NCBI GenBank assembly: GCA_947494695.1
Contig: CANLWB010000001.1
Coordinates: 248,001 to 312,000 of the forward strand
Length of the DNA stretch: 64,000 bases
Origin: an uncultured Flavobacteriaceae bacterium
GTDB lineage: Bacteria > Bacteroidota > Bacteroidia > Flavobacteriales > Flavobacteriaceae
Direction of reading: 5' to 3'
Below are positions 1-64,000 of this stretch, one piece after another. Made by a program: the position numbers and the translations under genes. How positions within the stretch are numbered: position 1 is the first letter of the stretch; every line of letters begins with the position of its first letter. The notes beneath the pieces are model-generated. The model saw nothing but the letters and a program-made list of their open reading frames with translations, searched no databases and was not told the origin of the DNA.

Positions 1-580
1 GCGAACTCAGTCCCGTTCCAGCTTTTGGCGAATATGGTTGTATGGTATACCCTTTGTAAAGCAGCTTTTTATTATAAATCTGCTTGAGGAGCCACCACAC
101 ACTTTCCATGTATTTAGGTTCGTAGGTAATGTACGGATCGTCCATATCGACCCAATACCCCATTTTTTGTGTGAGGTCATTCCAAACATCGGTATAGCGC
201 ATTACGGCTTTACGGCAAGCCGCATTATAATCTTCTACCGAAATGGTTTTACCTATATCTTCTTTGGTAATTCCCAATTCTTTTTCCACACCTAACTCAA
301 TAGGCAAGCCATGGGTATCCCATCCAGCTTTACGTTTTACCTGGTAACCCTTCATGGTTTTGTAACGCGGAAAAATATCTTTAATAGCACGCGCTAATAC
401 ATGATGTACTCCGGGAAGTCCATTCGCAGACGGCGGACCTTCATAAAATACATAAGGTTCGTTACCTTCTCTTGTAGAAATACTTTTTTCGAAAATGTCA
501 TTTTCTTGCCAATATTGCAGTACTTCTTTTGCTACATTTGATAAGTCAAGTCCTTTATATTCAGGAAATTTAGTGCTCAT
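1..580 (-). CDS. ileS: Isoleucyl-tRNA synthetase, N-terminal part (gene continues beyond base 1)
   Basis: Charges tRNA-Ile with isoleucine in the cytoplasm. The translation from the ATG at 580-578 begins MSTKFPEYKGLDLSNVAKEV and runs open to the window edge, about 193 codons of an enzyme normally over 1000 residues long. The class I nucleotide-binding signature is visible as GPPSANGLPGVHHVLARAIK, with HHV in the HIGH position, followed by WDTHGLPIELGVEKELG, which is typical of the IleS/ValS/LeuS group. The 3' part lies outside the window. No exact TAnnTTTG box was found just upstream; TAAATTCG on the minus strand is the nearest candidate. Identification is from family knowledge plus the visible motifs. 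Confidence 0.95.
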   Translation of the reverse strand, partial: MSTKFPEYKGLDLSNVAKEVLQYWQENDIFEKSISTREGNEPYVFYEGPPSANGLPGVHHVLARAIKDIFPRYKTMKGYQVKRKAGWDTHGLPIELGVEKELGITKEDIGKTISVEDYNAACRKAVMRYTDVWNDLTQKMGYWVDMDDPYITYEPKYMESVWWLLKQIYNKKLLYKGYTIQPYSPKAGTGLSS

Positions 581-1084
581 TTACTCTATGTTCTAATAAG
601 GAAGCGAATTTAAGCAATTTTGAGAAAAATATGATGATTAATTTGAAGAGAATTGTAGATTTTATCAAGTATTAACCTTTATTTAAACAATCTGAAATAA
701 AGAGGTCTTTTAGAGTTAATTGCAGCCTTTTCATGTACATGGGGTTTTTAAAGATATTTTTATACCAACTGGTAAAAACCGTCGAAAAAGTTTATTTAAC
801 ATGGTAGTGAAACGGCATGGGATGGGGTGATGGTTCACGGGGTATCTTATGTCGTGGTATATCGACAATTGGTCGTGGATATTGAATTCTGATTTGACAG
901 GCTGAAAGTCAAATACGTATTCATGGCTAGTTACAGGCCGAAGGGCTGGCAAGTGTTGATATGACAAAGCATTGTTTTTCAGTAGTATTGCAATGATTTG
1001 TTAGTTGAAATTTAAATCGAGTTTTATAGGTTAAACCGTAAATCACGTTACACCAGTTTTATGAGCGTGCAGGGGGGTAAGTGT
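581..1084. other. Intergenic stretch, no supported gene
   Basis: About 500 bases upstream of ileS. An open frame of 78 codons on the minus strand (731-967) has no recognisable domain and no promoter, and is not called. A short inverted repeat (TTTGAC/GTCAAA around 893-913) and a degenerate direct repeat (GTCGTGG followed by ATAT, around 851-880) are visible. Nothing firm can be assigned. Confidence 0.4.
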
Positions 1085-1238
1085 CCCTTTTGTTAGAAAA
1101 ATTATAGTGAGAAGCGTATTGTTTTTCAAGGTGTACCCGCATAACAATACGGAGAGCGCTTAAATTTTTCTTTGTACCAAGTCTTATAATGAGAGTTCTA
1201 TAAGTCTGTAAAAACAAAAGGGAATGGCTTACGTTTTA
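1085..1238 (-). ncRNA. Candidate structured RNA A (rod-like, 6S-RNA-like architecture)
   Basis: Four perfectly complementary pairs of segments nest into a rod. CCCTTTTGTT (1085-1094) pairs with 1213-1222 (10 bp). AGAAAAATT (1095-1103) pairs with 1163-1171 (9 bp). CGTATTGTT (1115-1123) pairs with 1143-1151 (9 bp). The one-sided bulge between the first two helices (1172-1212) holds its own small hairpin, CTTATA/TATAAG (1183-1188 with 1199-1204). A minus-strand TAGGTTTG promoter box lies just upstream at 1245-1252, so transcription would start near 1238. A closing stem, a large bubble and an apical stem are the general plan of 6S RNA, but no primary-sequence match is claimed and no terminator U-run is obvious. 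Alternatives are a repeat remnant or the 3' UTR of the small ORF beside it. Confidence 0.45.
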
Positions 1239-1244
1239 AACATG

Positions 1245-1252
1245 CAAACCTA
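1245..1252 (-). promoter_or_regulatory. -7 promoter box TAGGTTTG for RNA A
   Basis: The reverse strand reads TAGGTTTG, an exact match to the Bacteroidota -7 consensus TAnnTTTG. It lies 3 bases past the stop codon of the small ORF at 1255-1590 and about 23 bases upstream of the closing stem of RNA A. The -33 element is weak: a TTTA about 18 bases further upstream. Confidence 0.4.
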
Positions 1253-1254
1253 TA

Positions 1255-1590
1255 TTATTCGTTATCCGTATAAACGATATCGTTTGCAGCAATGCTTAAT
1301 TGTATGTTTTTAATAATGAGATCTATAGGTGTAGCATGTCTATGGCTCATATAGTGTGCGGGAAGGGTATTAAAAAAAGCATCGAATTCTGTGGACAACA
1401 GGGCGTCTGTTATCGTGTTATAGGTATGTTCTGCATAGATAATTCCTATAATGGTTAATCCGGTTTTGCAGTGTGTTCTAACCTGTTTCTTAAGATCCGT
1501 TTTGTCTATAAGTACGATGAGCAATGCCAATTTAACATAGTAAGACAGTGTCGTATTTTGAGCTGGCTGTGTGGTTTTGGTTTGTAGCAT
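1255..1590 (-). CDS. Small hypothetical protein (111 aa)
   Basis: Begins MLQTKTTQPAQNTTLSYYV. No domain is recognised. Residues about 16-30 form a hydrophobic stretch (YYVKLALLIVLIDK); the rest is mixed, with no cysteine pair, lipobox or repeats. It lies between the two structured-RNA candidates, in the same orientation as RNA B, whose U-rich end is about 150 bases upstream of this start. An AT-rich leader precedes the ATG, as usual in this organism, but no exact promoter box was found. It may be a real accessory gene or a chance open frame; the score reflects that doubt. Confidence 0.35.
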   Translation of the reverse strand: MLQTKTTQPAQNTTLSYYVKLALLIVLIDKTDLKKQVRTHCKTGLTIIGIIYAEHTYNTITDALLSTEFDAFFNTLPAHYMSHRHATPIDLIIKNIQLSIAANDIVYTDNE

Positions 1591-1741
1591 AGTTTAAATT
1601 TAATGAGGGTTAATATGTTGTCGCATGTGCTAGAGGGGCATAGTGGAATCTGGTATCTCGGCCTCTTATGAGTTCGTCATTTAGAGTCTCGTGTAAAGCG
1701 CTTTATAACACAAGGAGCTAACCCGTAATAGCCATTAATAC

Positions 1742-1897
1742 GAAAAACAAAAAGGGTCTGCAACGATAAGAAACCTGCACTGGGGATCGTGAGCTGGTTT
1801 ACTTATCGTCTCCTTGCAAAAATGACCTGTTTTCTATTTGGAGACTCTTAGCGATAGCTTCAAATATTTTATACGAAGAATCGCAAACATATATAAT
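1742..1897 (-). ncRNA. Candidate structured RNA B (four-helix junction with U-rich 3' end)
   Basis: Read on the minus strand, 1888 to 1756 folds into a closed cloverleaf-like shape. The closing helix is GTTTGC (1888-1883) with GCAGAC (1761-1756). Hairpin 1 is GCGAT-T-CTTC with GAAG-CT-ATCGC (1884-1851). Hairpin 2 is GTCTCC with GGAGAC (1845-1808). Hairpin 3 is GATAAG-T-AAACC with GGTTT-C-TTATC (1807-1765). The 3' side runs into CCCTTTTTGTTTTT (1756-1743), a terminator-like U-tract. An exact TAnnTTTG promoter lies at 1903-1910. Helices, promoter and U-tract all agree on the minus strand. I do not recognise a known RNA family. It could be an independent small RNA or a leader of the 111-residue ORF downstream. 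Confidence 0.5.
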
Positions 1898-1902
1898 TAT
1901 AA

Positions 1903-1910
1903 CAAATGTA
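1903..1910 (-). promoter_or_regulatory. -7 promoter box TACATTTG for RNA B
   Basis: The reverse strand reads TACATTTG (exact TAnnTTTG), preceded by TTTTAC. The tracrRNA promoter at 2466-2473 has the same box with ATTTAC before it and T after it. No clear TTG at -33. The predicted start is near 1897. Confidence 0.5.
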
Positions 1911-1936
1911 GTAAAATATTTCACTTGCGCACGATC

Positions 1937-1946
1937 GAACGCGTTC
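1937..1946. promoter_or_regulatory. Perfect 10-bp palindrome GAACGCGTTC upstream of the HTH gene
   Basis: GAACGCGTTC lies 31 bases before the start of the small HTH protein and 27 bases upstream of the RNA B promoter, in the divergent space between them. It overlaps a smaller palindrome, CGATCG (1933-1938 region). A regulator site is plausible but untested. Confidence 0.3.
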
Positions 1947-1976
1947 TTTTTAAAGAAACCTTATTTATTTGTTAAG

Positions 1977-2231
1977 ATGGCCCAAATAAACTACATAATT
2001 TGCGCATATATTTACAGGAGTTGGATTGAGGAATATAAATCTCAACGTGCTTTTGCTCTAGATCATAATATTGAGGAAAGTATTGTACGTAAGATTAAAA
2101 AGACTGCAAAGCAAAAGGATAAAATGGATTACAATATCCCGGTTAAAACGCTCATGAAAATCTGCGAATCCCGCGACATCAAACTATCAGACTTTTTTAA
2201 AGACGTTGAGGCCTGGAGCCAGTCATTTTGA
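1977..2231 (+). CDS. Small HTH (XRE-like) DNA-binding protein
   Basis: 84 residues. The middle reads QRAFALDHNIEESIVRKIKK and the end NIPVKTLMKICESRDIKLSDFF, the spacing of a lambda-repressor/XRE-type helix-turn-helix: a wHTH-like recognition segment followed by the I-P-xx-T-L-x-K-I-C helix and a short linker. Proteins of this shape are common small regulators in flavobacteria. It sits alone between structured RNA B and the tracrRNA, transcribed away from RNA B and convergent with the tracrRNA. It stops with TGA. Its target is unknown; the GAACGCGTTC palindrome 31 bases upstream would suit autoregulation (inference). Confidence 0.65.
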   Translation: MAQINYIICAYIYRSWIEEYKSQRAFALDHNIEESIVRKIKKTAKQKDKMDYNIPVKTLMKICESRDIKLSDFFKDVEAWSQSF

Positions 2232-2369
2232 AACCTAATATCTTTATAGAACCCGATATGCTTTGGTGTTAACCAAGCCCTTACCTTTAAAAATTGTTTT
2301 GCGAATACATCTAAAAACAACGTTTCTAAGTTAGTTTTTACCACCCTTATTAGATCTCATATTGTTATA

Positions 2370-2460
2370 AATAGAAAGTCCCACCGAGGCGGGACTAAAG
2401 ACTTTTGTCTACGGCATATAGCCTTATTGTAATAAGATTAAGATTTAGAATATTTTTCTA
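2370..2460 (-). ncRNA. tracrRNA of the type II-C CRISPR-Cas9 system
   Basis: The minus strand carries an anti-repeat. TTCTAAATCTTAATC (2450-2436) is perfectly complementary to 15 bases of the CRISPR repeat. After a small internal bulge, TACAAT (2431-2426) pairs with the repeat's 5' GTTGTA (one G-U). Downstream come a GGC/GCC nexus hairpin (2423-2413), an AGAC/GTCT hairpin with an AAAA loop (2410-2399), and a strong terminator stem AGTCCC/GGGACT (2396-2377) followed by TTTCTAT. A TACATTTG promoter at 2466-2473 predicts a start at about 2460, giving an RNA of about 90 nt. It pairs with pre-crRNA for RNase III processing and Cas9 loading (family knowledge). It is transcribed divergently from cas9. 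Confidence 0.92.
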
Positions 2461-2465
2461 TGTCA

Positions 2466-2473
2466 CAAATGTA
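2466..2473 (-). promoter_or_regulatory. -7 promoter box TACATTTG of the tracrRNA
   Basis: Exact TAnnTTTG on the minus strand, with a TTTG 16 bases further upstream (2493-2490), somewhat closer than the usual -33 spacing. It places the tracrRNA start right at the beginning of the anti-repeat. Confidence 0.65.
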
Positions 2474-2562
2474 GTAAATAATTTTCATACAAATTACAGA
2501 ATACCGTAAGAAAACTACTTTTTAATTTTAATACATTTAGACACTAAACAAAAAAGCGAACA

Positions 2563-5500
2563 ATGTCAAGAATTTTAGGAATAGATCTGGGGACCAATAG
2601 TATAGGTTGGGCGGTAATAAATGACACGCATCATAAAATAGAAGGTATTGGGAGTCGTATTTTTCCAATGGGAGTAGATAATTTGGGAGAGGGCGATAAC
2701 GAAATGTCAAAAAATGCCAGTAGAACGCAAGATAGAGGAACAAGGCGGCAGTTTTATAGAAAGTGTTTAAGGAAGAAAGAACTTTTAAAAGCGCTTTCAA
2801 AATATAATATGTGTCCTTTAAAAGATGAGGATTTTGAGATTTGGAAAAAAACAAAACAGTTTCCAGTCGATACGTTATCGTCATGGTTTGCGTTAAATCC
2901 CTATGAGTTAAGACACAAAGCTTTACACGAAAAACTATCTTTAGAAGCCTTAGGTAGGGTTTTTTATCATTTAATACAACGTAGAGGGTTTTTAAGTAAT
3001 AGTAGAAAGGGCGGAACAGATGATGGTGCTATTTTTAAAGGAAACCTTAAAGAAGGAAAAATAGGGATTACCGAAACAGCAGAGCATCTTAAAGAAAAAA
3101 CATTGGGAGCGTACTTGTTTGAAATCTATCCCAAAGAATATGAGCCTTTTCAAGGTGGTAAAGCGCGTATAAGAAACAGGTATACAACGCGTAAGATGTA
3201 TGTCGATGAATTTGAGCAAATCTGGGAAAAACAAGCGTCTTATCATGATGTATTAAACCCGGACCTAAAAACACGTCTTGGAGGCAGAAGGTTAGATCAT
3301 TATAAAGAAGATGGTATTTTGTTTCATCAACGCCCATTGCGTTCTCAAAAACATGTGGTTGGTAACTGCTCTTTAGAACCCACAAAAACCAAATGCCCTA
3401 TTAGTGCGATTATTTTCGAACAGTTTAGGGTTTGGCAATGGGTAAATACCGTAGAATCTAATGGTGTTAAGATAAGTCTGGAAGACAAACAGAACATTGC
3501 AGATTTTTTGTTTTCTGTAGAGAAACCAGCTTTTAAAAGGATACGAAAAGTTATTGGCAAAGCAAGTGCAGAATTTAAGTTTAATTATAAAGACGATGAT
3601 AAAGTAGTTGGTACGTATACGATTTCCAGTCTATCGAATAAAAAATACTTTGGTGCAAAATGGTTTGATTTCACCTCAAAAGAACAGGATGATATCTGGC
3701 ATGTATTGTATTCTTTTGATAGCAAATCAAATCTTAAGGCGTATGCAATTAAGAACTGGGATTTTACCGAAAAACAGGCCGAAGCTATTTCAGAGTTCAA
3801 TGTTAAAGCTGGGTATGCCAATTTAAGTAGAAAAGCCATTAGCAATATACTGCCTTTTTTAAAACAAGGCTATACTTACGATGTGGCGGTGGTTATGGGC
3901 GGTATACGGAATGTTTTTGGCAATACCTGGCAAAACAACTCTTTGGATATAAACCAAAAACAATTAGAACTTATAGATAATGTAGAAGACATTGTACGTT
4001 CTAAAAAAGAAGGCGGTTTTATCGATGTTATTAAGAACATTCTGCGCAAAGATTTTGGGTATGACGAGGCGCAATTAAAGAAATTGTACCATCATTCGGC
4101 TAGTATTCGAAATGGAGATATATTAAAGAAATTACCTTTAGGAAGGGAGGCCGACAAAGAAATTCAATCCATTAGAAATCCAATTGTTACTACAGCACTT
4201 TTCGAATTGCGAAGACTGGTTAATGAGTTAATAGATACCTATGGATCTATGGATGAAATATGGGTGGAAATGGCGCGAGATTTAAAATCGTCTAAATCTA
4301 AACGCAATCAAATTAGAAAAAATCAAAAACGCTTAGAGGGCGAAAATGATAGAGTAAAGAGGGAAGTTGAGAAATACACACGTGTAACCCATGAGTCTAT
4401 TTTAAAATTTAAACTCTGGGAAGAATGTAAAAAAACCTGTCCGTATACAGGTGAAGCCATATCTATAGCCGACCTGTTTTCGGGAGCGGTGCAAATAGAG
4501 CATATCCACCCATGGAGCAGGTCTTTAAACGATAGTTTTGGAAACAAGACCTTGTGTTGGGCAGACGAGAATAGAAAAAAAGGGAATAAAACCCCCTTCG
4601 AGTTTTATGGAGGCGATGATGCCAATTGGACTCGAATTAAAGAACGGGCTTTAAAATTATTTTCAGATACCAAAGCATACCCCAACGCATATCAAAAATT
4701 TAAACGATTTGTCCAGAAAAATTTCGATGATGATTTTACTTCCAGACAGCTAAACGATACACGTTATATAAGCAAAGAAGCCAAAAATTATCTATCTAAA
4801 ATATGCGAAAAGGTATCGGTTTCTCCGGGACAGGTAACGTCTAATTTACGGCAAAAATGGGGGTTAAACCATGTGTTAAATACCGAAAATGCTAAATCCC
4901 GAGAAGACCATCGCCACCATGCCGTAGATGCTTTAGTTATGGCTTGCACCAGAAAGAGCTATGTCCAGGAATTATCGAAATGGAATCGGTATAACCGTAA
5001 ACCCGAATTAAAAGCATTTCCCGTGCCCTGGCCAACCTTTAGGTATGATGCCGAACAAGCTGTAAATGGTATTTTGGTGTCGCATAAGCGAGCAAACAAA
5101 GATATTACAGTGCGAACACACGTTACAGAAAAACATGGAAAGAAATACCGAAACAAAGGTGTGGCAGCCAGAGGGCAATTGCATAAAGATACTGTTTTTG
5201 GCAAGCGTACAGCGCCGTTTGGGGAGGAGGCTTTTCATATACGCAAGTCTATAGATAGTTTAACCACTTCGAAGCATATAGATAAAGTGGTAGACGAAGC
5301 CATTAAACTGCTAATATTAAAGCGTATTCAAGAATTAGGAGGTTTTGAGAACGGAAAAATACCTGCAAATACTTTTTTTATTACCGACGAGCATGGTGTT
5401 AGGCAGCCACAAATATTTTTACCGAATAAAAAGGGTGATCCCGTACCTGTTTTAAGGGTAAGAATGAAGGAAAACTTTAGTGGAGCCGAACCTTTAAAAG

Positions 5501-5949
5501 AGGGTGTAAACCAATGGGTTAACCCGAGAAATAACCATCACGTTTTAATCTATAAAGATGAGCAAGATAATTTAAAGGAAGATGTGGTTACTTTTTGGAC
5601 TGTGGTAGAACGAAAAAGACAAGGTAGCTCTATGTATCAACTACCTGCCGGAGGTAAAGATATGGTAACGACTTTGCACATTAATGATATGTTTTTATTA
5701 GGGCTGGATGAAGATGAAGTTAACTGGGAGCATCCAAATTATGAGGTGCTAAGGCAGCATTTGTATAGGGTGCAGAAATTTTCTTCTGGAGACTATTATT
5801 TTAGAAAACATCAAGAAAGCTCTTTGAGCGGAGAATTGGGTGAAGCTTATCAATACATTAAAAATTTTGGTTCTGGCAAAACCGGTTGGCTTACGTTTAA
5901 CCCAATAAAAGTGAAAATTTCGGCTTCAGGGAAAATAACGAAAGCTTAA
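2563..5949 (+). CDS. cas9: Type II-C CRISPR effector nuclease Cas9 (compact, 1128 aa)
   Basis: RNA-guided double-strand DNA nuclease. All catalytic elements are visible: RuvC-I with D8 (GIDLGTNSIGWA); an arginine-rich bridge helix at about residues 50-80 (RTQDRGTRRQFYRKCLRKKE); a REC lobe up to about residue 555; RuvC-II with E569 (EIWVEMARDL); HNH with H647 and N661 (QIEHIHPWSRSLNDSFGNK) between CPYTG and NRKKGN; RuvC-III with H786 and D789 (HRHHAVDALVMA); then about 340 residues of WED/PAM-interacting region. No catalytic residue is missing. Many Bacteroidota II-C Cas9s that I recall are about 1350-1550 residues, so this is short; the reduction seems to lie in the REC and C-terminal parts (inference). 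The divergent tracrRNA is upstream, and the array begins 16 bases after the stop. TACATTTA at 2532-2539 is a possible promoter. Confidence 0.97.
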   Translation: MSRILGIDLGTNSIGWAVINDTHHKIEGIGSRIFPMGVDNLGEGDNEMSKNASRTQDRGTRRQFYRKCLRKKELLKALSKYNMCPLKDEDFEIWKKTKQFPVDTLSSWFALNPYELRHKALHEKLSLEALGRVFYHLIQRRGFLSNSRKGGTDDGAIFKGNLKEGKIGITETAEHLKEKTLGAYLFEIYPKEYEPFQGGKARIRNRYTTRKMYVDEFEQIWEKQASYHDVLNPDLKTRLGGRRLDHYKEDGILFHQRPLRSQKHVVGNCSLEPTKTKCPISAIIFEQFRVWQWVNTVESNGVKISLEDKQNIADFLFSVEKPAFKRIRKVIGKASAEFKFNYKDDDKVVGTYTISSLSNKKYFGAKWFDFTSKEQDDIWHVLYSFDSKSNLKAYAIKNWDFTEKQAEAISEFNVKAGYANLSRKAISNILPFLKQGYTYDVAVVMGGIRNVFGNTWQNNSLDINQKQLELIDNVEDIVRSKKEGGFIDVIKNILRKDFGYDEAQLKKLYHHSASIRNGDILKKLPLGREADKEIQSIRNPIVTTALFELRRLVNELIDTYGSMDEIWVEMARDLKSSKSKRNQIRKNQKRLEGENDRVKREVEKYTRVTHESILKFKLWEECKKTCPYTGEAISIADLFSGAVQIEHIHPWSRSLNDSFGNKTLCWADENRKKGNKTPFEFYGGDDANWTRIKERALKLFSDTKAYPNAYQKFKRFVQKNFDDDFTSRQLNDTRYISKEAKNYLSKICEKVSVSPGQVTSNLRQKWGLNHVLNTENAKSREDHRHHAVDALVMACTRKSYVQELSKWNRYNRKPELKAFPVPWPTFRYDAEQAVNGILVSHKRANKDITVRTHVTEKHGKKYRNKGVAARGQLHKDTVFGKRTAPFGEEAFHIRKSIDSLTTSKHIDKVVDEAIKLLILKRIQELGGFENGKIPANTFFITDEHGVRQPQIFLPNKKGDPVPVLRVRMKENFSGAEPLKEGVNQWVNPRNNHHVLIYKDEQDNLKEDVVTFWTVVERKRQGSSMYQLPAGGKDMVTTLHINDMFLLGLDEDEVNWEHPNYEVLRQHLYRVQKFSSGDYYFRKHQESSLSGELGEAYQYIKNFGSGKTGWLTFNPIKVKISASGKITKA

Positions 5950-5965
5950 TCCTGATTGCAATTTA

Positions 5966-6595
5966 AAGTTCTTTGACATATGATTTAGAAAACACGATAT
6001 TAATGATGGCTTTATACATTCAAACGGAATCGTTGTAGTTTGATTAAGATTTAGAAAACACGATATTCCTCTCTGCCGCTTATATATTTGTCACTAGGTT
6101 GTAGTTTGATTAAGATTTAGAAAACACGATATTCTAAAGGTGTTTACATCGATAGTGATAAAGGTTGTAGTTTGATTAAGATTTAGAAAACACGATATTG
6201 CAAATAGTGGTTACATGGTCGTTTCTGATGTTGTAGTTTGATTAAGATTTAGAAAACACGATATTTCTATAATTATCTAACCGTGCCTAGAGGTGGTTGT
6301 AGTTTGATTAAGATTTAGAAAACACGATATTAACCTGTCCCGAAGGAACTACTGGAGACTGGTTGTAGTTTGATTAAGATTTAGAAAACACGATATTGTA
6401 AATTATAATCTTTATGAACATTAATTAGTTGTAGTTTGATTAAGATTTAGAAAACACGATATTGCATTTAAACACTCGTTAAATAGTACTGGAGTTGTAG
6501 TTTGATTAAGATTTAGAAAACACGATATTGTTGTGTTAGACTATAATGAGCATCATGCTGTTGTAGTTTGATTAAGATTTAGAAAACACGATATT
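5966..6595 (+). CRISPR. Type II-C CRISPR array, 10 repeats and 9 spacers
   Basis: Nine identical 36-bp repeats start at 6032, 6098, 6164, 6230, 6296, 6362, 6428, 6494 and 6560, exactly 66 bp apart, so all spacers are 30 bp. The repeat begins GTTGTAGTTTGATTAAG and ends GAAAACACGATATT. A tenth, degenerate unit at 5966-6001 keeps only the last 20 bases. The tracrRNA anti-repeat fixes crRNA transcription on the plus strand, so the degenerate (oldest) unit is at the transcriptional 5' end and the newest spacers are probably at the 6595 side. There is no room for a leader before the first unit, because the cas9 stop is 16 bases away. All nine spacers differ from one another. Confidence 0.98.
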
Positions 6596-6648
6596 AGTGG
6601 TTTTGTTACCTACTAATAGTCAATAAATTACATGAATATATCGTTATT

Positions 6649-6697
6649 AAAAATGCCTCTTTTTTGTTGTGATACGGCAAGATTGAGGCATTTTTTT
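6649..6697. terminator. Bidirectional terminator between the array and cas2
   Basis: AAAAATGCCTC (6649-6659) and GAGGCATTTTT (6685-6695) form an 11-bp stem with A-rich and T-rich flanks, so it can stop both the rightward array transcript and the leftward cas1-cas2 transcript. Confidence 0.8.
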
Positions 6698-6699
6698 GT

Positions 6700-7029
6700 T
6701 TAAAACAATTCCAGCTGGGTAGGCGTAGGCTCTTTTGGGGTTGCTACGCGGCCCCAAAAATTCATCATATTACCAAATTGTTTATCGGTAATTCTTAAAA
6801 TACTTACTTTACCAAACGGCGGGAGTAATCGTTTAATTCGTTTTTCATGTACATCGGCACTTTCGCTACTGGCACAGTGCCTTATATACACCGAATATTG
6901 CATCATGGTAAAGCCGTCTTTTAGAATGTTTTTTCTAAAACCCGCCGCATTCTTGCGGTCTTTAGCCGTTTCTGTTGGTAAATCGAAAAATACAAATAAC
7001 CACATAACACGATAGCCGTTTAGTTCCAT
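6700..7029 (-). CDS. cas2: CRISPR-associated Cas2
   Basis: 109 residues, beginning MELNGYRVMWLFVFFDLPTE. The ferredoxin-like fold's first strand carries the conserved aspartate in FFDLPT. This is the usual Cas2 length for type II systems (about 100-110). Cas2 is the dimeric scaffold of the Cas1-Cas2 spacer integrase. The start overlaps the end of cas1 by 10 bp, so the two are translationally coupled and form one minus-strand unit convergent with cas9 and the array. Confidence 0.95.
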   Translation of the reverse strand: MELNGYRVMWLFVFFDLPTETAKDRKNAAGFRKNILKDGFTMMQYSVYIRHCASSESADVHEKRIKRLLPPFGKVSILRITDKQFGNMMNFWGRVATPKEPTPTQLELF

Positions 7030-7904
7030 AACCTGGGATACTTAATTTTTTTGCGCGTTCCCAAATAACATTGCTGTAACGAACTGGCCGTTTTTTGAAG
7101 GGCCACCATTAACGGGCTTTTTTCGTCTTTAAAATAAACGGTTCGGGTTAAGGTTTCCAGAAGTATGGCTTTTATTTCGGTATGTAGTTCTTGTGCATCA
7201 TAATGTTGTGTTATGGTATAAACGGCTTCGTCTATAATGGGTCTAAGGGGTTCCATAATATCATCTGCCAGGGCAAAGGCATTGTACTTGTTTTTATGAT
7301 GAATCCCTAAAGTGTTTAACAATCCGCTACCAGATAAGGCCCTGGCTGTAGCTGCCCTTAGAATGGCATAGCCATAGTTTAAAAAATTATTGGGATAGCT
7401 TCCAAACCGTTCGCGTTTAAACGGGCCTTCAAAAAACGATTTCCAATAGAAATTTGCTGCAACGGCTTCCATATTAGAGGTATCACCACTTAATACTTTG
7501 CTTGCTAAAAACTCGAAGGTGTTTTTCGATGTTGTGATGCGTTCCAAGAGGATGCCCTGATTTTTAATTTTCTCCTTAATGGTTTGCTGCCATAACTGTT
7601 TTTTTAACGGCATGCTAGCGTTTATCTGGTGTTTAAAGAGTTCCTGTTGTATGTGGTGGCTGTTTAAATTTAAAAACATACCATGTGGTAAATGGGTGGT
7701 GTTACAAATAATTAAAGCGGTATTATTTGCAATAAGTAAATTCATGGCCGGAATGCTTATGTATATCTCTGGGTTATCTATCACCATAAACCCAATATCT
7801 TCTATGGGAATGGTTTTATTTCTTGTTTGAGATGAAATAACCAACTGCTCGTACTTCGTGGTGATTGAACATCTATTGGAGAAAAGCAAGGTCTTTTTAA
7901 GCAT
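7020..7904 (-). CDS. cas1: CRISPR integrase Cas1
   Basis: Metal-dependent integrase that inserts new spacers with Cas2. The open frame extends to 7952, but the second Met at 7904 (MLKKTLLFSNRCSITT) fits the usual Cas1 N-terminus, a beta-strand domain beginning M-(I/L)-K-K/R-T, and is chosen; it gives 294 residues. Metal-ligand regions are visible: the glutamate in SGDTSNMEAVAANFYW, the histidine in GLLNTLGIHHKNKYNAFAL and the acidic DDIMEPLRPIID. The gene reads toward the array from the far side. No exact TAnnTTTG box was found upstream. A short inverted repeat, GGCCTT/AAGGCC (7953-7977), lies in the leader region. Confidence 0.95.
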   Translation of the reverse strand: MLKKTLLFSNRCSITTKYEQLVISSQTRNKTIPIEDIGFMVIDNPEIYISIPAMNLLIANNTALIICNTTHLPHGMFLNLNSHHIQQELFKHQINASMPLKKQLWQQTIKEKIKNQGILLERITTSKNTFEFLASKVLSGDTSNMEAVAANFYWKSFFEGPFKRERFGSYPNNFLNYGYAILRAATARALSGSGLLNTLGIHHKNKYNAFALADDIMEPLRPIIDEAVYTITQHYDAQELHTEIKAILLETLTRTVYFKDEKSPLMVALQKTASSLQQCYLGTRKKIKYPRLWN

Positions 7905-8091
7905 TGTAATTGATATTAATCTGCTAATAAGGATATTAAAAATTACGGACAAGGCCTTGTGGTTTTCCGTAAAGGCCGAATAGTAGTGTTTTTTACATCA
8001 ATACCTTGAACTATAAGAAGAGGAGGAATCATGTTTTAATTATTTACCGTAGTTTTGATCTCTTAATGAACCTTAGAACATCACAGGTATT

Positions 8092-8469
8092 ATGACTCAG
8101 TTCGATATGCTATTCTACGCCGTTTTTACACGGTATAAGCCTAAATACAAACAAAAGGCAAATACCATTGCCGTAACCTATGTGTCGGTTTTACAATGTT
8201 TATTAGTATTGCTTTTGGGTGTTTTCTTTGCAGGTTTTTCAAGACAAATGCATATGAATACCATGTCCCAGGAAAACGCCTGGGGGGTGTTTGTTGCCAT
8301 ATCTGTGTTTATCTTTTTTAAAAACTGGATGCTATATACAGGCAAAAAACGTATGATGATACAGGCGAAAATGAACAAAAGAAAAGCACCGGAGTATAGC
8401 TTATGGCTACTGTGGGTGCTTCCGATAGCTGTTTTAGGGCTTGCTTATGTGCTGTTTCAGGCGACTTAA
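8092..8469 (+). CDS. Small three-helix membrane protein, unknown function
   Basis: 125 residues with three hydrophobic segments at about 27-49 (TYVSVLQCLLVLLLGVFFAG), 63-83 (AWGVFVAISVFIFFKNW) and 101-122 (SLWLLWVLPIAVLGLAYVLF). A basic segment (GKKRMMIQAKMNKRK) between helices 2 and 3 suggests a cytoplasmic loop. The N-terminal MTQFDMLFYAVFTRYKPKYKQKA is amphipathic. No known family is recognised. It stands alone, divergent from cas1. The cas locus ends at cas1, so a CRISPR role is not implied. Confidence 0.6.
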   Translation: MTQFDMLFYAVFTRYKPKYKQKANTIAVTYVSVLQCLLVLLLGVFFAGFSRQMHMNTMSQENAWGVFVAISVFIFFKNWMLYTGKKRMMIQAKMNKRKAPEYSLWLLWVLPIAVLGLAYVLFQAT

Positions 8470-8630
8470 ATTAAATTCCCGGCACTAAACGTCAAATCCT
8501 GAAGATCCATACCTAAATTTCAAACGCCAGATCCCGAACGCTTAACTTCCAACTTCTGGCTTCAAACTTTAAGAGCCATTTCGCTGTGTTATGGATCTAA
8601 GATCGGGGATTGGAAAGCATCTAAGTGGTT

Positions 8631-9956
8631 TTAATGATGAACCCCGCCTTTTTTTCCGATAAAATCGGAGTTTAGGGTATTTGAAACTCCAAGAACCGAT
8701 CCATCGACAACTTGTTGGATAAGCTCGCGATTAGGAGGCGTCTCTTCGGGAGTCGTGTTACCAAGCCTTCTTTTTTGTTTTTTGGTTAGGGCATCTTCAT
8801 TACCGCTAAATTTGTGCCAATCGGTATGCCAGGTATAACCCTCTTGAAACGATTTTGTTAGAATTATTTGTCCGTTAGCTCCATCAACAATTTCTGCAAA
8901 TATTTTAAGCGTCGTATAACTCTCTTTTCTATAATAGGTCACACTTGCTTGTACGGTTTTTGTGATGTCTTTGCCTTCGGCGTCTTTTTTACCGGTAGGA
9001 ATGTCTCTTTCGTATGTTGCCTTTTCAGATGTTGGGTTTTTGTGATTTACCATAATATTACTCACAGAGAGGTTAACACGAAAGTCAGCGGGCTCACCTT
9101 CAGATACTAAGGCGATATGACGCATATCTTTTCGTTGGGTGTAGGGTAAGATTTGCTCCTTAATCATCATTTGTAACGATTTATCCAGACTTTTATATGT
9201 TGATGATTTAAGGTGTTCTGGATGAACAGCAATGGTATAGACCGATTTGTCTACAGCTTCGTTTTCCCTTTGGAAAGCGTCCTTGTATTCTTTATCATAG
9301 ATTCGTGCTATGGCATAGTAAGAGCTCACTTTTTTCCAGTCCGCTTTTGTAACAGCCTGAGTTTCTTTTTGGATGGCGAGGTCGTAATAATAGGGCGCAA
9401 TAGATTTTCGGGTCGTGTTATAATCTGTTTTGGTTTGATCCAGAGTTGTTTTATTGAACGCTATAACGTTGTAATCTATTGGTGTAATCGATGAGGTCTT
9501 TATATGGTTTAAATCTTTTAAATAGTCTAAATATGTAATGTAGCGCAACTGTGTTTTAGCCTTTTTGATAAAATCTTGCTGCTTAATCGCTTGAGTGATA
9601 CTATCTATTTTAAGCCCAACTTGTGTCATAACATCGTTGGTTAATTCTGGTGTAAATACTTTTTTATAGCGCTTTATTTTACCCTTTTTCTTTAATGTTG
9701 AAAAACCCAGAAATAAATGATGAAGTGCTAGCTCCTTGTTGCCATGTTTTATATTTCGTTTGGCTAACGATTTATGTCTTGCTGAACCTATACCAGATTT
9801 GATGTATGATTTAAAATGCCATCTATTTGGATGATCTTTAAACGATTTGTTTAATATGAGTTGCATTTTTTCATCACCCTGAAAGCTTGCTTGAGCGTTG
9901 GAGTGTTGAAAAGATAGAAAAACTACTAGAAGGAAAAATGAATTGAGGGACTTCAT
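8631..9956 (-). CDS. Secreted protein of unknown function (441 aa)
   Basis: N-terminal signal peptide (MKSLNSFFLLVVFLSFQHSNAQA, cleavage after about residue 22) with no lipobox cysteine. The body is rich in Lys, Tyr and Thr, with a helical first half (KSLAKRNIKHGNKELALHHL looks TPR-like). A beta-rich C-terminal third contains ADFRVNLSVSNIMVNH and TYYRKESYTTLKIFAEIVDG, reminiscent of periplasmic proteins that test for ligand or stress, but no family is claimed. It is monocistronic. Upstream, a 14-bp palindrome (10021-10034) separates it from the divergent toxin-antitoxin-like pair. Confidence 0.6.
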   Translation of the reverse strand: MKSLNSFFLLVVFLSFQHSNAQASFQGDEKMQLILNKSFKDHPNRWHFKSYIKSGIGSARHKSLAKRNIKHGNKELALHHLFLGFSTLKKKGKIKRYKKVFTPELTNDVMTQVGLKIDSITQAIKQQDFIKKAKTQLRYITYLDYLKDLNHIKTSSITPIDYNVIAFNKTTLDQTKTDYNTTRKSIAPYYYDLAIQKETQAVTKADWKKVSSYYAIARIYDKEYKDAFQRENEAVDKSVYTIAVHPEHLKSSTYKSLDKSLQMMIKEQILPYTQRKDMRHIALVSEGEPADFRVNLSVSNIMVNHKNPTSEKATYERDIPTGKKDAEGKDITKTVQASVTYYRKESYTTLKIFAEIVDGANGQIILTKSFQEGYTWHTDWHKFSGNEDALTKKQKRRLGNTTPEETPPNRELIQQVVDGSVLGVSNTLNSDFIGKKGGVHH

Positions 9957-10020
9957 GATGTTTGTATTTAAATGTTAAGAAAATTTTTAACGAATAAATA
10001 AAACTTCTCACAATATGTAA

Positions 10021-10034
10021 TACGGGTACCCGTA
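10021..10034. promoter_or_regulatory. Perfect 14-bp palindrome TACGGGTACCCGTA
   Basis: Lies in the divergent region between the secreted-protein gene (minus) and the GNAT/HTH pair (plus), 77 bases upstream of the latter's -7 box. It stands out as GC-rich in AT-rich surroundings. It may be an operator; the bound regulator is unknown. Confidence 0.35.
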
Positions 10035-10087
10035 ATGCTAATGTCTTAACTGTACTGTTATTTAGTTGGCATTCATATGAAATAAAG

Positions 10088-10118
10088 TTGTACAATTTGT
10101 ATAATTTGTGTATTTTTG
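10088..10118 (+). promoter_or_regulatory. Promoter of the GNAT/HTH pair (TTG-N20-TATTTTTG)
   Basis: TTG at 10088-10090, 20 bases, then TATTTTTG at 10111-10118 match the Bacteroidota -33/-7 architecture. The start would be near 10124, 14 bases before the ATG. The spacer holds iterated ATTTGT units (10096-10110), a possible site for autoregulation by the HTH partner. Confidence 0.6.
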
Positions 10119-10137
10119 AGTTATAATAAAAATTTAA

Positions 10138-10644
10138 ATGCATGTAAAAATCATTGAGGTAGAAACCAAATCCAGTATTAAATCTCAAATTTATTTAGTA
10201 ACTAAAAACAAGTCAAAATTGCCTTCTATGCATGAAGGTTGGAGGTTTAACTTTAGTAAACATTCAAAAGTAAAAGATTACAAAACTTATATACTAACAA
10301 CCAATAAAACGCCAGAAATTATAGAGGGATGTTTAATAATAAATACTAACAGTCCAAACCAAGTTTATATGGCGTTTGTAGAAGTTGCTCCGCATAACAA
10401 AGGAGATGAAAAAAAATATGATAGGGTTGCAGGTTGTTTAATTGCTTTTGCTTGCAGACAGAGTTTCATCAATGACAAAGAAGGTTATCTTGCTTTTGAT
10501 GTACTAGAAGAGAAAAAGGAAAATGAAACAAAACTAATGAAGTTGTATCATCAAAAATACAATGCTGTGAAATTAGGCAATTCAACAACCATGATTATTC
10601 TGCCTGAGGGTAGTGAAAAACTCATCAACGAATTTTTAAAATAA
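10138..10644 (+). CDS. GNAT-like protein of a toxin-antitoxin-type pair
   Basis: 168 residues. The centre (FVEVAPHNKGDEKKYDRVAG followed by CLIAFACRQSF) resembles the acetyl-CoA-binding strand-loop-helix of GNAT-fold proteins. The end (YHQKYNAVKLGNSTTMIIL) resembles the last GNAT strands. The Q/RxxGxG/A loop is degenerate. Six bases downstream lies a HigA-like HTH gene, an arrangement known in Bacteroidota as a two-gene toxin-antitoxin-like module. Toxicity and acetyltransferase activity are inferred, not shown. Its promoter is clear at 10088-10118. Confidence 0.6.
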   Translation: MHVKIIEVETKSSIKSQIYLVTKNKSKLPSMHEGWRFNFSKHSKVKDYKTYILTTNKTPEIIEGCLIINTNSPNQVYMAFVEVAPHNKGDEKKYDRVAGCLIAFACRQSFINDKEGYLAFDVLEEKKENETKLMKLYHQKYNAVKLGNSTTMIILPEGSEKLINEFLK

Positions 10645-10650
10645 AGGATT

Positions 10651-11115
10651 ATGAAGACTGTCGAAATCTTACCTAAAGACATTTGGAATGATGAAAAAAT
10701 TAATGATATAAATGAATTCATCAAAAATCATTCTGATAATCAATCTAAAGAGAGAAAAATTAGAAACAAGCTGCTATCTATTCAGTATAAACTGGAAGAT
10801 TATATAGAAAAAGATCATATTAAAGAACATGAAGTTCTTAATATATTGGATTTTGTAAAAATGTACCTAAAAGCATTAGATATCACAAAAAGAGATTTGG
10901 CTAAATATTTTGGAATGCGAGATAGTAATCTTCATAAATATTTAACTGGAAAGAGAAAATTAAACCCAGAAATTGTATTAAAAATTAGTTCGTTTTCTCG
11001 AACAAAACCTGAATACTGGTATAGAGTTCAAGTTAAAAATGAAATCGTAAAATTAAAGAAGGAGAATACAAAGGACTATGACAAGTATGACTATAAAAAG
11101 TTATTGTCTATATAA
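10651..11115 (+). CDS. HigA-like HTH antitoxin
   Basis: 154 residues. An N-terminal helical region of about 75 residues (IEKDHIKEHEVLNILDFVKM) precedes an XRE/HigA-type HTH at about 87-130: ITKRDLAKYFGMRDSNLHKY and LNPEIVLKISSFSRTKPEYW, the latter typical of HigA-type regulators. It lies 6 bases after the GNAT-like gene and shares its promoter. By analogy it would neutralise the partner and repress the operon. The toxin-first order matches HigBA-like layouts. A lysine-rich tail ends the protein. Confidence 0.65.
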   Translation: MKTVEILPKDIWNDEKINDINEFIKNHSDNQSKERKIRNKLLSIQYKLEDYIEKDHIKEHEVLNILDFVKMYLKALDITKRDLAKYFGMRDSNLHKYLTGKRKLNPEIVLKISSFSRTKPEYWYRVQVKNEIVKLKKENTKDYDKYDYKKLLSI

Positions 11116-11127
11116 AAACCAACTGTT

Positions 11128-11215
11128 TGTCATGTCGAAATGAGGCACAATGGAGACATTTCATCATCCTTGTTCTCACTGTTATGTGATTTCTCAAAGC
11201 TTTCGAAATGGCAAG
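11128..11215. repeat. Intergenic palindromic repeat (TGTCATTTCGA family)
   Basis: Two facing copies of a degenerate unit (TGTCATGTCGAAATGAGG... and, on the other strand, the complement of ...CTCAAAGCTTTCGAAATGG) flank a short loop. The sequence resembles the elements at 14555-14688 and about 55027-55115, which suggests a dispersed repeat family. Confidence 0.5.
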
Positions 11216-11318
11216 GTTTATCTATTAAAATATTTTGAAACTCGAATTATTAATTTGTAATATATCGAGTTATTTAAAAGACACACAAGTCTTAATTATA
11301 ACCACTAACAAACTATGT

Positions 11319-12287
11319 TCACTTCTTAAAGATCGCATAAACCGGAAAGTGGTCACTGTAGCCCCCTTGATACTTTTTGCCGACATAGGTTCTAAACGGG
11401 GTGCCTTTATATTTACCTTTAAAGAGCTTTAAGTAGTCTTCGTCGAAGATATTAGCTGTGCTAAATTTAAACTCATCTCGGGTGCTTTCAAAAAAGTTGG
11501 TAGAAAACAAAATTTGATCGAATAGGTTCCATTGTCTTTTATGATTCGTTGTACCTCTGTTGTAAGACCGTAGCGTTTCCATAGGGTTATACAAACCAAA
11601 ATCGTTAACGAGTCGTTTAACACTCGTGCTAGAGGGGTCGTCATTAAAATCACCAATAACAATAATTTTAGCATCGGGATTATCATCACGAAGTGTTGTG
11701 ATAATATCACTCACTTTCTCGGAGGAAATCATACGTTTATGTTCAGTTTCCTGCTGACCTTCCCGTCTGGAGGACCAATGGTTTACAATCACATGAATTT
11801 CTTCTTTATCCAGAAACCCGGAAACCAGTAGAATATCGCGGGTGTAATCTGGAGTATCATTATCATGCGATAATTGGATGGTAAAGGTTTCAGAAGCGAT
11901 CACTTCAAAAACGTCCGGGTCGTACAGGAGTGCCACATCAATCCCACGCTCGTCCAATGAATCGTAATGAATATAATCGTAATGACACTTTTTGAGATGT
12001 TCAGACTGAATTAAATCTTCAATAACAGAAGCATTCTCTACTTCGGCAAGTCCTACCAGCGCTGCGTGTTTCCCGGTTTCGTGCCGTCCTATATTGGAGA
12101 TGGCAAAGCCAAGTTTTTTTACCTTTTTTTCGTAACGCTTCGGCGTCCATTTTTTAGGTGAATCCGGCAAAAAGTCCGTGTCGTTAACGTACTTGTCGTT
12201 GGTGATATCAAATAGGTTTTCAAGATTATAAAAAGCAACGGTTTGTAAATCGTGGCGAACCTTAATGTCGTGGTTAGAGTTTGTCAT
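11319..12287 (-). CDS. Endonuclease/exonuclease/phosphatase family protein
   Basis: 322 residues of the EEP superfamily (Mg-dependent phosphodiesterases, including DNase I and exonuclease III). Visible motifs: VAFYNLENLFD near the N-terminus; LVGLAEVEN carrying the metal-binding Glu; VIVGDFNDDPSS with the Asp/Asn pair; and the C-terminal SDHFPVYAIF with the catalytic His. No signal peptide is visible. It is monocistronic and divergent from hflX. In flavobacteria this type is usually annotated as an endonuclease or hypothetical protein; the substrate is unknown. It stops with TGA, followed by TAG two codons later. Confidence 0.85.
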   Translation of the reverse strand: MTNSNHDIKVRHDLQTVAFYNLENLFDITNDKYVNDTDFLPDSPKKWTPKRYEKKVKKLGFAISNIGRHETGKHAALVGLAEVENASVIEDLIQSEHLKKCHYDYIHYDSLDERGIDVALLYDPDVFEVIASETFTIQLSHDNDTPDYTRDILLVSGFLDKEEIHVIVNHWSSRREGQQETEHKRMISSEKVSDIITTLRDDNPDAKIIVIGDFNDDPSSTSVKRLVNDFGLYNPMETLRSYNRGTTNHKRQWNLFDQILFSTNFFESTRDEFKFSTANIFDEDYLKLFKGKYKGTPFRTYVGKKYQGGYSDHFPVYAIFKK

Positions 12288-12425
12288 AAATCAAAAATAT
12301 AAAAATTTAGTCAGGCTTTTGATTTACATGAATTTTGAATTTAAATTTAATGATAAATCGAGGTGGTATAGACCTAAGGTTCCATCAATAAATGGTCTTT
12401 TATGACTAAACTGAGTACAAATGTG

Positions 12426-12433
12426 TAACTTTG
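12426..12433 (+). promoter_or_regulatory. -7 box TAACTTTG of hflX
   Basis: Exact TAnnTTTG lying only 5 bases before the ATG at 12439, so the transcript would start at or beside the start codon (leaderless or nearly so). It also argues against the in-frame ATG at 12421, which lies upstream of the box. The -33 TTG is not clear. Confidence 0.5.
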
Positions 12434-12438
12434 TCGTT

Positions 12439-13656
12439 ATGATTGAAAAGAAGAATATTACTTTAGAAAAAGCTGTTTTAATTGGTGTCATTACCAGAGA
12501 CCAGGATGAGGAAAAATCTAGGGAGTATTTAGATGAACTGGAATTTTTAACATTTACAGCCGGAGGCCATGTGGTGAAGCGTTTTACCCAAAAAATGGAG
12601 ATGCCTAACCCAAAAACATTTATAGGTAGTGGTAAGATGGATGATGTAAGGCGATATGTTGAGGATAACGATGTTGGGACTGCTATTTTCGATGATGAGC
12701 TTTCTGCTGCACAGGAACGTAATATTAGCAAGATCCTTAATATTAAAATACTGGATCGAACCAATTTAATACTCGATATTTTTGCTCAACGTGCGCAAAC
12801 GAGTTACGCAAGAACCCAGGTGGAACTGGCGCAATGTGAATATTTATTACCACGATTACGAGGTATGTGGACACACCTTGAACGCCAAAAAGGAGGTATT
12901 GGAATGCGTGGTCCTGGAGAAACGGAGATAGAGACCGATAGACGTATTGTAAGAGATAAAATAGCCTTGCTTAAAGCCCGGATTAAGACCATAGATAAGC
13001 AAATGGCGGTGCAACGTGGAAACCGTGGTAAAATGGTTCGAGTGGCTCTCGTTGGGTATACCAATGTTGGTAAATCCACTCTAATGAATGTGATTAGTAA
13101 GAGTGAGGTCTTTGCAGAAAATAAATTGTTTGCAACTTTAGATACAACGGTTAGAAAAGTAGTGATTCAAAATCTACCCTTTCTGTTAAGCGATACGGTA
13201 GGTTTTATTAGAAAACTACCAACCCAATTGGTTGAAAGTTTTAAAAGTACGTTAGACGAAGTACGTGAAGCCGATTTGTTGCTGCATGTTGTTGATATTT
13301 CTCATCCTAATTTTGAGGAACATATCGAGTCTGTTAATAAAATTCTGGGAGAAATAGAAAGTAGTGATAAGCCTACCATTATGGTATTTAATAAAATAGA
13401 TACTTATCAACCCGAACCGTTTGATGATAGTGACCTGGTTGCTGTTAGAACACGGGCACATTATAGTTTAGACGAGTGGAAAAGTACCTGGATGAGTAAG
13501 GTTGGTAAGAATGCTTTGTTTATTTCTGCTTTAAACAAACAGAATCTAGAAGATTTTAAAAAGCGCGTTTACAATGAAGTTCGTGAGATTCACGTCACAC
13601 GATTCCCTTATAATCACTTTTTGTATCCGGATTATAACTACGAAAATTTTGAATAA
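12439..13656 (+). CDS. hflX: Ribosome-associated GTPase HflX
   Basis: GTPase that binds and splits stalled or hibernating 50S/70S ribosomes. The N-terminal HflX domain shows FIGSGKMDDVRRYVEDN, and the coupling segment GMWTHLERQKGGIGMRGPGE and TEIETDRRIVRDKI is highly conserved. The G domain follows: P-loop GYTNVGKST (about residue 205), switch II DTVGFIRKLP, G4 FNKID and G5 SAL. The start is set at the second Met (12439, MIEKKNITLEKAV) because a -7 box overlaps the earlier ATG. Length about 405 residues, normal for the family. A convergent HPt gene follows, with an inverted repeat between them. Confidence 0.95.
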   Translation: MIEKKNITLEKAVLIGVITRDQDEEKSREYLDELEFLTFTAGGHVVKRFTQKMEMPNPKTFIGSGKMDDVRRYVEDNDVGTAIFDDELSAAQERNISKILNIKILDRTNLILDIFAQRAQTSYARTQVELAQCEYLLPRLRGMWTHLERQKGGIGMRGPGETEIETDRRIVRDKIALLKARIKTIDKQMAVQRGNRGKMVRVALVGYTNVGKSTLMNVISKSEVFAENKLFATLDTTVRKVVIQNLPFLLSDTVGFIRKLPTQLVESFKSTLDEVREADLLLHVVDISHPNFEEHIESVNKILGEIESSDKPTIMVFNKIDTYQPEPFDDSDLVAVRTRAHYSLDEWKSTWMSKVGKNALFISALNKQNLEDFKKRVYNEVREIHVTRFPYNHFLYPDYNYENFE

Positions 13657-13758
13657 AATCCTTAAAAGTAAGTGTGACGAATTAAGTCCTTACCGAGAGA
13701 CTAGGCAATACTCGCAAATTTTGGTATGCATTTAAGGGTTAAAAGCAACAAAGACACC

Positions 13759-13894
13759 ATAAGCATAAAAAAAATCCCGTAATTTATGTGTTTTTAAAAG
13801 ATGTAAGTACACCTTAGCCGTCTGGTAGGTGGGCGTTTGATGAAACAACTTTTAGTTTTAATAGTAATGGGTGACCTTTTTTCTTTATGCTTAT
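13759..13894. other. Long nested inverted repeat, possible structured RNA or terminator
   Basis: ATAAGCATAAA (13759-13769) pairs perfectly with TTTATGCTTAT (13884-13894), enclosing AAAAG/CTTTT (13796-13800 with 13849-13853) and CACCT/AGGTG (13810-13814 with 13827-13831). It lies between the 3' ends of hflX and the HPt gene. There is no TAnnTTTG box on either strand, and a short T-run (GCCGTTTTT) follows on the plus strand. It may be a large terminator, a transposon relic or an RNA. Confidence 0.35.
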
Positions 13895-13943
13895 TTGTGG
13901 CCGTTTTTACTGTAATGGTCTGGTTTTAGTTTAGGTCAGTTAC

Positions 13944-14315
13944 TTATTCCAACAATTCCAATACATTAAGTTCATCCCGTAACTCTTGTTTCACCTCTTT
14001 AAAAATATCCAGACAATCGCAAACCAGAGTATCTACTTGGTCCAGGTTTGTTTCATTTTTGAAACTTACCTCCAATTGATGTATGATGTCCTTCAATTTA
14101 TCAATGCCAAAAATGCTAATATTTGGCCTGATTTTGTGGGTAGCCTGAAAAAGGGATTGCCATTCTTTAGACGGAAGTTTTAACATAAGAGCTTCTACGT
14201 ATTCGTCTATGAGTACTGGGAACATTTCCATAATTTCCTTCATAATAGATACATCATCAAGGGTGCTTTCTCTTAGTACATCTAAATTGATGTACTGATG
14301 GTCTGATTTGATCAT
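13944..14315 (-). CDS. Histidine phosphotransfer (HPt) domain protein
   Basis: 123 residues, entirely helical. The phospho-accepting histidine lies in QATHKIRPNISIFGIDKL (the H-K-hydrophobic-R/K-P signature) at about residue 59. It relays phosphate between receiver domains of hybrid kinases and response regulators. It is a stand-alone HPt protein, common in flavobacteria; a hybrid histidine kinase at the right end of this window could use such a partner, but nothing shows that the two interact. A TTGTTCT/AGAACAA palindrome lies 28 bases upstream. Confidence 0.8.
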   Translation of the reverse strand: MIKSDHQYINLDVLRESTLDDVSIMKEIMEMFPVLIDEYVEALMLKLPSKEWQSLFQATHKIRPNISIFGIDKLKDIIHQLEVSFKNETNLDQVDTLVCDCLDIFKEVKQELRDELNVLELLE

Positions 14316-14342
14316 TTTGTCATGCTTATTTGGTTAGGATTC

Positions 14343-14358
14343 TTGTTCTCAAGAACAA
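14343..14358. promoter_or_regulatory. TTGTTCT-CA-AGAACAA palindrome upstream of the HPt gene
   Basis: A perfect 7-bp inverted repeat with a 2-bp centre lies 28 bases before the HPt start. It could be a regulator site; a second overlapping repeat (TTCTTG/CAAGAA) shares it. Confidence 0.3.
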
Positions 14359-14554
14359 TGCAATATACGAAAACGCGCTGATTAAACGCGATAAAATACC
14401 ACAATAGAGCAGTGGAAAATGATTACAATTATAAAATGATAAGCTTGACATAAGCTTTGTAGGTTCATGTTTTGTTTATTCTTTGTTTCTGATAAGTTGC
14501 TAAATGTGAGGTGTTTAGCTTAAAGCTTTGGTTGTTGAATACAGGGTATAAAAA

Positions 14555-14688
14555 AAGGACGTCTAAAAAGTTCTGGAATTGTCATTTTGAGCGCAGCAGA
14601 AAAATCTTAAAACCCTAATAAATAAGGGTTTAATTTCTAATAGATTCTTCACGTTGTTCTAAATGACATCTTTTTAGACGTCCCTTTA
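14555..14688. repeat. About 130-bp palindromic intergenic repeat
   Basis: Outer arms AAGGACGTCTAAAAAG (14555-14570) and CTTTTTAGACGTCC (14670-14683), inner arms AAACCCT/AGGGTTT (14610-14616 with 14625-14631). Between them lies the TGTCATTTTGAG...AAATCTT unit and, on the other strand, a degenerate copy. It sits downstream of the HPt start region and after the last gene of the suf cluster, and may act as a terminator or be a MITE-like element. The rest of 14316-14730 shows nothing else. Confidence 0.6.
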
Positions 14689-14730
14689 AGATTTACGTTA
14701 TTTTAAGCTAAAAATACGTGATAGATTGTA

Positions 14731-15660
14731 TTAGAATTTATAGTTTAATCCAAACATCCAGTAACTTTGTAAGTCGTTGTCAACGTCGTCAAAAGAGGTC
14801 GCTGTAGGAGGTGTTTGGGCAAGGGCATAGTTAAGGGCTTCTTGTTTGTTACTTCTAAGTCCAAAATCGAAGCCAACACCAATCATTTTCCAAAGTGTAT
14901 ACCCAAATGAGTTGGTCCATGTCCAGTTTGATAAATTAGAACTCTCGTAGCTCTGAAATAAAGAGAAGTTTGTTTTAAAACTTACAGCTTTAATTTGTCT
15001 TGTGTAATCGACGAGTACTTTGGCTCCCAAAGACGAATTAAAAACGGTATCGTCTTTACTAAAAACAAAATTGTAGTTTCCCGGGTGTATTACAACAACT
15101 AAATCCTTTATAGGGGTCCATGTTCCACCAACACCTAAATCTAAGTACCCCGGGTCGTTAAAATTACTCAATATAGTTGTTCTGTACTCTCCCATTCCCG
15201 AAATGGCAAATTTATCGCTTAGTTTATGTCCGTATAAAGAGGTGAGGTTAAATACATCTGTTGCTTCTTGAAACGACTCACTGTCTGTTGGGTCGTCTTT
15301 ATCGTCCAGTTGTACCCAGGATAAGTTGACGTTAACACTATTTCTCCAAAAAAACGTTTCTTTGGTTAAATTGGCGAATGCATTTACGGTAAATCCTATA
15401 TTTCCAGAGTTATTATTTGGAGTACCTTGAGCATACCAGTTTTTAAAGCTTGAAATACTACCTCCTATGGTACCAAATGCTCCTTTTTTCCACCCTGGTA
15501 AGGCATCAATTTTGGCCTGAATCGCATTTACGCGCGCCTGAATTGCGGCAATAGAATCCTTTTTAGGGCCTTGGGCTGCTTTGAGTTCCTCTAAAGTTTC
15601 TTGTGCATGTATGGAAGTGATTCCAATAAAAATGGCAAGTATTAGTGATAGTCTTTTCAT
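14731..15660 (-). CDS. DUF3078 outer-membrane beta-barrel protein
   Basis: 309 residues. A signal peptide (MKRLSLILAIFIGITSIHAQ) is followed by a short coiled segment (AIQARVNAIQAKIDALPGWK) and about ten amphipathic strands ending with aromatic F (FGLNYKF), as in flavobacterial outer-membrane barrels. GSISSFKNWYAQGTPNNNSG is a typical DUF3078 feature. Function unknown. It is the last gene of the minus-strand suf cluster, 66 bases after the DUF2480 gene; whether it is co-transcribed is not proven. Confidence 0.85.
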   Translation of the reverse strand: MKRLSLILAIFIGITSIHAQETLEELKAAQGPKKDSIAAIQARVNAIQAKIDALPGWKKGAFGTIGGSISSFKNWYAQGTPNNNSGNIGFTVNAFANLTKETFFWRNSVNVNLSWVQLDDKDDPTDSESFQEATDVFNLTSLYGHKLSDKFAISGMGEYRTTILSNFNDPGYLDLGVGGTWTPIKDLVVVIHPGNYNFVFSKDDTVFNSSLGAKVLVDYTRQIKAVSFKTNFSLFQSYESSNLSNWTWTNSFGYTLWKMIGVGFDFGLRSNKQEALNYALAQTPPTATSFDDVDNDLQSYWMFGLNYKF

Positions 15661-15726
15661 TTTTTAAAGTAATTGGTTTTTGAGTTATTTGTTAGTTAGA
15701 CCCGTATTTAAATTTGGGTCACAGGG

Positions 15727-16233
15727 TTATTTGTTTTTAAATAATGGAACCGAAGAACAAGCTTCTCCATACATAATGGATTTTGCAAAGGGCTTTATTT
15801 TGTTGGTAAGTAAGATGTAAGCATTTTGGGGTACAGGCTTTTTAGAACATCCTTTTATAATAACGGGAAGGTCTTTATATTTAGAAGCCTCTAAGTTGTT
15901 TATAATGTCTTGATACACTGAGGTTTCTAAGGTCTCCAGGTCACCAACTACAATTTTTTTGGCGTAGGGTTCCAGGTAAATGCTTAAAAGCATATAGGCC
16001 CAGCCCGGTATAATAGCATCATTGCTACATGTTAGAGCGACGTAACTATCTTGATATTGCGACCAGTTAAACTCTAAAGCTTGATGTCTAAAATCTTTTT
16101 CTCGAAGAACAAAACCTTCAAATAGCCAATCTTTAATATCAAAAACAATTCTGGGGCCTTCCGGATAAAAATCTTCCAGATCAATGGTTTCTAATTTACT
16201 GTTCGCTATGCGATTTACAATGTCGTCTTTCAA
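15727..16233 (-). CDS. DUF2480 family protein
   Basis: 168 residues, cytoplasmic, beginning MKDDIVNRIANSKLETIDLE. The family name is recognised from the characteristic DLEDFYPEGPRIVFDIKDWL and VIKGCSKKPVPQNAYILLT. The family is frequent in Bacteroidota suf clusters but has no known reaction. Two cysteines (KGCSKKP and GEACSS) might bind a metal or act in sulfur transfer (inference). It follows sufT. Confidence 0.85.
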   Translation of the reverse strand: MKDDIVNRIANSKLETIDLEDFYPEGPRIVFDIKDWLFEGFVLREKDFRHQALEFNWSQYQDSYVALTCSNDAIIPGWAYMLLSIYLEPYAKKIVVGDLETLETSVYQDIINNLEASKYKDLPVIIKGCSKKPVPQNAYILLTNKIKPFAKSIMYGEACSSVPLFKNK

Positions 16234-16391
16234 GGCTTATTTGTTATTGGGTTATTTGTTATTAAGTTATTTGAACCCTCGGGTTTACCATTTGGTATCT
16301 CGCGCTTGATATGTAATTACGAGTAGGTTGTTATAGCTTACCTATGCCTAATACGATCACCAGAGCGAATGACTAAACACAACGAACTCAT

Positions 16392-16718
16392 TTAAAGCAT
16401 GCCTAGCTCCAGTTTTGCCTCTTCACTCATAAGTTCTTGTGTCCAGGGCGGATCGAATGTAATTTCAACTTCGGCGCTGTTCACGGCATTTAAAGATTTT
16501 ACTTTTTCTTCCACTTCCAACGGAAGTGTTTCTGCTACCGGACAGTTAGGCGTTGTTAAGGTCATTAGGATTTTTACATCGTAATTTTCGTTGACAAATA
16601 CATCGTAGATTAAACCTAATTCGTAAATGTCTACCGGGATTTCGGGGTCGAAAATAGTCTTTAAAACGTTTACTATTTTTTCGCCTAGTGAATTTGTATC
16701 TATTGTTGTTTCGCTCAT
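16392..16718 (-). CDS. sufT: SufT/DUF59 Fe-S assembly protein
   Basis: 108 residues of the DUF59 (PaaD/MIP18-like) family, which assists maturation of Fe-S proteins. The signature IFDPEIPVDIYELGLIYDV near residue 22 and the reactive cysteine in TLTTPNCPVAETLP (about residue 58) are both present. The region FDPPWTQELMSEEAK is typical. It is part of the suf cluster after sufE. Confidence 0.9.
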   Translation of the reverse strand: MSETTIDTNSLGEKIVNVLKTIFDPEIPVDIYELGLIYDVFVNENYDVKILMTLTTPNCPVAETLPLEVEEKVKSLNAVNSAEVEITFDPPWTQELMSEEAKLELGML

Positions 16719-16813
16719 GTTTTAGAAATTATTTATTTCCACATTGGTCAGGATACTTCGACTGCCTATCTGTGAGATGGGCGCTTAGTATAACATGCAA
16801 GAATGTGAACACA

Positions 16814-17254
16814 TTAATTTAATTGTGTTTGGTATGCTATGGCATACATTTTTAGTTGTTTTACCATACTTACCAGGCCATTGGCTCTGGTAGGCGATAA
16901 ATGCTCTTTAAGTCCGATTTGATCAATAAAATCGGTATCGGCATCAATAATATCTTTTGGGTGTTGGTTCGAAAACGTGCGTATTAGTATGGCAATGATG
17001 CCTTTGGTAATAATAGCATCACTATCAGCCGTAAACACAACATTATTGTCCTGCATTTCGGCATGCACCCAAACTTTACTTTGGCAACCTTTAATAATGT
17101 TGCGTTCTGTTTTATATTGTTCTTCGATTAGGGGTAAGTCTTTACCTAAATCAATCATATATTGATAGCGTTCTTCCCAATCGTCAAACATTGAGAATTC
17201 GTCTATAATTTCGTCCTGAATATCTTTAATAGTCACGTTTACAATTTTATACAA
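16814..17254 (-). CDS. sufE: SufE sulfur-acceptor protein
   Basis: 146 residues. It accepts persulfide from the SufS cysteine desulfurase and passes it to the SufBCD scaffold. The active cysteine lies in NIIKGCQSKVWV (about residue 57), with the conserved DWEERYQYMIDLGKDLP before it and LSPTRANGLVSMV after it. The length matches the family. It lies 20 bases downstream of an unknown gene that follows sufS. Confidence 0.95.
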   Translation of the reverse strand: MYKIVNVTIKDIQDEIIDEFSMFDDWEERYQYMIDLGKDLPLIEEQYKTERNIIKGCQSKVWVHAEMQDNNVVFTADSDAIITKGIIAILIRTFSNQHPKDIIDADTDFIDQIGLKEHLSPTRANGLVSMVKQLKMYAIAYQTQLN

Positions 17255-17274
17255 AAATACAATAAGAAAGTTTG

Positions 17275-17703
17275 CTATTCAATGTTTTTTGCCAGAGTTA
17301 GTATTTCTTTTACAAGAGCAGCGATTTCTTCTGGCGGGTTGCCATGATCGAAGGGCTTTGTTTCGTATAACGTTCCTTCGTAATTAATTTTTAATCGTGC
17401 TATGGCAGCACCATCAAACAAACGATTGTTGGAAGGCGCTTTTAAGTTTGGTATATGATCTACTTCTACCGGCTTAAGTGCGTTTAAAAGTTTTTTCCAA
17501 TCCCCTTCTGAACAGCCCTTAGTGAATGCCGATGCATCACGTTTATTTATAACAGAAATATCCTTTTTATTGACTTTAATGTTCTTATACAAACCTCTCG
17601 AGTTTGCCGAATATTCAAGTGAAAGTGCGTCCTGATTTATTTTGGATTCGGAACATTGATTGTCTGTAAATACCAACGCTAGGAATATGAAAAGATATTT
17701 CAT
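17275..17703 (-). CDS. Hypothetical exported protein inside the suf cluster
   Basis: 142 residues. The N-terminus MKYLFIFLALVFTDNQCSES looks like a short signal sequence with a cysteine at 17 but a poor lipobox, so it may be a lipoprotein or periplasmic. The body (YKNIKVNKKDISVINKRD and LFDGAAIARLKINYEG) is a small alpha/beta domain without a known name. It lies between sufS and sufE in the same direction, 45 and 20 bases from them. A role in Fe-S assembly is not implied by sequence. Confidence 0.65.
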   Translation of the reverse strand: MKYLFIFLALVFTDNQCSESKINQDALSLEYSANSRGLYKNIKVNKKDISVINKRDASAFTKGCSEGDWKKLLNALKPVEVDHIPNLKAPSNNRLFDGAAIARLKINYEGTLYETKPFDHGNPPEEIAALVKEILTLAKNIE

Positions 17704-17748
17704 AAGTGTTTAGTTTTAAAGGGTCGTACTAATAAAACAGATTAATGA

Positions 17749-18963
17749 CTAAGATAACATCATTTTTGCTTTTTTAACGCCTTCAACTAACGCGTCGATC
17801 TCTTGTTTCGTGTTGTAAAAAGCGAATGAAGCACGAACAGTACCAGGAATACGGTAAAAATCCATAATAGGTTGTGCGCAATGATGTCCAGTACGAACTG
17901 CGATTCCTAATTTATCTAATATCGTACCCACATCGTAGGGGTGTATATGGTCTAAATTAAATGAAATTACCGACGTCTTATGTTTTGATGTTCCGTATAT
18001 TTTTAAGCCTTCTATAGCCGTTAATTTTTCGGTAGCGTATTCGAGAAGCTCATGTTCGTAGACTGCAATGTTATCGAAACCTATAGCGTTCATGTAATCG
18101 ATAGCTGTGCCAAAAACAATACCTCCGGCAATATTAGGTGTTCCTGCTTCAAACTTATGAGGTAAATCGGCATAGGTCGTTTTTTCAAAAGTTACTTCGG
18201 CAATCATCTCACCACCGCCTTGATAAGGTGGTAATTTATTTAACCATGCTTCTTTTCCGTAAAGCATCCCTACGCCTGTTGGGCCACACATTTTGTGAGC
18301 GGAGGCCACATAGAAATCAACATCCAGTGCCTGAACGTCGGGTTTTACATGGGGACAAGCTTGAGCGCCATCAATTAAAACAGCTGCTCCAACCGCGTGG
18401 GCTTTTTCGATGATATATTCAATGGGGTTAATAGTTCCCAATGCATTGGATATATGATTTACAAAAACCAGTTTTGTATTTTTAGACAAGAGGTTATCGA
18501 ATTCATCCATGACCAATTCGCCATCGGCATTCATTGGAATAACTTTAAGCACACTTCCAGTACGTTCGCAAAGCATTTGCCAGGGAACAATATTACTGTG
18601 ATGCTCTAGAGCGGAAACGATGATCTCATCTCCTTTTTTTAAGAGCGAAGAAAAGCCGTTTGCAACTAAATTAATGCTATCTGTAGCTCCCGATGTTAAT
18701 ATAATTTCATGCGAGAACTTGGCATTAAAATGTGCTTGTATTTTTTGGCGCGACTGTTCGTATAAGTCGGTTGCTTCCTGACTTAATGTATGCACCCCGC
18801 GATGAATATTGGCATTATATCCCGAATAATAGCTGGTAATAGCATCAATAACCTGTTGTGGCGTTTGTGACGTCGCAGCATTATCGAAATACACCAGAGG
18901 TTTACCATTTACTTCGCGTGAAAGAATGGGGAAATCTTTTCTTATATCTTGAATGTTGAGCAT
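17749..18963 (-). CDS. sufS: Cysteine desulfurase SufS
   Basis: 404 residues; a PLP enzyme that removes sulfur from cysteine as enzyme-bound persulfide and delivers it to SufE. The PLP-binding lysine is K224 (ASAHKMCGPTGVG), and the persulfide cysteine is C362 in RTGHHCAQPIM, on a group II loop as in SufS. The N-terminus MLNIQDIRKDFPILSREV is typical. It stops with TAG. Gene order sufD-sufS-unknown-sufE. Confidence 0.97.
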   Translation of the reverse strand: MLNIQDIRKDFPILSREVNGKPLVYFDNAATSQTPQQVIDAITSYYSGYNANIHRGVHTLSQEATDLYEQSRQKIQAHFNAKFSHEIILTSGATDSINLVANGFSSLLKKGDEIIVSALEHHSNIVPWQMLCERTGSVLKVIPMNADGELVMDEFDNLLSKNTKLVFVNHISNALGTINPIEYIIEKAHAVGAAVLIDGAQACPHVKPDVQALDVDFYVASAHKMCGPTGVGMLYGKEAWLNKLPPYQGGGEMIAEVTFEKTTYADLPHKFEAGTPNIAGGIVFGTAIDYMNAIGFDNIAVYEHELLEYATEKLTAIEGLKIYGTSKHKTSVISFNLDHIHPYDVGTILDKLGIAVRTGHHCAQPIMDFYRIPGTVRASFAFYNTKQEIDALVEGVKKAKMMLS

Positions 18964-19023
18964 GGTATTTAATTTGTCGTCGATTAAGGGATCTGTTTAG
19001 AACAATTTTAAGGCTAAAAAGCT

Positions 19024-20337
19024 CTACAAATCAAAACCAATGTCAACCCCTAACTTGTTCGCAATAATCTTATTTATACGTTGTTTCATTTCAGGAATTT
19101 TAACAGAACTCAATACGTTGTTACTAAAGGCATACATTAAAAGTGCTTTGGCCTCTTTTTCTGGAATACCTCTTGAACGTAAATAGAACATAGCGCTTTC
19201 ATCCAATTGCCCGATTGTACATCCGTGCGAACACTTAACGTCATCTGCAAAAATTTCAAGCTGAGGTTTTGTGTTTATAGTCGCTTTATCGCTTACTAAA
19301 ATGTTGTTATTGGCTTGAAACGCATTGGTTTTTTGAGCTTCTTTTTCAACAATAACTTTACCGTTAAAGACGCCTGTAGCCCTATCGGCAAAAATACCTT
19401 TATAGTCTTGGTGACTTTCACAGTTAGGCTCAATGTGATGTACCAGTGTATTATGATCTACATGTTGCTTTTCGCCAATAATTGTAATGCCTTTTAAGAT
19501 AGAATCGATACGCTCGCCTTCCTGAAAGAAGCTTAAATTATTACGTGTTAATTTACCACCGAAGGCAAAGGTGTGCACAGAGGCAACACTCTCTTGCTTT
19601 TGTTTTATAAATGTATTGTCAATTAACGATGCGTTTGATTGATCGTTTTGAATTTTATAGTAATCGACAATAGCACGTTTATTAGTGAAAATTTCTGTAA
19701 CACTATTCGTAAGAACAGGATTGTCATTTAAACTTTGATGACGTTCTATAATTTGCACATGCGAGTTCTCGTCTACCACAATGAGGTTTCGCGGTTGTAG
19801 CATGGTTGCACTTTCACTTCCCGTAGAAAAGTGTATAATCTGAATTGGTTTTTCTACCAATTTATTTTTTGGAATGTGAATATATGCGCCCTCACTCGAA
19901 AATGCCGTGTTTAATGAAGACAGGCTATCTTTTGTAGCGGCTTTATTAAAATAGTTTTCTACTAAAATACGATATTTAGGCTTGTTAAGGGCTGCCGACA
20001 TTAGACAAACATCCATTCCATCATGCGTGGTTTGCGACAGGTGAGATGAATATTTACCATCTATAAATACAATTTTATAGCTGTCTATATCGTGTATAAA
20101 ATACTTTTTAATGTCTTTGTATTCAAGAGCGTTTTCCCGCTCTGGAAATACACTATAGTCTTCCTTTAATATGTTATTTAAAGAGGTATACTTCCAGGCT
20201 TCTTCTTTTTTTGATGGAAAGCCTTTTTCTTCAAATATTTTAATAGCATCGTTCCTTACATCGTGCACATAATGGTCTATGTCTACCTGATTTTCAAATA
20301 CTAAAAAGGATGATAATAATTTTTCTTTTAAATCCAT
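19024..20337 (-). CDS. sufD: Fe-S assembly protein SufD
   Basis: 437 residues. With SufB and SufC it forms the SufBC2D scaffold complex. The C-terminal signature is clear: DDVKCSHGCTIGQLDESAMF and YLRSRGIPEKEAKALLMYAF. The beta-helix core shows VNVHTFAF-like strands (ASVHTFAFGGKLTRNNLSF). The length is at the usual size. It lies 60 bases upstream of sufS and 87 bases downstream of sufC. Confidence 0.97.
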   Translation of the reverse strand: MDLKEKLLSSFLVFENQVDIDHYVHDVRNDAIKIFEEKGFPSKKEEAWKYTSLNNILKEDYSVFPERENALEYKDIKKYFIHDIDSYKIVFIDGKYSSHLSQTTHDGMDVCLMSAALNKPKYRILVENYFNKAATKDSLSSLNTAFSSEGAYIHIPKNKLVEKPIQIIHFSTGSESATMLQPRNLIVVDENSHVQIIERHQSLNDNPVLTNSVTEIFTNKRAIVDYYKIQNDQSNASLIDNTFIKQKQESVASVHTFAFGGKLTRNNLSFFQEGERIDSILKGITIIGEKQHVDHNTLVHHIEPNCESHQDYKGIFADRATGVFNGKVIVEKEAQKTNAFQANNNILVSDKATINTKPQLEIFADDVKCSHGCTIGQLDESAMFYLRSRGIPEKEAKALLMYAFSNNVLSSVKIPEMKQRINKIIANKLGVDIGFDL

Positions 20338-20424
20338 TGTTTCGGTTTTCGGTCTCAGTATACAGTGGCCAGTGCTTAGAAAACAGTATAAACTGCAAAC
20401 AGCGACTGAATACTGCTAACTAAA

Positions 20425-21177
20425 TTACGCATTCACTTCTTCTTTAATCCAATCGTAACCTTTTTCTTCAAGCTCATGAGCGAGCTCTTTAGTACCGGAT
20501 TTTACAATTTTTCCGTTGTACAATACGTGTACAAAGTCCGGAACAATATAATCTAATAATCGCTGGTAGTGCGTAATAACAACCACTGCGTTATCTTTAC
20601 TTTTCAATTTATTAACTCCATTGGCAACAATTCGCAAGGCATCGATATCCAGACCAGAATCTGTTTCATCAAGAATGGCTAGTTTTGGTTCTAACATCGC
20701 CATTTGGAAAATCTCGTTACGTTTCTTTTCTCCTCCTGAAAAACCTTCATTTAAGGAACGTGATAAAAATTTTCTATCTATTTCTAAAAGCTCAGACTTT
20801 TCACGAATTAATTTAAGCATGTCCTTGGCCGGCATATCCTCTAAGCCTTTAGCTTTTCGAGTTTCATTGATAGCCGTTTTCATGAAGTTCGTAACAGTTA
20901 CTCCAGGAATTTCTACCGGATATTGAAATGATAAAAACACACCTTTATGCGCACGTTCTTCAGCAGCTAATTCATCAATATTTTCTCCGTCAAATTCAAT
21001 ACTTCCCTTAGTTACTTCGTACTCTTCTTTTCCTGCAATTACAGATGCTAATGTACTTTTCCCAGATCCGTTAGGCCCCATTATAGCATGTATTTCTCCT
21101 GGTTTTACCTCCAGATTAATACCTTGTAAGATGCTTTTGTCTTCAACACTTGCGTGTAAATTATCTATTTTTAACAT
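20425..21177 (-). CDS. sufC: Fe-S assembly ATPase SufC
   Basis: 250 residues of the ABC ATPase class. Walker A GPNGSGKST (residue about 35), Q-loop FLSFQYPVEIPGV, signature LNEGFSGGEKKRNE, Walker B LAILDETDSGLDID and the H-loop ITHYQRLLD are all intact. It energises the SufBCD scaffold. A small lipoprotein gene separates it from sufB, which is unusual for the operon. Confidence 0.97.
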   Translation of the reverse strand: MLKIDNLHASVEDKSILQGINLEVKPGEIHAIMGPNGSGKSTLASVIAGKEEYEVTKGSIEFDGENIDELAAEERAHKGVFLSFQYPVEIPGVTVTNFMKTAINETRKAKGLEDMPAKDMLKLIREKSELLEIDRKFLSRSLNEGFSGGEKKRNEIFQMAMLEPKLAILDETDSGLDIDALRIVANGVNKLKSKDNAVVVITHYQRLLDYIVPDFVHVLYNGKIVKSGTKELAHELEEKGYDWIKEEVNA

Positions 21178-21249
21178 ACCTTTTAATTCAAAGTTTAAAG
21201 TTCAAGTTAAAGACTGAATGCTTTAATCTTGATGTGCTTTTCTATATGA

Positions 21250-21666
21250 TTAGTTTCCTAGTTTTATAACGTTATTGTCTTCTTCTTTTGGAGCGGATAC
21301 GTTTATAATTTCAACGATTTCAACTTTATTTTCCCAAAGTATTTTTTCATGCTTTTCGTTTGAAACTCTACCGCGTATTTCCACTTCAACCATATCTGTT
21401 GGTTTGGATTTAAATGCTTCTGCTTTTTTGTTTAACGCTTTCATTTTATCGGTTATAAAAACCCCATAAAGTTTGGTAGACGTTTGCAAAACGGCAGCAC
21501 CATCATAAAAAACAAAGTTTCCTTTTAGGTGGGTTAAACGGTTGCTTTGTGTTGTTGTAGCATCCGAACCTTCCACATTAATGTCCGCTTCTGTTGTAGA
21601 TTTTGTTTCTTTTTTGCAGCTTAGGGCAGCTATTAGGACGAATGCAAGAATGATTACTTTTTTCAT
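21250..21666 (-). CDS. Lipoprotein of unknown function inserted between sufB and sufC
   Basis: 138 residues. The signal with lipobox MKKVIILAFVLIAALSCKKE gives a lipidated cysteine at position 17. The mature part begins with a charged Ser/Thr-rich linker (TKSTTEADINVEGSDATTTQ), followed by a beta-rich OB-like domain (HLKGNFVFYDGAAVLQTSTK and MVEVEIRGRVSNEKHEKILW), similar in outline to the C-terminal half of NlpE-like lipoproteins. It is surface or periplasmic, so not part of the cytoplasmic Suf complex. Confidence 0.8.
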   Translation of the reverse strand: MKKVIILAFVLIAALSCKKETKSTTEADINVEGSDATTTQSNRLTHLKGNFVFYDGAAVLQTSTKLYGVFITDKMKALNKKAEAFKSKPTDMVEVEIRGRVSNEKHEKILWENKVEIVEIINVSAPKEEDNNVIKLGN

Positions 21667-21756
21667 CTCTATAATTGATATTTTTAGTGTTCAGTGTTTG
21701 GTTTCTAATGATCAGTGCTCAGTAATTAGCAAGAGGTTGGGGTACTGATGATTATG

Positions 21757-23205
21757 TTACCCGACAGAACCTTCTAAACTTATTTCTAATAATTTTTGTG
21801 CTTCTACAGCAAATTCCATTGGAAGTTTATTTAAAACTTCTTTACTAAATCCGTTTACAATCAAGGCAATGGCCTTTTCGGTATCGATACCTCTTTGGTT
21901 ACAATAGAAAATTTGATCTTCACCAATTTTACTGGTGGTCGCTTCATGCTCGATTTTAGCCGATTTGTTTTTTGCTTCTATATATGGAAACGTATGGGCT
22001 CCGCATTCGTTACCCATAAGTAAACTATCACATTGCGAAAAGTTACGTGCGTTTTCTGCTCTGGAATTTATTTGAACCAATCCGCGGTAACTGTTTTGTG
22101 ATTTCCCTGCTGAAATTCCCTTGGAAATGATGGTTGATTTGGTGTTTTTCCCCAAATGAATCATTTTGGTGCCGGTATCGGCCTGCTGAAAGTTATTTGT
22201 GACAGCAATAGAGTAGAATTCACCAACAGAATTATCTCCTTTTAATATGCAAGATGGATACTTCCAGGTTACGGCAGAACCTGTCTCAACCTGTGTCCAG
22301 GAGATTTTGGCGTTTTTCTCGCACAGTCCACGTTTGGTTACAAAATTAAAAACACCTCCCTTACCTTCTGCATTACCAGGGTACCAGTTTTGTACGGTTG
22401 AATATTTAATCTCGGCATCTTCCAGTGCAATAAGTTCTACGACGGCAGCGTGTAACTGATTCTCATCTCTACTTGGTGCTGTACAGCCTTCCAGGTAACT
22501 CACATAACTGCCTTCGTCTGCAATGACAAGGGTTCTTTCAAATTGTCCTGTTCCGGCTTGATTAATCCTGAAATAGGTAGAGAGTTCCATGGGGCATTTT
22601 ACACCTTTAGGAATATAACAAAACGATCCGTCACTAAACACGGCACTGTTTAAGGCCGCGTAAAAATTATCTTTTTGCGGAACTACGGTTCCAATATGTT
22701 TTTTTACTAATTCCGGATGCTCCTTGATCGCTTCCGAAATACTCATAAAAATGATCCCCTTTTCTGCTAAAGTGTGTTTAAAGGTTGTTGCTACCGATAC
22801 GGAATCTATAACAACATCCATAGCAACACCGGCTAGTTTCTTTTGTTCATCTAAAGAAATGCCTAGTTTCTCAAAAGTTGCCAGTAATTCTGGATCCACT
22901 TCATCTAAACTGTCGTATTTAGGTTTGCTGTTTGGTGCAGAATAATAGGAGATCCCTTGAAAATCTGGTTTTTTATAGGTCACATTTGGCCACTCGGGTT
23001 CGATCATATCTTTCCAGAGCCGAAAGGCTTCCAGTCTCCATTCGGTCATCCATTCCGGTTCTTCCTTCTTTTTCGAAATGGCTCTAACGATATCTTCATT
23101 TAAACCATTGGGAAATGTTTCCGATTCAATGTCTGTGTAAAAACCGTATTCGTATTCTTTGGTTTTTAATTCTTCTCTTAAATCGTCTTCTGTATACTTA
23201 CTCAT
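21757..23205 (-). CDS. sufB: Fe-S assembly scaffold SufB
   Basis: 482 residues. Central scaffold protein on which the cluster is built. Recognised by the N-terminal [20 protein letters not shown], by [20 protein letters not shown], by [20 protein letters not shown], and by the C-terminal [18 protein letters not shown]. It is the largest and best-conserved gene of the cluster, with no in-frame stop. A broken four-helix-bundle gene separates it from sufA. Confidence 0.98.
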
Positions 23206-23240
23206 ATTTCGAGTTTAATATTTAAAAATTCAAAGTTAAG

Positions 23241-23635
23241 CTATACGGTCTTGTATTTGCTTCCTTTCAATTCACTTTTCTTTAAATAGTTAATAAATCC
23301 GCCAATCATTTTACCCAAAATGATAGTTTGATTGTGAAGTTTATCGAACTCTTCCGTATTAATGTAATTTCTATCTAATACTCTATACAATTGAGATCTG
23401 TTTCACCACAAGAAGCTTTCGAGATAGATAAAAATTGAATAAATTCCTTATTTCCGTTTCTTTCAAATCCTTCGGCAATATTATCCATTACCGAACTGGA
23501 TGAACCATCTATTTGGCTGTATAACCAGTAGTCTGATTTCAATCCCGTATTGACAGCTACATTATTTATGTCACCACACAATATTCTGGCAAGTTTCCAA
23601 ATTTCTAAATCTTCAAATTGTTTAACTGCTGCCAT
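23241..23635 (-). pseudogene. Four-helix-bundle (23S rRNA IVS-type) protein gene with a single-base frameshift
   Basis: From the ATG at 23635 the frame reads MAAVKQFEDLEIWKLARILC and on to SKASCGETDL, then ends at 23375. Removing a one-base gap near 23403 restores the expected continuation RSQLYRVLDRNYINTEEFDK and LHNQTIILGKMIGGFINYL down to the TAG at 23243-23241, about 130 codons in all. This is the length of the small four-helix-bundle family found as rRNA intervening-sequence or stand-alone proteins in Bacteroidota. The frameshift lies in CTTGTGGTGAAACAGATC and could be real decay or a read error. It sits inside the suf cluster between sufA and sufB. Confidence 0.85.
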
Positions 23636-23668
23636 AACTTTAAATCTGGAATTTTGAACCTTGAACTT

Positions 23669-23998
23669 TTATAGCGAAAATGATTCACCACAACCACAGG
23701 TACGGTTGGCGTTGGGATTATTAAAAACGAAACCTGTTCCGTTTAATCCACCCGAATATTCCAGTGTCGTACCAATTAGGTATAAAAAGCTTTTCTTATC
23801 CACTATAATCTTTACACCATTATCTTCAAATACCTTATCGTCTTCCTGGTTTTCTTTGTCGAACTTCAGATCGTAAGACAACCCCGAACAACCACCACTT
23901 TTAACACCTACGCGAATGTAGTCTGTATCAGGATTATAGCCGTCGCCTGTCATTAATTCAACGACCTTCTTTTTAGCTGTTTCAGAAACTTTTATCAT
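23669..23998 (-). CDS. sufA: A-type Fe-S carrier (SufA/IscA family)
   Basis: 109 residues, HesB/IscA fold; accepts a cluster from the scaffold and delivers it to target proteins. The three conserved cysteines are in VKSGGCSGLSYD (about 37) and RTCGCGESF (about 102-104). It is the first gene of the cluster. An exact TATATTTG promoter box (24064-24071) gives a leader of about 60 bases. The frameshifted four-helix-bundle gene follows. Confidence 0.95.
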   Translation of the reverse strand: MIKVSETAKKKVVELMTGDGYNPDTDYIRVGVKSGGCSGLSYDLKFDKENQEDDKVFEDNGVKIIVDKKSFLYLIGTTLEYSGGLNGTGFVFNNPNANRTCGCGESFSL

Positions 23999-24063
23999 AT
24001 GCTTTCAATTAAATTTAGAACCCAGATAACTCATTTTTATTAAGACGGTTTCTAAATAGAGTA

Positions 24064-24071
24064 CAAATATA
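24064..24071 (-). promoter_or_regulatory. -7 box TATATTTG of the suf operon
   Basis: Exact TAnnTTTG on the minus strand with a predicted start near 24058, 60 bases before the sufA ATG. The -33 TTG is not clear. No other TAnnTTTG box is evident within the cluster, so it may drive most of the operon. Confidence 0.55.
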
Positions 24072-24389
24072 CAATATAAGTCATGGATAACCATATAACC
24101 TAACATTATATTAGTATATAGTTTTATAGGATTTGTTTATGGTTCTCTGTAGAGACGACAATTCTTTCCTAACAGAGGAGTTTGACGTGTTTTCTTTTAA
24201 AAGACACATTTAGGAACGTGAGAAATTCAACAAGCAAAACCTGAAAGATCTGGTTCTTAAGTCGTTAAAATCTTAAATATTTTTTTATTGAAAAAAGCCT
24301 TTAAACTTCATTAAAAGTAAGGCAAAACTTTATTTCAAATTAGGATTTTTATTATAAATTTAATGTATAATTCTTAATTTATTAATCCT
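24072..24389. other. Intergenic region between sufA and the RHS locus
   Basis: About 320 AT-rich bases. Apart from the suf promoter at its left edge, only a weak GCCTT/AAGGC inverted repeat (about 24295-24335) is visible. No open frame of interest. Confidence 0.4.
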
Positions 24390-27300
24390 ATGAAGCCCCT
24401 ATTTTGTTGCATTTTTGCATTTTTATTTATTTTTGAAACCTCATTTGCTCAGGATTTGCCAACAATAATCCCGCCATCCCCTGAGGCTACCTCACTGGCT
24501 AAATTTACAGAAGTTCCTGTATCTCTTTATGCTGGAATTCCTAATGTTTCGATCCCCATTTATACGATCAAGCAAAATGGTATTACACTTCCTATAAGTT
24601 TAAACTATCATGCCAGAGGAGTTAAGGTTGCGGAAATTGCGTCCAGAGTTGGATTGGGGTGGGCATTGAGTTATGGAGGTTCCATTTCCAGACAAACAAG
24701 GGGGATAGCGGATGGGTATCCACAATTGGGATATTCTAATAATGTTGTAAACCAGACTTTTTTTTCCAACCCTCCAAACTCTTCAGCTTTTTCTATTAGG
24801 CAGTCCGTTCATAGTCAATATCTTTTAAACCCTAATTTAGATTTTACACCAGACCAGTTTTTCTTTGAATTCAATGGAATGAGTGGGAAGTTTATTTTAG
24901 ATAAGGAAAGTAATAAGGCTATTCTTCAGGAATTCAAGGATATTAAAATAGAATATTTTAGTGTAGAGCCTGGTAGTTTTTCTGATGGTGTGGGGCGCTT
25001 TATTATTACAGACGGCAAAGGAACAAAATATTACTTTGGTGTATCGAAAGACGGTTTAAGACAAGCGAGAAATACAGACGATATAATTAAATCCATTAAA
25101 ACAAGTTATGGCGATTCTCCAATAATTAATTCCGTGGAAGATGATCGGTATTACAATGCCTGGCAATTAATGGATATTGAGACAGTAAATGGCGACCTCA
25201 TTGAATTTTATTACGGTTCTGATGTGAGTACATTTTATAGACGCTCTCATGATAAAATAGAAAACAATGAGCCAGTTAATTACTCGTCAGAAGTAAAAAG
25301 TTATCAATACCAATTGAACAAGATAAGCTTTAATTCAGGAGAAATTACCTTTACGAAATCCGATGTAGAAAGAGAGGACCTTTCAGGAAGTTACAGTTTA
25401 GAAACTATAGAAGTGTTTGATAACAATGATAAATTAATCCAAAAACACAAATTCAATTATACTTATTCGAATGATACAAGTAACGATAATGTGTTAAACA
25501 TGTTGTACTTAAACGACCCAAAATCATCTAAACGACTGTTTTTGAGCTCAATAGATCAAGAAGCTGTTAATGGTAAAACAATACCGCCGTATAGCTTCGA
25601 TTATAGTGCTGAGAGTTTGCCCAACAGATTCTCAAATGCCCAGGATGTATGAGGGTTCTACAATGGTAAGAATAATGGGAGCTACCTTACATTTTTTAAT
25701 TATTTCACTCATGGTGTAGATAGAACAGTTGATACCATAAAAGCCGAAGCAGGAATGCTTAAAAGGATAAATTACCCAACTGGAGGGCATACCTCTTTTG
25801 TCTATGAGCACAATAAAGTTAGAAAGAGTTCAAAACTTTCAAATGTTGTATGGAATAATACAAATCCATATAATAGAAAAAATGATGGCTTAGGTTTTTT
25901 GAATGTAGAAGAATATAATGGTGTTAATCTATACTCAAAAACTATAGATCTTTCAAATTTGTCAAAGGAAAACCCAGAAGGATTTCTTAATTATAGTGCG
26001 GTGTCTCCGAACGAGACTTATTTGTTTTCAACTACCATTCGCATAGATCCTTCAGATGGCTCTGAACCTATTATTTATGGGATACCTTCCCCGAGGGAAG
26101 GCGGTATTAATCTCGTCCCAGGAATGTGTACCCTGCAGGTATACATAAACCCCAATGGTTATGATCCACTTAATATTATGACTCACAATTCTAGTTTTAA
26201 TGTAAGTTTAAGTTGGAATGAAGACGTGGAAATTCCAAATGTCTTATATGGTCCGGGAAAACGAATTAAAAAAATAGAATTCAATGATGGAGGCGGTGTA
26301 GTAACAACAAAGGAATATGAATATAACCTAGAAAATGGAGAAACAAGTGGAGTATTATTTGGAATGCCAAATTTTTATTCTGTAAATAGTAAATATGAAA
26401 CAGCCTCAGCATTTACGGTGCTGGAACCATTTGGTGCTGTTCCTGGAAGTCCTTTGGGGACACCTCAGGGTAGCTCTATTGGTTATAGTCGTGTAACAGA
26501 GTATTTAGGAATCAAAGGAGTTAATTCAGGTAAAACCGAATATGAATTTACAGTATTTGAAGATACCGGAGCCTTTTATAAATTTCCATATCCTTTACCT
26601 ACAGACAATGGGTGGTTAAGAGGAAAAAATATTAGTACTAAAGTTTATGAAAAACAAGGAAGTGATTATGAGATCAGAAAAGAGATTAAAAATGAATATT
26701 TATTCGGTGGAATAAACACCCCTCCTTATTTAAGAGTGCCCATTTTCAACCCTCTTACCACAGTGCATAACTTAACGTCTGATGTGTCAGATCCTCTGGG
26801 GAATACATTGTATTTAAAGAATAGTAAAGTATTCCGTTTGCCTCTAGTAACTTTTTGTCCCGATCCTGATGACATTCCTCCATACGATAGCCCTCAAGTT
26901 CCAAGTGATTTTTTTTACAGAGTATATCATCATACAGCAGGAACCTTAGATTTACATTCCACTAAAGAAATAGATTATTTCGATAATGATGCAAAACTAA
27001 CTACAGAAACCAAGTATTATTATGACTACGGTAAGCATTATCAGTTAGATAAATCTGAAGTCTTTACTTATGAAGATAAAGTTGTGACTACAGAATTTCA
27101 ATACCCAAATGATGTAACTGGAGTAAGTAGTTTAGGGTACAACAATTTAGAATCTGGAGAAAAAACGGCTATTGACAAGTTAAATACTCTACATCAGGTT
27201 GCTACGCCCGTTCAGGTAGAGACTAAGGTTAGAAAAGGGGCTACTCTGTTATCTGAAACAGTACAGCGTACGAACTTTAACGAACCTCATACCAATATTG

Positions 27301-27779
27301 TTTTACCTAAAAATGTTCAAACTCTAAAGGGGAAATTTCATCAATTGAATAATACTTTGGAGGACAGAGTTGAGTATGTTGATTACGATGAAAAAGGTAA
27401 CCTTTTAGAAGTAAAAAAGTCAAACGGTATGTCAATAGCATACATTTGGGGCTACAAAAAAGAGTATCCGGTGGCTAAAATAGAAAATGCCACATATGCA
27501 GATGTAACAGGAACCCTTACCTCAACGGAGTTAGCTGGGATTCATTCGGGAAGTTACGATCAAAGCACAATGATCTCCAAGCTCAATAAGATAAGAGTGG
27601 GGCTTCCCTTGACTATGGTCACTACCTACACCTACGATCCGCTGATAGGTGTCACCAGCATTACCGACCCCAAAGGTTATACCATCTATTACCATTACGA
27701 TTCCTTTAACCGATTGGAATTTGTAAAAGATGCCGAAGGACATTTATTAAGCGAAAACAAGTACAACTACAAAAACTAA
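24390..27779 (+). pseudogene. RHS/SpvB-like exported protein gene interrupted by an in-frame TGA
   Basis: A continuous frame of 1130 codons broken only by TGA at 25650-25652. The residue before is V (AQDV) and the next is GFYNGKNNGS; in related proteins this place reads D-Y/V-W-G-Y/F-Y-N-G, so TGG has become TGA. The part before the stop has a signal peptide (MKPLFCCIFAFLFIFETSFAQ) and the typical SLNYHARGVKVAEIASRVGL plus LGWALSYGGSISRQTRG of SpvB/TcaC-like proteins. After the stop come long YD-repeat-like strands to YHYDSFNRLEFVKDAEGHLL. It is followed 6 bases later by the second RHS gene. Translational readthrough is an alternative to loss of function. Confidence 0.85.
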
Positions 27780-27785
27780 GCCCTC

Positions 27786-30700
27786 ATGAGACGCCATTTA
27801 TATATTCTTCTGTTTTTAATAGTATCCCAAATCGTATTCTCCCAAGTTCCGGTAACCATAGTCAAGGACGGTAATTACACAGTTACAGGCACCGAGACTT
27901 TAGAAGCAAGCCAAAGCATCACATTAAAACCTAATACCTGGATACAAAGTGGCAGCACATTTTTAGCCCGAATAGTAGAAAGGACCACAGCAACAGATCC
28001 TTATACCCCAATCACATTAAGTAGTAACCAGAACTATGTATTAACTCGAACGTATCAGGAAAGAATGCCCTCCTTTAATGCAAATACCGCGCAAGAAGGC
28101 GATGTTATAGAACGAGTAACCTATTTTGACGGACTGGGAAGACCTATGCAACATATAGGTATCAAATCGGGTGCGCAAGATAAAAAAGATATTATTACCC
28201 ATATCGATTACGATGCCTTTGGCAGGCAAGACAAAGATTGGCTGCCCTATCATGAATCAACCGGTAGTATAGGCTCCTACCGTGGCGATAGAGCTACTGC
28301 CACCAACACCTACTATCAAAACAACTACCCAGATGATTTTACAGGAGTGAGCCTTGCCAATATCAATGCCTATTCTCAAAAAGATTTAGAACCCTCCCCA
28401 TTAAATCGCGTCTTAAAACAAGCGGCCCCTGGGAAAGATTGGAAACTAGGAAACGGACATGAAATAGAATTCGTTTACCAGTCCAATACAGGCACCGAAG
28501 TTCGTTACTACGAGGTTGCCTTTAACCCGACAAGTAATACAGAATCCCCGGTATTATCAGGCGGTACGGCCTATTACGCGGCCGGAGAACTGCACAAAAC
28601 GATCACCAAAGACGAAAACCACGACGGGACAACTTCCAAAGCCCACACCACCGAGGAGTTTAAAGACAAACAAGGGCGAGTTGTATTAAAACGCATCTAT
28701 GGAACCTCCGTAGTAGGAGGCAGTTCACAAACCAATGTCGCTCACGACACTTTTTATGTATACGACGACTTTGGGAACCTGACGTTTGTATTACCCCCAA
28801 AATCAGAAGCACAAGGCGGCCTTCCAACCTCAAGTGAGTTATCCGAACTCTGCTATCAATACAAATACGATTATAGAAATAGGCTAGTAGAGAAGAAAAT
28901 CCCTGGGAAAGGTTGGGAATACATCATCTATGACACCCAGGATCGTCCTGTAATGACTCAGGACGCTAACCTAAGAGCCCAAAACCAATGGCTGTTTACC
29001 AAGTACGATGTTTTTAGCAGAGTGGTGTATACCGGGTTACACACCAATACGACCCATACCACCCGATCCGCCATGCAATCCCATTTTAGTTCCACAAACA
29101 ATACAGCTACCGAGTTATACGAAAGCAAAGTAGCATCCGGAACTGGTTATGATGACTCGTATTATACCAATGCCAACTTCCCCAATGCAAGTATCACCTT
29201 ATATACTGTTAACTATTACGATGATTACAGTTTTGATACAGACGGACTCAGCCTACCACAAGCAGCAGAAGGTCAAACTGTAGTAAACCATAACAATAAT
29301 AGTAAGGCATTAACAAGAGGGCTGGCAACCGGAAGCAGAGTAAAAGTATTAGAAACCAGTCATTGGATCACAACCATCACCGGATACGATGACAGGGGCC
29401 GCTCTATTTACACTGCCAGTAAAAACAACTATCTGTCTACTACAGACACCAGTGCAAACAAACTGGATTTTATAGGCAAAGTAGATAAGACTACGATCAC
29501 CCATACAAAAGGCACTAATCCAGCCATCACGACCATAGATGATTATATCTACGATCATGAAGGCAGACTCATCAGACAAAAGCAAACCATTAACGACTTA
29601 GAAGAAGAAACCATTGTAGACAATACCTATGATAATCTAGGTCAATTGGAAACCAAAGGCGTAGGAAGCAAGTCATCCCGAGCAAACAGATTACAAGAGG
29701 TAGATTATACCTATAATGTACGAGGTTGGTTAACACAAATAAACAACCCTGCGGCATTAGGTAGTGATTTATTTGCCTTTAAGATTAATTACAACGCGAC
29801 AAGTCATAGCGGAACCAAATTGTATAATGGTAACATAGCAGAAACCGAGTGGCGTACAGCCAATACAGACAACGGTCTTAAATGGTATAAGTACAATTAT
29901 GATGCCCTAAATAGAATTACCAGTGGAATTGATCATACATCGAATCAAGACTATAAATTACATAGTGTACAATATGACAAGAATGGTAATATATCGTTTT
30001 TAGAAAGAAGAGGGCATACAAATAGTGGCGCAACGACTTTTGGAGTGATGGATAGACTATGGTATGGGTATGATGGAAACCGACTGTTAAAAGTTAGTGA
30101 CACCGGAAATAAGACCTATGGCTTTAAAGACGGTATCAATACAGGAGACGATTATACCTACGATACCAATGGTAATATGTTGACCGATGCCAACAAAGGC
30201 ATTTCAACAAATATTACCTACAACCATTTAAATTTACCCACTCAGGTTGTTTTAGGAGGCGGAAATATTTCCTATATTTACGACGCCTCCGGTGTAAAAC
30301 TAGAAAAAGTAGTTACCGAAGGAAGTTCTGTGACAACAACGACATATGCAGGTAATTATGTCTATGAAGATACAGGTTCAGGTGATTTATTAAAATTCTT
30401 TAACCATACAGAAGGGTATGTAGATGTGAATGGCAGTGGTTATAGCTATGTCTATCAATACAAGGACAACGTCGGAAACGTAAGGCTCTCTTATTCAGAT
30501 AGCAATGGCAACGGTAGTATAGACCCGTCCACTGAGATACTGGAAGAGAATTCGTTTTATCCCTTCGGGCTTAAACATAAGGGTTACAACAATATTATTA
30601 ATAGTAGTAATGTTGCTTTAGATTGGAAATTCCAAGGTCAAGAGCTTACAGAAGATTTAGGGTTAAATGTTTATGAATGGAAATATCGTGTAAGTGACCC

Positions 30701-31478
30701 GGCAATTGGACGTTTTTGGCAAATTGACCCATTAGCTGAAGATTATGAATGGATGACTACTTATCAATTTTCATCAAATCAACCAATTCATGCGCCAGAA
30801 TTAGAAGGTCTTGAAAGTATGAATGATTTAAATTCAAGAGACCCAAATTTACAAGGAGCAACTAAAGAAGAAATGGCTATTTTTAATAAAGCACAAAATC
30901 AGGCTCTTGCTGTGAGTGCTGCTGTAGCAGTTGATGTTTTTGTAACTAAAGGAGCAATCACAAGGAGTTTGCTACAACAAACAGCCCTAAACACTACTAT
31001 TAATGGTGCTAATCAATTATTAGAAGGAGGTGTAGAAAACCTTGATTTTGGAGAAGCTTTAGGAGATGCCGCAGGTAATGCTGATTTATTTGATGCAGGT
31101 ATAGACGCTATTTCCTCTAAGTTACCTGGAGGCAAAATTATAAATGAAGTAGTTGAAAATGTAGTAACATCTATGGCTGATGTAACCAATGATGGAGGTT
31201 TTCAAATTGGAGGAGTCAATAAAGAAATGAGTAGTGTTGCAACAGATTTAACCTTTTCAGCTGTAACAAACAAAGTCAAAAATGTAAATGTTCCAAATAT
31301 AAAATTTAGTGGGACTGGTTTAGGAAAGAGTATTAAAAATGGAGTGATTGATGTGGTTTCTGGTACTAGTAGGAATAACTTGCCTTCTTCCAATACAAAA
31401 CCAGCAGTAGGCAGGAGAAGCACTTCAGAAAGAGGCATGAATATTAAAGTTCGTGATAATACGAAAGTTAGGAGATAG
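27786..31478 (+). CDS. RHS/YD-repeat protein with DUF6443 domain and variable C-terminal tail
   Basis: 1230 residues. Signal peptide MRRHLYILLFLIVSQIVFSQ; DUF6443-like region at about 90-140 (ITYFDGLGRPMQHIGIKSG-like); then YD repeats (YDALNRITSG, YDTNGNMLTDANKG, YDASGVKLEKVV). The core ends with the family hallmark GRFWQIDPLAEDYEWMTTYQ and ELEGLE (about 976-1012). The tail of about 220 residues (from SRDPNLQGATKEEM) is unlike the core: it is much more AT-rich in codon use, with Ala/Asn/Val-rich helices and a basic end (RDNTKVRR). Such tails are swappable toxin cassettes in RHS proteins; no toxin family is recognised here. A small membrane protein follows 6 bases later. Confidence 0.9.
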   Translation: MRRHLYILLFLIVSQIVFSQVPVTIVKDGNYTVTGTETLEASQSITLKPNTWIQSGSTFLARIVERTTATDPYTPITLSSNQNYVLTRTYQERMPSFNANTAQEGDVIERVTYFDGLGRPMQHIGIKSGAQDKKDIITHIDYDAFGRQDKDWLPYHESTGSIGSYRGDRATATNTYYQNNYPDDFTGVSLANINAYSQKDLEPSPLNRVLKQAAPGKDWKLGNGHEIEFVYQSNTGTEVRYYEVAFNPTSNTESPVLSGGTAYYAAGELHKTITKDENHDGTTSKAHTTEEFKDKQGRVVLKRIYGTSVVGGSSQTNVAHDTFYVYDDFGNLTFVLPPKSEAQGGLPTSSELSELCYQYKYDYRNRLVEKKIPGKGWEYIIYDTQDRPVMTQDANLRAQNQWLFTKYDVFSRVVYTGLHTNTTHTTRSAMQSHFSSTNNTATELYESKVASGTGYDDSYYTNANFPNASITLYTVNYYDDYSFDTDGLSLPQAAEGQTVVNHNNNSKALTRGLATGSRVKVLETSHWITTITGYDDRGRSIYTASKNNYLSTTDTSANKLDFIGKVDKTTITHTKGTNPAITTIDDYIYDHEGRLIRQKQTINDLEEETIVDNTYDNLGQLETKGVGSKSSRANRLQEVDYTYNVRGWLTQINNPAALGSDLFAFKINYNATSHSGTKLYNGNIAETEWRTANTDNGLKWYKYNYDALNRITSGIDHTSNQDYKLHSVQYDKNGNISFLERRGHTNSGATTFGVMDRLWYGYDGNRLLKVSDTGNKTYGFKDGINTGDDYTYDTNGNMLTDANKGISTNITYNHLNLPTQVVLGGGNISYIYDASGVKLEKVVTEGSSVTTTTYAGNYVYEDTGSGDLLKFFNHTEGYVDVNGSGYSYVYQYKDNVGNVRLSYSDSNGNGSIDPSTEILEENSFYPFGLKHKGYNNIINSSNVALDWKFQGQELTEDLGLNVYEWKYRVSDPAIGRFWQIDPLAEDYEWMTTYQFSSNQPIHAPELEGLESMNDLNSRDPNLQGATKEEMAIFNKAQNQALAVSAAVAVDVFVTKGAITRSLLQQTALNTTINGANQLLEGGVENLDFGEALGDAAGNADLFDAGIDAISSKLPGGKIINEVVENVVTSMADVTNDGGFQIGGVNKEMSSVATDLTFSAVTNKVKNVNVPNIKFSGTGLGKSIKNGVIDVVSGTSRNNLPSSNTKPAVGRRSTSERGMNIKVRDNTKVRR

Positions 31479-31483
31479 ATAGT

Positions 31484-31714
31484 ATGGACATAGGAAATAA
31501 AGTTTTTCTTAATGAAATTTTTAAGATTGTTAAATTCCTATATGGTGTATTCATAGTAACAGATATTGCAATTTTAGTTAGGGTATTATTAATGAATTAT
31601 GGAGAGAAACTTGAAATGAATAATGTAATAACAACTATCGTAATATTTGGAACTATAACGGCTCTACTTTTTTTGTTAAAGACCGTGATTAGGATTAAAT
31701 TAAATAAAAGTTAA
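31484..31714 (+). CDS. Small two-helix membrane protein, candidate immunity protein
   Basis: 76 residues with two hydrophobic helices at about 15-37 (VKFLYGVFIVTDIAILVRVLL) and 47-68 (VITTIVIFGTITALLFLLK), ending in a basic tail (RIKLNKS). It begins 6 bases after the RHS gene and shares its low-GC composition. Position and size suggest an immunity protein for the RHS tail; this is inference from the polymorphic-toxin layout, with no sequence match. Confidence 0.6.
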   Translation: MDIGNKVFLNEIFKIVKFLYGVFIVTDIAILVRVLLMNYGEKLEMNNVITTIVIFGTITALLFLLKTVIRIKLNKS

Positions 31715-31722
31715 ATAAAACA

Positions 31723-32097
31723 TCATTCAACTTTAGTTATCTCTATTTTAGAATCTAAAGAGCTACTCTTGACATGACACAAGTAAGTCTGTTCTTTAGA
31801 TTCTAAAATTTTTACATTTATTTTTTCGCCAATAATATTTTCTTTATTGGAATAATTAAGAATGTCCTTGTAAGTTAAAACAAATTCACAATCTGAAATC
31901 CAATTCACTTTACTTATAATCTTAATATCATTATGATTGTTAAATTCAGTTTGCGTTGAATCAGTTCGAATAATAGTAGTTTCTAAATTATTTGAATCAA
32001 TATATTTAAAAGTTCCTGTTCTAAATTTAGAACAATCATTTGTTTGGCTCTTACAACTAAAAGTCATTAAAAGAAAAAAAAGGGCAACATACTTCAT
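31723..32097 (-). CDS. Small lipoprotein, unknown function
   Basis: 124 residues. Lipobox MKYVALFFLLMTFSCKSQTN with the modified cysteine at 15. The body is a small beta-rich domain (RTGTFKYIDSNNLETTIIRT and VNWISDCEFVLTYKDILNYS), a pattern common among flavobacterial lipocalin-like lipoproteins; no firm family. It is convergent with the candidate immunity gene (8 bases between the stops), so it might be part of the same swappable accessory cassette or an unrelated neighbour. Confidence 0.65.
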   Translation of the reverse strand: MKYVALFFLLMTFSCKSQTNDCSKFRTGTFKYIDSNNLETTIIRTDSTQTEFNNHNDIKIISKVNWISDCEFVLTYKDILNYSNKENIIGEKINVKILESKEQTYLCHVKSSSLDSKIEITKVE

Positions 32098-32298
32098 TAC
32101 GCAATAGATTTAAGTTTTACATTTTTGATTAATGCCTCGCTCGTCCTAGTACATTTAAACAAGAGTGATCGCTAACGTTAGTATGTGCTAGTGTTGAATA
32201 TGAATGTCTCGGTCTAAAAAGGTTTACAGGTGTTACATTAATTCTAAAATAGCTTTACAACTTAGAAAAGCCTCTATAAAGTTAAATAAGTTAACAGA

Positions 32299-32502
32299 TT
32301 AAACCTGCAATTTTGCTTTCATAATACCGAAAGCACTTTCCCTTTGTTTTACTTCTACAATATCACCATTTTCGGCAAACCTAAAATACTTTTTACAGGT
32401 TTTGCAAATCAATTCAGGAGTGTTTGAATTCGCCTTGTTTAAACGGAAATAATTGTGACCAAAAGCGGAGCAAAATAGTGTTGAAGTTAGAGTGGTTTTC
32501 AT
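32299..32502 (-). CDS. Small zinc-ribbon-like protein, paralogue of two others near 39 kb
   Basis: 67 residues: FCSAFGHNYFRLNK, then ELICKTCKKYFRFAENGDIV. The C-x(n)-FGH-x-Y and CxxC arrangement, followed by a Gly-Asn/Asp turn, matches two small proteins at 38517-38813 and 38885-39151, and outlines a zinc-ribbon-like (DUF1660-like) fold. Function unknown. Confidence 0.65.
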   Translation of the reverse strand: MKTTLTSTLFCSAFGHNYFRLNKANSNTPELICKTCKKYFRFAENGDIVEVKQRESAFGIMKAKLQV

Positions 32503-32763
32503 TCGTCAAATGTTTTAGAAGGTTTAATTTATGTAAAATCTTACTAAAATGAAAGAAAAAACTTATGTATTTTGTCGATCAATACGGTATTTTGTGGAAT
32601 TTTAGTCACTAGCAATGCGTTTTATGGACAGGTTAAAGGTTTCATTTTGTGATGACTATATTACTTCTATGACTTATAGAACCCGTTAAGTTTTAATTAT
32701 ATAACCTGTTGTCTTTAGGGTTTTATGAGTTTGCGAATTAGACTTTTGGTGTGTTGATTAATG

Positions 32764-33840
32764 CTATGGATTGATGGACTCAAACTCAGGGTTGTTAATA
32801 AACGCATCATCTGAAAGTGATAATAAAAAAGCGATGAGATCTGCTTTGTCTTTTGCAGAAAGTTGTACGCCGCCTTGGGCTACTTTTTTCATCAAAGGAT
32901 CAATAGTTGAAGAATTTTGAAGACCCTCACTGTAATGATTTATCACATCCTCAAGAGTTGCAAACCTACCATCATGCATGTAAGGTGCTGTGAATGCGAG
33001 GTTCCTTAAAGACGGTGTCTTGAACTTTCCGTTATCGGCCGGATCTCCTGTTACTTCTCCTAATCCTAAATCTGTAAAAGTAGCATCCAAACCATTGTTG
33101 TGAAAACTATTGTCTGTCCAAAGTGGATTTTTGTCACTACCATGGCAATGAAAACAATCACCTCTGGTTTCATCCATAAAAACATTAAAACCATTAAGCT
33201 CTTCAGGCGTTAAGGTAGCTTCTCCTAAAAGATATCTATCGAATTTTGAATGAGCTGAAATTAAAGTACGTTCAAATTGGGCTATGGCTTTTGTGACTAG
33301 AGTGGAGTCTATTGTAGAGGTTCCAAAGGCTAGCTTAAATAGATTTGGATATTCGGGGTGTTGCTGGAGTTTTTGTTCTACCAGGGTCCAGGTTGTATGC
33401 ATTTCTAGTGGATCCGTTACCGGTTGAAAGGCTTGATGCTCTAAACTAAATACGCGGCCATCCCAAAAGAATTTCTCATCGTAGTTCCAGGCCAGATTAA
33501 ATAGTGGCATCGCATTACGTGTTCCAGCAAACCCATCAATGCCATCACTAAACCGATTGGTATCAGTAAAGGCATGTCTCGGAGTATGACAATGGGCACA
33601 GGATTGCGTATTATCTCCAGACAGCATCGGGTCGAAAAACAGTTTTTTACCCAAAGCAATGCCTTCTGCCGTTTGAGGGTTGTCTGCCGGGATTACCGGA
33701 GCTAGAATATTATCCTGAAAGAGCTGAGGGATTTGTAAAGGACGTGGTATTGGAACATAAGTGTCTGTATCTGCACGTTCATCTGCACACGATAAGCAGA
33801 TGAACATGAGTAAAACACCATATGTAATCCGTTTAGACAT
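32764..33840 (-). CDS. Cytochrome c peroxidase/MauG-family di-haem lipoprotein
   Basis: 358 residues. Lipobox ending in LSCAD at about 17. Two haem-binding CxxCH motifs are seen: CAHCHTPRHAFTD (about 82) and CFHCHGSDK (about 226). Distal elements TAPYMHDGRFATLEDVINHY and GVQLSAKDKADLIAFL are typical of bacterial di-haem peroxidases and their MbnH-like relatives. It is anchored on the periplasmic side. Last gene of a four-gene operon with an MbnP-like protein one base upstream. By family knowledge MbnH-type enzymes act on MbnP, so the pair probably works together. Confidence 0.92.
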   Translation of the reverse strand: MSKRITYGVLLMFICLSCADERADTDTYVPIPRPLQIPQLFQDNILAPVIPADNPQTAEGIALGKKLFFDPMLSGDNTQSCAHCHTPRHAFTDTNRFSDGIDGFAGTRNAMPLFNLAWNYDEKFFWDGRVFSLEHQAFQPVTDPLEMHTTWTLVEQKLQQHPEYPNLFKLAFGTSTIDSTLVTKAIAQFERTLISAHSKFDRYLLGEATLTPEELNGFNVFMDETRGDCFHCHGSDKNPLWTDNSFHNNGLDATFTDLGLGEVTGDPADNGKFKTPSLRNLAFTAPYMHDGRFATLEDVINHYSEGLQNSSTIDPLMKKVAQGGVQLSAKDKADLIAFLLSLSDDAFINNPEFESINP

Positions 33841-33841
33841 C

Positions 33842-34618
33842 TTATTGATTAACTGATTTTAAGCTGAACACATTTTGACCATTATCAAACATCATGACCT
33901 GAGCATCAAAATTAGGCATTAGCATGTTGCCTAAAATGTTCAAATCCCAGGTGTGCGGATTTTTAAACCACTCGGCAATATTCATATCGATTTCAAAAGT
34001 TGCATCATCCGTTATGGTTACCGGGCCTAAATCGACTTCGAAGAAGGTGTCTTGAAATACTTGTGTTGTTCCAGTGTTATCTACAGCTCTAATGGCATGA
34101 TAGGCATAACCTGTTTCGGTTCGAGCATTGCCAATAAATTTCCCCTCCAGTTGCATATAATGGTACCCGCCGCCAAGCATAGTGGGTACACTCCATAGTG
34201 CCGTGTTTAAATCGGGGTAATTGGTGTTGTAATTGTCATTATTGTTAAATCCGAATGTGAATAAAACCTTACTGTAGTCGCCTGTTGGAATGGTTGTGCT
34301 TGGTGTAAATGAAAGATTTGTACCATTGGTAACATCTACCAGATTATAGCCGTCTAAAACGAGCTTTTCGCCATCGGGTTTTTGAAAGGTAATATTCGAT
34401 ATGAGATACCTTAGTTTCGTAATACTCAAATGGTCTCCCTTTTCGTTTGTGTATTGAACAGTGTTAAAGTCATGATTTGTAATGGCGGTATCATCCCAGA
34501 TATGACTAAAATTAAGAGTTATATTTGTTTGGGAAACCGTATTATTGGTGTCGTCGTCGTTATTACACGACCACAAAGTTATCACGATAAAAAAGATTAT
34601 GAGGGCAAATTTTTGCAT
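33842..34618 (-). CDS. MbnP-like copper-binding-type lipoprotein
   Basis: 258 residues. Lipobox MQKFALIIFFIVITLWSCNND. The mature part starts NITLNFSHIWDDTAI and contains LSITKLRYLISNITFQKPDG, GYHYMQLEGKFIG and EWFKNPHTWDLNI, the marks of the MbnP family first known beside methanobactin clusters. In MbnP a tryptophan is oxidised by MbnH and helps bind copper; whether this holds here is inference. Translation is coupled with its peroxidase partner (1-base gap) and with the propeller lipoprotein upstream (2-base gap). Confidence 0.85.
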   Translation of the reverse strand: MQKFALIIFFIVITLWSCNNDDDTNNTVSQTNITLNFSHIWDDTAITNHDFNTVQYTNEKGDHLSITKLRYLISNITFQKPDGEKLVLDGYNLVDVTNGTNLSFTPSTTIPTGDYSKVLFTFGFNNNDNYNTNYPDLNTALWSVPTMLGGGYHYMQLEGKFIGNARTETGYAYHAIRAVDNTGTTQVFQDTFFEVDLGPVTITDDATFEIDMNIAEWFKNPHTWDLNILGNMLMPNFDAQVMMFDNGQNVFSLKSVNQ

Positions 34619-34620
34619 GG

Positions 34621-35979
34621 CTATTTTATTTTAAAAATTAATACATCTGAAAACCCTTTGTTTTCTGGTATATCCATATCGAAGCTTTGAGATTCACCAA
34701 CGGCAATAATGCTTTGGTCATTAAGTTCAATGGCGTCGTAAATGAGATCAACATGAGATCCTCCAACGGTTTTCTGCCATTCCAAATTCGCATTACTGTC
34801 TAGTTTTATAACCCAGGCGTCGTTTTGACCATTATTATTTATTAGATCTCCGTTTGAGCTTCTGGAGTTTCCAGAAACTATAAATCCGTTATCCTGAGTT
34901 TTACGAATAGAGCGCCCTACATCAAAACTAGAACCCCCAAGTGTTTTTTCCCAGATTAATGTTCCGGTTGGAGATATTTTAATAATCCATAGGTCTGCTG
35001 CTCCGTTGTTAGTTGAAACGTCTAGATCGTTGCTTCTCGTATCTCCAACAATCAAATAGTTGTCGTCTGATGTTTTTACAATACCTCTGGCTTCATCAAT
35101 TTCTGATCCTCCAAAGGATTTTTCCCAAGTTAAATCGCCTACATCAGATATTTTAACAATCCAGAAATCATAGGAACCTTTATTGTTTTTAATATCAACA
35201 TCGTCACTATCTGAAGATCCAACAATAATATAACCGTTGTCATCGGTTTGAATAACATCATAGGGTGTGTCGGTAAATGTACCACCATAAAACCGGCTCC
35301 ATTGTTTGTCTCCCGAGGCATTAAGTTTAATGGCCCAATAATCGCCTCCGGCATGCTGTGTTTTTGCCTGGGGAGATTTGCTGTTGCCTTCTCCTCCCGA
35401 GGCGGTTATATCTAGAACACCGACTAACAGATATCCGTCGTCTTTGGTCTGAATTATAGATATTCCTGTATCAACTCCAGAAAAACCAAATGACCGTTGC
35501 CAGGATATGGTTCCCGCAGGGTCTAGTTTGGAAACCCAAAAATCATCGAAGCCATTATTTTCGGTTGTATCCCCGTTACTACTTTTGCTGCGGCCTAAAA
35601 TAGCAAACCCTCCGTCGGATGTATGAATAATAGCGCTACCTCGATCGTCGTCACTTCCGCCATATGTTTTTTGCCATTGTAATGTGCCGTTTAGATCATA
35701 TTTCAATAGCCAATAGTCGAAAGACTCATTCAATTTGCCTGTTACATCCCCATCTGCACTTTGAGCATGGCCCAAAACGGCATAACCGTTGTCTATGGTT
35801 TTTACAATAGATTGTGCGCTTTCATTTTTCGATCCTCCAATGGTTTTTAAAAAGACAATGTCTTTGTCATTATCACCAGCGGCTAGTGGTGAGTTGTCGT
35901 TTTTAGAGCAATTGAAAACGAGTAAAGCTGTAAAAATAAAATAGAGGTAAGGGCGATATGTTTTTAATAACCTGTACAT
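34621..35979 (-). CDS. Lipoprotein with seven-fold GGS-x-D propeller-type repeats
   Basis: 452 residues. Lipobox FNCSKN after a 23-residue signal. The rest consists of about seven repeats of the form K-x(n)-GGS-x-D-x(n)-I-x-x-T-x-D-x-G-Y, then W-x-x-K-L-D/N-x-x-G-x-L-x-W, for example LQWQKTYGGSDDDRGSAII and LTWEKSFGGSEIDEARGIV. This gives a beta-propeller with a Ser-Asn-Gly-Asp (SSNGDTTENNGFDDFW) loop in each blade. It is part of the operon with the MbnP/peroxidase pair; a surface-sensing or binding function is inferred only. Confidence 0.75.
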   Translation of the reverse strand: MYRLLKTYRPYLYFIFTALLVFNCSKNDNSPLAAGDNDKDIVFLKTIGGSKNESAQSIVKTIDNGYAVLGHAQSADGDVTGKLNESFDYWLLKYDLNGTLQWQKTYGGSDDDRGSAIIHTSDGGFAILGRSKSSNGDTTENNGFDDFWVSKLDPAGTISWQRSFGFSGVDTGISIIQTKDDGYLLVGVLDITASGGEGNSKSPQAKTQHAGGDYWAIKLNASGDKQWSRFYGGTFTDTPYDVIQTDDNGYIIVGSSDSDDVDIKNNKGSYDFWIVKISDVGDLTWEKSFGGSEIDEARGIVKTSDDNYLIVGDTRSNDLDVSTNNGAADLWIIKISPTGTLIWEKTLGGSSFDVGRSIRKTQDNGFIVSGNSRSSNGDLINNNGQNDAWVIKLDSNANLEWQKTVGGSHVDLIYDAIELNDQSIIAVGESQSFDMDIPENKGFSDVLIFKIK

Positions 35980-35988
35980 GTTAAGAGA

Positions 35989-37242
35989 TTATGTACCACT
36001 TTTTCGAATAACAAAAAGTCCTCTTTTTGTATCGCTTACAATAATATTGCCGCTGGGTAAATAAGGATATACATTCCAGGCCCCATTTGTTGGCGTTCCA
36101 TTATCTTCTGGATATGTGTCAAAGAAGCCTACCTCTGTAAAAACCTTATTGTCTATTTGAGAAATGTCGATTATTCTAGCGCCAGCTCTGTAATTGGCTT
36201 GATAGAATAGGTTGCCTTTAACATAACCATTGTGATCGGTTGCCGGATGATCTGCCAAATAATCGAAATGGAATTTAGGTTGATCGAGATCTGTAAAATC
36301 AAAAATAATGGTTTTTGTATTAGTTCCTATGTTTTGCTCATCAAGTTCATCGCCAAGGATAAAGTATTTCATATCCTCTGTAAACCAGCCCTGGTGAGCA
36401 TAAAAGACATTGTTATAGCTTATTTTTGAAATCTGTATGGGATTTTTTTTGTCGGTAACATCTGCAATAACGACTTCATTTTCGTTACTTCCAACTAAGA
36501 TTTCGCGCCCAGTATAATCTGTGTCTGGTCCATTATAAGTGACTACTTGTACGTCATGAGAGTATCCGCCATCTGCAAAGCCTCCATCGTCTACAGGTGT
36601 TAAAGGATCTTGTATATTAATAAAGGATGGTCCTCCAGCATAAAGTCCGTTGCGTTCTGTGCCTACAACGTAGGCATAACCAGAGTCTTCATTTATAGCA
36701 ATGTTATGAGCGCTGTTAATACCTGTAAAATGGGCATCGCTAGTAAACATTTGCGGCGGGTTTATAACCTGTCTTAATCGCGTTAAATCGAATACCTGAA
36801 CGCCATGATTTGAAGCAAAATCGGCCACAATAAAAGCATGATCTTTATAAACTTTTACATCGCGCCATAGGCTTTCTACTGTTGCCGTTTCTATAGATCC
36901 TAAATAAACAGGGTTACTGGTATCGGTTATATCTACAAAAGAAACATTGGTATTCGTGGCCATTAGAGCATATTCTTTTCCCGTTGTTGAATCTACCCAG
37001 CCCCAGGAATCATTCCCAAAGGTCGCTTCAAAGGTACTTAATGGAATATGAAGCATTAAGTCGTAATCCTTACAGGGGTATGTATCTGCAAAACCGTTTT
37101 CACATAAGGCCAGTGGTGTAATATTAGAATGAGTATCATTTGAAGGCGACGTGCTATCATCTTTTTGGCATGACTGCAAAAGGAGTAGGCAGGTTAGTAC
37201 CAATAATCTAATAAAACCAGTATTTTTTATGAAGTCATTCAT
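35989..37242 (-). CDS. Choice-of-anchor B family lipoprotein (LVIVD-type propeller)
   Basis: 417 residues. Lipobox LLLLQSCQKDD near residue 25. LVIVD-type repeats include VSFVDITDTSNPVYLGSIET, GVQVFDLTRLRQVINPPQMF and EVVIADVTDKKNPIQISKIS; the choice-of-anchor B signature is SDAHFTGINSAHNIAINEDS with GYSHDVQVVTYNGPDTDYTG. It heads the four-gene operon (9 bases before the next gene). No exact TAnnTTTG box was found upstream; TAACGTTTG on the minus strand is one base out. Function unknown. Confidence 0.85.
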   Translation of the reverse strand: MNDFIKNTGFIRLLVLTCLLLLQSCQKDDSTSPSNDTHSNITPLALCENGFADTYPCKDYDLMLHIPLSTFEATFGNDSWGWVDSTTGKEYALMATNTNVSFVDITDTSNPVYLGSIETATVESLWRDVKVYKDHAFIVADFASNHGVQVFDLTRLRQVINPPQMFTSDAHFTGINSAHNIAINEDSGYAYVVGTERNGLYAGGPSFINIQDPLTPVDDGGFADGGYSHDVQVVTYNGPDTDYTGREILVGSNENEVVIADVTDKKNPIQISKISYNNVFYAHQGWFTEDMKYFILGDELDEQNIGTNTKTIIFDFTDLDQPKFHFDYLADHPATDHNGYVKGNLFYQANYRAGARIIDISQIDNKVFTEVGFFDTYPEDNGTPTNGAWNVYPYLPSGNIIVSDTKRGLFVIRKSGT

Positions 37243-37468
37243 ATGAGCAATTTTTTAAGTTTTTGAAGATATGGTTTTCAGAAGTCTAATCGTATCTTCC
37301 TAGTCTTATTACTGCAAACGTTAAATTAACAAAATAAGTTTAATAGTGATCAAAAATTATTCCATCTTATTGGTTTTAAGGGCAAAAACAGAGTTGTGAT
37401 TCATTTAAAGTAATAAAACTCTTTTCATTAATGTATAAAGATTATACCGTTATTATAGTTAAGCTTCT

Positions 37469-37476
37469 TATTTTTG
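37469..37476 (+). promoter_or_regulatory. -7 box TATTTTTG of thiL
   Basis: Exact TAnnTTTG ending 4 bases before the thiL ATG, which implies a leaderless or nearly leaderless transcript. Confidence 0.5.
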
Positions 37477-37480
37477 CATC

Positions 37481-38527
37481 ATGATAGAAGACAAAAATCA
37501 ACAAAGAACTCAATTAAGTGATTTAGGGGAGTTTGGACTCATAGATCATCTTACCAAAAATTTTAAAATAAAACACGAGTCGACTGTTAAGAGTATAGGA
37601 GACGATGCAGCCGTTCTTGATTTTAAAAATAAAAAGATTGTTGTTACAACCGATCTCTTGGTAGAAGGCGTTCATTTCGATCTTAGCTACATGCCTTTAA
37701 AACATTTGGGCTATAAATCTGTTGTTGTTAATTTATCTGATGTCTATGCGATGAATGCCAAGGCGACACAAATTACGGTATCGATTGCAGTTTCGAATCG
37801 GTTTCCATTGGAGGCTCTTGAGGATTTATATGGGGGAATAGAAACCGCGGCTAAGGTTTATAATATCGATGTTGTTGGTGGAGATACCACCTCTTCTACG
37901 ACGGGTTTATTGATTTCTGTAACCGCTATTGGGGAGGTTGATAATAATAAGGAAGTTTACAGAAATGGAGCTAAACCAAATGATTTGTTAGTCGTAACTG
38001 GAGATTTAGGTGGGGCCTATATGGGACTTCAAGTACTAGAGCGTGAAAAAGAAGTATATAAGGTAAACCCAAATAGCCAACCAGATTTAGAGCCATATTC
38101 GTATATCGTAGAGCGCCAGTTAAAACCGGAGGCGCGAAAGGATGTGATTAAGCTATTAGAAGACTTGAACGTGAAACCAACTTCAATGATTGATATAAGT
38201 GATGGATTATCTTCTGAAATAATTCATTTGTGTACACAGAGTAAAGTGGGTTGTGACTTATACGAAAATAAAATTCCATTAGACCCTCAGATTATCTCGG
38301 TATGCGAGGAGTTTAATTTAGATAGTACTACAGTCGCGCTTGGAGGAGGAGAAGATTATGAATTGTTGTTTACCATTTCACAGGATGATTATTCTAAAAT
38401 CAAGGCAAACCCAAATCTTACCGTAATTGGTTACATAAGAGAAGAGCAATCAGGCCTTCATTTAGTAACCAGAGCAGATACTAAAATACCTATTAAAGCA
38501 CAGGGCTGGAAAAATTTTAATGCCTAA
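37481..38527 (+). CDS. thiL: Thiamine-monophosphate kinase ThiL
   Basis: 348 residues. Phosphorylates thiamine monophosphate to the active diphosphate cofactor (ATP-dependent). Motifs of the AIR-synthase/ThiL fold are visible: SIGDDAAVLDFKNKKIVVTT, DLLVEGVHFDLSYMPLKHLG, NLSDVYAMNAKATQITVSI, VGGDTTSSTTGLLISVTAIG and a final GGGEDYELLFT. The length is normal. The TATTTTTG box lies 4 bases before the ATG. It ends convergently with a small CxxC protein gene (11-base overlap of the reading frames). Confidence 0.95.
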   Translation: MIEDKNQQRTQLSDLGEFGLIDHLTKNFKIKHESTVKSIGDDAAVLDFKNKKIVVTTDLLVEGVHFDLSYMPLKHLGYKSVVVNLSDVYAMNAKATQITVSIAVSNRFPLEALEDLYGGIETAAKVYNIDVVGGDTTSSTTGLLISVTAIGEVDNNKEVYRNGAKPNDLLVVTGDLGGAYMGLQVLEREKEVYKVNPNSQPDLEPYSYIVERQLKPEARKDVIKLLEDLNVKPTSMIDISDGLSSEIIHLCTQSKVGCDLYENKIPLDPQIISVCEEFNLDSTTVALGGGEDYELLFTISQDDYSKIKANPNLTVIGYIREEQSGLHLVTRADTKIPIKAQGWKNFNA

Positions 38528-38813
38528 ATACTAATAATTTAGAAGGATCTATGATTGGAGTGGGGATACTCGAGTCTTCTTTTGGTTCGGGTGAACTTGT
38601 GCTAGGAATCGATTTCATATGTCTTTTCATATGAATACGTTCCAAAACATCATTGATTTCTTTAAATTTAGGAGTGAGCTCAGTAAGGTAGCCGTTTCCA
38701 TTAACGGTTAGTTGGTTTTGGCAGTTTTTGCAGGTATACTCCTTTACGTGGTAAGTTACATGTCGCGATACCCGATAATCATGACCAAATACCTTGCAAT
38801 GAATGTTTTTCAT
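38517..38813 (-). CDS. Small zinc-ribbon-like protein (paralogue 1 of a tandem pair)
   Basis: 98 residues: CKVFGHDYRVSRHVTYHVKE, YTCKNCQNQLTVNGNGYLTE, LTPKFKEINDVLERIHMKRH. A C-x-x-FGH-x-Y turn, a CxxC pair and a T/V-NGNG turn suggest a small zinc ribbon followed by a helix. A Pro/Ser-rich tail of 30 residues follows. It overlaps the thiL end convergently by 11 bases. Neighbouring paralogue 38885-39151 shares about half its residues. Confidence 0.7.
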   Translation of the reverse strand: MKNIHCKVFGHDYRVSRHVTYHVKEYTCKNCQNQLTVNGNGYLTELTPKFKEINDVLERIHMKRHMKSIPSTSSPEPKEDSSIPTPIIDPSKLLVFRH

Positions 38814-38884
38814 TTACGCTTTCAGATTAATTAGTTAGAGTCTATTAATGTATCAAAAAACAATCAAAAACGATTCATAACCTA

Positions 38885-39151
38885 TTAGTAAATCGACGAA
38901 GCGATTGTTTTTTTCTTTGAACGTTCCATTCTGGATGCGTGTATACGTTCTAAGATGGCATTAATTTCTTTAAACTTTGGTGTTAGCTCTATTAAATCTC
39001 CATTACCGTTTGTTGTTAATTGCTTTTTACAATGCGAGCAGGTGTATTCCTTAACGTGATAGGTTACTTTTTTAGTCACCTGATAATGATGACCAAAGAG
39101 AGAGCAATACATTTTAGGAATAAAAGTTGGTTTGTTAGTAGGTTTGTTCAT
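38885..39151 (-). CDS. Small zinc-ribbon-like protein (paralogue 2 of a tandem pair)
   Basis: 88 residues from the ATG at 39151 (MNKPTNKPTFIPKMYCSLFG); the longer frame to 39265 has an atypical N-terminus and runs into the next gene, so the later Met is chosen. Motifs: CSLFGHHYQVTKKVTYHVKE, YTCSHCKKQLTTNGNGDLIE, LTPKFKEINAILERIHASRM. It forms a tandem pair with 38517-38813 and a more distant third copy at 32299-32502. Similar proteins occur in flavobacterial genomes and phages (DUF1660-like), with no known role. Confidence 0.7.
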   Translation of the reverse strand: MNKPTNKPTFIPKMYCSLFGHHYQVTKKVTYHVKEYTCSHCKKQLTTNGNGDLIELTPKFKEINAILERIHASRMERSKKKTIASSIY

Positions 39152-39209
39152 GGTGAAATATTTAGGAGCAATAAATCTAGAACAAAAAATCGAATAAAAC
39201 GATAAAACG

Positions 39210-39989
39210 TCAAATATTTTCGACGAAATGCATAATTGAGTGCGAAAAACCCGTTTTATTTTCAATATGGCTCATATGACCATCAGGAAAAATAACCACT
39301 TCTATGTCGGTATTTTCTGCTTTAGATACAATTGTGTTGTAATCTAATACCGGATCTTTTTTACTAACAATAAGCATTTTTTTGAAAGGTGTAAAATGAA
39401 GAAGAACCTCTCTGTCTTTTCTAATTTTCATGCCTTCAAGGGCGGCAACTATACCTTGTAACGGAGTATTTAAGGCTTCTTTTTTTAAAAGTTTTATCTG
39501 CTCTGAAAACAGTGTTCTGTTTTTGGGCCTAAATAAATTAGAGATGGCCATTCTAATGAACCTTTTATGGTTTTGCTTCACCGCAATAATGGCACGATCT
39601 CTATTTTTTTGCTTTTCTGGAGTATCTGCGTTCGCAGTAGAATTCATTAGACATAAACCTTTTAACGCATCGGGGTTTTTCTCGGCAAAAGCAAGAGCAA
39701 CATACCCACCCATCGAGTGGCCAATACATATCGACCGACGAATTTTTAAATGTTTTAAAACAGTCTCTACAACATCTGCCATAAGTTCCATACTATGAAT
39801 ATAACCAAGACAGCCTGTTTGTCCATGCCCTAATAGGTCAATGCAAATAACCCGGTTTTTTTTTGATAGTATGGGAATAAAAGGCTCCCACATAGTTACG
39901 TTTTCTAAAAACCCGTGAAGTAAAACAACGGCATTACCTTTTCCGTTATCAGTATAAAAAATATCTACCCCTTTGTATTCTAAAATCAT
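39210..39989 (-). CDS. Alpha/beta hydrolase
   Basis: 259 residues, cytoplasmic. Oxyanion segment LHGFLENVTMWEPFIPIL; nucleophile elbow CIGHSMGGYVALAFAEK (serine about 94); acid in SKKDPVLDYN; histidine in PDGHMSHIENKTGF. Typical of esterase, haloperoxidase or MhpC-like hydrolases; the substrate is not predictable. It stops with TGA. The small CxxC gene follows 58 bases downstream of its stop. Confidence 0.9.
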   Translation of the reverse strand: MILEYKGVDIFYTDNGKGNAVVLLHGFLENVTMWEPFIPILSKKNRVICIDLLGHGQTGCLGYIHSMELMADVVETVLKHLKIRRSICIGHSMGGYVALAFAEKNPDALKGLCLMNSTANADTPEKQKNRDRAIIAVKQNHKRFIRMAISNLFRPKNRTLFSEQIKLLKKEALNTPLQGIVAALEGMKIRKDREVLLHFTPFKKMLIVSKKDPVLDYNTIVSKAENTDIEVVIFPDGHMSHIENKTGFSHSIMHFVENI

Positions 39990-40069
39990 GTTTTTTAATC
40001 TCGAACAAATATACTTAGGAGAGCTGAATTAAAAATAAACTTAACAAAGTAATTACGAGGAATCTATGA

Positions 40070-40726
40070 TTAATTTTTTACTTTTTTAATGGCAGCAAAT
40101 GCTTTATCTACATAGTCGTCTTCAACTAAAATGGTAAACTCGTTTGTGGTTGAAATAACTTCATAAAGTACAACACCTTCCCATGCTAAACGTTTAAAGA
40201 AGTGATAATAAAGACCTGCAATTTTAGAGTTGTCCTGAGGTAGATTTATGCTAATTGCAGATAGACCATCCTGAATGGCCAAAAAAGTTTCATGCTTTAA
40301 CTGGTTGGTAATAAAATCCTGTAAGCTGCTTGAAATGATAATATTACTTTCATGAATTCCTCTTGTAAACGTGTAAAATAGTTTGGCCTCCTGGTTTATT
40401 CTATCTAAAATTTTGGCATGGTTGTCTATAATGGTATCAGAGTTTTTAACCGTAAAATCGGTTAAATTGGAACGCACTGTAATATCTCCTAAATTCTGTA
40501 TTACGCGTTTCATCTTTATCGAATTGGTCAAAGTAGTAGGTGGGTTATACCGTCTTAGTGCCATCATGATAGCACCCGGTTTTACATCCTTTTTGAGCAT
40601 TTTGCTAATAGGTTCTGTTAACTCAATAGCCAATGCGCTGAAGTTGATAATGTTTCTTGAAAGCGCCTCTTCTAGGTAAGGTTGGGTTATTAGGATGTCC
40701 TCGACACAATTTGATACTGTTTTCAT
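40070..40726 (-). CDS. ACT-domain-like protein divergent from the aspartate kinase gene
   Basis: 218 residues. The C-terminal part (FLAIQDGLSAISINLPQDNS and VVLYEVISTTNEFTILVEDD) fits a pair of ACT-like regulatory folds. The N-terminal 100 residues are helical (CVEDILITQPYLEEALSRN, MMALRRYNPPTTLTNSIKMK) and look like a small winged HTH, so an amino-acid-responsive regulator is possible. It lies divergently from lysC (236 bases between starts), the usual setting for this flavobacterial family, but its ligand is unknown. Confidence 0.7.
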   Translation of the reverse strand: MKTVSNCVEDILITQPYLEEALSRNIINFSALAIELTEPISKMLKKDVKPGAIMMALRRYNPPTTLTNSIKMKRVIQNLGDITVRSNLTDFTVKNSDTIIDNHAKILDRINQEAKLFYTFTRGIHESNIIISSSLQDFITNQLKHETFLAIQDGLSAISINLPQDNSKIAGLYYHFFKRLAWEGVVLYEVISTTNEFTILVEDDYVDKAFAAIKKVKN

Positions 40727-40962
40727 GGCTTTATTTTCTTTTTAGAGTTATTAGTCTTGAATGCATTGGAGCTTAGCACCACTTAAACATAACAAAGACA
40801 TGCATATTTTATTACAGTAGTTGATATTGGTTTTAGTTAATTATCACAAATTCAAAATGTTAATTATTTAACATTATGTGCAAAAATAATCTTTTTTTTA
40901 AATAAATATAGGTATTGGGCTTAGGAGTTTTAGTTTTACAATAAAATTAATTAAGCGAAAGC

Positions 40963-42285
40963 ATGAAAGTATTGAAGTTTGGAGGAACCTCTGTGGGTTC
41001 GGTTGAAAATATGTCTAATGTTAAAAACATTATCAATGATGGTGAAAAGAAGGTCGTTGTGCTTTCTGCTATGTCTGGTACTACGAATATGCTAGTGTCT
41101 ATATCTAACGACATAGCAGGTCATGAGGTTGACGGAGCCATTGAAAAGATTAAAGCATTGCACGAGACCTATTTTAGCACTATAGATAAGCTTCTCACAA
41201 ATGCTAACTTAAATAAAAAGGTTAAAGATTACGTTTCGGAAATTTTTAATTTTTTAGTGGAATGCGCTTATAAAGATTTTTCCGAACATTTAGAGAACAA
41301 CATTGTGGCTCAGGGCGAATTACTTTCTACATATATGTTTAATAGTTATTTGCAACAAGAAGGAATAAACTCATCGCTATTACCCGCATTGAAATTTATG
41401 CGTATAGATGCAGAAAAAGAGCCGGATATCGACTATATAAAGCGAAACTTTGAGGTTACTATAAATACTTTTGAGGATTCTGAAATTTACATTACTCAAG
41501 GTTTTATTTGTTTAGATGATGACGGTGAAGTTTCAAATTTACAACGCGGGGGTAGCGATTATACAGCAACCATTATTGGGGCTGCAATTAAGGCAGATGA
41601 AGTACAAATTTGGACCGATATTGATGGCATGCATAACAACGATCCTAGATATGTTGAAAATACAAAGCCAATTTCAAATTTATCGTTCGATGAGGCTGCC
41701 GAGTTAGCTTATTTTGGTGCTAAAATATTACATCCTCAAACCGTTACTCCGGTGCGGGCAGATAATATTCCAGTACGCTTAAAAAACACAATGAATCCAA
41801 GTGCTCATGGAACTTTGATTTCTAGTGTGACTTCAGAAAATGGTATTAAGGCTATTGCTGCTAAAGATAATATTACAGCGATTAAGATTAAATCTGCCAG
41901 AATGCTTCAAGCACATGGTTTCTTAAAAAAAGTATTCGAGATTTTTGAAACTTATAAAACACCAATAGATATGATTACAACTTCTGAAGTTGCTGTTTCA
42001 TTAACTATTGACGACGATAAACACCTTAGTAAAATTGTTGAAGAGTTGGATCAAATAGCGACTATCGAAATTGATAAAAATCAAAGTATTATTTGTTTGG
42101 TAGGTCACTCTGTTGTTAATCATCAAGATACCTGTAAGCTATTTCAGATCTTGCAAGATGTAAAAATTAGAATGATTTCCTATGGTGGAAGTAAAAACAA
42201 TATTTCACTATTAGTAGATACCAAAGATAAAGTCACTTCGCTACAAAAACTAAATGATTATTTATTTGAATTAGTCACTCTATAA
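40963..42285 (+). CDS. lysC: Aspartate kinase
   Basis: 440 residues. First step of Lys/Met/Thr synthesis: phosphorylation of aspartate. The N-terminus MKVLKFGGTSVGSVENM is the kinase signature; substrate-binding segments FICLDDDGEVSNLQRGGSDY, QIWTDIDGMHNNDPRYVE and SFDEAAELAYFGAKILHPQT follow; two ACT domains in the C-terminal third (IKIKSARMLQAHGFLKKVFE, IICLVGHSVVNHQ) carry feedback inhibition. The length matches monofunctional enzymes. No exact TAnnTTTG box precedes it; TAGTTTTA at -30 is close. Confidence 0.95.
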   Translation: MKVLKFGGTSVGSVENMSNVKNIINDGEKKVVVLSAMSGTTNMLVSISNDIAGHEVDGAIEKIKALHETYFSTIDKLLTNANLNKKVKDYVSEIFNFLVECAYKDFSEHLENNIVAQGELLSTYMFNSYLQQEGINSSLLPALKFMRIDAEKEPDIDYIKRNFEVTINTFEDSEIYITQGFICLDDDGEVSNLQRGGSDYTATIIGAAIKADEVQIWTDIDGMHNNDPRYVENTKPISNLSFDEAAELAYFGAKILHPQTVTPVRADNIPVRLKNTMNPSAHGTLISSVTSENGIKAIAAKDNITAIKIKSARMLQAHGFLKKVFEIFETYKTPIDMITTSEVAVSLTIDDDKHLSKIVEELDQIATIEIDKNQSIICLVGHSVVNHQDTCKLFQILQDVKIRMISYGGSKNNISLLVDTKDKVTSLQKLNDYLFELVTL

Positions 42286-42314
42286 ATTACTTAAATTTTA
42301 GTGTTTTTAGCAAT

Positions 42315-42345
42315 AAGGGCCGTTTATAACGGCCCTTTCTTTTTC
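42315..42345. terminator. Bidirectional terminator between lysC and the M24 peptidase gene
   Basis: AAGGGCCGTT (42315-42324) and AACGGCCCTT (42328-42337) form a 10-bp GC-rich stem with a TAT loop, followed by TTCTTTTTC on the plus strand. It separates two convergent genes. Confidence 0.85.
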
Positions 42346-43638
42346 TTATGAATTCATAATATCTTCAATGTCATCGGCTTCAATCGGGATGTTTTTCATT
42401 AAATTAAAGGGTTCTCCTTGTTCTTGAATAACAACATCATCTTCCAATCGTATCCCAAACCCTTCGTCGGGAATATAGATTCCTGGTTCTACAGTAAAAA
42501 CCATATTGGCTTGCATAGGTTCTGTTAAGATGCCGTAATCGTGCGTGTCTAGACCTAAATGATGGCTAGTGCCATGCATAAAGTATTTTTTATACGCTGG
42601 CCATTCGGGGTTTTCATTTTGTATATCGGTTTTATCTAATAGTTTTAAATCTAATAATTCACTTGTCATGATTTTACCAATTTCTAAATGGTAATCTGCC
42701 CAAATGGTTCCGGGAACTAACATTTTTGTGGCTTCATTTTTAACGCGATTTACAGCATTATAAACCTCTTTTTGTCTCGGTGTGAATCTTCCCGAAACCG
42801 GTACACTGCGTGTCATATCGCTCGAATAATTAGCATATTCCGCACCAATATCCAATAATATTAATTCCCCCTCTTTACATTGCTGATTGTTCTCTACATA
42901 ATGTAACACATTAGCATTATTTCCAGAGGCTACAATAGGCGTGTAAGCAAATTTTTTAGATCGGTTTCTTATAAACTCATGAATAAACTCAGCCTCTATT
43001 TCATACTCCCAAACACCAGGCTTGACAAAATTTAAAATTCGTCTAAACCCTTTTTCAGTAATATTGCAGGCGTGTTGAATGAGCTCAATTTCTGTGTCTT
43101 CTTTTACTGATCTAAGTCGTTGTAGAATGGGATTACTCTTAGCAACGGTATGAGCGGGATATCTCTCTTTTAACCATGTTGTAAATCGGTCTTCGCGGGT
43201 TTGGGTTTCTACGTTCGCTCTGTAATGTTCATTCGTATTAATATAAACGGTATCACATTGTGTCATAATTTCGAACATAACCTTTTCCATATCCTGTAAC
43301 CAGTAAACCGTTTTAATACCACTGGTTTCAAAGGCCTTTTTCTTGGTTAACTTTTCGCCTTCCCAAACGGCAATGTGTTCGTTGGTTTCTTTTAAAAATA
43401 AAATTTCACGATGTTTTTCTTTTGGGCAATCGGGAAATAAAACCAGTATGCTTTCCTCTTGGTCTACACCGCTTAAATAGAAAATATCACGATGTTGCTC
43501 AAAAGGCATCGTGCTATCTGCACTAATAGGATAGATATCGTTAGAGTTAAAAACAGCCAAACTAGCCGGTTTCATTTTAGAGGTGAATTTCTGCCTGTTT
43601 TTAATAAAGAGTTGATTATTTATAGGATGGTACTTCAT
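42346..43638 (-). CDS. Xaa-Pro aminopeptidase (M24B family)
   Basis: 430 residues. Cuts the N-terminal residue before proline. The creatinase-type N-domain begins MKYHPINNQLFIKNRQKF. Metal ligands are visible in DIGAEYANYSSDMTRSVPVS (two Asp), FMHGTSHHLGLDTHDYG (His), TVEPGIYIPD (Glu) and GIRLEDDVVI (Glu). A TAGTTTTG promoter box lies at 43672-43679, 34 bases upstream of the ATG. The gene reads away from the matrixin-like gene. Confidence 0.92.
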   Translation of the reverse strand: MKYHPINNQLFIKNRQKFTSKMKPASLAVFNSNDIYPISADSTMPFEQHRDIFYLSGVDQEESILVLFPDCPKEKHREILFLKETNEHIAVWEGEKLTKKKAFETSGIKTVYWLQDMEKVMFEIMTQCDTVYINTNEHYRANVETQTREDRFTTWLKERYPAHTVAKSNPILQRLRSVKEDTEIELIQHACNITEKGFRRILNFVKPGVWEYEIEAEFIHEFIRNRSKKFAYTPIVASGNNANVLHYVENNQQCKEGELILLDIGAEYANYSSDMTRSVPVSGRFTPRQKEVYNAVNRVKNEATKMLVPGTIWADYHLEIGKIMTSELLDLKLLDKTDIQNENPEWPAYKKYFMHGTSHHLGLDTHDYGILTEPMQANMVFTVEPGIYIPDEGFGIRLEDDVVIQEQGEPFNLMKNIPIEADDIEDIMNS

Positions 43639-43671
43639 GTTTATGAAAGAATTTAATGGTTGTCAATGTAG

Positions 43672-43679
43672 CAAAACTA
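43672..43679 (-). promoter_or_regulatory. -7 box TAGTTTTG of the M24 aminopeptidase gene
   Basis: Exact TAnnTTTG on the minus strand. About 28 bases further right lies a plus-strand box for the matrixin-like gene, giving a compact divergent promoter pair. Confidence 0.45.
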
Positions 43680-43706
43680 ACTAAATCTTATGTCATAATT
43701 ATTTGT

Positions 43707-43714
43707 TATCTTTG
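43707..43714 (+). promoter_or_regulatory. -7 box TATCTTTG of the matrixin-like gene
   Basis: Exact TAnnTTTG on the plus strand, giving a predicted leader of about 115 bases before the ATG at 43835. A TTG near -33 is not obvious. Confidence 0.45.
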
Positions 43715-43834
43715 AGGTTTCTCCAAATTTTTAACAGAAAAGTGAACTTTAGTTTAATCCAAGCTAAGGTATAGCACGTATTTTTCAATCGCCTACTCGA
43801 ATCTCTCAAACGAATGTTAAAAATTAAACTCAAA

Positions 43835-45604
43835 ATGAAAAAGATTACTATAACCGCTGTATTACTTTTATTTGCAACGTTACTGCCATTGCATGGGCAG
43901 TTGCTAATAAAAGAAGCTTCATTGGAAAAGCAAATAACAAACTCAAGTTTGGTTGTTGAAGGAAAAGTCGTGTCAAAACAATCGTTTTGGGATGTTAATT
44001 ACAGTAATATTTATACTGTTAATACCATAGAAATATATAAAGTTTTTAAAGGGGAACCTGCTGTTACTATTGACGTGATCACGGCCGGAGGAACAATTGG
44101 TCTCGAGGCAGAAATTGTGACACCAAGTTTAGAGTTAAGGCCAAATGAGCTCGGAGTGTTTATGTTGTATGATAATCATGTAGAGTTAGAAGCAGATGGA
44201 AGATCATTGGCAAAACGATTTAAAGCTTATGGTTCTGTTCAAGGGTTTTATAAGTACAATTTGCATACCAATGTGGCCGTAAATCCATTTAATAAAAAGC
44301 AGGGAATTACCACGTCTTTCTATAATGAAATTATGAGTTATACGAGAACCAATTTTGTGGAGATGAAAAAGATAAATGCATCGCAGCAAAAAGTTTCACT
44401 ACCTCCAACTTCAATTACATTCACGCCATCAACGGTAACCGGTGGAACCCAAACCGTCCTAACAATCAATGGGTCGGGCTTTGGAGGAAATCAAGGTAAA
44501 GTTGGTTTTAGTAATGCCGATGATGGTGGAGCAACATTTATAGATGCTTTAGATACTCAGGTTTTAACTTGGAGCGATACGCAAATTACAGTAGAGGTGC
44601 CTTCACGTGCCGGAACTGGTACTATACGGGTAACCGATAGTGGTAGTGCCTCTGATGTTTCTGCTGCAGATTTGACCGTTACCTATTCTGAAACAAACCT
44701 CATTAGTGATGATCTAAGTTCGGGTACTGATGTAGCTTATAACACCAGGCTTGTAGAGGATAATGGCTCGGGTGGGTATACCTGGCGAATGTTTACCGAT
44801 TTTAATGCGAATTCTGCTGCTAATACGTCTTTCTTAAGGGCGTTGGAAACATGGCGTTGCGAAACCAATGTGAATTGGGTCATGGGGTCTACAACAACTG
44901 TCGATGTGGCTGCGCGCGATGGTATTAATGTGGTTAGGTTTGATAACGGAAATGAGCTGGGTACAGATGTTTTAGGACGCTGTGTCTCGTATTACTCTGG
45001 ATGTACTGCTGGCGGAAATACAACCATTAATTGGTTTGTTAATGAGTTGGATATTTCTTTTGATGACGCCACAGATTGGAATTTTGGAACAGGTTTACCA
45101 GATATAACAGAGTTTGATTTTGAAAGTGTCGCATTGCATGAATTAGGTCATGGACATCAGTTGGGACATGTTATCAATACAAATGACGATGTGATGCATT
45201 ATGCTTTGTCTAATGCTGAAGATCAAAGAGTGCTTAGTGCAAATAACATGACAGCAGCAGGTAATGTGCATAGTAGAAGTACGGGGGGAGCCGTTTGCAG
45301 TGCCAGTGTAATGACCAATTATTCTGGAAATTGTGGATTAAGTGTAGATGAAGAAGAATTAAATAAATCTATTTCCTTATATCCTAATCCGTCACAAGGA
45401 ACATTTTATATAGAAAACAAATCATTTATTAATCTTACAGAAGCTACGATTTATGATTTAGGCGGAAGGCTTATTTCAAGATACGATTTGTCCAATACAT
45501 CCGAGACAAAAACAATTCATACGGTTGGTGCGTCTAAAGGTGTTTATTTTGTTAACATCCATTCAGAAGATGCCGTGATTACAAGAAAAATGGTTTTGGA
45601 TTAA
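43835..45604 (+). CDS. T9SS-exported matrixin-like zinc metalloprotease with TIG domain
   Basis: 589 residues from the Met at 43835 (MKKITITAVLLLFATLLPLHG, a better signal peptide than the upstream in-frame ATG at 43814). A beta-rich region comes first, then a TIG/IPT domain at about 190-285 (PSTVTGGTQTVLTINGSGFG). The protease part has VALHELGHGHQLGHVINTND, the HExxHxxGxxH zinc motif, with a Met-turn-like DVMHYAL. The last 75 residues form a T9SS type A sorting domain (ISLYPNPSQGTFYIENKSF ... KGVYFVNIHS). It is thus secreted and anchored through the type IX system (family knowledge). The substrate is unknown. Confidence 0.9.
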   Translation: MKKITITAVLLLFATLLPLHGQLLIKEASLEKQITNSSLVVEGKVVSKQSFWDVNYSNIYTVNTIEIYKVFKGEPAVTIDVITAGGTIGLEAEIVTPSLELRPNELGVFMLYDNHVELEADGRSLAKRFKAYGSVQGFYKYNLHTNVAVNPFNKKQGITTSFYNEIMSYTRTNFVEMKKINASQQKVSLPPTSITFTPSTVTGGTQTVLTINGSGFGGNQGKVGFSNADDGGATFIDALDTQVLTWSDTQITVEVPSRAGTGTIRVTDSGSASDVSAADLTVTYSETNLISDDLSSGTDVAYNTRLVEDNGSGGYTWRMFTDFNANSAANTSFLRALETWRCETNVNWVMGSTTTVDVAARDGINVVRFDNGNELGTDVLGRCVSYYSGCTAGGNTTINWFVNELDISFDDATDWNFGTGLPDITEFDFESVALHELGHGHQLGHVINTNDDVMHYALSNAEDQRVLSANNMTAAGNVHSRSTGGAVCSASVMTNYSGNCGLSVDEEELNKSISLYPNPSQGTFYIENKSFINLTEATIYDLGGRLISRYDLSNTSETKTIHTVGASKGVYFVNIHSEDAVITRKMVLD

Positions 45605-45691
45605 TTTTAACAAAACTATAGTAGACGTAAATTTCATTTTAGTTAGTTTTAACCGGTTTAGTGTATTTATACAAACAAAAAACGAGCTAAA

Positions 45692-48526
45692 ATGAAATTT
45701 AAATTATATGCCCTCTTTATTGTTCTTTTATGTTTAAAAACATTTGGACAACAAGAGGCCACAACTCCGCAAATTATAGAAGAGGCGCTAGCAAAGAAAG
45801 AACAGCTTGCTAAGTCGTCATTAGTAAAACATGTAGCGTTTAAAAATATAGGGCCATCTGTTATGAGTGGTCGTGTTGCAGATTTGGCTGTTAACCCGGA
45901 AGATCCTACAGAGTTTTATGTGGCTTATGCTTCGGGTGGGGTATGGCATACCAAAAACAATGGAGCAGCTTTTCGTCCCATCTTAGATGCTTCGAATACG
46001 CAAAATGTTGGAGACATTGCGGTAGATTGGAAACACGAAACGATTTGGGTAGGTACAGGAGAAAATAATTCTTCAAGATCCAGTTATGCTGGAATAGGAA
46101 TTCTAAAATCTACAAATAAAGGAGAGACTTGGGATAATATGGGACTTAAAGATTCGCATCACATAGGTCGTATTTTAATCAATCCCAATAATCCTGATGA
46201 GGTTTTGGTTGGTGTAACCGGGCATTTATATTCACCAAATAAGGAGCGCGGAATTTACAAAACGGTTGATGGAGGAAAGACCTGGTCGCAAACCTTATTT
46301 ATAAATGAGACCAGTGGTATAATCGATGTGCAGCATAGCCCCGAGAATTTTAACGTTATGTTCGCCGCGTCTTGGACCAGAGATCGAAAGGCCTGGAATT
46401 TTAACGGTAGTGGATCGAATTCGGCAATCTATAAAAGTACCGATGCTGGAAATACTTGGATTAAAGTATCGACTAAAAAAAACGGATTTCCTACAGGAGA
46501 TGGTGTGGGTAGAATTGGATTGGCGGTTTTTAACGATAATATTATTTATGCCTTGCATGATAGTCAGTTTAGAAGAGCCTCAATGCCCGAAAAAGATAAA
46601 GGTTTAACTAAGGAGGGGTTTAAGACCATGTCTGTTGAAGATTTTTTGAATTTGGAGGATAAAAAGCTCAACGGATTTTTAAAATTGAACGGATTCCAAG
46701 AGAAATATAGGTCAGAGAATGTTAAACAACTTGTTCGGAGTGGTACTGTAAAACCAATTGATTTAGCAAAATACCTGGAAGATGCTAACTCTTTGTTGTT
46801 TGATACTCCCGTGATAGGAGCCGAAGTTTACAAAAGTGAAGATGGCGGTTTAACCTGGAAAAAAACTCACAAAGATTTTATTGATGATGTATACTACAGC
46901 TACGGTTATTATTTTGGAGAAATAAGAGTAGATCCCAAAGATGAACGTGGTATTTATCTTTTAGGAGTTCCCATATTAAAGTCGAAAGATGGCGGAGCGA
47001 CTTTTGAGTCTATAAGCAGAGAAAATGTTCATGCCGATCACCAGGCGTTATGGATAAATCCCAATAGGCCAGGACATCTCATAAATGGTAATGACGGTGG
47101 GTTAAATATGAGTTACGACGATGGAGAAACATGGGAGAAGCTCAATGTTAACGCTGTTGGACAATTCTATTCCATAAATGTAGACAATGCACAGCCTTAC
47201 AATATATATGGAGGGCTACAGGATAATGGTGTTTGGGTTGGAGCTCATACAGCTATAGAAAATAAGAGTTGGCACCAAAGTGGCCAGTATCCCTGGAAAC
47301 GTATATTGGGAGGTGATGGCATGCAGGTTCAAATAGATCAAAGAAATCATAACCTTGTATACACGGGTTTTCAATTTGGGAATTATTACAGAGTTAATTT
47401 AGAAACCAATAAACGTACCTACATTCAACCCAAGCATGAGTTGGGTGAAAACCCGTATCGATTTAATTGGCAAACTCCTATTTTACTGTCGCCTCATAAT
47501 CAGGATATCCTATATTTAGGAGGTAATAAACTTATGAGATCTATGAATAAGGGAGCCGATTGGGAAGCCATTAGTAACGATCTTACTAATGGAGGAAAAA
47601 AAGGCAATGTGGCTTATGGAACGCTAACAACTATTAGTGAATCTCCATTTCAATTCGGACTCATATACACCGGTAGTGATGATGGTAAAATACATGTAAC
47701 AAAAAATGCTGGTGGAAGTTGGGAGGATATTTCTAACAGCTTACCACAAAAGCTTTGGGTGAGTCGCGTTATTGCTTCACAGCACAAAAAGGAACGTGTT
47801 TATGCAACATTAAATGGGTATCGTTGGGATAACTTCGAGGTTTATATTTATATGAGTAATGACTATGGAGAAACATGGAAAAAAATAAGTTCTAATGTTC
47901 CCACTTCACCGGTTAACGTTATAAAAGAAGACCCTTCGAATGAGAATGTGTTGTATCTTGGTACCGATAATGGAGCTTACGTGTCCTTTAATAGGGGGAA
48001 ACATTGGGATGTGTTTAGCAAGGGGCTTCCAAATGTAGCCATTCACGATTTGGTAATTCAGCCAGAAGCTAAAGATTTACTTCTTGGAACCCACGGTCGA
48101 AGTATTTATAAGGCCAATATTGCGCCATTGCAATATGTTAATTCTGACTTAATAACCAGGGAATTAACACTTTTTTCTGTTGATGATTTAAAGTTTTCTT
48201 CAAACTGGGGAAGTTCCTGGAGTAAATGGTTTAAGCCCAAAGAGCCTTCGGTGACCATTAAATTCTATGCAAATAATGCAGGGAAAGAGGAGCTTAAAAT
48301 TCTATCAAAAAATAATACAGTTCTAAGCACTTTGACGGTAGATGCAGATAAAGGGTTTAACTATGTAGATTACGATTTGTCTCTATCGGAAAAAGCTAAA
48401 AAAGCACTAGTTAAAGAGTTTGATAATCTGGAAGTTAAGCAAGCAAAGAATGGAAAATATTATTTGCCAAAGGGAACGTATATAATTCAAATTAACGCGG
48501 AGAAAACAAACTTTAAAATAAATTAA
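45692..48526 (+). CDS. Exported sortilin/VPS10- and BNR-repeat propeller protein
   Basis: 944 residues. Signal peptide MKFKLYALFIVLLCLKTFGQ. The body begins FKNIGPSVMSGRVADLAVNP, then several BNR/Asp-box repeats such as STNKGETWDNMG, TVDGGKTWSQTL, STDAGNTWIKVS, SEDGGLTWKKTH and SNDYGETWKKIS, arranged as one large or two joined propellers. A C-terminal region of about 130 residues with no recognised domain ends IIQINAEKTNFKIN. The family is common in Bacteroidota and often called glycosyl hydrolase, though no catalytic residues can be recognised. No T9SS tail is seen. It follows the matrixin-like gene by 88 bases. Confidence 0.9.
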   Translation: MKFKLYALFIVLLCLKTFGQQEATTPQIIEEALAKKEQLAKSSLVKHVAFKNIGPSVMSGRVADLAVNPEDPTEFYVAYASGGVWHTKNNGAAFRPILDASNTQNVGDIAVDWKHETIWVGTGENNSSRSSYAGIGILKSTNKGETWDNMGLKDSHHIGRILINPNNPDEVLVGVTGHLYSPNKERGIYKTVDGGKTWSQTLFINETSGIIDVQHSPENFNVMFAASWTRDRKAWNFNGSGSNSAIYKSTDAGNTWIKVSTKKNGFPTGDGVGRIGLAVFNDNIIYALHDSQFRRASMPEKDKGLTKEGFKTMSVEDFLNLEDKKLNGFLKLNGFQEKYRSENVKQLVRSGTVKPIDLAKYLEDANSLLFDTPVIGAEVYKSEDGGLTWKKTHKDFIDDVYYSYGYYFGEIRVDPKDERGIYLLGVPILKSKDGGATFESISRENVHADHQALWINPNRPGHLINGNDGGLNMSYDDGETWEKLNVNAVGQFYSINVDNAQPYNIYGGLQDNGVWVGAHTAIENKSWHQSGQYPWKRILGGDGMQVQIDQRNHNLVYTGFQFGNYYRVNLETNKRTYIQPKHELGENPYRFNWQTPILLSPHNQDILYLGGNKLMRSMNKGADWEAISNDLTNGGKKGNVAYGTLTTISESPFQFGLIYTGSDDGKIHVTKNAGGSWEDISNSLPQKLWVSRVIASQHKKERVYATLNGYRWDNFEVYIYMSNDYGETWKKISSNVPTSPVNVIKEDPSNENVLYLGTDNGAYVSFNRGKHWDVFSKGLPNVAIHDLVIQPEAKDLLLGTHGRSIYKANIAPLQYVNSDLITRELTLFSVDDLKFSSNWGSSWSKWFKPKEPSVTIKFYANNAGKEELKILSKNNTVLSTLTVDADKGFNYVDYDLSLSEKAKKALVKEFDNLEVKQAKNGKYYLPKGTYIIQINAEKTNFKIN

Positions 48527-48654
48527 TCCTCCTTTTCTTAAGATGCATGATTGTAATATAAAAAACAGCTTAAAACTTATCGTTGTTTAAGGCGCTGTTT
48601 GCTGATAGATTACTTTAAATTCATTCTAAATAGTGAAAACATGATATTTGTTAT

Positions 48655-48685
48655 TTGTCTAAACCATTACCCTGGCGTACCTTTG
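48655..48685 (+). promoter_or_regulatory. Promoter of sdhCAB (TTG-N20-TACCTTTG)
   Basis: TTG at 48655-48657 and TACCTTTG at 48678-48685, separated by 20 bases, match the -33/-7 consensus closely. The start would be near 48691, 21 bases before the sdhC ATG. It is one of the best promoter matches of the window. Confidence 0.7.
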
Positions 48686-48711
48686 TAAAAACACAAAATA
48701 ACTTCAAAATA

Positions 48712-49389
48712 ATGAGTGGATTTTTTAAATCTTCGATTGGAAGGAAGGTTGCTATGGCACTTTCTGCCTTCTTCCTCATGTTTTTCTTAATTATACATTT
48801 AGCAGTAAATATCACATCTTTATTCAGTGAAGATTTGTTTAACGAGCTATCCCATTTTATGGGAACAAACCCCTTGGTGCAATTTGCTCTACAACCCGTT
48901 TTAATTTTAGGTGTTGTATTTCATTTTGTAATGGGATTTGTATTAGAACTTAAGAATAAAAAGGCGCAAGGTGTGTCTTATGCCAAAAATAATGGAGCAG
49001 CAAACTCTAGCTGGATGAGTAGAAATATGATTTACAGCGGGTTGGTTATATTGGCGTTTATTGTACTCCATTTTATAGATTTCTGGTTTCCAGAAATAAA
49101 TACTAAGTATATCCAAGGTGATATGTCTGGAATGCATGACGGTAGTTATAGATACTTTCATGAGCTTCAGCATAAATTTTTAAGCCCGGCCAGAGTCGCA
49201 GCGTATGTTGTCGCATTTATATTATTGGCACTACACTTACTTCACGGGTTTACTTCGGCATTCCAGTCGGTTGGAGTAACAGCCGGACGTAAGAAAGCCA
49301 TGCAAACATTTGGAAAGATTTATGCATTTGCTATTCCATTAGGGTTCATAATCATTGCACTCTATCATCACCTTAACCATCAATCTTAA
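48712..49389 (+). CDS. sdhC: Succinate dehydrogenase cytochrome b558 subunit
   Basis: 225 residues from the ATG at 48712 ([20 protein letters not shown]); an earlier TTG in frame lies inside the promoter and is discounted. Five hydrophobic helices are visible, with haem-ligand histidines in [40 protein letters not shown] and ALYHHLNH. This is the single-subunit b-type anchor of Bacteroidota complex II that passes electrons from SdhB to menaquinone. It lies 10 bases before sdhA. Confidence 0.92.
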
Positions 49390-49399
49390 TTCGTTTAGT

Positions 49400-51412
49400 A
49401 TGGCTTTAGATTCAAAAGTACCAAAGGGTCCAATTAAAGATAAATGGACAGATTATAAAAATAAGATCAATTTAGTAAACCCTGCGAACAAACGTCATAT
49501 TGATGTTATTGTGGTGGGTACTGGTTTGGCAGGAGGTTCTGCTTCGGCGACCCTGGCTGAATTAGGATATAATGTAAAAGCATTTGCTTACCAGGATTCC
49601 CCCAGACGTGCGCATTCAATTGCAGCACAGGGAGGAATTAATGCAGCTAAGAATTATCAGGGTGATGGAGATTCAACATATAGATTATTTTATGATACTG
49701 TAAAAGGAGGGGATTACCGTTCGCGAGAAGCCAATGTATATCGTTTGGCTGAGGTATCTGCTAATATTATAGACCAATGTGTCGCTCAGGGTGTGCCATT
49801 TGCACGTGATTATGGAGGACTTTTAGACAACCGCTCGTTTGGAGGGGTATTAGTATCCAGAACCTTCTATGCAAAAGGTCAAACAGGACAGCAATTACTA
49901 TTGGGAGCTTATTCTGCAATGAACAGGCAAATAGCACGTGGTAAGATTGAAATGTTCAATCGTCACGAAATGCTTGATGTTGTTATTGTCGATGGAAAAG
50001 CAAGAGGTATTATTGCACGTAACCTTATAACTGGTGAAATAGAAAGACATTCGGCTCATGCTGTTGTTATCGCATCTGGAGGATACGGAAACGTATATTT
50101 CCTATCAACAAATGCTATGGGATCTAATACCACAGCAGCCTGGAAAATTCATAAGAAAGGGGCTTATTTCGCGAATCCATGTTATACTCAAATTCACCCG
50201 ACATGTATTCCACGATCGGGAGATTACCAGTCTAAACTTACGTTGATGTCTGAGTCTCTACGTAACGATGGACGTATCTGGGTGCCTAAAAATATGGATG
50301 ATGTTTTAGCGATTCGTGAAGGTCGTAAAAAACCAACCGATTTATCAGAAGAAGATCGCGATTATTACTTGGAACGTCGTTATCCAGCCTTTGGGAATCT
50401 AGTACCTCGTGATGTAGCATCACGTGCTGCCAAAGAACGTTGCGATGCAGGATATGGTGTGAATGCAACGGGAGAAGCAGTATACTTAGATTTCGCTTCT
50501 GCGATTGAGCGCTACGGAAAAGAACAAGCTAAGATTCAAGGCATCGATAACGCATCAAAAGAGAAAATTATCGCCTTGGGTGAGAACATTGTTGAGGCTA
50601 AGTATGGAAACCTGTTCCAGATGTATGAAAAGATTGTAGATGAGAACCCATATAAAACTCCAATGATGATTTACCCGGCTACACACTACACTATGGGTGG
50701 TGTTTGGGTTGATTATAATTTAATGACTACGGTGCCTGGGTTATACTGTATTGGAGAAGCCAACTTCTCAGATCACGGAGCCAACCGTTTAGGAGCTTCT
50801 GCTTTAATGCAAGGTTTGGCAGACGGATATTTTGTATTGCCATATACTATTGGTGATTATCTGGCAGATGATATTAGAACAGGGCCTATTTCAACGGAAA
50901 CAAAAGAGTTTGAAGATGCAGAAAAAGATGTTAGAGATCGTGTGGATTTCTTTATAAATAATAACGGAACAAAATCTGTAGACTACTTCCATAAAAGACT
51001 AGGAAAAGTGATGTGGGATAAAGTAGGTATGGCAAGGAATGAGAAAGGTTTAAAAGAAGCAATGGCCGAAATTAAAGCCATTCGTGAAGAATTCTGGAAG
51101 GAGGTAAAAGTCCCTGGTAATGCCAACGAAATGAACCCGGAATTAGAGAAAGCCGGACGTGTAGCGGACTTCCTGGAATTAGGAGAGCTTTTTGCTAAAG
51201 ACGCACTAATACGTGAAGAATCTTGTGGAGGTCACTTTAGAGAAGAATCTGTAGAAGAATCGGGAGAACAAAAAGGAGAAGCAAAACGTAACGATAAAGA
51301 TTTCGCTTTTGTGGCAGCCTGGGAATATAAAGGAGAACCTGCAGATGCAGTTTTACATAAGGAAGAATTAGAGTTTAACGATATTGAATTGAAACAACGT
51401 TCATACAAATAG
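49400..51412 (+). CDS. sdhA: Succinate dehydrogenase flavoprotein subunit
   Basis: 670 residues from the ATG at 49400 ([19 protein letters not shown]); the longer frame from 49355 overlaps sdhC and is not used. FAD-binding [19 protein letters not shown]; the covalent-FAD histidine in [17 protein letters not shown]; substrate-binding TIHPTC-like segment in [19 protein letters not shown]-terminal [20 protein letters not shown]. Oxidises succinate to fumarate. The 81-base gap to sdhB contains AAAGAACAAAG-type runs only. Confidence 0.97.
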
Positions 51413-51493
51413 AACAAGGATAAAAGAACAAAGAACAAAGACTTTTTCTAGTATCTTTTTTCGATGTTCTAGTTTCTTATAAATTATAAGATT

Positions 51494-52240
51494 ATGAATC
51501 TAACACTTAAAATTTGGAGACAAAAGGACGCTTCTTCCAAGGGGCAAATGGTCGATTATAAAGTTACTGATATTTCAGAACACATGTCTTTTTTAGAGAT
51601 GATGGATGTTTTGAACGAACAGTTAATTAATTCAGGTGAGGAACCTGTAGCTTTCGATCATGATTGTCGGGAAGGTATTTGCGGGATGTGTTCTATGTAC
51701 ATTAATGGTGAAGCTCATGGGCCAGACAGAGGTGTTACTACCTGTCAGTTACATATGCGTATGTTTAAAGACGGTGATACCATAACAATTGAACCCTTTA
51801 GAGCAGCTGCTTTTCCAGTAATAAAGGATTTAGTAGTCGATAGAACATCTTTCGAACGTATTCAACAGGCAGGAGGGTATATTTCAGTGAATACATCGGG
51901 TAATACACAGGATGCGAATGCACTTCCTATTTCTAAACATGCGGCCGATGAGGCTATGGATGCAGCAACATGTATTGGTTGCGGAGCATGCGTGGCAACC
52001 TGTAAAAATTCATCTGCCATGTTATTTGTAGGAGCTAAAGTATCACAGTATGCATTACTGCCTCAAGGGCAAGTAGAAGCTGTAGACCGTGTTAAGAATA
52101 TGGTTGCTCAAATGGATCTGGAAGGATTTGGTAACTGTACAAATACCGGAGCATGTGAAATAGAATGTCCAAAAGGAATTTCTTTAGATAATATTGCGAG
52201 AATGAATCGCGAACTAATGAAAGCTTCCGTGAAAGGATAA
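51494..52240 (+). CDS. sdhB: Succinate dehydrogenase iron-sulfur subunit
   Basis: 248 residues. The plant-type 2Fe-2S site is in [18 protein letters not shown]; the 4Fe-4S and 3Fe-4S sites are in [14 protein letters not shown] and [15 protein letters not shown]. It hands electrons from SdhA to the cytochrome b558. Last gene of the sdhCAB operon; a rho-independent terminator follows at 52268. Confidence 0.96.
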
Positions 52241-52267
52241 GAGATAAAATACATCATACACTTATAA

Positions 52268-52297
52268 AAGCTCAAACGATACCAGTTTGGGCTTTTT
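52268..52297 (+). terminator. Rho-independent terminator after sdhB
   Basis: AAGCTCAAAC (52268-52277) and GTTTGGGCTT (52285-52294) pair, with the loop GATACCA, followed by TTTCTTG. Confidence 0.8.
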
Positions 52298-52633
52298 CTT
52301 GTTATAAACCTAAGTGTTTAACAATGTATAATCAAGTTATATTAGAACAGGTATTAAAGGTTAAAACCCTGTAATTAGCAGTTACTTTTTTTATATAAAT
52401 ATTGTATTAACAATAAGTACATGGTCTGTTGTCTTATGAAATTTATGAGTCCTTTCTCCGAGCAGATTTCCGGTCTCTCAATTAAAACGACGTATTTTAC
52501 ATGTTTTAAAACGTTATAAGTTAAAATTTGACCTTCATTGTTTAATATCTACCCCTTTTTTAACAAAAAGAACACCATTAACCTTTTGGGGTTTGACTAA
52601 CTTTATGATAGTTAGAACTAAACCCTAAACATT
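52298..52633. other. Intergenic region between sdhB and a decayed NHL gene
   Basis: About 335 bases with no convincing gene. TAACTTTA at about 52598 is one base away from the -7 consensus and could serve the following gene. Nothing else is seen. Confidence 0.4.
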
Positions 52634-53688
52634 ATGGCGAAAACGCGTAGAGACTTTATTAAAAAAACAGCATTTGCAGGTGCAGCTTTAACAATACCGT
52701 CATACGGATTCACAATTTTAAAAAAACCGGAATTACACGAACAAATTATAGGGCATGGCGATTTTAAATATCGTGTACACAAGTCATGGGGAAATCTAGA
52801 CCCTAATACTACACCAATAAAAAATTGTCATGAAATGGTGATGGATTCAAAAGGTCGTTTAATTATGGTTACAGATGAAACAAAGAATAACATCATAATT
52901 TACGATAAATCGGGAAAACTTATCAAGACCTGGGGGCATGAGTATAAATCTGGTCATGGGCTTACATTATTTAAAGAAGGTAGCGAAGATGTCTTATTTA
53001 TTACCGATCCCGGAGGGAAAGTCGTAAAAACCACCGTAGAAGGGAAAGTCTTAATGGAGTTACCAAACCCCAAAGATATTGGCGTTTATACCGAAAACAT
53101 GACGCATAAACCAACAGAAACTGAATAGCTCCCAATGGAGACATTTATGTATCTGATGGATATGGTTCTGATTGGATTTTACAATTTAACAAAGATGGAG
53201 AGTTTATTAGAAAATTTGCAGGACGCGGGCATTTAGATGAGCAATTAAACAATGCTCATGGTGTAGCCATAGATGATAGAAATCCAGATAATATAACGTT
53301 GTTATGCACGTCCAGAAAGCATAATGCCTTTAAAAGATTTACACTTGATGGTAAATACCTATCCACTATTTTCCTTCCTGGTGCCTATGTTTGCCGACCG
53401 ATAATAGATGGAGATAATATTTATTCTGGTGTATGTTGGTCTAGAATGAAATATTTAGAACGTGTTCCAAACTCGGGATTCGTAACCATTTTGGATAAGC
53501 ATAATAAAGTGATCTCAAATCCAGGAGGATCGAAGCCGAAATATAAGGGGGGTGAATTACAATTAATGCTTCAAAATACGTCACTTTTTAATCATTGTCA
53601 TGACGTCTGTGTAGATAACGATAAGAACCTATACATATGCCAATGGAACGCTAATAAATCGTATCCCATAAAACTAGAAAGAATATAA
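52634..53688 (+). pseudogene. Tat-exported NHL/six-bladed propeller protein gene with a frameshift
   Basis: Starts MAKTRRDFIKKTAFAGAALT, a twin-arginine signal (TRRDF). Propeller segments follow: MVMDSKGRLIMVTDETKNNI, EDVLFITDPGGKVVKTTVEG. At about 53124 one base is missing: the frame stops after HKPTETE, and the next frame continues APNGDIYVSDGYGSDWILQF, NKDGEFIRKFAGRGHLDEQL, then IDDRNPDNITLLCTSRKHNA, to the stop at 53686-53688. Together these make about 350 codons. The next gene starts one base after its stop. It is an NHL-type propeller of the kind associated with peptidylglycine or planctomycete-type proteins; it could also be a sequencing error. Confidence 0.85.
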
Positions 53689-55021
53689 ATGACATTCAGA
53701 TTAATAGTATTTGCCTTCGTTGTAACTGCCCTATCCTCATGTAAGGGTAACAACTCTTACTATACCAGTGTCGAAGAAAAGAACGTACCAGACGTTGTAG
53801 ATTTTAATTTTGATGTTAGACCTATTCTTTCAGACAAGTGTTTTAACTGTCATGGACCAGATCCTACTAAACGAGCCGCAGAACTAAGATTAGATTTAGA
53901 AGAAGAAGCCTTTAAGGCTTTAAAAAATAATAAGAACAAATTTGCTATCGTTAAGGGAAAACCTGATGAATCTGAGGTTGTTTTAAGAATATCTACAAAG
54001 GACTCCTCTAAAGTCATGCCTCCTAAAGAATCGAATTTGGCAGGATATTTTTGGATTTGGTATGGTGAATAGCTCTGGAGATTTTGGAATGCAGGGTGAT
54101 CTGCCTACTCATTTTGACCTTCTTAATTGGCTTGCAGTAGACTTTCGCGAGAATGGTTGGGATGTTAAACGGCTTTTAAAACAAATTGTAACGTCCGCAA
54201 CATATACACAATCAACAATTGTTGATTCGAAAAAGCTAGAACAGCTTAAAACACAGTTTCCTAACATTCGCTTTGAAACAGGGTTTCAAAATTCTGAAGA
54301 AAAACTAAAGCTTACAGCACCTTTGCTTCTTAGCAAAAATACAGTAATTCATAAAGATGATTTTGTAGAATTTGGTCATAAAATGCCAGGTGTTGAAATT
54401 AGATATACCACAGATGGCACCAAGCCAGATACAACGTCAATATTATATAAGACACCAATACAAATTGATTTAGAAACTCAAAAACCGGTTCGAGTTATCG
54501 CCTATAAAGACAACTGGTTACCGAGTGAGGTGAAAGGTTACACGTTTGTTGATAAGGGGTACCAACCTGAGCAATTTGAACTTGTTTATCCGGGTATTTA
54601 CAGTGATTTTGTTGGTGATGCCACTGCCGTGTTAATAGACCATAATAAAGCAGGTGCCTATAGCCATGCGAAAACGTCTTCATTTTGAGGGACCTTTAAT
54701 GGAAAGCATCCATTAGAAGCAACAGCATATTTTGGAAATAACCCACCAGAACTGAAAAGTATTGTGATTAGTTATGGAATGCATCAACGACAGAAAAAGG
54801 AACCTCTCGCACTCATAGAAGTTTGGGCAGGGGAAAGTAAAGACGATTTAAGTTTATTAAAACGCGTATCGAAAACCTATAGAAAGATTGATAAGAAAAA
54901 AGAGGGAAGAACCAGAAAAGTAGTCATAGAAGTGCCTAAATCGAATGCTACGTATTACAAGGTTATTGCAAAACCCCAGAAAAAAGAAAAGTTATATGTA
55001 GACCAATTGTTCTTTTATTAG
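53689..55021 (+). pseudogene. PSCyt1/DUF1553 (planctomycete-type cytochrome) protein gene, internally deleted
   Basis: Lipobox-like start MTFRLIVFAFVVTALSSCKG, then the planctomycete cytochrome C domain DVRPILSDKCFNCHGPDPTK with a CxxCH. After PPKESNLA the frame shifts and jumps to IFGFGMVNSSGDFGMQGDLP and ENGWDVKRLLKQIVTSATYT, the end of DUF1553; DUF1549 and most of DUF1553 are missing. A chitobiase/FN-like domain follows (GVEIRYTTDGTKPDTTSILY). A second break is an in-frame TGA at 54686-54688 before GTFNGKHPLEATAYF, where TGG is expected. The tail is recovered to 55021. Intact members are about 1000 residues; this remnant is about 444 codons. Confidence 0.85.
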
Positions 55022-55026
55022 TCCAC

Positions 55027-55115
55027 GTTCATTGCGAGGCTGGAAAACTCAGTTTTGAAATGCTGTGCAACGTGCAGAAATCAAAATTGTGAATCGAACG
55101 CATCTCGTTTCCTGT
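55027..55115. repeat. Degenerate intergenic palindromic repeat (TCATTGCGAG type)
   Basis: TTCATTGCGAGG at about 55028-55039, a TTTTGA/TCAAAA inverted pair (about 55053-55058 with 55081-55086) and a loop TGCAACGTGCA. Similar in layout to the elements at 11128-11215 and 14555-14688. Confidence 0.4.
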
Positions 55116-55281
55116 GTTTAATTTGTTTTATTATCTAGCAAAGTCGTTGATGCTATACTTTAAAGCCAATATTAGGACTTAAAGCCAATTTTTCCTTTGC
55201 ATACTGCTGCGAAGATTGTTTCGGGGTGAAAACCTAAAGTATTTTTAGCTATATTAACAGAGCTAATATTAAATACATGCG

Positions 55282-56196
55282 ATGCTTCGAATAGGTTCCA
55301 TTCTACTCTTATGTTTTATCAACTTTACAGGATTTTCGCAGGGGTCATGTTCTATGGACAAACCATGGAATGAAAACACCCTTCTTAAGCATGTAAAAAG
55401 CTTATCTTCAGATGCTTTCGAAGGAAGACGAACCGGGACAAAGGGAGGGATTAAGGCAAGGAAATATATAATTAATCAATTTCATTCGTTAGGAGTAAAA
55501 CCTTTGGGGAAGCGTTATTCACAACCTTTTACATTTAATAAAAAAAACTGTTTTTATAAAGGATCAAACGTTTTAGGACTAATAAAAGGCACAGAAAATG
55601 TCAATAAATTTATTGTTATTAGTGCGCATTATGACCATGAAGGTATAAAAAGAGGGAAAATATACAACGGTGCAGATGATAACGCCTCAGGTGTATGTGC
55701 GTTGTTTAGCTTTGCAGAATACTTTAAAAAATACCCACCCAAACATTCCATAATTTTGGCAGCTTTTGATGCCGAAGAATTGGGGCTACAAGGGTCTAAA
55801 TATTTTGTGCGTAATTCGATTGTTCCATTAAAAAATATTGAAGGCAATATCAATATGGATATGATTAGCAGGAGTGAAAAAAATGAGTTGTATGTCGTTG
55901 GTTCGGTATTCCATAAGAAATTGAAATATATCATTTCACATTTTGAGTTTTCTAAAAAGATTAAGCTTGTAGCTGGACATGATGGATATGATGGACTGGA
56001 AAACTGGACGTATGCGTCCGACCACGTGAACTTTTATAAAAAAGGCATTCCGTTTTTATACTTTGGTGTGGAAAATCATGAGGATTATCATGAGCCTACA
56101 GACGACTTTGAAAATATTCATCCTAAGTTTTATGTAGAAGCCGTAAGAACTATTATTTCCGTTTTTAGAACTTTAGACAGTTTACCGCGTGATTAA
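55282..56196 (+). CDS. M28-family zinc aminopeptidase, exported
   Basis: 304 residues. Signal peptide MLRIGSILLLCFINFTGFSQG. Zinc ligands of the M28 clan: ISAHYDHEG (His), IYNGADDNASGVCALFSF (Asp), AAFDAEELGLQGSKYF (Glu pair), NINMDMISR (Asp) and HEDYHEPTDDFEN (His). It is a di-zinc aminopeptidase, probably periplasmic or secreted; the substrate is undefined. The stop overlaps the giant outer-membrane gene's end convergently by 4 bases. Confidence 0.93.
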   Translation: MLRIGSILLLCFINFTGFSQGSCSMDKPWNENTLLKHVKSLSSDAFEGRRTGTKGGIKARKYIINQFHSLGVKPLGKRYSQPFTFNKKNCFYKGSNVLGLIKGTENVNKFIVISAHYDHEGIKRGKIYNGADDNASGVCALFSFAEYFKKYPPKHSIILAAFDAEELGLQGSKYFVRNSIVPLKNIEGNINMDMISRSEKNELYVVGSVFHKKLKYIISHFEFSKKIKLVAGHDGYDGLENWTYASDHVNFYKKGIPFLYFGVENHEDYHEPTDDFENIHPKFYVEAVRTIISVFRTLDSLPRD

Positions 56197-59100
56197 AAGT
56201 AAGCTTTAAGTTGAATAGAACCGGTGTGAATGGTTTTACTCTCCTCGGTTTTTCTTCCAAAATAACTTAAATTAAGATCGAGAAAAGTCGTTAATTTTTT
56301 CTGTGCCAATAAGGTCCAGGTGAAGTTTTTTCCAGGTTGAAGACCTTCTAACATTTGATAAGCTACAGGAGTATTGGCATTTCCGTTAAAAACATTCGAA
56401 AAATAATTAAACTCGCCGTTAATAGCACTTTTTTGACTACTGGCAAGCGTAAATGAAGCACCATATTTCTGTTGTTTCAAAGATTCAAAGCTGCCAATGG
56501 TATTATCCTTGCTGCTGTGCTGGTAAAATATGTCAAAACTCGAATTTTCATTAAATAAATAGGAAAGTTTGGGATTTATAAGGGTTTCATCAAAATTGTA
56601 ATTCTTACTTGTAAAGTTCTGGCTAATACTTTCATTAGTATTAAAGGATGAAAGTATATTAAGTAACCAATTCGGGGTGATTTTATGGTTAAAATTAAAC
56701 TGATGGCTTTTTAAGCTATTTTCAATAAAGCCGATCGATAAGATGTTTCGAGTAGTATTGCTTAAATACGTGTATGAGGTTGTATAACGTTGTTTCCCTC
56801 TATTCAAAAATAAAACATTTCTAAAGTTCAACTGTAAGCCTAGTTGGTTTTCTTTGTCGTTTTCGAAGGGGTTAATGTTAAAGCTGTTACCATCCCGTCT
56901 TGTTTTTCTATCAATTAAATAACTGGTCTGATTATAAAAGTGAGACCAGAATTTTTTTGACTTACTTTTGCTTACAGACCATTGGGAAGGATTTATAGTC
57001 AGTGTTTGACTTAGCCTATTTTGGTGTGTTTTGATAAACACCCGATTAGGTAGAAGCACCCTAATGTATTTTCCCTGATCCTGAAATTGAGCAATTTCGA
57101 ACTCTTCAAGTTCCTGGATCCCGTTTTCGTTATAGTCAATCCAGGTGTAGGTTCCCTGTCCCGGTTCCACTTCAACATAGGTGAAGTCCTGTTGTGGTAA
57201 AGTTCCTGAATTGGTTTCAAAAATAGTATTCCATTGTACAATTTGTTTAAATAGTTTTTGATTAAACTGCAGCCTGGAGTTTACTGATCGCTCATCTTCA
57301 ATATCGTTATCTTCACTTTTTAAAGTTCTGTAATTAGCATATAAAGTCAGATTTGTATTTTTGTTTTTTACAAGTCGTGAATCGAAATAAAAGGTGTTGG
57401 ATGTGTTTACCTTTTGTAATTGATTATTTCGAATACTATCATTAATCCTGTTTTTATAACCTATTTCAGCAAAAACTTTGGTGCTATCCCCAACACCAAA
57501 GAACGCCTCGTAAGACTTAAATTTTTGACTTAAAGGCGTGAGTGTTTGAGTGGCAATATCTTGTTGTTCATTATCCTCGATAGCTAGTTTTGCACCTACC
57601 CAGCTTTTTCGCATATGGTATGTAATACGGTTATGTGACCTTAGAAAGGTTGACATGTTAAGCGTCGATCTGGCACTTAAATAGCTGAAATATGATGCTA
57701 TGTTAAATTTGTTTAAAAGCAAATTTACATGAGTTAGATGCCGGTTACCGTTAAAGTTTCCTGAGTATTCCAAATGCTCAAATTGATAGTTAGCCGTTCC
57801 TTTCTTGGGGTGGAAGAATTGAAAGCCTGAGTTAAATAAAACCTGATCTCCCGGGTTTCGCATGTTTGGATTCGTTAATGGGATGTCTAAGTTCCAATCT
57901 CGATTAAATTCGGCTTTGTATAAGCGTTCAACAGATCTAAAATTTTCCTGAACATAATCTACATTGCTAAATACATTAAAATTCCAAAGACTATCCTGTT
58001 TAACGAGTTGTTGTTTTATGTTTAGACTTCCGGCAAAGCCATCGTTGTTGGCATCGTTTAAATTTGAAAAAAGGTTTAAATCATTTTTACTACCGGCTGC
58101 CTCAAAATCGATGCTGGTTTTTTCAGATGGTTTATAACTTCCGTTCAACACAGCAATTTGAAGTTTGGTAGGAGCCACCAATTGAATAATTGGGGCATAG
58201 TTTCCAAGGCCAATACCAGCGAATTCATAAATGTTATTTATGGCCGATGTATTGGTAAGGATGTAATCGCCCTGATTGTCCCCAACCAGGGTAAAAGTAA
58301 CACGGTAAAGCTCATCATCTGGATTGTTTGAAAATACAAAAGCTTCCACACCATCAATAAGCTCTTTTTTATATAAGATTCTATTCTCATTAAAGGTTTC
58401 CTGAATTTCAGATGGTGCTACCATTTGCGAACGGTCGTCCCCCGCTTCAGATAGAATTTGTATTTGATTTTCAGATAAGTTTTGCTGAAGTGGTTGGTTT
58501 TTGGCATCATTTTCAGAGTACACCGAAACACCAATTTTTAATTTGTCGGTTTCAATTTGTCCACCGCCAAATGCGACGAAACGAGAATAGTTACGTTCAC
58601 TAAATTGATAATCGACCGTAATTCGCATTTCAGAGGTTATGGGGTAGGTCGCATTGAAGATAATTTCACCAGCATTATAATCTATAATATAATCTTGATC
58701 CTCTCCGCGTTTTACAGCAACACCATTTACATAAACTGTTTCACTTCCCGAAACAATGAGTACAAATAGCTCACCATTGGAGCCTTGCAGTTTGTAAGGG
58801 CCCTGATTACCTTCCTGAGCGGTAAATTGACTTGTGGTAAATTGCCCTCTTACTATAGCGCCAGATACAAATAAGTTCGTTCGGGTGGTTTCATTTCCTA
58901 GATTAGTATTTACAGATAAGCCCTGAACACGTTTGGAGAAGTTTGCAAAATATGAGTCGGTATTTTGTAAGTCGATATCTCCGGCCCTAACCCTCCAACG
59001 ATCGCTAAACAATTCTATAAAAACCTGGTCGAATTCGTCCAGACGTTGCGAATAACCACTTTCTTGAAGCGGAATATTAGCGTCTTGTATAGAGGCTCTA

Positions 59101-59615
59101 AGAGATACTTTATCACTTAATTTTCCCGTTATTTTAAGGTCGAGCTCACTGTTTAATACTGAATTTTGGTTATTTCCTATAGTAACGCCCCTGGAAATAC
59201 TTCCAGATGTTGTTAGACCATCAAAGGGAATAAAATTTTTGGTCGTATTCGGCTGAGATAGTTTATATAATTTGTCAAGGTTACTCGTGTTAGAAACAAT
59301 AATACTCTCGTCTAGTTGTTTGTAAGTTTTGGTTAGAAAATCAGGAAACTTCAGATAGTCAATCCGTATTGAATCTGTTTCAAGAGGCTTTTTAAACGTA
59401 AGGATGGCTTTGGCAAAATCGATCGAATAAAATGTGGAGTCTATGATGGTGTTGTCTTTTCTTTTAACCGAAAACGCTCGGGAATTAATACTAACACTAT
59501 CAATACGAATAGTGTCTTTAACAACAACTTTAATAGTTTTATAGTTTGAAACGGGCTCTTGTGCACCCCCCAAAAACCAAACTAAACATAAAAGAATTGT
59601 TGTAATACACCTCAT
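56193..59615 (-). CDS. Giant outer-membrane beta-barrel protein of unknown function (1140 aa)
   Basis: Signal peptide MRCITTILLCLVWFLGGAQE; an early beta-rich domain (IKVVVKDTIRIDSVSINSRA) ends at about 110; then SGSISRGVTIGNNQNSVLNSE, DLKITGKLSDKVSLRASIQD and GDIDLQNTDSYFANFSKRVQ. The rest is long amphipathic strands with aromatic ends, and the terminal residue is F (SIQLKAYF), as for outer-membrane barrels. There is no TonB box or plug domain, so it is not called a TonB-dependent receptor. Similar very large barrels are known in flavobacteria without a function. It ends facing the M28 peptidase gene. Confidence 0.8.
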   Translation of the reverse strand: MRCITTILLCLVWFLGGAQEPVSNYKTIKVVVKDTIRIDSVSINSRAFSVKRKDNTIIDSTFYSIDFAKAILTFKKPLETDSIRIDYLKFPDFLTKTYKQLDESIIVSNTSNLDKLYKLSQPNTTKNFIPFDGLTTSGSISRGVTIGNNQNSVLNSELDLKITGKLSDKVSLRASIQDANIPLQESGYSQRLDEFDQVFIELFSDRWRVRAGDIDLQNTDSYFANFSKRVQGLSVNTNLGNETTRTNLFVSGAIVRGQFTTSQFTAQEGNQGPYKLQGSNGELFVLIVSGSETVYVNGVAVKRGEDQDYIIDYNAGEIIFNATYPITSEMRITVDYQFSERNYSRFVAFGGGQIETDKLKIGVSVYSENDAKNQPLQQNLSENQIQILSEAGDDRSQMVAPSEIQETFNENRILYKKELIDGVEAFVFSNNPDDELYRVTFTLVGDNQGDYILTNTSAINNIYEFAGIGLGNYAPIIQLVAPTKLQIAVLNGSYKPSEKTSIDFEAAGSKNDLNLFSNLNDANNDGFAGSLNIKQQLVKQDSLWNFNVFSNVDYVQENFRSVERLYKAEFNRDWNLDIPLTNPNMRNPGDQVLFNSGFQFFHPKKGTANYQFEHLEYSGNFNGNRHLTHVNLLLNKFNIASYFSYLSARSTLNMSTFLRSHNRITYHMRKSWVGAKLAIEDNEQQDIATQTLTPLSQKFKSYEAFFGVGDSTKVFAEIGYKNRINDSIRNNQLQKVNTSNTFYFDSRLVKNKNTNLTLYANYRTLKSEDNDIEDERSVNSRLQFNQKLFKQIVQWNTIFETNSGTLPQQDFTYVEVEPGQGTYTWIDYNENGIQELEEFEIAQFQDQGKYIRVLLPNRVFIKTHQNRLSQTLTINPSQWSVSKSKSKKFWSHFYNQTSYLIDRKTRRDGNSFNINPFENDKENQLGLQLNFRNVLFLNRGKQRYTTSYTYLSNTTRNILSIGFIENSLKSHQFNFNHKITPNWLLNILSSFNTNESISQNFTSKNYNFDETLINPKLSYLFNENSSFDIFYQHSSKDNTIGSFESLKQQKYGASFTLASSQKSAINGEFNYFSNVFNGNANTPVAYQMLEGLQPGKNFTWTLLAQKKLTTFLDLNLSYFGRKTEESKTIHTGSIQLKAYF

Positions 59616-59901
59616 TAGATACTTAAACTACAAATAGTTTAAAATATTTTGTTAATATTATTCGTTAGAACGGCTAAAATGACGAATATAATACCTTTAA
59701 GTAAACTTAAATACATCTTTTAAACTTGTCTTTTATGACAAAGGAAAACTAGCATAAAAATTTATTTTTATTTGATAGTGTAAAAGTAAGGTATTATTTA
59801 TTTTAGCTTATCGAACAAAAACGCAATTAACGATTTTGATTTTTGTCGAAACGTTAAGGACTTTAATTACATCTAACCATTTTAAAAACAGTTAAATAAG
59901 A

Positions 59902-60684
59902 ATGAAAATTATATCTTATAATGTAAACGGTATTCGTGCAGCTATAAACAAAGGTTTTATAGACTGGTTAAAAAGTGCGAATCCAGATGTGGTTTGTATA
60001 CAGGAAACGAAGGCTCAAAAAGAACAATTGGATTTAGATGTTTTTGCAGATGCAGGATACACATACAACTACTGGTTTAGTGCTCAAAAAAAAGGATACA
60101 GTGGTGTGGCTATTTTAAGCAAAATAGAACCAAAGCATATAGAATATGGCACGGGAATTGAGTCCATGGATTTTGAAGGTAGAAATATAAGAGCCGATTT
60201 TCCGGCCAGTGCAGCAAACGGCGTTGAGGTGTCTGTTATGAGTTTGTATTTACCCTCAGGTACTAACGATGCGCGTTTAAATCACAAATTGGAATACATG
60301 GATATGTTTCAGGACTATATAAATACACTTAAAAAGGATATTCCTAATTTGGTAATTTGTGGTGATTATAACATTTGTCATGAAGAAATTGATATTCATA
60401 ATCCCAAAATGAAAGGTGTTTCAGGTTTTTTACCTGAGGAACGTGAATGGATTGGCAAGTTTATTGATAACGGATTTACCGATTCATTTAGATATTTAAA
60501 CAAAGATGTTCAGGAATTCAGTTGGTGGAGTTATCGAGCCAACTCCCGAGCTAATAACAAGGGGTGGAGATTAGATTATGCCATGGTAGCGAACCCGTTA
60601 CAAGAAAATATAAAAAGAGCCGTTATATTATCTGAAGCTGTTCATAGTGACCATTGTCCAATTTTATTGGAATTAGATAAATAA
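59902..60684 (+). CDS. xth: Exodeoxyribonuclease III
   Basis: 260 residues. DNA repair AP endonuclease/3'-5' exonuclease. EEP motifs: SYNVNGIRAAINKGF, VCIQETKAQKEQ (metal Glu), GDYNICHEEIDIHNP (Asp/Asn), RLDYAMVANPL and VHSDHCPILLEL (catalytic His). The length matches Xth. An AT-rich leader precedes it; no exact -7 box was recognised. Confidence 0.95.
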   Translation: MKIISYNVNGIRAAINKGFIDWLKSANPDVVCIQETKAQKEQLDLDVFADAGYTYNYWFSAQKKGYSGVAILSKIEPKHIEYGTGIESMDFEGRNIRADFPASAANGVEVSVMSLYLPSGTNDARLNHKLEYMDMFQDYINTLKKDIPNLVICGDYNICHEEIDIHNPKMKGVSGFLPEEREWIGKFIDNGFTDSFRYLNKDVQEFSWWSYRANSRANNKGWRLDYAMVANPLQENIKRAVILSEAVHSDHCPILLELDK

Positions 60685-60726
60685 AAATATTTTATAAATA
60701 AGTAAAATCAAATGAACCTTAGCAAA

Positions 60727-61683
60727 ATGATTAAAAAGACTTTATTAGCCATATTAACCCTTACCTTTTTGGTGTCTTGCGTGTCTCCGAAAATATATAA
60801 AGAACTAGAAGATAAGTATGCTGATTTAAAGGAAGAAAATAGAACGCTATCTACTGAAAACGATGCGCTTTTAAGCGCAAAGAATGCTGCTGAAAATGAG
60901 CTGAAACAAATGCAGCAGGCTTATGATGAAGCGATTCAGCAACGTGATAAATCGCAATCAGATTATAACGCTATGAAATCTAATTACGATAATTTAAAAA
61001 ACTCTTATGCTGCTTTAGAGAAGAACAGTTCTAGTGCCATTGCAAGAAACTCCAAAAAGAATAGAGAATTATTAGCTCAATTAGAAGCAAAGGAGCAAGC
61101 TTTGGCGACAGAGAATGCGCGTTTAGCAAAACTTAAAAAGCAATTGGAAGACAGATCTAACAGAGTGGCCGAATTGGAAAATGTAATAGTGGCTAAAGAT
61201 GCAGCTATGACACAACTTAAAAATGCCATATCAAAAGCCTTAACAGATTTTGAAGGAAAGGGATTAACGGTAGAACAAAGAGACGGAAAAGTTTACGTGT
61301 CTATGGAAAATAAACTTTTATTTGGTTCTGGTAGTTGGGCCGTTGGTTCTGAAGGAAGAAGAGCGGTACAGCAGTTAGGTCGTGTTTTAGGAGATAACCC
61401 TGATATTGCTGTTTTAATTGAAGGTCATACCGATAATGTTCCATACAAAGGGAATTCACAATTAAGTGGTAACTGGGATTTATCTACAAAACGGGCAACG
61501 GCCATAGTAAACATTCTAAGAGAGAATACTAATATTAATCCGGAAAATTTAACCGCTGCAGGTCGTGGAGAGTTTGCACCAGTTGCAACAAATTCTACAC
61601 CTGAAGGTAAAGCGAAAAATAGACGAATTGAAGTAATTTTAACACCTAAATTAGATGAGTTGTCGAAATTATTAAATAACTAG
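60727..61683 (+). CDS. OmpA-family lipoprotein with coiled coil
   Basis: 318 residues from the Met at 60727 (MIKKTLLAILTLTFLVSCVS), which places the lipobox cysteine at 18; the ATG at 60712 gives five more residues. A long coiled coil runs from about 25 to 165 (ELEDKYADLKEENRTLSTEN, KKQLEDRSNRVAELENVIVA). The C-terminal OmpA domain with peptidoglycan-binding residues is in AVLIEGHTDNVPYKG and NWDLSTKRATAIVNILREN. It probably tethers the outer membrane to the wall. A terminator follows. Confidence 0.93.
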   Translation: MIKKTLLAILTLTFLVSCVSPKIYKELEDKYADLKEENRTLSTENDALLSAKNAAENELKQMQQAYDEAIQQRDKSQSDYNAMKSNYDNLKNSYAALEKNSSSAIARNSKKNRELLAQLEAKEQALATENARLAKLKKQLEDRSNRVAELENVIVAKDAAMTQLKNAISKALTDFEGKGLTVEQRDGKVYVSMENKLLFGSGSWAVGSEGRRAVQQLGRVLGDNPDIAVLIEGHTDNVPYKGNSQLSGNWDLSTKRATAIVNILRENTNINPENLTAAGRGEFAPVATNSTPEGKAKNRRIEVILTPKLDELSKLLNN

Positions 61684-61765
61684 AAACTAGAATTGCCTTT
61701 CTTGAGAAGTATAAGCAATTGTTTCAATTTGTAAGACTCATTTTTCGTAGTAACACAAAAAATGT

Positions 61766-61807
61766 AAAAACCTTTAAATATTCCTCTGGAGATTTAAAGG
61801 TTTTTTA
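61766..61807 (+). terminator. Rho-independent terminator after the OmpA-type gene
   Basis: AAAAACCTTTAAAT (61766-61779) and ATTTAAAGGTTTTTT (61792-61806) make a strong stem followed by a T-run. Confidence 0.8.
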
Positions 61808-61855
61808 TCTTTATGCCGTTTTAAATTTTAATGAATATAACTCTCTAACCCTAAG

Positions 61856-62893
61856 ATGAAATATACAACCTTACCCAATACCAATATAAACGTTAGTAAG
61901 ATATGCCTGGGATCAATGACCTGGGGAATCCAAAACACAGAAGCAGAAGGACATGCTCAATTAGATTATGCGCTGAATCGCGGCGTCAACTTTATCGATA
62001 CGGCAGAATTGTATCCAGTGCCTGCCACAGCAGAAACCAGCGGTCGTACCAGTGAGATTATTGGTTCATGGTTGAAGAAAACTGGCAAAAGAAGTGAGGT
62101 TGTGATTGCTTCAAAAATTGCAGGCCCAGGAGACTATACGGCTCATATTCGTACAACGGGTTTTAGCTCACAGTCTATTAAAGAAGCTATAGATTTAGAG
62201 CTTAAAAGGTTACAAACCGATTATATAGATTTGTACCAACTACATTGGCCAGAGCGAGACACCAATAAGTTTGGGATACGTAACTTTCCATATCATTCTA
62301 AGCAACAATGGGATGAGAATTTTAAAGACGTTTTAGAAACTTTGAATGATATGGTAAAATCAGGAAAAATACGACATATAGGTGTTTCTAATGAAAATTC
62401 CTGGGGGACTATGCGTTATTTGCAAGAGGCTAAAGACCATAACTTACAAGGGCCAATAACCATTCAAAATGCTTATTCCCTCTTAAACCGTTTATTTGAA
62501 TACGAACTGGTTGAAGTATCGTTAAGGGAAAATATTGGTTTACTTGCGTATTCTCCTATGGCATTTGGCGTTTTATCTGGGAAATATATTAAAGGGACAG
62601 CAGACGAAAATTCTAGACTAGGAAAGCATCCTCGTTTTGCACGTTACAGCAGTGATCAATCTACCGAGGCCACAAGACGTTATTTAGAAATTGCAGAAAA
62701 CAACGGTCTAAGCCTGGCTCAAATGTCTTTAGCATTTATAAACCAACAACCCTTCGTAACAAGTACGATTATTGGTGCAACCAATTTGAAGCAACTTCAG
62801 GAAAATATTGATAGTATTGATGTGCGTTTAAGTGACAAGGTGTTAGAGGAAATTAATGAAGTGCATCTTGCCATTCCTAATCCCGCACCGTAA
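61856..62893 (+). CDS. Aldo/keto reductase (Tas-like)
   Basis: 345 residues. NADPH-dependent aldo/keto reductase of the Tas/YhdN type. Catalytic tetrad: Asp and Tyr in NFIDTAELYP (about 47-52), Lys in VIASKIAGPG, and His in LYQLHWPERDTN. Substrate-binding AYSLLNRLFEYELVEV and cofactor-binding TSTIIGATNLKQLQENIDS are in order. Physiological substrate unknown. It is alone between the terminator and the convergent hybrid kinase. Confidence 0.93.
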   Translation: MKYTTLPNTNINVSKICLGSMTWGIQNTEAEGHAQLDYALNRGVNFIDTAELYPVPATAETSGRTSEIIGSWLKKTGKRSEVVIASKIAGPGDYTAHIRTTGFSSQSIKEAIDLELKRLQTDYIDLYQLHWPERDTNKFGIRNFPYHSKQQWDENFKDVLETLNDMVKSGKIRHIGVSNENSWGTMRYLQEAKDHNLQGPITIQNAYSLLNRLFEYELVEVSLRENIGLLAYSPMAFGVLSGKYIKGTADENSRLGKHPRFARYSSDQSTEATRRYLEIAENNGLSLAQMSLAFINQQPFVTSTIIGATNLKQLQENIDSIDVRLSDKVLEEINEVHLAIPNPAP

Positions 62894-62910
62894 GTGTATT
62901 AAGCCAACAT

Positions 62911-64000
62911 TTATAAGTGTATATCGTATTTAATTAATAAATCCTGGACTTTTTTAATGACAATGGGTTTAGAGATGAAGTCGTCGATACCAGCTAAGGT
63001 AGCCTTTTTTCTGTCGTCGGTATAAGCGCTGGCAGAAACGGCTACAATTGGCATTGGGTTAGATTTAAATTTTTCGGTTTTTTTAATGTTTTTAGTGGCA
63101 TCTAATCCGTCCATTACGGGCATTTGTATATCCATAAAAACCATATCGTACCTATTAACGTTAAATTGTTCTATGGCTTCAATTCCGTTATTAGCGTAGT
63201 CTATGCTTAGGTTAAATTTACTTAGCATAAGCCCTATAACTTTTTGATTCATCGCATTATCATCGACCACAAGGACACTGGTTGTTTCTCTAATTTTAGG
63301 AAGGTTATTTGCGAGTATGTTAGAATTGAGTTGAGTTACCTCATTGCTTTCACGTTCTAGTTTCAGGCTAAAGTAGAAACGGCTCCCTGTGTTTAATGAG
63401 GTTGTAAACTTTAATTCACTATCCATTAAACTCGCCAACTCATTAGAAATGGTTAATCCTAAACCAGTACCTCCAAATTTTCTTGTAGTTGAGAGGTCTA
63501 CCTGTTCAAACGCCTGAAATATTTTTTTAGACTCTTCTTCGTTCATTCCAATTCCTGTATCCTCAACAGAGACATGAAAAATGTCAAGAGTATCGTCAAA
63601 CTTTTCCTGTGTAATGTCCAGTTTTACCCATCCTTTATGAGTAAATTTAATCGCATTGTTAAGAAGGTTAATAACAATTTGATTTATTCGAATGCTATCA
63701 CCAATAATGAGTTCTGAAGCTTCCGGAGATCGTTCAAAGTTGTATATAAGTTCGATATTTTTTTCTGATGCCTGGTATTTAAAAATATTAATGAGCTGGT
63801 TTAAATCCTGATTTAAATTTAGGCTACTTTTTTCAAGTTCCATTTTACCGGCTGATATTTTAGAATAGTCCAGTATAAGATTTATTAAGCCTAAAAGATG
63901 GCTGGAAGAGTAATTAGCAATGTCCAGTAACTCTACCTGTTCATCATTTAACTTAGATTGATTTAATAAATTCAAAATACCAATAATGCCATTTAGGGGT
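62911..64000 (-). CDS. Hybrid histidine kinase, C-terminal part (gene continues beyond base 64000)
   Basis: Visible part of about 363 codons. The frame continues to the window edge as PLNGIIGILNLLNQSKLND, the end of a HisKA H-box whose histidine lies just outside. Then come the HATPase_c N-box NLLNNAIKFTHKG, G1 VEDTGIGMNEEE, G2 GGTGLGLTISNELA, and a C-terminal receiver: DDNAMNQKVIGLM, phospho-Asp in MVFMDIQMPVMDG, Thr/Ala region AVSASAYTDD and Lys in DFISKPI. The internal TTG at 63975 is not a start. It would need an HPt partner; an HPt protein is encoded at 13944-14315, but no link is shown. Confidence 0.92.
   Translation of the reverse strand, partial: PLNGIIGILNLLNQSKLNDEQVELLDIANYSSSHLLGLINLILDYSKISAGKMELEKSSLNLNQDLNQLINIFKYQASEKNIELIYNFERSPEASELIIGDSIRINQIVINLLNNAIKFTHKGWVKLDITQEKFDDTLDIFHVSVEDTGIGMNEEESKKIFQAFEQVDLSTTRKFGGTGLGLTISNELASLMDSELKFTTSLNTGSRFYFSLKLERESNEVTQLNSNILANNLPKIRETTSVLVVDDNAMNQKVIGLMLSKFNLSIDYANNGIEAIEQFNVNRYDMVFMDIQMPVMDGLDATKNIKKTEKFKSNPMPIVAVSASAYTDDRKKATLAGIDDFISKPIVIKKVQDLLIKYDIHL

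What the first reader, a model, noticed from the sequence alone, without database searches (positions are those of the whole stretch)
1742..1910. A strongly folded, unassigned RNA with its own promoter beside the CRISPR locus
On the minus strand three hairpins and a closing helix (GTTTGC/GCAGAC, GCGAT-CTTC/GAAG-ATCGC, GTCTCC/GGAGAC, GATAAG-AAACC/GGTTT-TTATC) tile almost the whole of 1756-1888. They are followed by a U-rich tail and preceded by an exact TACATTTG promoter. So many perfect helices in this order, framed by start and stop signals on the same strand, are unlikely by chance. I cannot match it to a named family. It may be an undescribed small RNA or a leader-type element for the 111-residue ORF.
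Basis: partly seen in the sequence, partly recalled or inferred. Interest (0 to 1): 0.75.

Follow-up and report, generated by a model that had tools for sequence, protein, structure and literature searches.

The report
Diverged copy of two-state leader RNA
The folded RNA beside this CRISPR locus is a diverged copy of an apparently uncatalogued RNA family scattered across the phylum Bacteroidota, which looks like an on/off switch in front of genes such as outer-membrane transporters, and in some species it carries the DNA address read by an RNA-guided transcription system.

Summary
Minus-strand 1742-1896 belongs to an RNA family with no match in Rfam 15, found in 12 of 12 Flavivirga genomes, 58 of 299 family genomes and 41 of 296 sampled across the phylum. 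Covariation is strong (187 two-sided cells against 49.5 shuffled) and includes a pseudoknot. One strand can pair upstream (rod) or downstream (terminator hairpin plus U-run); both are conserved, so I read it as a two-state attenuator or orphan-riboswitch-like leader. Usual order: divergent XRE regulator, RNA, then SusC/TonB receptor, ECF sigma with dCas12f, or in Flavivirga a 110-aa protein (the window's 111-aa ORF). A promoter box is common upstream of the RNA, not between RNA and gene. The window copy lost the terminator strand; its rod runs into the U-tail. In 8 of 12 dCas12f genomes the guide matches the switching strand at 14 or more of 16 positions: the element contains the likely address of RNA-guided transcription. 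Ligand and transcripts are untested. CRISPR proximity looks incidental.

The parts
1742..1896 (-). Diverged copy of the leader RNA (5' end estimated from the promoter box; 3' end at the U-rich tail)
   Evidence: R1 model 79 bits, E 1.5e-14; positions; start estimated, not mapped
1903..1910 (-). Promoter -7 box TACATTTG
   Evidence: a TAnnTTnG box lies in the 40 nt before the RNA in 106 of 144 family copies, 15 of 144 after shuffling
1937..1946 (.). Short palindrome GAACGCGTTC, possible operator of the divergent regulator
   Evidence: 64 of 144 copies exceed the 95th percentile of shuffles; this one scores below the family mean; function inferred
1977..2231 (+). 84-aa XRE/Cro-C1-like regulator ORF, divergent from the RNA
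   Evidence: ORF; HTH_26 14.6 bits, below its cut-off of 22; an XRE-type ORF is in this position in 94 of 119 loci
1851..1884 (-). Helix P1 (GCGATTCTTC / GAAGCTATCGC)
   Evidence: covariation
1808..1845 (-). Pseudoknot helix P2 (GTCTCC 1840-1845 / GGAGAC 1808-1813)
   Evidence: two pairs with changes on both sides
1755..1830 (-). Rod: P6 (ACAGGTC 1824-1830 / GACC 1755-1758), P4 (TTGCAA 1814-1819 / GTTGCA 1759-1764), P3 (1796-1807 / 1765-1775)
   Evidence: -23.5 kcal/mol, z -3.9
1742..1754 (-). U-rich tail directly after the rod; the family's terminator strand is missing here
1255..1590 (-). 111-aa protein of the B family, the downstream gene of the cassette; seen only in Flavivirga in the samples searched
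   Evidence: 2 of 149 family genomes, both Flavivirga; no TAnnTTnG box between RNA and ORF

Best explanation
It is a cis-acting, two-state leader RNA (transcription attenuator or orphan-riboswitch-like). A promoter next to a divergent XRE regulator starts the transcript. In state 1 the middle strand GGCGUGGGCUCUCUUAUC pairs upstream and the pseudoknotted rod forms (read-through). In state 2 it pairs downstream with GAUAAGUUGAGUUCCACGCC to make a terminator hairpin in front of a U-run (stop). The downstream gene is expressed by read-through. What tips the balance is unknown. In genomes with dCas12f-sigmaE, the guide RNA mostly carries the same middle-strand sequence, so the complex should bind the DNA of the switch and start transcription past it. 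Shown by sequence: family, structure, both pairings, gene order, guide-target match. Inferred: termination, read-through, bypass, the role of XRE. The window copy keeps the rod but lost the downstream strand and the target, so it should terminate constitutively.
For: Covariation on 49 copies: 97.7% of 2055 cells paired, 187 two-sided cells against 49.5 shuffled, 0 of 500 (structure derived from the same alignment). Terminator state: 98.1% of 987 cells, 24 two-sided against 6.6; column pair 142/174 alone is CG 21, UA 16, UG 7, other 3. In 101 further copies the apical pairs are kept in 100-101, the terminator pairs in 89-101; phylum-distant copies keep both with different sequence. 4 to 7 U in the last 8 columns in 49 of 49; terminator hairpin mean -31.4 kcal/mol, mean z -5.4. 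TAnnTTTG between RNA and gene: 0 of 57 for genes up to 140 aa (expected 5.8), 8 of 89 for genes of 200 aa or more (expected 15.8); in the 60 nt upstream of the RNA 33 of 57 and 67 of 89. In divergent copies the first ORF of 30 or more codons starts 33-70 nt after the RNA in 19 of 29. Guide match 14-16 of 16 in 8 of 12 dCas12f genomes. GGCGTGGGCT occurs 103 times inside the RNA elements, 4 times right after a guide-RNA scaffold and 0 times elsewhere in 909 kb, both strands.
Against: No transcript, termination or ligand was measured. Genes downstream of the divergent subfamily are functionally mixed (proteases, EGF-like lipoproteins, RibD-like), unlike most metabolite riboswitches. Large downstream genes start 92-1392 nt after the RNA (median 445), and several of 14 SusC loci have a small ORF and further hairpins in that gap. 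P4 is paired in only 87.7% of cells. Most two-sided support for the terminator comes from one column pair. Eleven of 12 Flavivirga genomes lack this dCas12f, so its guide cannot explain the family. Guides match only partly in G193 and G041 and not in G305 and G149; in six further dCas12f loci, mostly Chryseobacterium, the guide agrees with the usual middle strand only over its first 8-11 nt. The window copy itself lacks the switch, so the mechanism rests on relatives.
Confidence: 0.68

Rival explanations
1. A trans-acting small RNA: the terminator simply ends it, and it regulates distant targets, like paralogous sRNAs of Bacteroides.
For: Own promoter box and terminator-like end; up to 11 matches per genome; SusC-type neighbours recall FopS sRNAs, which repress SusC translation (PMC11697453, passages).
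Against: A same-strand downstream gene in 103 of 119 loci, SusC/TonB in 70; no promoter enrichment between RNA and gene; gene start 33-70 nt after the RNA in 19 of 29 divergent copies; two exclusive pairings conserved.
Confidence: 0.2
2. Only a DNA landing site for dCas12f-sigmaE; the apparent RNA structure is a by-product.
For: The guide equals the middle strand in most dCas12f genomes; all 11 dCas12f genomes carry the element, against 58 of 299 (P 6e-9 if the two samples are the same).
Against: Helices far from the target covary (V1: 7 of 7 pairs); 11 of 12 Flavivirga genomes lack this dCas12f, and so do 47 of the 58 element-bearing family genomes if the samples agree.
Confidence: 0.05
3. 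A folded recombination or mobility site (attC-like) carried with cargo genes.
For: Patchy distribution; some copies near genes that look mobile by eye; one copy on a plasmid.
Against: Order XRE-RNA-gene, U-runs and promoter boxes fit transcription; copies are mostly scattered, with only a few pairs 0.5-5 kb apart. A shared recombinase was not systematically sought.
Confidence: 0.04

Closest known systems
Transcription-attenuating riboswitches and leader attenuators (general class)
   Same: Pseudoknotted conserved domain, exclusive antiterminator and terminator pairings, U-run, downstream gene
   Different: No known ligand; usually paired with a divergent XRE regulator; mixed downstream genes; no Rfam 15 match
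dCas12f-sigmaE RNA-guided transcription (PDB 9n9c, 9n9m, 9n9o, 9n9q seen as table rows; the preprint is recalled, not read)
   Same: Its operon follows this RNA in several loci and its guide mostly matches the RNA's middle strand
   Different: The RNA lacks the guide-RNA scaffold and a 3' guide; it is the presumed target region and is more widespread than dCas12f (58 against 11 of 299)
FopS/GibS paralogous sRNAs of Bacteroides (PMC11697453, passages)
   Same: Multicopy RNAs linked to SusC-type transporters in Bacteroidota
   Different: FopS act in trans by base pairing to susC mRNAs; this RNA is a pseudoknotted element encoded upstream of the gene
Rfp RNAs of Flavobacterium psychrophilum (PMC9723704, passages)
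   Same: Structured RNAs of flavobacteria, many newly described
   Different: No homology was tested; Rfp sequences were not seen

Membership tests
Any Rfam 15 family | Score above the family's gathering threshold | tested here: not met
   0 matches in the window; only sub-threshold noise at 1600-2560; in 14 loci one unrelated group II intron; in 8 divergent loci one unrelated sub-threshold match
Riboswitch | Conserved domain plus exclusive terminator/antiterminator | tested here: met
   For the family by covariation. For the window copy: not met, the downstream strand is absent
Riboswitch | Specific ligand binding changes expression | not testable with these tools
   Needs probing and reporter assays
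dCas12f guide RNA | GAGGGUGCUUGUACACCC-type scaffold followed by a 3' guide | tested here: not met
   That scaffold is a separate RNA downstream of dCas12f; pattern found in 12 of 13 genomes searched, not in the window's genome
Target of dCas12f-sigmaE | Match to the genome's guide behind a 5' G | tested here: met
   For the family in 8 of 12 dCas12f genomes at 14-16 of 16, partial in 2, none in 2. The window has no GGCGTGGGCT and its genome has no such dCas12f. The 5' G rule is recalled
CRISPR tracrRNA | Anti-repeat pairing with the CRISPR repeat | tested here: not met
   The clear repeat-like stretch is at 2420-2450, outside this RNA; 1817-1836 shows only a 20-nt, 80% inverted match to one repeat copy
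FopS sRNAs | R1 seed and trans pairing to susC mRNA | not tested
   Seed sequence not compared

The most novel reading that the evidence does not exclude
A phylum-wide attenuator RNA defines a regulon, and dCas12f-sigmaE evolved a guide copied from the attenuator's own switching strand, so that RNA-guided transcription starts beyond the terminator and overrides it at many members at once, including its own operon.
Probability: 0.45. Interest if true: 0.88.

Novelty: new variant of a known kind. Interest (0 to 1): 0.77.

Why it matters
It adds a well-supported, apparently uncatalogued leader-RNA family with an open trigger, linked to SusC/TonB uptake systems. It also offers an explanation of what a natural RNA-guided transcription system is often aimed at: the DNA of an attenuator shared by many operons. 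Both parts can be tested directly with reporters.

Tried and rejected
tracrRNA: rejected, the anti-repeat is elsewhere. Rfam families: none fits. Guide RNA with a guide matching nearby DNA: 175 copies searched for exact 12-mers shared with their flanks, 25 scattered matches and no consistent position. Integron-like arrays: not seen; a few copies lie in pairs. Phage carriage: an exact pattern found nothing in viral contigs and one query found nothing in phage records. FecR for the 365-aa protein: my first label for that cluster, was wrong; it is nuclease-dead Cas12f. B protein: helical model (mean pLDDT 81), no convincing fold (best E 3), no significant PDB sequence match (best E 0.63), no PADLOC hit. 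MAFFT alignment A3 was in poor register and not used for counts.

Rows dropped and limits: A1 holds 49 of 56 matches; six incomplete copies and the window copy were left out. A2 used 100 chosen sources, not all held, and is fitted to model R1, whose structure includes the rod and apical hairpin but not P2 or the terminator. Matches per genome include the divergent subfamily and pieces of interrupted copies. Some places were fetched twice under two names, so the counts are not free of duplicates; its shuffles, like those, keep only base composition. A3 left out L276 and L277. One search took, per genome, the best match over its guides and over two offsets.

Full report
What is there. Folding energy is better than shuffled on both strands, so it does not identify the strand. 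A DNA search of 99 genomes gave strong matches (E below 1e-7) in the own genome, in 11 of 11 other members of the genus and in 5 further genomes; the many weaker ones are mostly short and chance-like. I aligned 49 complete copies.

Structure. RNAalifold and explicit pair counts give P1, a rod made of V1, P6, P4 and P3, and an apical hairpin; a crossing helix P2 makes a pseudoknot. All 7 V1 pairs and all 5 P4 pairs show changes on both sides, though P4 is paired in 87.7% of cells. The middle strand (alignment columns 122-142) pairs upstream in this state. It can instead pair with a downstream strand, giving a long hairpin directly in front of a U-run; that hairpin is 98.1% paired with 24 two-sided cells against 6.6 shuffled, of which 16 fall on column pair 142/174. 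In 101 further copies the apical pairs are kept in 100-101 and the terminator pairs in 89-101. In distant copies the apical and terminator strands change together. The 49 terminator hairpins average -31.4 kcal/mol, z -5.4, with 4-7 U in the last 8 columns.

Window copy. It aligns from P1 to P6' but lacks V1' and the downstream strand. P3 is lengthened (AAACC/GGTTT), the apical CGTGGGC is lost, and the rod runs into CTTTTTGTTTTTC. I infer a locked, constitutively terminating copy. The genome has two intact copies and one very weak one.

Distribution. All 12 genomes of the genus with 1-11 matches each, 58 of 299 family genomes, 45 of 196 order genomes and 32 of 296 phylum genomes with model R1; 41 of 296 with the broader model R2. 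Other genera come from record titles. One plasmid copy, none found in phage or viral collections with one query and one exact pattern.

Neighbours. Of 119 loci, 94 have an XRE-type ORF divergent from the RNA; 19 have no ORF called there, 13 of them with less than 420 nt of upstream DNA; 6 have another ORF. The first same-strand gene is SusC/TonB in 70, B in 13, an ECF sigma or the protein next to it in 13, other in 7, none in reach in 16. The SusC and sigma labels rest on sequence clustering and one representative each in Pfam. B was found in 2 of 149 family genomes, both of this genus. A box TAnnTTTG is no more frequent than chance between RNA and gene and frequent upstream of the RNA. A palindrome often lies next to the promoter. 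In 29 divergent copies, mostly without XRE, the gene follows within 33-70 nt in 19, and a further pairing with a hairpin by the start codon is visible by eye.

RNA-guided transcription. The 365-aa protein after the sigma factor matches nuclease-deactivated Cas12f of PDB 9n9c at E 1e-194, and the sigma matches RpoE of 9n9q. Downstream of dCas12f lies a conserved guide-RNA scaffold followed in most loci by GCGTGGGCTCTCTTAT or a variant. That sequence is the middle strand of the leader RNA. Per genome, the match is at least 14 of 16 in 8 of 12, partial in G193 and G041, absent in G305 and G149. In G193 a variant guide fits a variant copy over 9 nt. In six further named loci, mostly Chryseobacterium, the guide shares only its first 8-11 nt with the usual middle strand. 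GGCGTGGGCT occurs 103 times in the RNA elements, 4 times after guide-RNA scaffolds and never elsewhere in the 909 kb of those 119 loci, where 1.7 are expected. All 11 dCas12f genomes of 299 carry the RNA; the P value of 6e-9 assumes that the two samples are the same. That such complexes bind DNA behind a 5' G and start transcription at a fixed distance is recalled from a 2025 preprint that I did not read here. The target and the rest of the hairpin span 65-71 nt, so a start inside or after the hairpin would bypass it; this is inference.

Literature. Core motif strings are in no relevant paper of the library (four unrelated hits). Searches, seen as listings, showed no description of this RNA; bioRxiv and most subscription papers are not held. 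I read passages only of PMC11697453, PMC9723704 and PMC8040213; the last reports HTH-XRE as a frequent neighbour of candidate structured RNAs in the human microbiome, and I could not compare its motifs.

Verdict. A real and, as far as these searches show, uncatalogued leader-RNA family; the window holds a diverged copy. The two-state mechanism is well supported by sequence, untested by experiment.

Noticed in passing
window 2371-2468 (-): Candidate tracrRNA of the neighbouring Cas9: repeat-like stretch 2420-2450, terminator hairpin 2377-2396; Rfam tracrRNA only 16.9 bits, below its threshold of 70.
   Followed up: partly
L037, L071, L279, L280 (left halves); L286, L288, L289 (right halves): A 331-aa IS110-like transposase gene (family judged by eye, not tested) interrupts the RNA at the same point of the apical loop in at least four Flavivirga copies.
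   Followed up: partly
L130, L132-L134, L137, L138, L141-L143, L146, L147: Between RNA and SusC there is a conserved small ORF ending in LFKKKPKGPI or similar, and further hairpins, seen by eye in the alignment.
   Followed up: no
L270, L275, L278, L281, L303-L305, L308, L309: In the divergent subfamily the 3' strand can pair with the loop of a hairpin just before the start codon (e.g. CAGUUCC/GGAACUG, CAAACCC/GGGUUUG; by eye).
   Followed up: partly
G193:C11:9368-9852, G149:C1:56282-56637: Tandem arrays of dCas12f guide RNAs with different guides; the G149 guides do not match the leader RNA and their targets are unknown.
   Followed up: partly
L269 5976-6151 (Rhizosphaericola mali plasmid pB3-10): A copy of the RNA on a 30-kb mobilizable plasmid, in front of a hypothetical protein.
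   Followed up: no
L169, L198, L264: These copies are followed by 93-109 aa proteins that occupy the place of B; relation to B not established.
   Followed up: no
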